A stretch of DNA of 5,389 bases, taken from positions 2,739-8,127 of the forward strand of contig JBBIVP010000095.1 in the NCBI GenBank assembly GCA_037439705.1. The letters run 5' to 3'. This document shows, piece by piece, positions 1-5,389 of the stretch. Source of the DNA: JBBIVP01 sp037439705 [NCBI: bacterium]. GTDB lineage: Bacteria > JBBIVP01. Under the pieces are notes generated by a model. The model was not told the origin of the DNA, ran no database searches, and saw only the letters and a list, made by a program, of their open reading frames with translations. The number at the start of each line of letters is the position of its first letter. The stretch's first letter is position 1. The translations under genes were made by a program, and so were the position numbers.

Positions 1-30
1 CACAAACTCAATCCGTTGCAGTGATTTCAT
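1..30 (-). other. Possible remainder of the glycosyltransferase or start of a new gene
   Basis: Directly after the TAA stop of the glycosyltransferase ORF, an ATG begins at position 30 and stays open to the window edge, reading MKSLQRIEFV. It is in the same frame as the upstream ORF. The RIEFV end resembles the conserved (R)(I/V)xFxG strand found about 30 residues after the HFL strand in GT4 enzymes, where the upstream ORF stops. It could be a leftover of the same gene after a small deletion, an assembly error at a contig end, or an unrelated new gene. Ten codons are too few to decide. Confidence 0.2.
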
Positions 31-639
31 TTAATGTAAAAAATGAACATCCTTTCTTTTTTCAAGGACAATTTTTGCAGCCTTTATGATGGTCCATGGG
101 TCTTTTGATGGAACGAGGGAGGCCACTGTTCCAACTATTTTCCCCTCTGGAAGTTGAACGGGTTTTTCATCACCTTCTTCCATTTCAACTGAGGAGTATA
201 TGACAGAAGCAGGACATCCTGTTTTGATTTCTATTTCCTCTTTTATTGAAGAACAAACCGCTATTATTCTTTCTGTTTTTTTGTATTTCCATAATGTGAA
301 AAAATTTTCCTTTAAAGGGGTATCCGTTCTCCTCGTATGAACAAGGGGAATCTTCGTCCAGAGCTTTGCAAAGACTGCTGTATCCTGATCCATCCCCGTG
401 TTTGTATGAACGACATCATATTTTCCTTTTGCCCTCATGAGATAAGAAAATGCTTCCAATCTATTATTAACCCCGAACACGCTTAATCCATGAGCAGATG
501 CCTTTTTGTAAAGGGGTGAATCCTTTCTGCACAAAAGAAAAGCAGAAACTCCCATTTTGTTCAACCCTTTTAAAATCAAGAAGGTTTGCCTTTCCCCTCC
601 ACCCCATCCCTTCATGGTATTTACAAGAAGTATTCTCAT
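31..639 (-). pseudogene. GT4-type glycosyltransferase, truncated in the C-terminal domain
   Basis: This is a cytoplasmic GT-B glycosyltransferase of family GT4, which transfers a sugar from a nucleotide-sugar donor, usually in glycan or lipid glycoside synthesis; donor and acceptor are unknown. The N-terminal Rossmann domain is intact: first strand MRILLV (1-6), glycine-rich loop GWGGGERQ (11-18), DVVHTN (75-80), and the helix with RIIAVCSS (124-131). The linker is VIYSSVEM, where the family usually has VIxNGVD. The second domain begins at about 168 (VGTVASLVPSKDP, 169-181) and ends abruptly at HFLH (199-202). Family members are usually about 350-400 residues, so the donor-binding ExE region is missing. 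Both alternative frames also close within about 50 bp of the truncation point. The start is fixed by the first strand, yet only A/T bases and no Shine-Dalgarno site precede it. It follows the membrane protein gene by 12 bp. It is either a genuine truncation or a contig-end error; the family call is firm, the pseudogene call tentative. Confidence 0.75.
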
Positions 640-651
640 TAAAAATTTTTT

Positions 652-1269
652 TTAGTGATGATGTCCTGTAAACAGAAGAAATAACCCGAGAAAAACAATT
701 ATTATTCCTGAAATCAATTTTCCGTATCTGTCAAGAAATCCCCATTTGAGACCAATGAGTCCTTTGAGAACAAACCCGACAACCAATGGAGGAACAAACA
801 GGGTTGGAATGGAGAGTGAAACCGCTGCGAGATAGAATTCCTTAATGGATGAAGCAATGGCAAGAAAAGTGGGGGCTATGAAAAGGCAGGGATGCATTCC
901 AATTGCTATAGTCAGATAAACACCTTCAGCGGTACCATTATGCTTATGAGAGTGGATTTTTTCTGCCCATTTTTCAGGAAGGAGATAGTATATGCCGAAA
1001 AGAATCAACAGAAATATGGCGAGCCCTTCAACAATTTCTCCAACTTTTAGAGCGGGTTTTACTCCAAAGAAAACAAGAAAACCTATGAGGAGAGAACTTC
1101 CAACATGTATGGTCATTGAAAGAAAGGTAAAAAGAGAAGTTTTGAAGGGATGCCAGTTTCTCACCCTTCCCGTTAATACAAATGGAAGCCAGTGTTCGGG
1201 CATAAGAGAGTGGATTATTGATACTGTAATGGCTGAAAGAACAAAAATCGTTTCTTTCACTCCTTCCAA
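652..1269 (-). CDS. Predicted six-helix metal transporter, NicO/RcnA/UreH-like
   Basis: This is an integral inner-membrane protein of 205 residues with about six hydrophobic helices, near 8-24, 44-68, 78-97, 117-140, 144-170 and 184-201. Helix 1 carries H20-SLMPE-H26, similar in layout to the HAxxxxH motif of nickel/cobalt transporters (NicO, RcnA, UreH). Helix 2 has H55 (TIHVGSS) and helix 4 starts near MHPC (125-128). The loop between helices 3 and 4 has HSHKH (106-110) and the protein ends GHHH. These histidines suggest handling of Ni, Co, Zn or another divalent metal; the direction of transport cannot be told. The TTG start is chosen because GAGGTGG lies 7 nt upstream; an internal GTG three codons later has no room for a ribosome site. 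The gene overlaps the end of the Nudix gene by 13 bp, so translation is probably coupled. A TauE-like or other small exporter is the alternative. Confidence 0.6.
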   Translation of the reverse strand: MEGVKETIFVLSAITVSIIHSLMPEHWLPFVLTGRVRNWHPFKTSLFTFLSMTIHVGSSLLIGFLVFFGVKPALKVGEIVEGLAIFLLILFGIYYLLPEKWAEKIHSHKHNGTAEGVYLTIAIGMHPCLFIAPTFLAIASSIKEFYLAAVSLSIPTLFVPPLVVGFVLKGLIGLKWGFLDRYGKLISGIIIVFLGLFLLFTGHHH

Positions 1270-1799
1270 TTGTAAACCACCTCAAGAAAGTTTTTGATAA
1301 TTTTTGCAGTTGCACCCCATATATTTATATCCTTTATGGTGAAAAAATAAACAGGGTATGGCTCTCCGAGAAAATTCCCTCTTATCTCTTTCCGGAAGTT
1401 TTCCTTTCTCAATAAATCTTCAATTCTTACAAAAAGAATTTCTTCTATCTCATCCCTGCTCAGGACAAATTTCCTCGGATAATCAATAAATCCGACAAAT
1501 GGTTTTATCCTGTAATAGGTAAGGGTAAAGATCTCATCAAGTTCACCAAGAATTTCTATATCGTTCTTATTCACGCCGATCTCTTCGTAAATCTCCCTTA
1601 AAGCAGTTTCAATCAAGGATTCATCATCCTTAACTGTGCCACCGGGAAAACTTATCTGCTTCTGATGGTCTTTTACCCTGTCTGTCCTCAATGTCAAAAG
1701 TATATGTGGAATTCCATTATCAAGAAAAAGTGGCATGATTACAGCAGACCTTTTAAATTCTTCCTTTCCTGAAAGGTTTTTACATCTTTGAGCTCTCAA
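1257..1799 (-). CDS. nudL: Nudix hydrolase, probable CoA pyrophosphatase (NudL type)
   Basis: The likely reaction is hydrolysis of coenzyme A or acyl-CoA to 4'-phosphopantetheine derivatives and 3',5'-ADP in the cytoplasm, a CoA turnover or housecleaning role. The Nudix box is perfect: G54-x5-E60-x7-R68-E-I-Y-E-E-I-G-V76, with Glu69, Glu72 and Glu73 as expected metal ligands. Just before it lies the stretch typical of CoA-cleaving members, LLTLR (34-38), then H45 and QISFPGG (48-54). The length of 180 residues fits the family (E. coli NudL is about 190). The start is TTG at 1799, the only candidate before an in-frame stop that keeps residues ahead of the first strand (SAVIMPL, 18-24); no clear Shine-Dalgarno precedes it, so the start is less certain than the family. 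It lies 38 bp after the SCP2-like gene and overlaps the following membrane protein gene. Confidence 0.88.
   Translation of the reverse strand: MRAQRCKNLSGKEEFKRSAVIMPLFLDNGIPHILLTLRTDRVKDHQKQISFPGGTVKDDESLIETALREIYEEIGVNKNDIEILGELDEIFTLTYYRIKPFVGFIDYPRKFVLSRDEIEEILFVRIEDLLRKENFRKEIRGNFLGEPYPVYFFTIKDINIWGATAKIIKNFLEVVYNWKE
1277..1283 (-). promoter_or_regulatory. Ribosome binding site of the membrane protein gene
   Basis: GAGGTGG on the minus strand lies inside the end of the Nudix gene, 7 nt before the TTG at 1269. It is a strong match to the 16S anti-Shine-Dalgarno sequence and decides for the TTG start over the GTG nine bases further on. Confidence 0.7.
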
Positions 1800-1837
1800 T
1801 TTTTCTGAAACGAACTTTACAAACTAATCCTAGAGCA

Positions 1838-2287
1838 TTATATTTTTAATAACTTTTTGGGAATTCTTATCCCAAGCGCAGCAATGGTTTTTAATGCCTT
1901 TTTTCCACCCAGTAAAACCATCTTTACATATCCCTTCCTCGCTGCATCAAGCATTGTGGTTAAAAGGTTAAACTTTATCCATCTTGTAGGAGTTGGATTG
2001 AGCATACATTCTGAAAGTCTCTCCACATAGTCTTCTATCTTCTCTGATTTCAAAGAAAGAAGGTAATCAATAGCATCTTTGCTGAACTTGAAATAAACCT
2101 CCGGTTTTTCGGGTTTTCCTTCAATTATCTGACTCCTTCCACCCTTTTTTATGAGTGTGTAGGGCTGGGGGTCTCCCTCAATCTCAACCCAGGCAACCGC
2201 TCCCTCTTTAAGAGGTTCCACCACCTTTCTCGTTATTTCATTTACCTCAAAAAATTCCTGAATTTTCTTTGCATATTCTCCGAGCAT
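1838..2287 (-). CDS. SCP2-like small protein, possible lipid or hydrophobic ligand carrier
   Basis: This is a soluble protein of 149 residues with no signal peptide or transmembrane helix. Its layout resembles the SCP2 sterol-carrier fold: a first helix (3-14), strands around 29-57 (AVAWVEIEG, then YTLIKKGG), a strand PEVYFKFS (62-69) followed by a helix IDYLLSLKSEKIEDYVERL (73-91), and a C-terminal part with a GGKKALK segment (127-133) leading to a hydrophobic end. In SCP2 proteins the PxVxxxxS-helix element lines a tunnel that binds lipids or acyl chains. The match is one of pattern only, and residues 95-120 (RWIKFNLLTTMLDAARKG region) look less SCP2-like. The start ATG has AGGAG 7 nt upstream and follows the Fe-S gene by 12 bp, so it is very probably co-expressed with the flavoprotein and Fe-S subunit and may present a substrate to them or assist assembly. 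The function is unproven. Confidence 0.5.
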   Translation of the reverse strand: MLGEYAKKIQEFFEVNEITRKVVEPLKEGAVAWVEIEGDPQPYTLIKKGGRSQIIEGKPEKPEVYFKFSKDAIDYLLSLKSEKIEDYVERLSECMLNPTPTRWIKFNLLTTMLDAARKGYVKMVLLGGKKALKTIAALGIRIPKKLLKI

Positions 2288-2294
2288 TTTCCTT

Positions 2295-2299
2295 CTCCT
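2295..2299 (-). promoter_or_regulatory. Ribosome binding site of the SCP2-like gene
   Basis: AGGAG on the minus strand fills most of the 12-bp gap after the Fe-S protein stop and stands 7 nt before the ATG at 2287. It supports that start and independent re-initiation within the operon. Confidence 0.75.
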
Positions 2300-3334
2300 T
2301 TATATTTCATATATATCAAACACCCTTATTTTTTCTTTTTCAAGATTAAACCTGCAAAGGGGGCAGGCTACAACTATATCCTTATTTATTTTTCTTATTT
2401 CATCTCTCATCCTTTTTCTCAAAAATTTTTTAAGTTCCTCATTGCTTCCCCAGTTTCCTCCGCAACAGACTGCATTCTTTCTGTTAAGTTCCATCTCATA
2501 AACCTTTAGTCCCCTCTCTTTTAAAACCTCCCTTGGAAGTTCATACTGTCCGAGAAATCTTCCGAGCTTGCAGGAATCGTGATATACAAACTCTCCTTCT
2601 TTAGGTGAAAAATCCTTCAGAAGCTCAATTGCAGATTTGAGTTCTAAATCAATTCCATTTTCATCACAATAGGTTTTCACAGCCCAGAAGCAGTGTGGAT
2701 CCATAAAATAAACACTCTTATTTTTGAACCTTTCAATGAGTTTGGAAACCCTTTCCTCAAACTCTTTTTTTGCTCCTATCTCAAGAAAGGGTGCTCCACA
2801 GCATCCATCCATTATGATTCCAGGAGATAATCCCTTTCTTTTCAATTCATCAATGAACTTTTCAAGCGTTGATGGATAGAGATATAGATAGGAACATCCT
2901 GGAAATATATGAGCATCTCCATCTTCTTTAAATTTTGATTTAATCTTCTTTCCCCATGGATTTCCACTCTTCTCAAAATTTTTTAGAATCTTTTTCATCT
3001 CTTCTGTTCTTCTTCCAGATTCATAAAAGGTTTCCTTCAGATCCCTTATAGCTTCTTTTATGGGCAAAGATGAAGGACAGCTCAAAACGCAGGCATGACA
3101 GTTCATACAGGTGTATATCACATCGCCCATTTCTTCTCCATTTACCGAAATCTTTCCTTCTATCAAACCTTGAGCTGTGTATAGCTTTCCACATCCTGAA
3201 AATGTGATAAATCCCCTGTAAAGGAAGGCTGGACATATTGTCTCTGAAGGCTGGCTTTCAGGATGGATACAACTTCTGCATTTGTTGCAGGTATAAAGGT
3301 ATGGCAAATAATCAATATCTCTTGAAAGTGCCAT
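2300..3334 (-). CDS. Iron-sulfur CCG-domain subunit, GlcF/GlpC/HdrD-like
   Basis: This is the electron-accepting partner of the flavoprotein encoded just upstream, by analogy with GlcF, GlpC and HdrD. The N-terminal half is a double-cluster ferredoxin domain: C16-x2-C19-x2-C22-x11-C34-P and C76-x2-C79-x2-C82-x3-C86-P, enough for two [4Fe-4S] clusters. Two CCG domains follow. The first has C147, C178-C179-G and then DPHC (212-215), where an aspartate stands in place of the usual first cysteine of CxxC. The second is complete: C255 (HDSCKLGR), C290-C291-G-G and C324-P-L-C327. In HdrB/HdrD such motifs bind catalytic or electron-relay iron-sulfur clusters. The length of 344 residues is slightly short for GlcF. 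No membrane helix or signal is seen, so the protein is cytoplasmic or peripheral; its quinone, heterodisulfide or other acceptor is unknown. Its ATG follows the flavoprotein TAA with no gap and has no good Shine-Dalgarno, so translation is probably coupled. Confidence 0.88.
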   Translation of the reverse strand: MALSRDIDYLPYLYTCNKCRSCIHPESQPSETICPAFLYRGFITFSGCGKLYTAQGLIEGKISVNGEEMGDVIYTCMNCHACVLSCPSSLPIKEAIRDLKETFYESGRRTEEMKKILKNFEKSGNPWGKKIKSKFKEDGDAHIFPGCSYLYLYPSTLEKFIDELKRKGLSPGIIMDGCCGAPFLEIGAKKEFEERVSKLIERFKNKSVYFMDPHCFWAVKTYCDENGIDLELKSAIELLKDFSPKEGEFVYHDSCKLGRFLGQYELPREVLKERGLKVYEMELNRKNAVCCGGNWGSNEELKKFLRKRMRDEIRKINKDIVVACPLCRFNLEKEKIRVFDIYEI

Positions 3335-4867
3335 TTATTTCATCAAAAGCTTTTTTCCAAAAATCATAAGAGAATATCCTGGATTCATTATGTTCAAAGG
3401 GTCTATTGCTTTTTTTATCTTCAAAAGAACCTCTCCATACTTTCCTGTCATCTCAAGGGTCTCACCAAAGTTTGTTTCAAAAGGAGGTCTTATTGGCACT
3501 CCTCCGTATTTCTTCATAGCTATCTCCATATACCTCTTTCTTACCCTCATTGCCCTTTCCCTCTCCTTCTTTGAAGATTCAGCCACAATAAAAGGTGTCA
3601 TCCTCAAGAATACACATCTCGTCTGGTCAACGGAATGGCTGTAGTATGCAAGTCCTACCTTAAGAGGACTTTTTCTCAAAAACCTCAATCCCCATTCCTC
3701 AAGGTCAGAAACCCTTACGGGGTCTGTAAAGGTTATTCCCATCATAGGAAATCCCTCACCGTAGGCTCCCATGAAGGTATTTGTTGGGATGTGAAGGGCG
3801 TAGTGGTCATAGAAAAATTTGTATGCTCCAGGAAATTTTTCTTTTATGTAATCAGTACACACAAATCCACCGCATTCTTTGGCAATCCTTTCAAATGCTC
3901 TTTCGTGGGCGGCTATGTCTTCCCTTTCTCCGCTCATTGATGGAACAACCACATTATAAGGTCTATCGTCAGGAGGAGACCATGGGTCATAAACAAGAAC
4001 CTCTGATGGTGCTCCGTGCCCATATCTTTCAAGATGGTCTATTATTGTGTAAAGGCACCAGTGCCATACACATACATGCTGACAGAGATTTGCCCTTGTC
4101 AATCTCTTCATAAATTCCACTGACTTTCTGTATGAATCAAAACCTGCAAGAGGCATTATCGGATAATTCAGGTTGTAAATCCTGACTGCTCCCTTTGTTA
4201 CTATCCCGAGGGTTCCGTGGGAATTTATAAAAAGGGAAGTTATGTCAGGAAAAGAATTGGTATAAGAGTGCCATGTCATATTCTTTATTGAATGAGAAAA
4301 TGCCATTGACCCTGTTCTCATAATCTCCCCATCAGGAAGAACCACCTCAATTCCAAGAATGTCATGAAGTATACCGCTTGAACGATGAGAATTTACCGCA
4401 ACCTGTAAATAATTTCCAATAACCGAAATTGATGGTGGGAATGAACCAACAGTACACCTCGTCCCCTTTTCCCTCAATCTCATTGCAAAATCGCCTATGC
4501 GGACACCGGGCTCAAGAACTGCATATCCCCTTTCTACATCTATCTCCATGATTCTATCCATCTTCATAAGGTCAAGAACAATTCCCCCAAAAAACGGGTA
4601 TATTCCAGCTTCCTGTGTAGCAGATGCTGACGGAGTAATTGGAAGTTTGTATTGAACTGCCAGTTTCACAATTTTTTGAATTTCTTCTACCGAGGGCGGA
4701 AGAACTACAAAATCAGGCATATATTTTGGATAAACCATCCCTGTTCCAGAATAGGAATACACGCTTTCAGGAGTTGAAAGGACATTTTTCTCACCCACTA
4801 TATTTTGAAGTGCCCTTTTTATCCTCTCCTTTTTTTCTTTCGTAAGTTTTATCCTTTTGCTAATCAT
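3335..4867 (-). CDS. FAD-dependent dehydrogenase, VAO/PCMH (GlcD-like) superfamily
   Basis: This is the catalytic flavoprotein of the cluster, expected to oxidise an organic substrate (hydroxyacid, alcohol or phenol-like; not predictable here) and pass electrons to the Fe-S partner. The FAD-binding domain (FAD_binding_4) runs from about 50 to 231: PDFVVLPPSVEEIQKIVKLA (51-70), the loop region 78-95 ending in GGIVLDL (94-100), YAVLEPGVRIG (115-125), GIEVVLPDGEIMRTG (172-186) and HGTLGIVTKGAVRIY (217-231). The C-terminal FAD-oxidase domain ends with the family hallmark DPLNIMNPG (489-497). The pattern around 103-125 and the long substrate domain resemble the p-cresol methylhydroxylase/vanillyl-alcohol oxidase branch as much as GlcD. 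The usual glycine-rich pyrophosphate loop is replaced by a Ser/Ala/Thr loop (TPSASATQEAG, 78-88). The length of 510 residues fits the superfamily. The start overlaps the lipoprotein stop as ATGA, with GGAG 5 nt upstream. No signal peptide is seen. Whether FAD is covalently bound cannot be told. Confidence 0.88.
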   Translation of the reverse strand: MISKRIKLTKEKKERIKRALQNIVGEKNVLSTPESVYSYSGTGMVYPKYMPDFVVLPPSVEEIQKIVKLAVQYKLPITPSASATQEAGIYPFFGGIVLDLMKMDRIMEIDVERGYAVLEPGVRIGDFAMRLREKGTRCTVGSFPPSISVIGNYLQVAVNSHRSSGILHDILGIEVVLPDGEIMRTGSMAFSHSIKNMTWHSYTNSFPDITSLFINSHGTLGIVTKGAVRIYNLNYPIMPLAGFDSYRKSVEFMKRLTRANLCQHVCVWHWCLYTIIDHLERYGHGAPSEVLVYDPWSPPDDRPYNVVVPSMSGEREDIAAHERAFERIAKECGGFVCTDYIKEKFPGAYKFFYDHYALHIPTNTFMGAYGEGFPMMGITFTDPVRVSDLEEWGLRFLRKSPLKVGLAYYSHSVDQTRCVFLRMTPFIVAESSKKERERAMRVRKRYMEIAMKKYGGVPIRPPFETNFGETLEMTGKYGEVLLKIKKAIDPLNIMNPGYSLMIFGKKLLMK

Positions 4868-5313
4868 TTAATCTCCGGTCCCGTTATAATGAGTGATATT
4901 TTGAGGTCTATTTCTTCTCTGTCTTCTGGTCCATCAAGAGAAAGTGAAAATGTTAAATATCTTCCCTCTTCAAGATAGGGAAACAGGTCTGTCTGGGAAA
5001 ATAAAAAAACGCCTTTTTGGTAAGAAGCAATTTTTAAGTAGCTATCACTTCTGACCACGCTTAAATCAGCGGACTCCCAAGAAATCTCATCCTCAAAAGC
5101 AATGCTTTCCACTTCAATTCTTTTTATCTCTTCTATCTTTTTTATCTCATCATTTGAAAAAAGGTCAATTTGGGAATAAAAATTTTTTCCCTCTTCACTT
5201 TTTACGAACCTCGAAATGAATTCCTCCCTTATATGTTTAACATCGTTATTTACCATACCGCATCCAAATAATGGAAAGATAAAAATAAAGATTTTAAATA
5301 ACCCTTTCATCAT
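4864..5313 (-). CDS. Small predicted lipoprotein of unknown function
   Basis: This protein of 149 residues matches no family I recognise. The N-terminus looks like a lipoprotein signal: two Met, Lys3, a hydrophobic stretch (5-16) and a lipobox-like LFGC with Cys18 as the predicted lipidated residue; Phe at -2 is less common, so this is likely rather than certain. The mature part is highly charged, with a probable helical segment (about 22-72, many Glu/Lys/Ile) and a more strand-like C-terminal half (about 82-148, with FSQTDLFPYLEEGRYLTFSLSL). It would be anchored in a membrane outside the cytoplasm. The start lies only 5 bp after the tRNA-Glu 3' end, leaving no room for its own promoter and no clear Shine-Dalgarno; the second ATG at 5310 is equally possible. 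Its TGA overlaps the flavoprotein ATG by four bases, which ties it to the redox operon, though the proteins should end up on opposite sides of the membrane. Confidence 0.72.
   Translation of the reverse strand: MMKGLFKIFIFIFPLFGCGMVNNDVKHIREEFISRFVKSEEGKNFYSQIDLFSNDEIKKIEEIKRIEVESIAFEDEISWESADLSVVRSDSYLKIASYQKGVFLFSQTDLFPYLEEGRYLTFSLSLDGPEDREEIDLKISLIITGPEIK
4873..4876 (-). promoter_or_regulatory. Ribosome binding site of the flavoprotein gene
   Basis: GGAG on the minus strand lies 5 nt before the flavoprotein ATG, within the last codons of the lipoprotein gene. With the ATGA stop/start overlap it supports translational coupling. Confidence 0.6.
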
Positions 5314-5318
5314 TCTAA

Positions 5319-5389
5319 CGTCCCCGACGGGATTTGAACCCGTGTTCTCGGCTCGAAAGGCCCGTGTCCTTGACCGAACTAGACGACGG
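5319..5389 (-). tRNA. tRNA-Glu (anticodon UUC), 5' end cut by the window
   Basis: On the minus strand the D-arm GTCTAG...GGAC, the anticodon loop CTTTCGA with anticodon TTC (plus positions 5355-5357), a 4-nt variable loop, a T-arm ACGGG-TTCAAAT-CCCGT and the acceptor 3' strand CGGGGAC plus discriminator G (5319) can be laid out in standard numbering. CCG at the very edge pairs with CGG of the acceptor, so four 5' bases (GTCC expected) lie outside. The next bases are TTAGA, so CCA is not encoded and must be added after transcription. The anticodon stem is odd: CGGGC opposite GCCGA gives three pairs and mismatches C27-A43 and G28-G42, where bacterial tRNA-Glu normally has five pairs. It is either a sequence error near the contig end or a weakened stem. 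The gene probably shares a transcript with the operon that begins 5 bp downstream. Confidence 0.88.

What the first reader, a model, noticed from the sequence alone, without database searches (positions are those of the whole stretch)
1838..4867. Coupled three-gene redox module: VAO/PCMH-like flavoprotein, CCG Fe-S protein and SCP2-like protein
The flavoprotein stop touches the Fe-S start, and the SCP2-like gene follows after 12 bp with a strong ribosome site. Flavoprotein/CCG Fe-S pairs are known from GlcD/GlcF, GlpA/GlpC and similar enzymes (established). A co-encoded SCP2-like carrier is not part of those systems as I know them and suggests a hydrophobic, lipid-derived or acyl substrate, or a membrane-delivered one (inference). 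The PCMH/VAO-like features of the flavoprotein point away from plain glycolate or lactate.
Basis: partly seen in the sequence, partly recalled or inferred. Interest (0 to 1): 0.65.

Follow-up and report, generated by a model that had tools for sequence, protein, structure and literature searches.

The report
Flavoenzyme pair with lipid-carrier-like gene
Three closely spaced genes encode a flavin enzyme, its iron-sulfur electron carrier and a small protein that resembles lipid carriers, which suggests, but does not show, that the enzyme works on a greasy molecule.

Summary
The three genes are real and in one tight run. A fourth, lipoprotein-like gene overlaps the flavoprotein start by ATGA, so the trio is part of a longer same-strand run. 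The Fe-S protein is a genuine CCG protein. The flavoprotein is certain only as a FAD_binding_4 protein. It lacks the GlcD metal motifs seen in 9 of 9 GlcD-type references and the phenol-site motifs seen in 8 of 8 VAO/PCMH-type references; in a tree it is a long branch outside both groups. The small protein has no SCP2 Pfam hit. It carries weak but above-control SCP2 sequence similarity, and a low-confidence model retrieves SCP2 proteins as the top 12 PDB matches. I found no second copy of the trio, but the test was weak: the window's genome is not held, and only one other phylum, plasmids and viral contigs could be searched widely. Best reading: a FAD/Fe-S dehydrogenase with a dedicated hydrophobic-substrate carrier, a new combination of known parts, substrate unknown. 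UbiT/UbiJ show that SCP2 proteins serve redox pathways; the benzene 'Magic' cluster is a FAD/Fe-S set proposed for an aromatic substrate.

The parts
3335..4867 (-). Flavoprotein, 510 aa: FAD_binding_4 (PCMH-type FAD-binding) domain at residues 51-186; divergent C-terminal half
   Evidence: Pfam FAD_binding_4 83.4 bits; best NCBIfam glcD 82 bits, far below its cut-off of 567.9; PDB hits VAO/PCMH enzymes and D-lactate dehydrogenases; motif table; tree
2300..3334 (-). Fe-S electron-transfer protein, 344 aa: two N-terminal ferredoxin-type motifs (C16,C19,C22,C34; C76,C79,C82,C86) and two CCG domains (CCG at 178 and 290)
   Evidence: Pfam CCG 62.3 bits, two stretches; cysteine positions; starts directly after the flavoprotein stop
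1838..2287 (-). SCP2-like protein, 149 aa, with an apparent helical insert before the last conserved segment (insert inferred)
   Evidence: no PF02036 row; AF2 model mean pLDDT 56.9; top 12 Foldseek PDB rows are SCP2 proteins, best E 6.4e-4; profile score 10.1 bits, 0 of 3000 shuffles reach it
4864..5313 (-). Lipoprotein-like gene, 149 aa (N-terminal hydrophobic stretch and LFGC, read by eye); its TGA overlaps the flavoprotein ATG (ATGA)
   Evidence: no family hit over a cut-off; lipobox by eye, no signal-peptide program run
1257..1799 (-). Downstream NUDIX hydrolase, nearest to CoA pyrophosphatase; may or may not be in the same transcript
   Evidence: Pfam NUDIX 55 bits; NCBIfam CoA pyrophosphatase 97.7 bits, under its cut-off of 134

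Best explanation
The pair is a cytoplasmic flavin dehydrogenase. The substrate is oxidised (or reduced) at the FAD of the 510-aa protein, and electrons pass through the ferredoxin-type and CCG clusters of the 344-aa protein to a quinone or another carrier. The SCP2-like protein binds a hydrophobic substrate or product and presents it to the flavoprotein, as UbiJ does, and UbiT is proposed to do, for quinone precursors. Shown: gene order, spacing and overlap, FAD and CCG domains, cysteine motifs, absence of GlcD and VAO/PCMH signature motifs. Supported but not proven: the SCP2 fold. Inferred: complex formation, direction, acceptor, cytoplasmic location, and the hydrophobic nature of the substrate.
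For: Gene spacing. FAD_binding_4 and CCG far above cut-offs. The best NCBIfam relatives of the Fe-S protein are redox Fe-S proteins: TfrB, LdhH, a dicluster protein, GlpC, DsrK. SCP2-like: Foldseek's top 12 rows are all SCP2 proteins; in the VIA-align second look SCP2 proteins reach Z 6.3; HMM 10.1 bits against a maximum of 8.2 in 3000 shuffles, hhalign score 24.5 against a maximum of 20.8 in 200 shuffles. GlcD metal motifs absent, which argues against a plain 2-hydroxyacid. Precedent for SCP2 proteins in redox pathways: PMC6747719, passages seen.
Against: No second genome with the trio was found. The SCP2 model has mean pLDDT 56.9, and residues 92-149 are nearly all under 50. PF02036 itself does not match, and hhalign's own probability for the SCP2 profile is 18.4%. 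VIA-align Z stays under 8, which its note calls middling, and its three best rows are alkylsulfatases. By raw score the flavoprotein is nearest to GlcD-type proteins. The window run includes genes with no obvious tie (NUDIX, membrane protein, glycosyltransferase), so adjacency could be incidental.
Confidence: 0.45

Rival explanations
1. Ordinary GlcD/GlcF-like dehydrogenase of a small hydroxyacid or similar soluble substrate; the SCP2-like gene is only an operon neighbour.
For: Best NCBIfam match of the flavoprotein is glcD. In my set of 20 reference flavoproteins its six best phmmer scores are all to GlcD-type proteins, 93-114 bits. FAD/Fe-S pairs of this kind are found elsewhere. None of the 37 regions around SCP2 genes in the searched phylum held a FAD/CCG pair.
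Against: H.GDGN.H, present in 9 of 9 GlcD-type references and in none of the other 11, is absent, as is EHG.G, present in the same 9. The tree puts the protein outside the GlcD group (long branch); the other three GlcD-type references score only 42-62 bits.
Confidence: 0.27
2. Anaerobic modification of an isoprenoid quinone or polyprenyl lipid: the SCP2-like protein holds the lipid as UbiJ does, while the FAD/Fe-S pair does the redox step.
For: UbiJ-SCP2 structures are among the top Foldseek rows. UbiJ binds quinone intermediates, and UbiT is an SCP2 protein acting with UbiU/UbiV, which carry [4Fe-4S] clusters (passages). Lipoprotein-like and glycosyltransferase genes in the same run hint at envelope lipids (inference).
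Against: No U32, prenyl or quinone-biosynthesis family among the Pfam rows of the seven window proteins. The SCP2 match is to the fold at large, not to UbiT/UbiJ in particular.
Confidence: 0.15
3. Anaerobic aromatic or hydrocarbon activation or oxidation, like the FAD/Fe-S/FAD proteins of the benzene 'Magic' cluster, with the SCP2-like protein handling the hydrophobic substrate.
For: That cluster pairs FAD-binding oxidoreductases with an Hdr-like Fe-S protein in which two of four cysteine motifs lack conserved cysteines; here the first CCG domain ends in PHC instead of CxxC. A FAD-FeS-FAD set on an Agrobacterium vitis plasmid shares the long first Fe-S motif with the window protein.
Against: Here there is one FAD gene, not two, and no CoA ligase, CoA transferase or MaoC family among the window's Pfam rows. 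The sequences of that cluster could not be compared. 'SCP' and 'sterol' do not occur in that paper's main text.
Confidence: 0.1

Closest known systems
GlcD/GlcF (glycolate dehydrogenase GlcDEF) and related FAD/CCG pairs
   Same: FAD_binding_4 flavoprotein and a CCG Fe-S protein with two ferredoxin-type motifs in one gene run
   Different: GlcD metal motifs absent; scores far under the glcD and GlcF cut-offs; first Fe-S motif is C2C2C11CP, not C2C2C3CP; an SCP2-like gene is present, GlcE and GlcG are not
VAO/PCMH family (p-cresol methylhydroxylase, eugenol and vanillyl alcohol oxidases)
   Same: Highest PDB sequence matches, within residues 18-264; near full-length BLAST alignment to one such protein, 26% over 534 columns
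   Different: GKN/GRN..YG and YRT motifs, 8 of 8 in references, absent; partner is a CCG Fe-S protein, whereas 6 of the 8 references have a cytochrome c gene next door or one gene away
FAD-FeS-FAD proteins #24-26 of the ORM2 benzene 'Magic' cluster (PMC13101534) and the Agrobacterium vitis FAD-FeS-FAD set
   Same: FAD protein with an Hdr/CCG-like Fe-S protein that has lost some cysteines; the A. vitis Fe-S protein shares the long first motif
   Different: Two FAD genes; no SCP2-like gene mentioned in that paper's main text or annotated in the A. vitis stretch
UbiT/UbiJ SCP2 accessory proteins
   Same: Small SCP2 protein serving a redox pathway, with Fe-S partners UbiU/UbiV in the case of UbiT
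   Different: Their partners are U32 proteins (UbiT) or other Ubi enzymes (UbiJ), not a FAD/CCG pair

Membership tests
GlcD-type 2-hydroxyacid dehydrogenases | FAD_binding_4 domain | tested here: met
   83.4 bits, cut-off 26.4
GlcD-type 2-hydroxyacid dehydrogenases | C-terminal metal motifs H.GDGN.H and EHG.G (metal role recalled) | tested here: not met
   both absent; present in 9 of 9 GlcD-type references. EHG.G alone is not specific: it also occurs, in two different places, in 4 of 8 VAO/PCMH-type references
GlcD-type 2-hydroxyacid dehydrogenases | NCBIfam glcD cut-off | tested here: not met
   82 bits against 567.9
VAO/PCMH 4-phenol oxidising enzymes | phenol-site motifs (Tyr of GKN.GYG, Tyr-Arg of YRT; roles recalled) | tested here: not met
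   absent; both present in 8 of 8 references (YRT also occurs once near the N-terminus of E. coli GlcD). The Arg of the Y-R pair may be kept as I-R (alignment)
VAO/PCMH 4-phenol oxidising enzymes | falls inside the family's clade | tested here: not met
   8 references form a 100/100 clade without it; long branch, so its exact place is unsure
VAO/PCMH 4-phenol oxidising enzymes | covalent flavin (His or Tyr) | not testable with these tools
   no reliable model (pLDDT 33)
CCG Fe-S electron-transfer subunits (GlcF/GlpC/HdrD type) | CCG domains | tested here: met
   62.3 bits, cut-off 20.6, two stretches; second domain complete, first ends in PHC
CCG Fe-S electron-transfer subunits (GlcF/GlpC/HdrD type) | two N-terminal 4Fe-4S motifs | tested here: met
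   cysteines 16,19,22,34 and 76,79,82,86; Pfam Fer4_8 23.5 bits is just under its cut-off of 27
SCP2 (PF02036) | match to the Pfam model | tested here: not met
   no PF02036 row at E<=1
SCP2 (PF02036) | SCP2 fold | tested here: inconclusive
   top 12 Foldseek rows are SCP2 proteins, best E 6.4e-4, TM 0.29-0.37 by query; model pLDDT 56.9; VIA-align Z up to 6.3 for SCP2 proteins
SCP2 (PF02036) | sequence similarity to SCP2 proteins above chance | tested here: met
   10.1 bits, 0 of 3000 shuffles reach it (2343 of them reported a score, maximum 8.2); unrelated ORFs at most 3.4; but hhalign probability only 18.4%
SCP2 (PF02036) | lipid-binding cavity | not testable with these tools
   model too poor; needs structure or binding assay

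The most novel reading that the evidence does not exclude
A previously undescribed FAD/CCG Fe-S dehydrogenase with its own SCP2 carrier acts on a lipid-like or other hydrophobic substrate and feeds the electrons into respiration, a FAD/Fe-S counterpart of UbiT with UbiU/UbiV.
Probability: 0.3. Interest if true: 0.55.

Novelty: new variant of a known kind. Interest (0 to 1): 0.36.

Why it matters
FAD/CCG pairs are often annotated by default as glycolate or lactate dehydrogenases (general knowledge). This one lacks the GlcD metal motifs, and its small partner narrows the guess about its substrate to something hydrophobic, which is testable. If it recurs, it would mark a class of oxidoreductases for lipids or aromatics hidden under 'FAD-binding oxidoreductase'.

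Tried and rejected
Recurrence of the trio: one genome-contig scan with the flavoprotein gave a single GlcD-type locus at 26% identity. Viral-contig scans with each of the three proteins gave no relative. In the phylum of that locus, 4 of 398 genomes had a flavoprotein match at E<=1e-30; all four (L017-L020) carry the GlcD motifs H.GDGN.H and EHG.G. In the class of G229, 0 of 97 genomes matched the flavoprotein at the stricter 1e-33, and 0 of 97 matched the SCP2-like protein at 0.01; the tool warns that such empty answers show nothing. For the Fe-S protein, 32 of 100 genomes matched; the best by E-value has 27% identity over residues 63-333, so I take none as an ortholog. In plasmids the flavoprotein matched 607 records, all under 60% identity, and the Fe-S protein 53 records, likewise.

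SCP2 next to FAD/CCG pairs: PF02036 hit 44 places in 27 of 199 genomes. I fetched 37 regions covering 42 of those 44 places, some cut short by contig ends; the other two (G282, G154) I have only as short loci L044 and L045. At E<=1e-4 with profiles made from the window proteins and their hits, none of these held both a flavoprotein and a CCG-type hit. The single Fe-S-like hit (L082, same place as L043) is by eye an aldo/keto-reductase-like protein with ferredoxin motifs.

Hypothetical proteins beside VAO/PCMH-type genes of plasmids (6 tested) are not SCP2-like. The flavoprotein model is useless (pLDDT 33). A C-terminal-only PDB search found nothing significant. The small protein has no significant PDB sequence match and no plasmid match. 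Six paper searches for the combination listed no paper whose title or shown abstract describes the trio. Of papers I saw only listings with the start of abstracts, passages of PMC3949148, PMC7617285 and PMC6747719, and passages and section 12 of PMC13101534.

My first SCP2 profile included one wrong-frame ORF (L036); it gave 8.2 bits against a maximum of 6.6 in 3000 shuffles. One search repeats the test without it (26 rows). Two long ORFs (L038, L039) were left out of both by a length limit, and L043 was never picked.
Full report
The observation. Seven ORFs that I take as genes lie on the - strand: in transcription order a lipoprotein-like protein (4864-5313), the flavoprotein (3335-4867), the Fe-S protein (2300-3334), the small protein (1838-2287), a NUDIX hydrolase (1257-1799), a membrane protein (652-1269) and the N-terminal part of a glycosyltransferase (31-639). 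The flavoprotein TAA is followed directly by the ATG of the Fe-S gene, and 12 bases separate the Fe-S stop from the small gene, whose ATG has AAGGAG upstream. Promoter-like and terminator-like sites are no more frequent than in shuffles (9 against 13.0, 4 against 4.5), and none of the four terminator-like sites is on the - strand.

The flavoprotein. Pfam finds FAD_binding_4 (83.4 bits) and only a trace of FAD-oxidase_C. NCBIfam's best is glcD at 82 bits against a cut-off of 567.9. The best PDB sequence matches are p-cresol methylhydroxylase and vanillyl/eugenol-type oxidases, mainly over the FAD-binding half, and D-lactate dehydrogenases follow closely. I aligned it with 20 other flavoproteins: 9 GlcD-type, 8 VAO/PCMH-type (labels mine; seven match a PCMH fragment at 50-62% identity, and the eighth, from Massilia, came), E. 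coli GlcE, and the two FAD proteins of an Agrobacterium vitis FAD-FeS-FAD set. H.GDGN.H and EHG.G are in 9 of 9 GlcD-type rows; GKN/GRN..YG and YRT are in 8 of 8 VAO/PCMH-type rows; the window protein has none of them, like GlcE and both A. vitis proteins. Two of the patterns are not fully specific: EHG.G also occurs in 4 VAO/PCMH-type rows and YRT once in E. coli GlcD. In the tree (midpoint root) it lies on the side of the VAO/PCMH and A. vitis proteins, but outside the 100/100 VAO/PCMH clade and on a long branch, so its place is unsure. By raw phmmer score its six nearest rows are GlcD-type (114-93 bits), ahead of the VAO/PCMH-type rows (78-62 bits), while the other three GlcD-type rows score 62-42; this goes against a simple VAO/PCMH label. 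The metal and phenol roles of these motifs are recalled from the literature, not tested.

The Fe-S protein. CCG is found in two stretches (62.3 bits). Cysteines 16, 19, 22, 34 and 76, 79, 82, 86 form two ferredoxin-type motifs. The second CCG domain is complete (C...CCGG...CPLC), while the first ends in DPHC in place of CxxC. The first ferredoxin motif has 11 residues before the last cysteine. Of the 16 Fe-S rows compared (14 distinct) only the A. vitis one has such a long motif. By BLAST score, however, the closest rows are proteins with short motifs from genomes related to G001 (91 bits for the best against 51 for A. vitis), so the shared motif is only a hint. The best NCBIfam relatives (TfrB, LdhH, a dicluster protein, GlpC, DsrK) are all far below their cut-offs.

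The small protein. Pfam, NCBIfam and PHROGs give nothing significant, nor do PDB sequences. An AlphaFold2 model from the single sequence has mean pLDDT 56.9, with residues 92-149 nearly all under 50. Still, Foldseek's first 12 PDB rows are all SCP2 proteins (best E 6.4e-4), among them UbiJ-SCP2 and Archaeoglobus AF1534; TM-scores are low, 0.29-0.37 by query. The VIA-align second look lists SCP2 proteins (Z up to 6.3) and other entries (alkylsulfatases up to 6.9, SpnK and MycE methyltransferases, Eis) that I recall as carrying SCP2-like domains; its note calls such Z values middling. A profile built from 26 SCP2 proteins scores it 10.1 bits; 0 of 3000 shuffles reach that (2343 reported a score, maximum 8.2) and the reversed sequence scores -1.0. 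Of 837 ORFs of 100-220 aa from the fetched loci 424 reported a score; 63 score 8 or more, all in loci fetched for SCP2 (some are in the profile), only one lies between 3 and 25, at 3.4, and the rest score 3 or less. hhalign gives a score of 24.5 against a maximum of 20.8 in 200 shuffles, but a probability of only 18.4%. The match covers residues 27-78, which hold the four predicted strands of that part. I take it as SCP2-like, not as a PF02036 member.

Does the trio recur? No genome is held for the window. Viral contigs gave nothing. In the one phylum I could reach, the only four flavoprotein matches at E<=1e-30 in 398 genomes carry the GlcD motifs; a class of 97 genomes gave none at 1e-33, and none for the small protein at 0.01. 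There, 0 of 37 regions around SCP2 genes (42 of 44 places) held a FAD/CCG pair. This says nothing about the window's own lineage.

Mechanism. I favour a FAD dehydrogenase that hands electrons through the CCG protein to a membrane or soluble acceptor, with the SCP2-like protein binding a hydrophobic substrate or product. The carrier idea has a precedent: UbiJ's SCP2 domain binds ubiquinone precursors, and UbiT is an SCP2 protein working with UbiU/UbiV, which carry [4Fe-4S] clusters (PMC6747719, passages). A FAD/Fe-S set has been proposed for anaerobic benzene activation: proteins #24-26 of the ORM2 'Magic' cluster, whose Fe-S protein also lacks some conserved cysteines (PMC13101534, section 12 and passages). 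That paper reports GlcDEF-like architecture at no more than 23% identity, and its main text does not contain 'SCP' or 'sterol'. Which substrate applies here is open.

Verdict. A real, tightly packed gene set, most likely a new combination of known parts rather than a new kind of system. The SCP2 reading and the hydrophobic-substrate reading are plausible but unproven, and recurrence is untested where it matters.

Noticed in passing
window 4864-5313 (-): Lipoprotein-like 149-aa gene with no family match over a cut-off whose stop overlaps the flavoprotein start (ATGA); its first ATG lies 5 bases after the apparent end of a tRNA gene, leaving no usual room for a ribosome site.
   Followed up: partly
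window 5319-5389 (-): Apparent incomplete tRNA gene, by eye tRNA-Glu (UUC) of bacterial type without encoded CCA, cut by the window end; ARAGORN reports no tRNA, presumably because of the cut.
   Followed up: no
window 31-639 (-): Glycosyltransferase ORF that ends after the GT4 N-terminal domain (202 aa), with no C-terminal domain; a real short gene, a frame break or an assembly fault cannot be told apart here.
   Followed up: no
window 652-1269 (-): Membrane-protein-like ORF of 205 aa with a histidine-rich C-terminus and an EHWLPF motif (by eye); no significant Pfam, NCBIfam or PHROGs match.
   Followed up: no
L092, L093, L095, L097, L098, L100: These six plasmid VAO/PCMH-type genes are preceded by a hypothetical gene of about 180-220 aa; five of the six (not L095) also have a cytochrome c gene within two genes.
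   Followed up: partly
L102 716-5210: FAD-FeS-FAD gene set on an Agrobacterium vitis plasmid; its Fe-S protein has one CCG motif only, and that Fe-S protein is 94-100% identical in 8 plasmid records (the other seven neighbourhoods not examined).
   Followed up: partly
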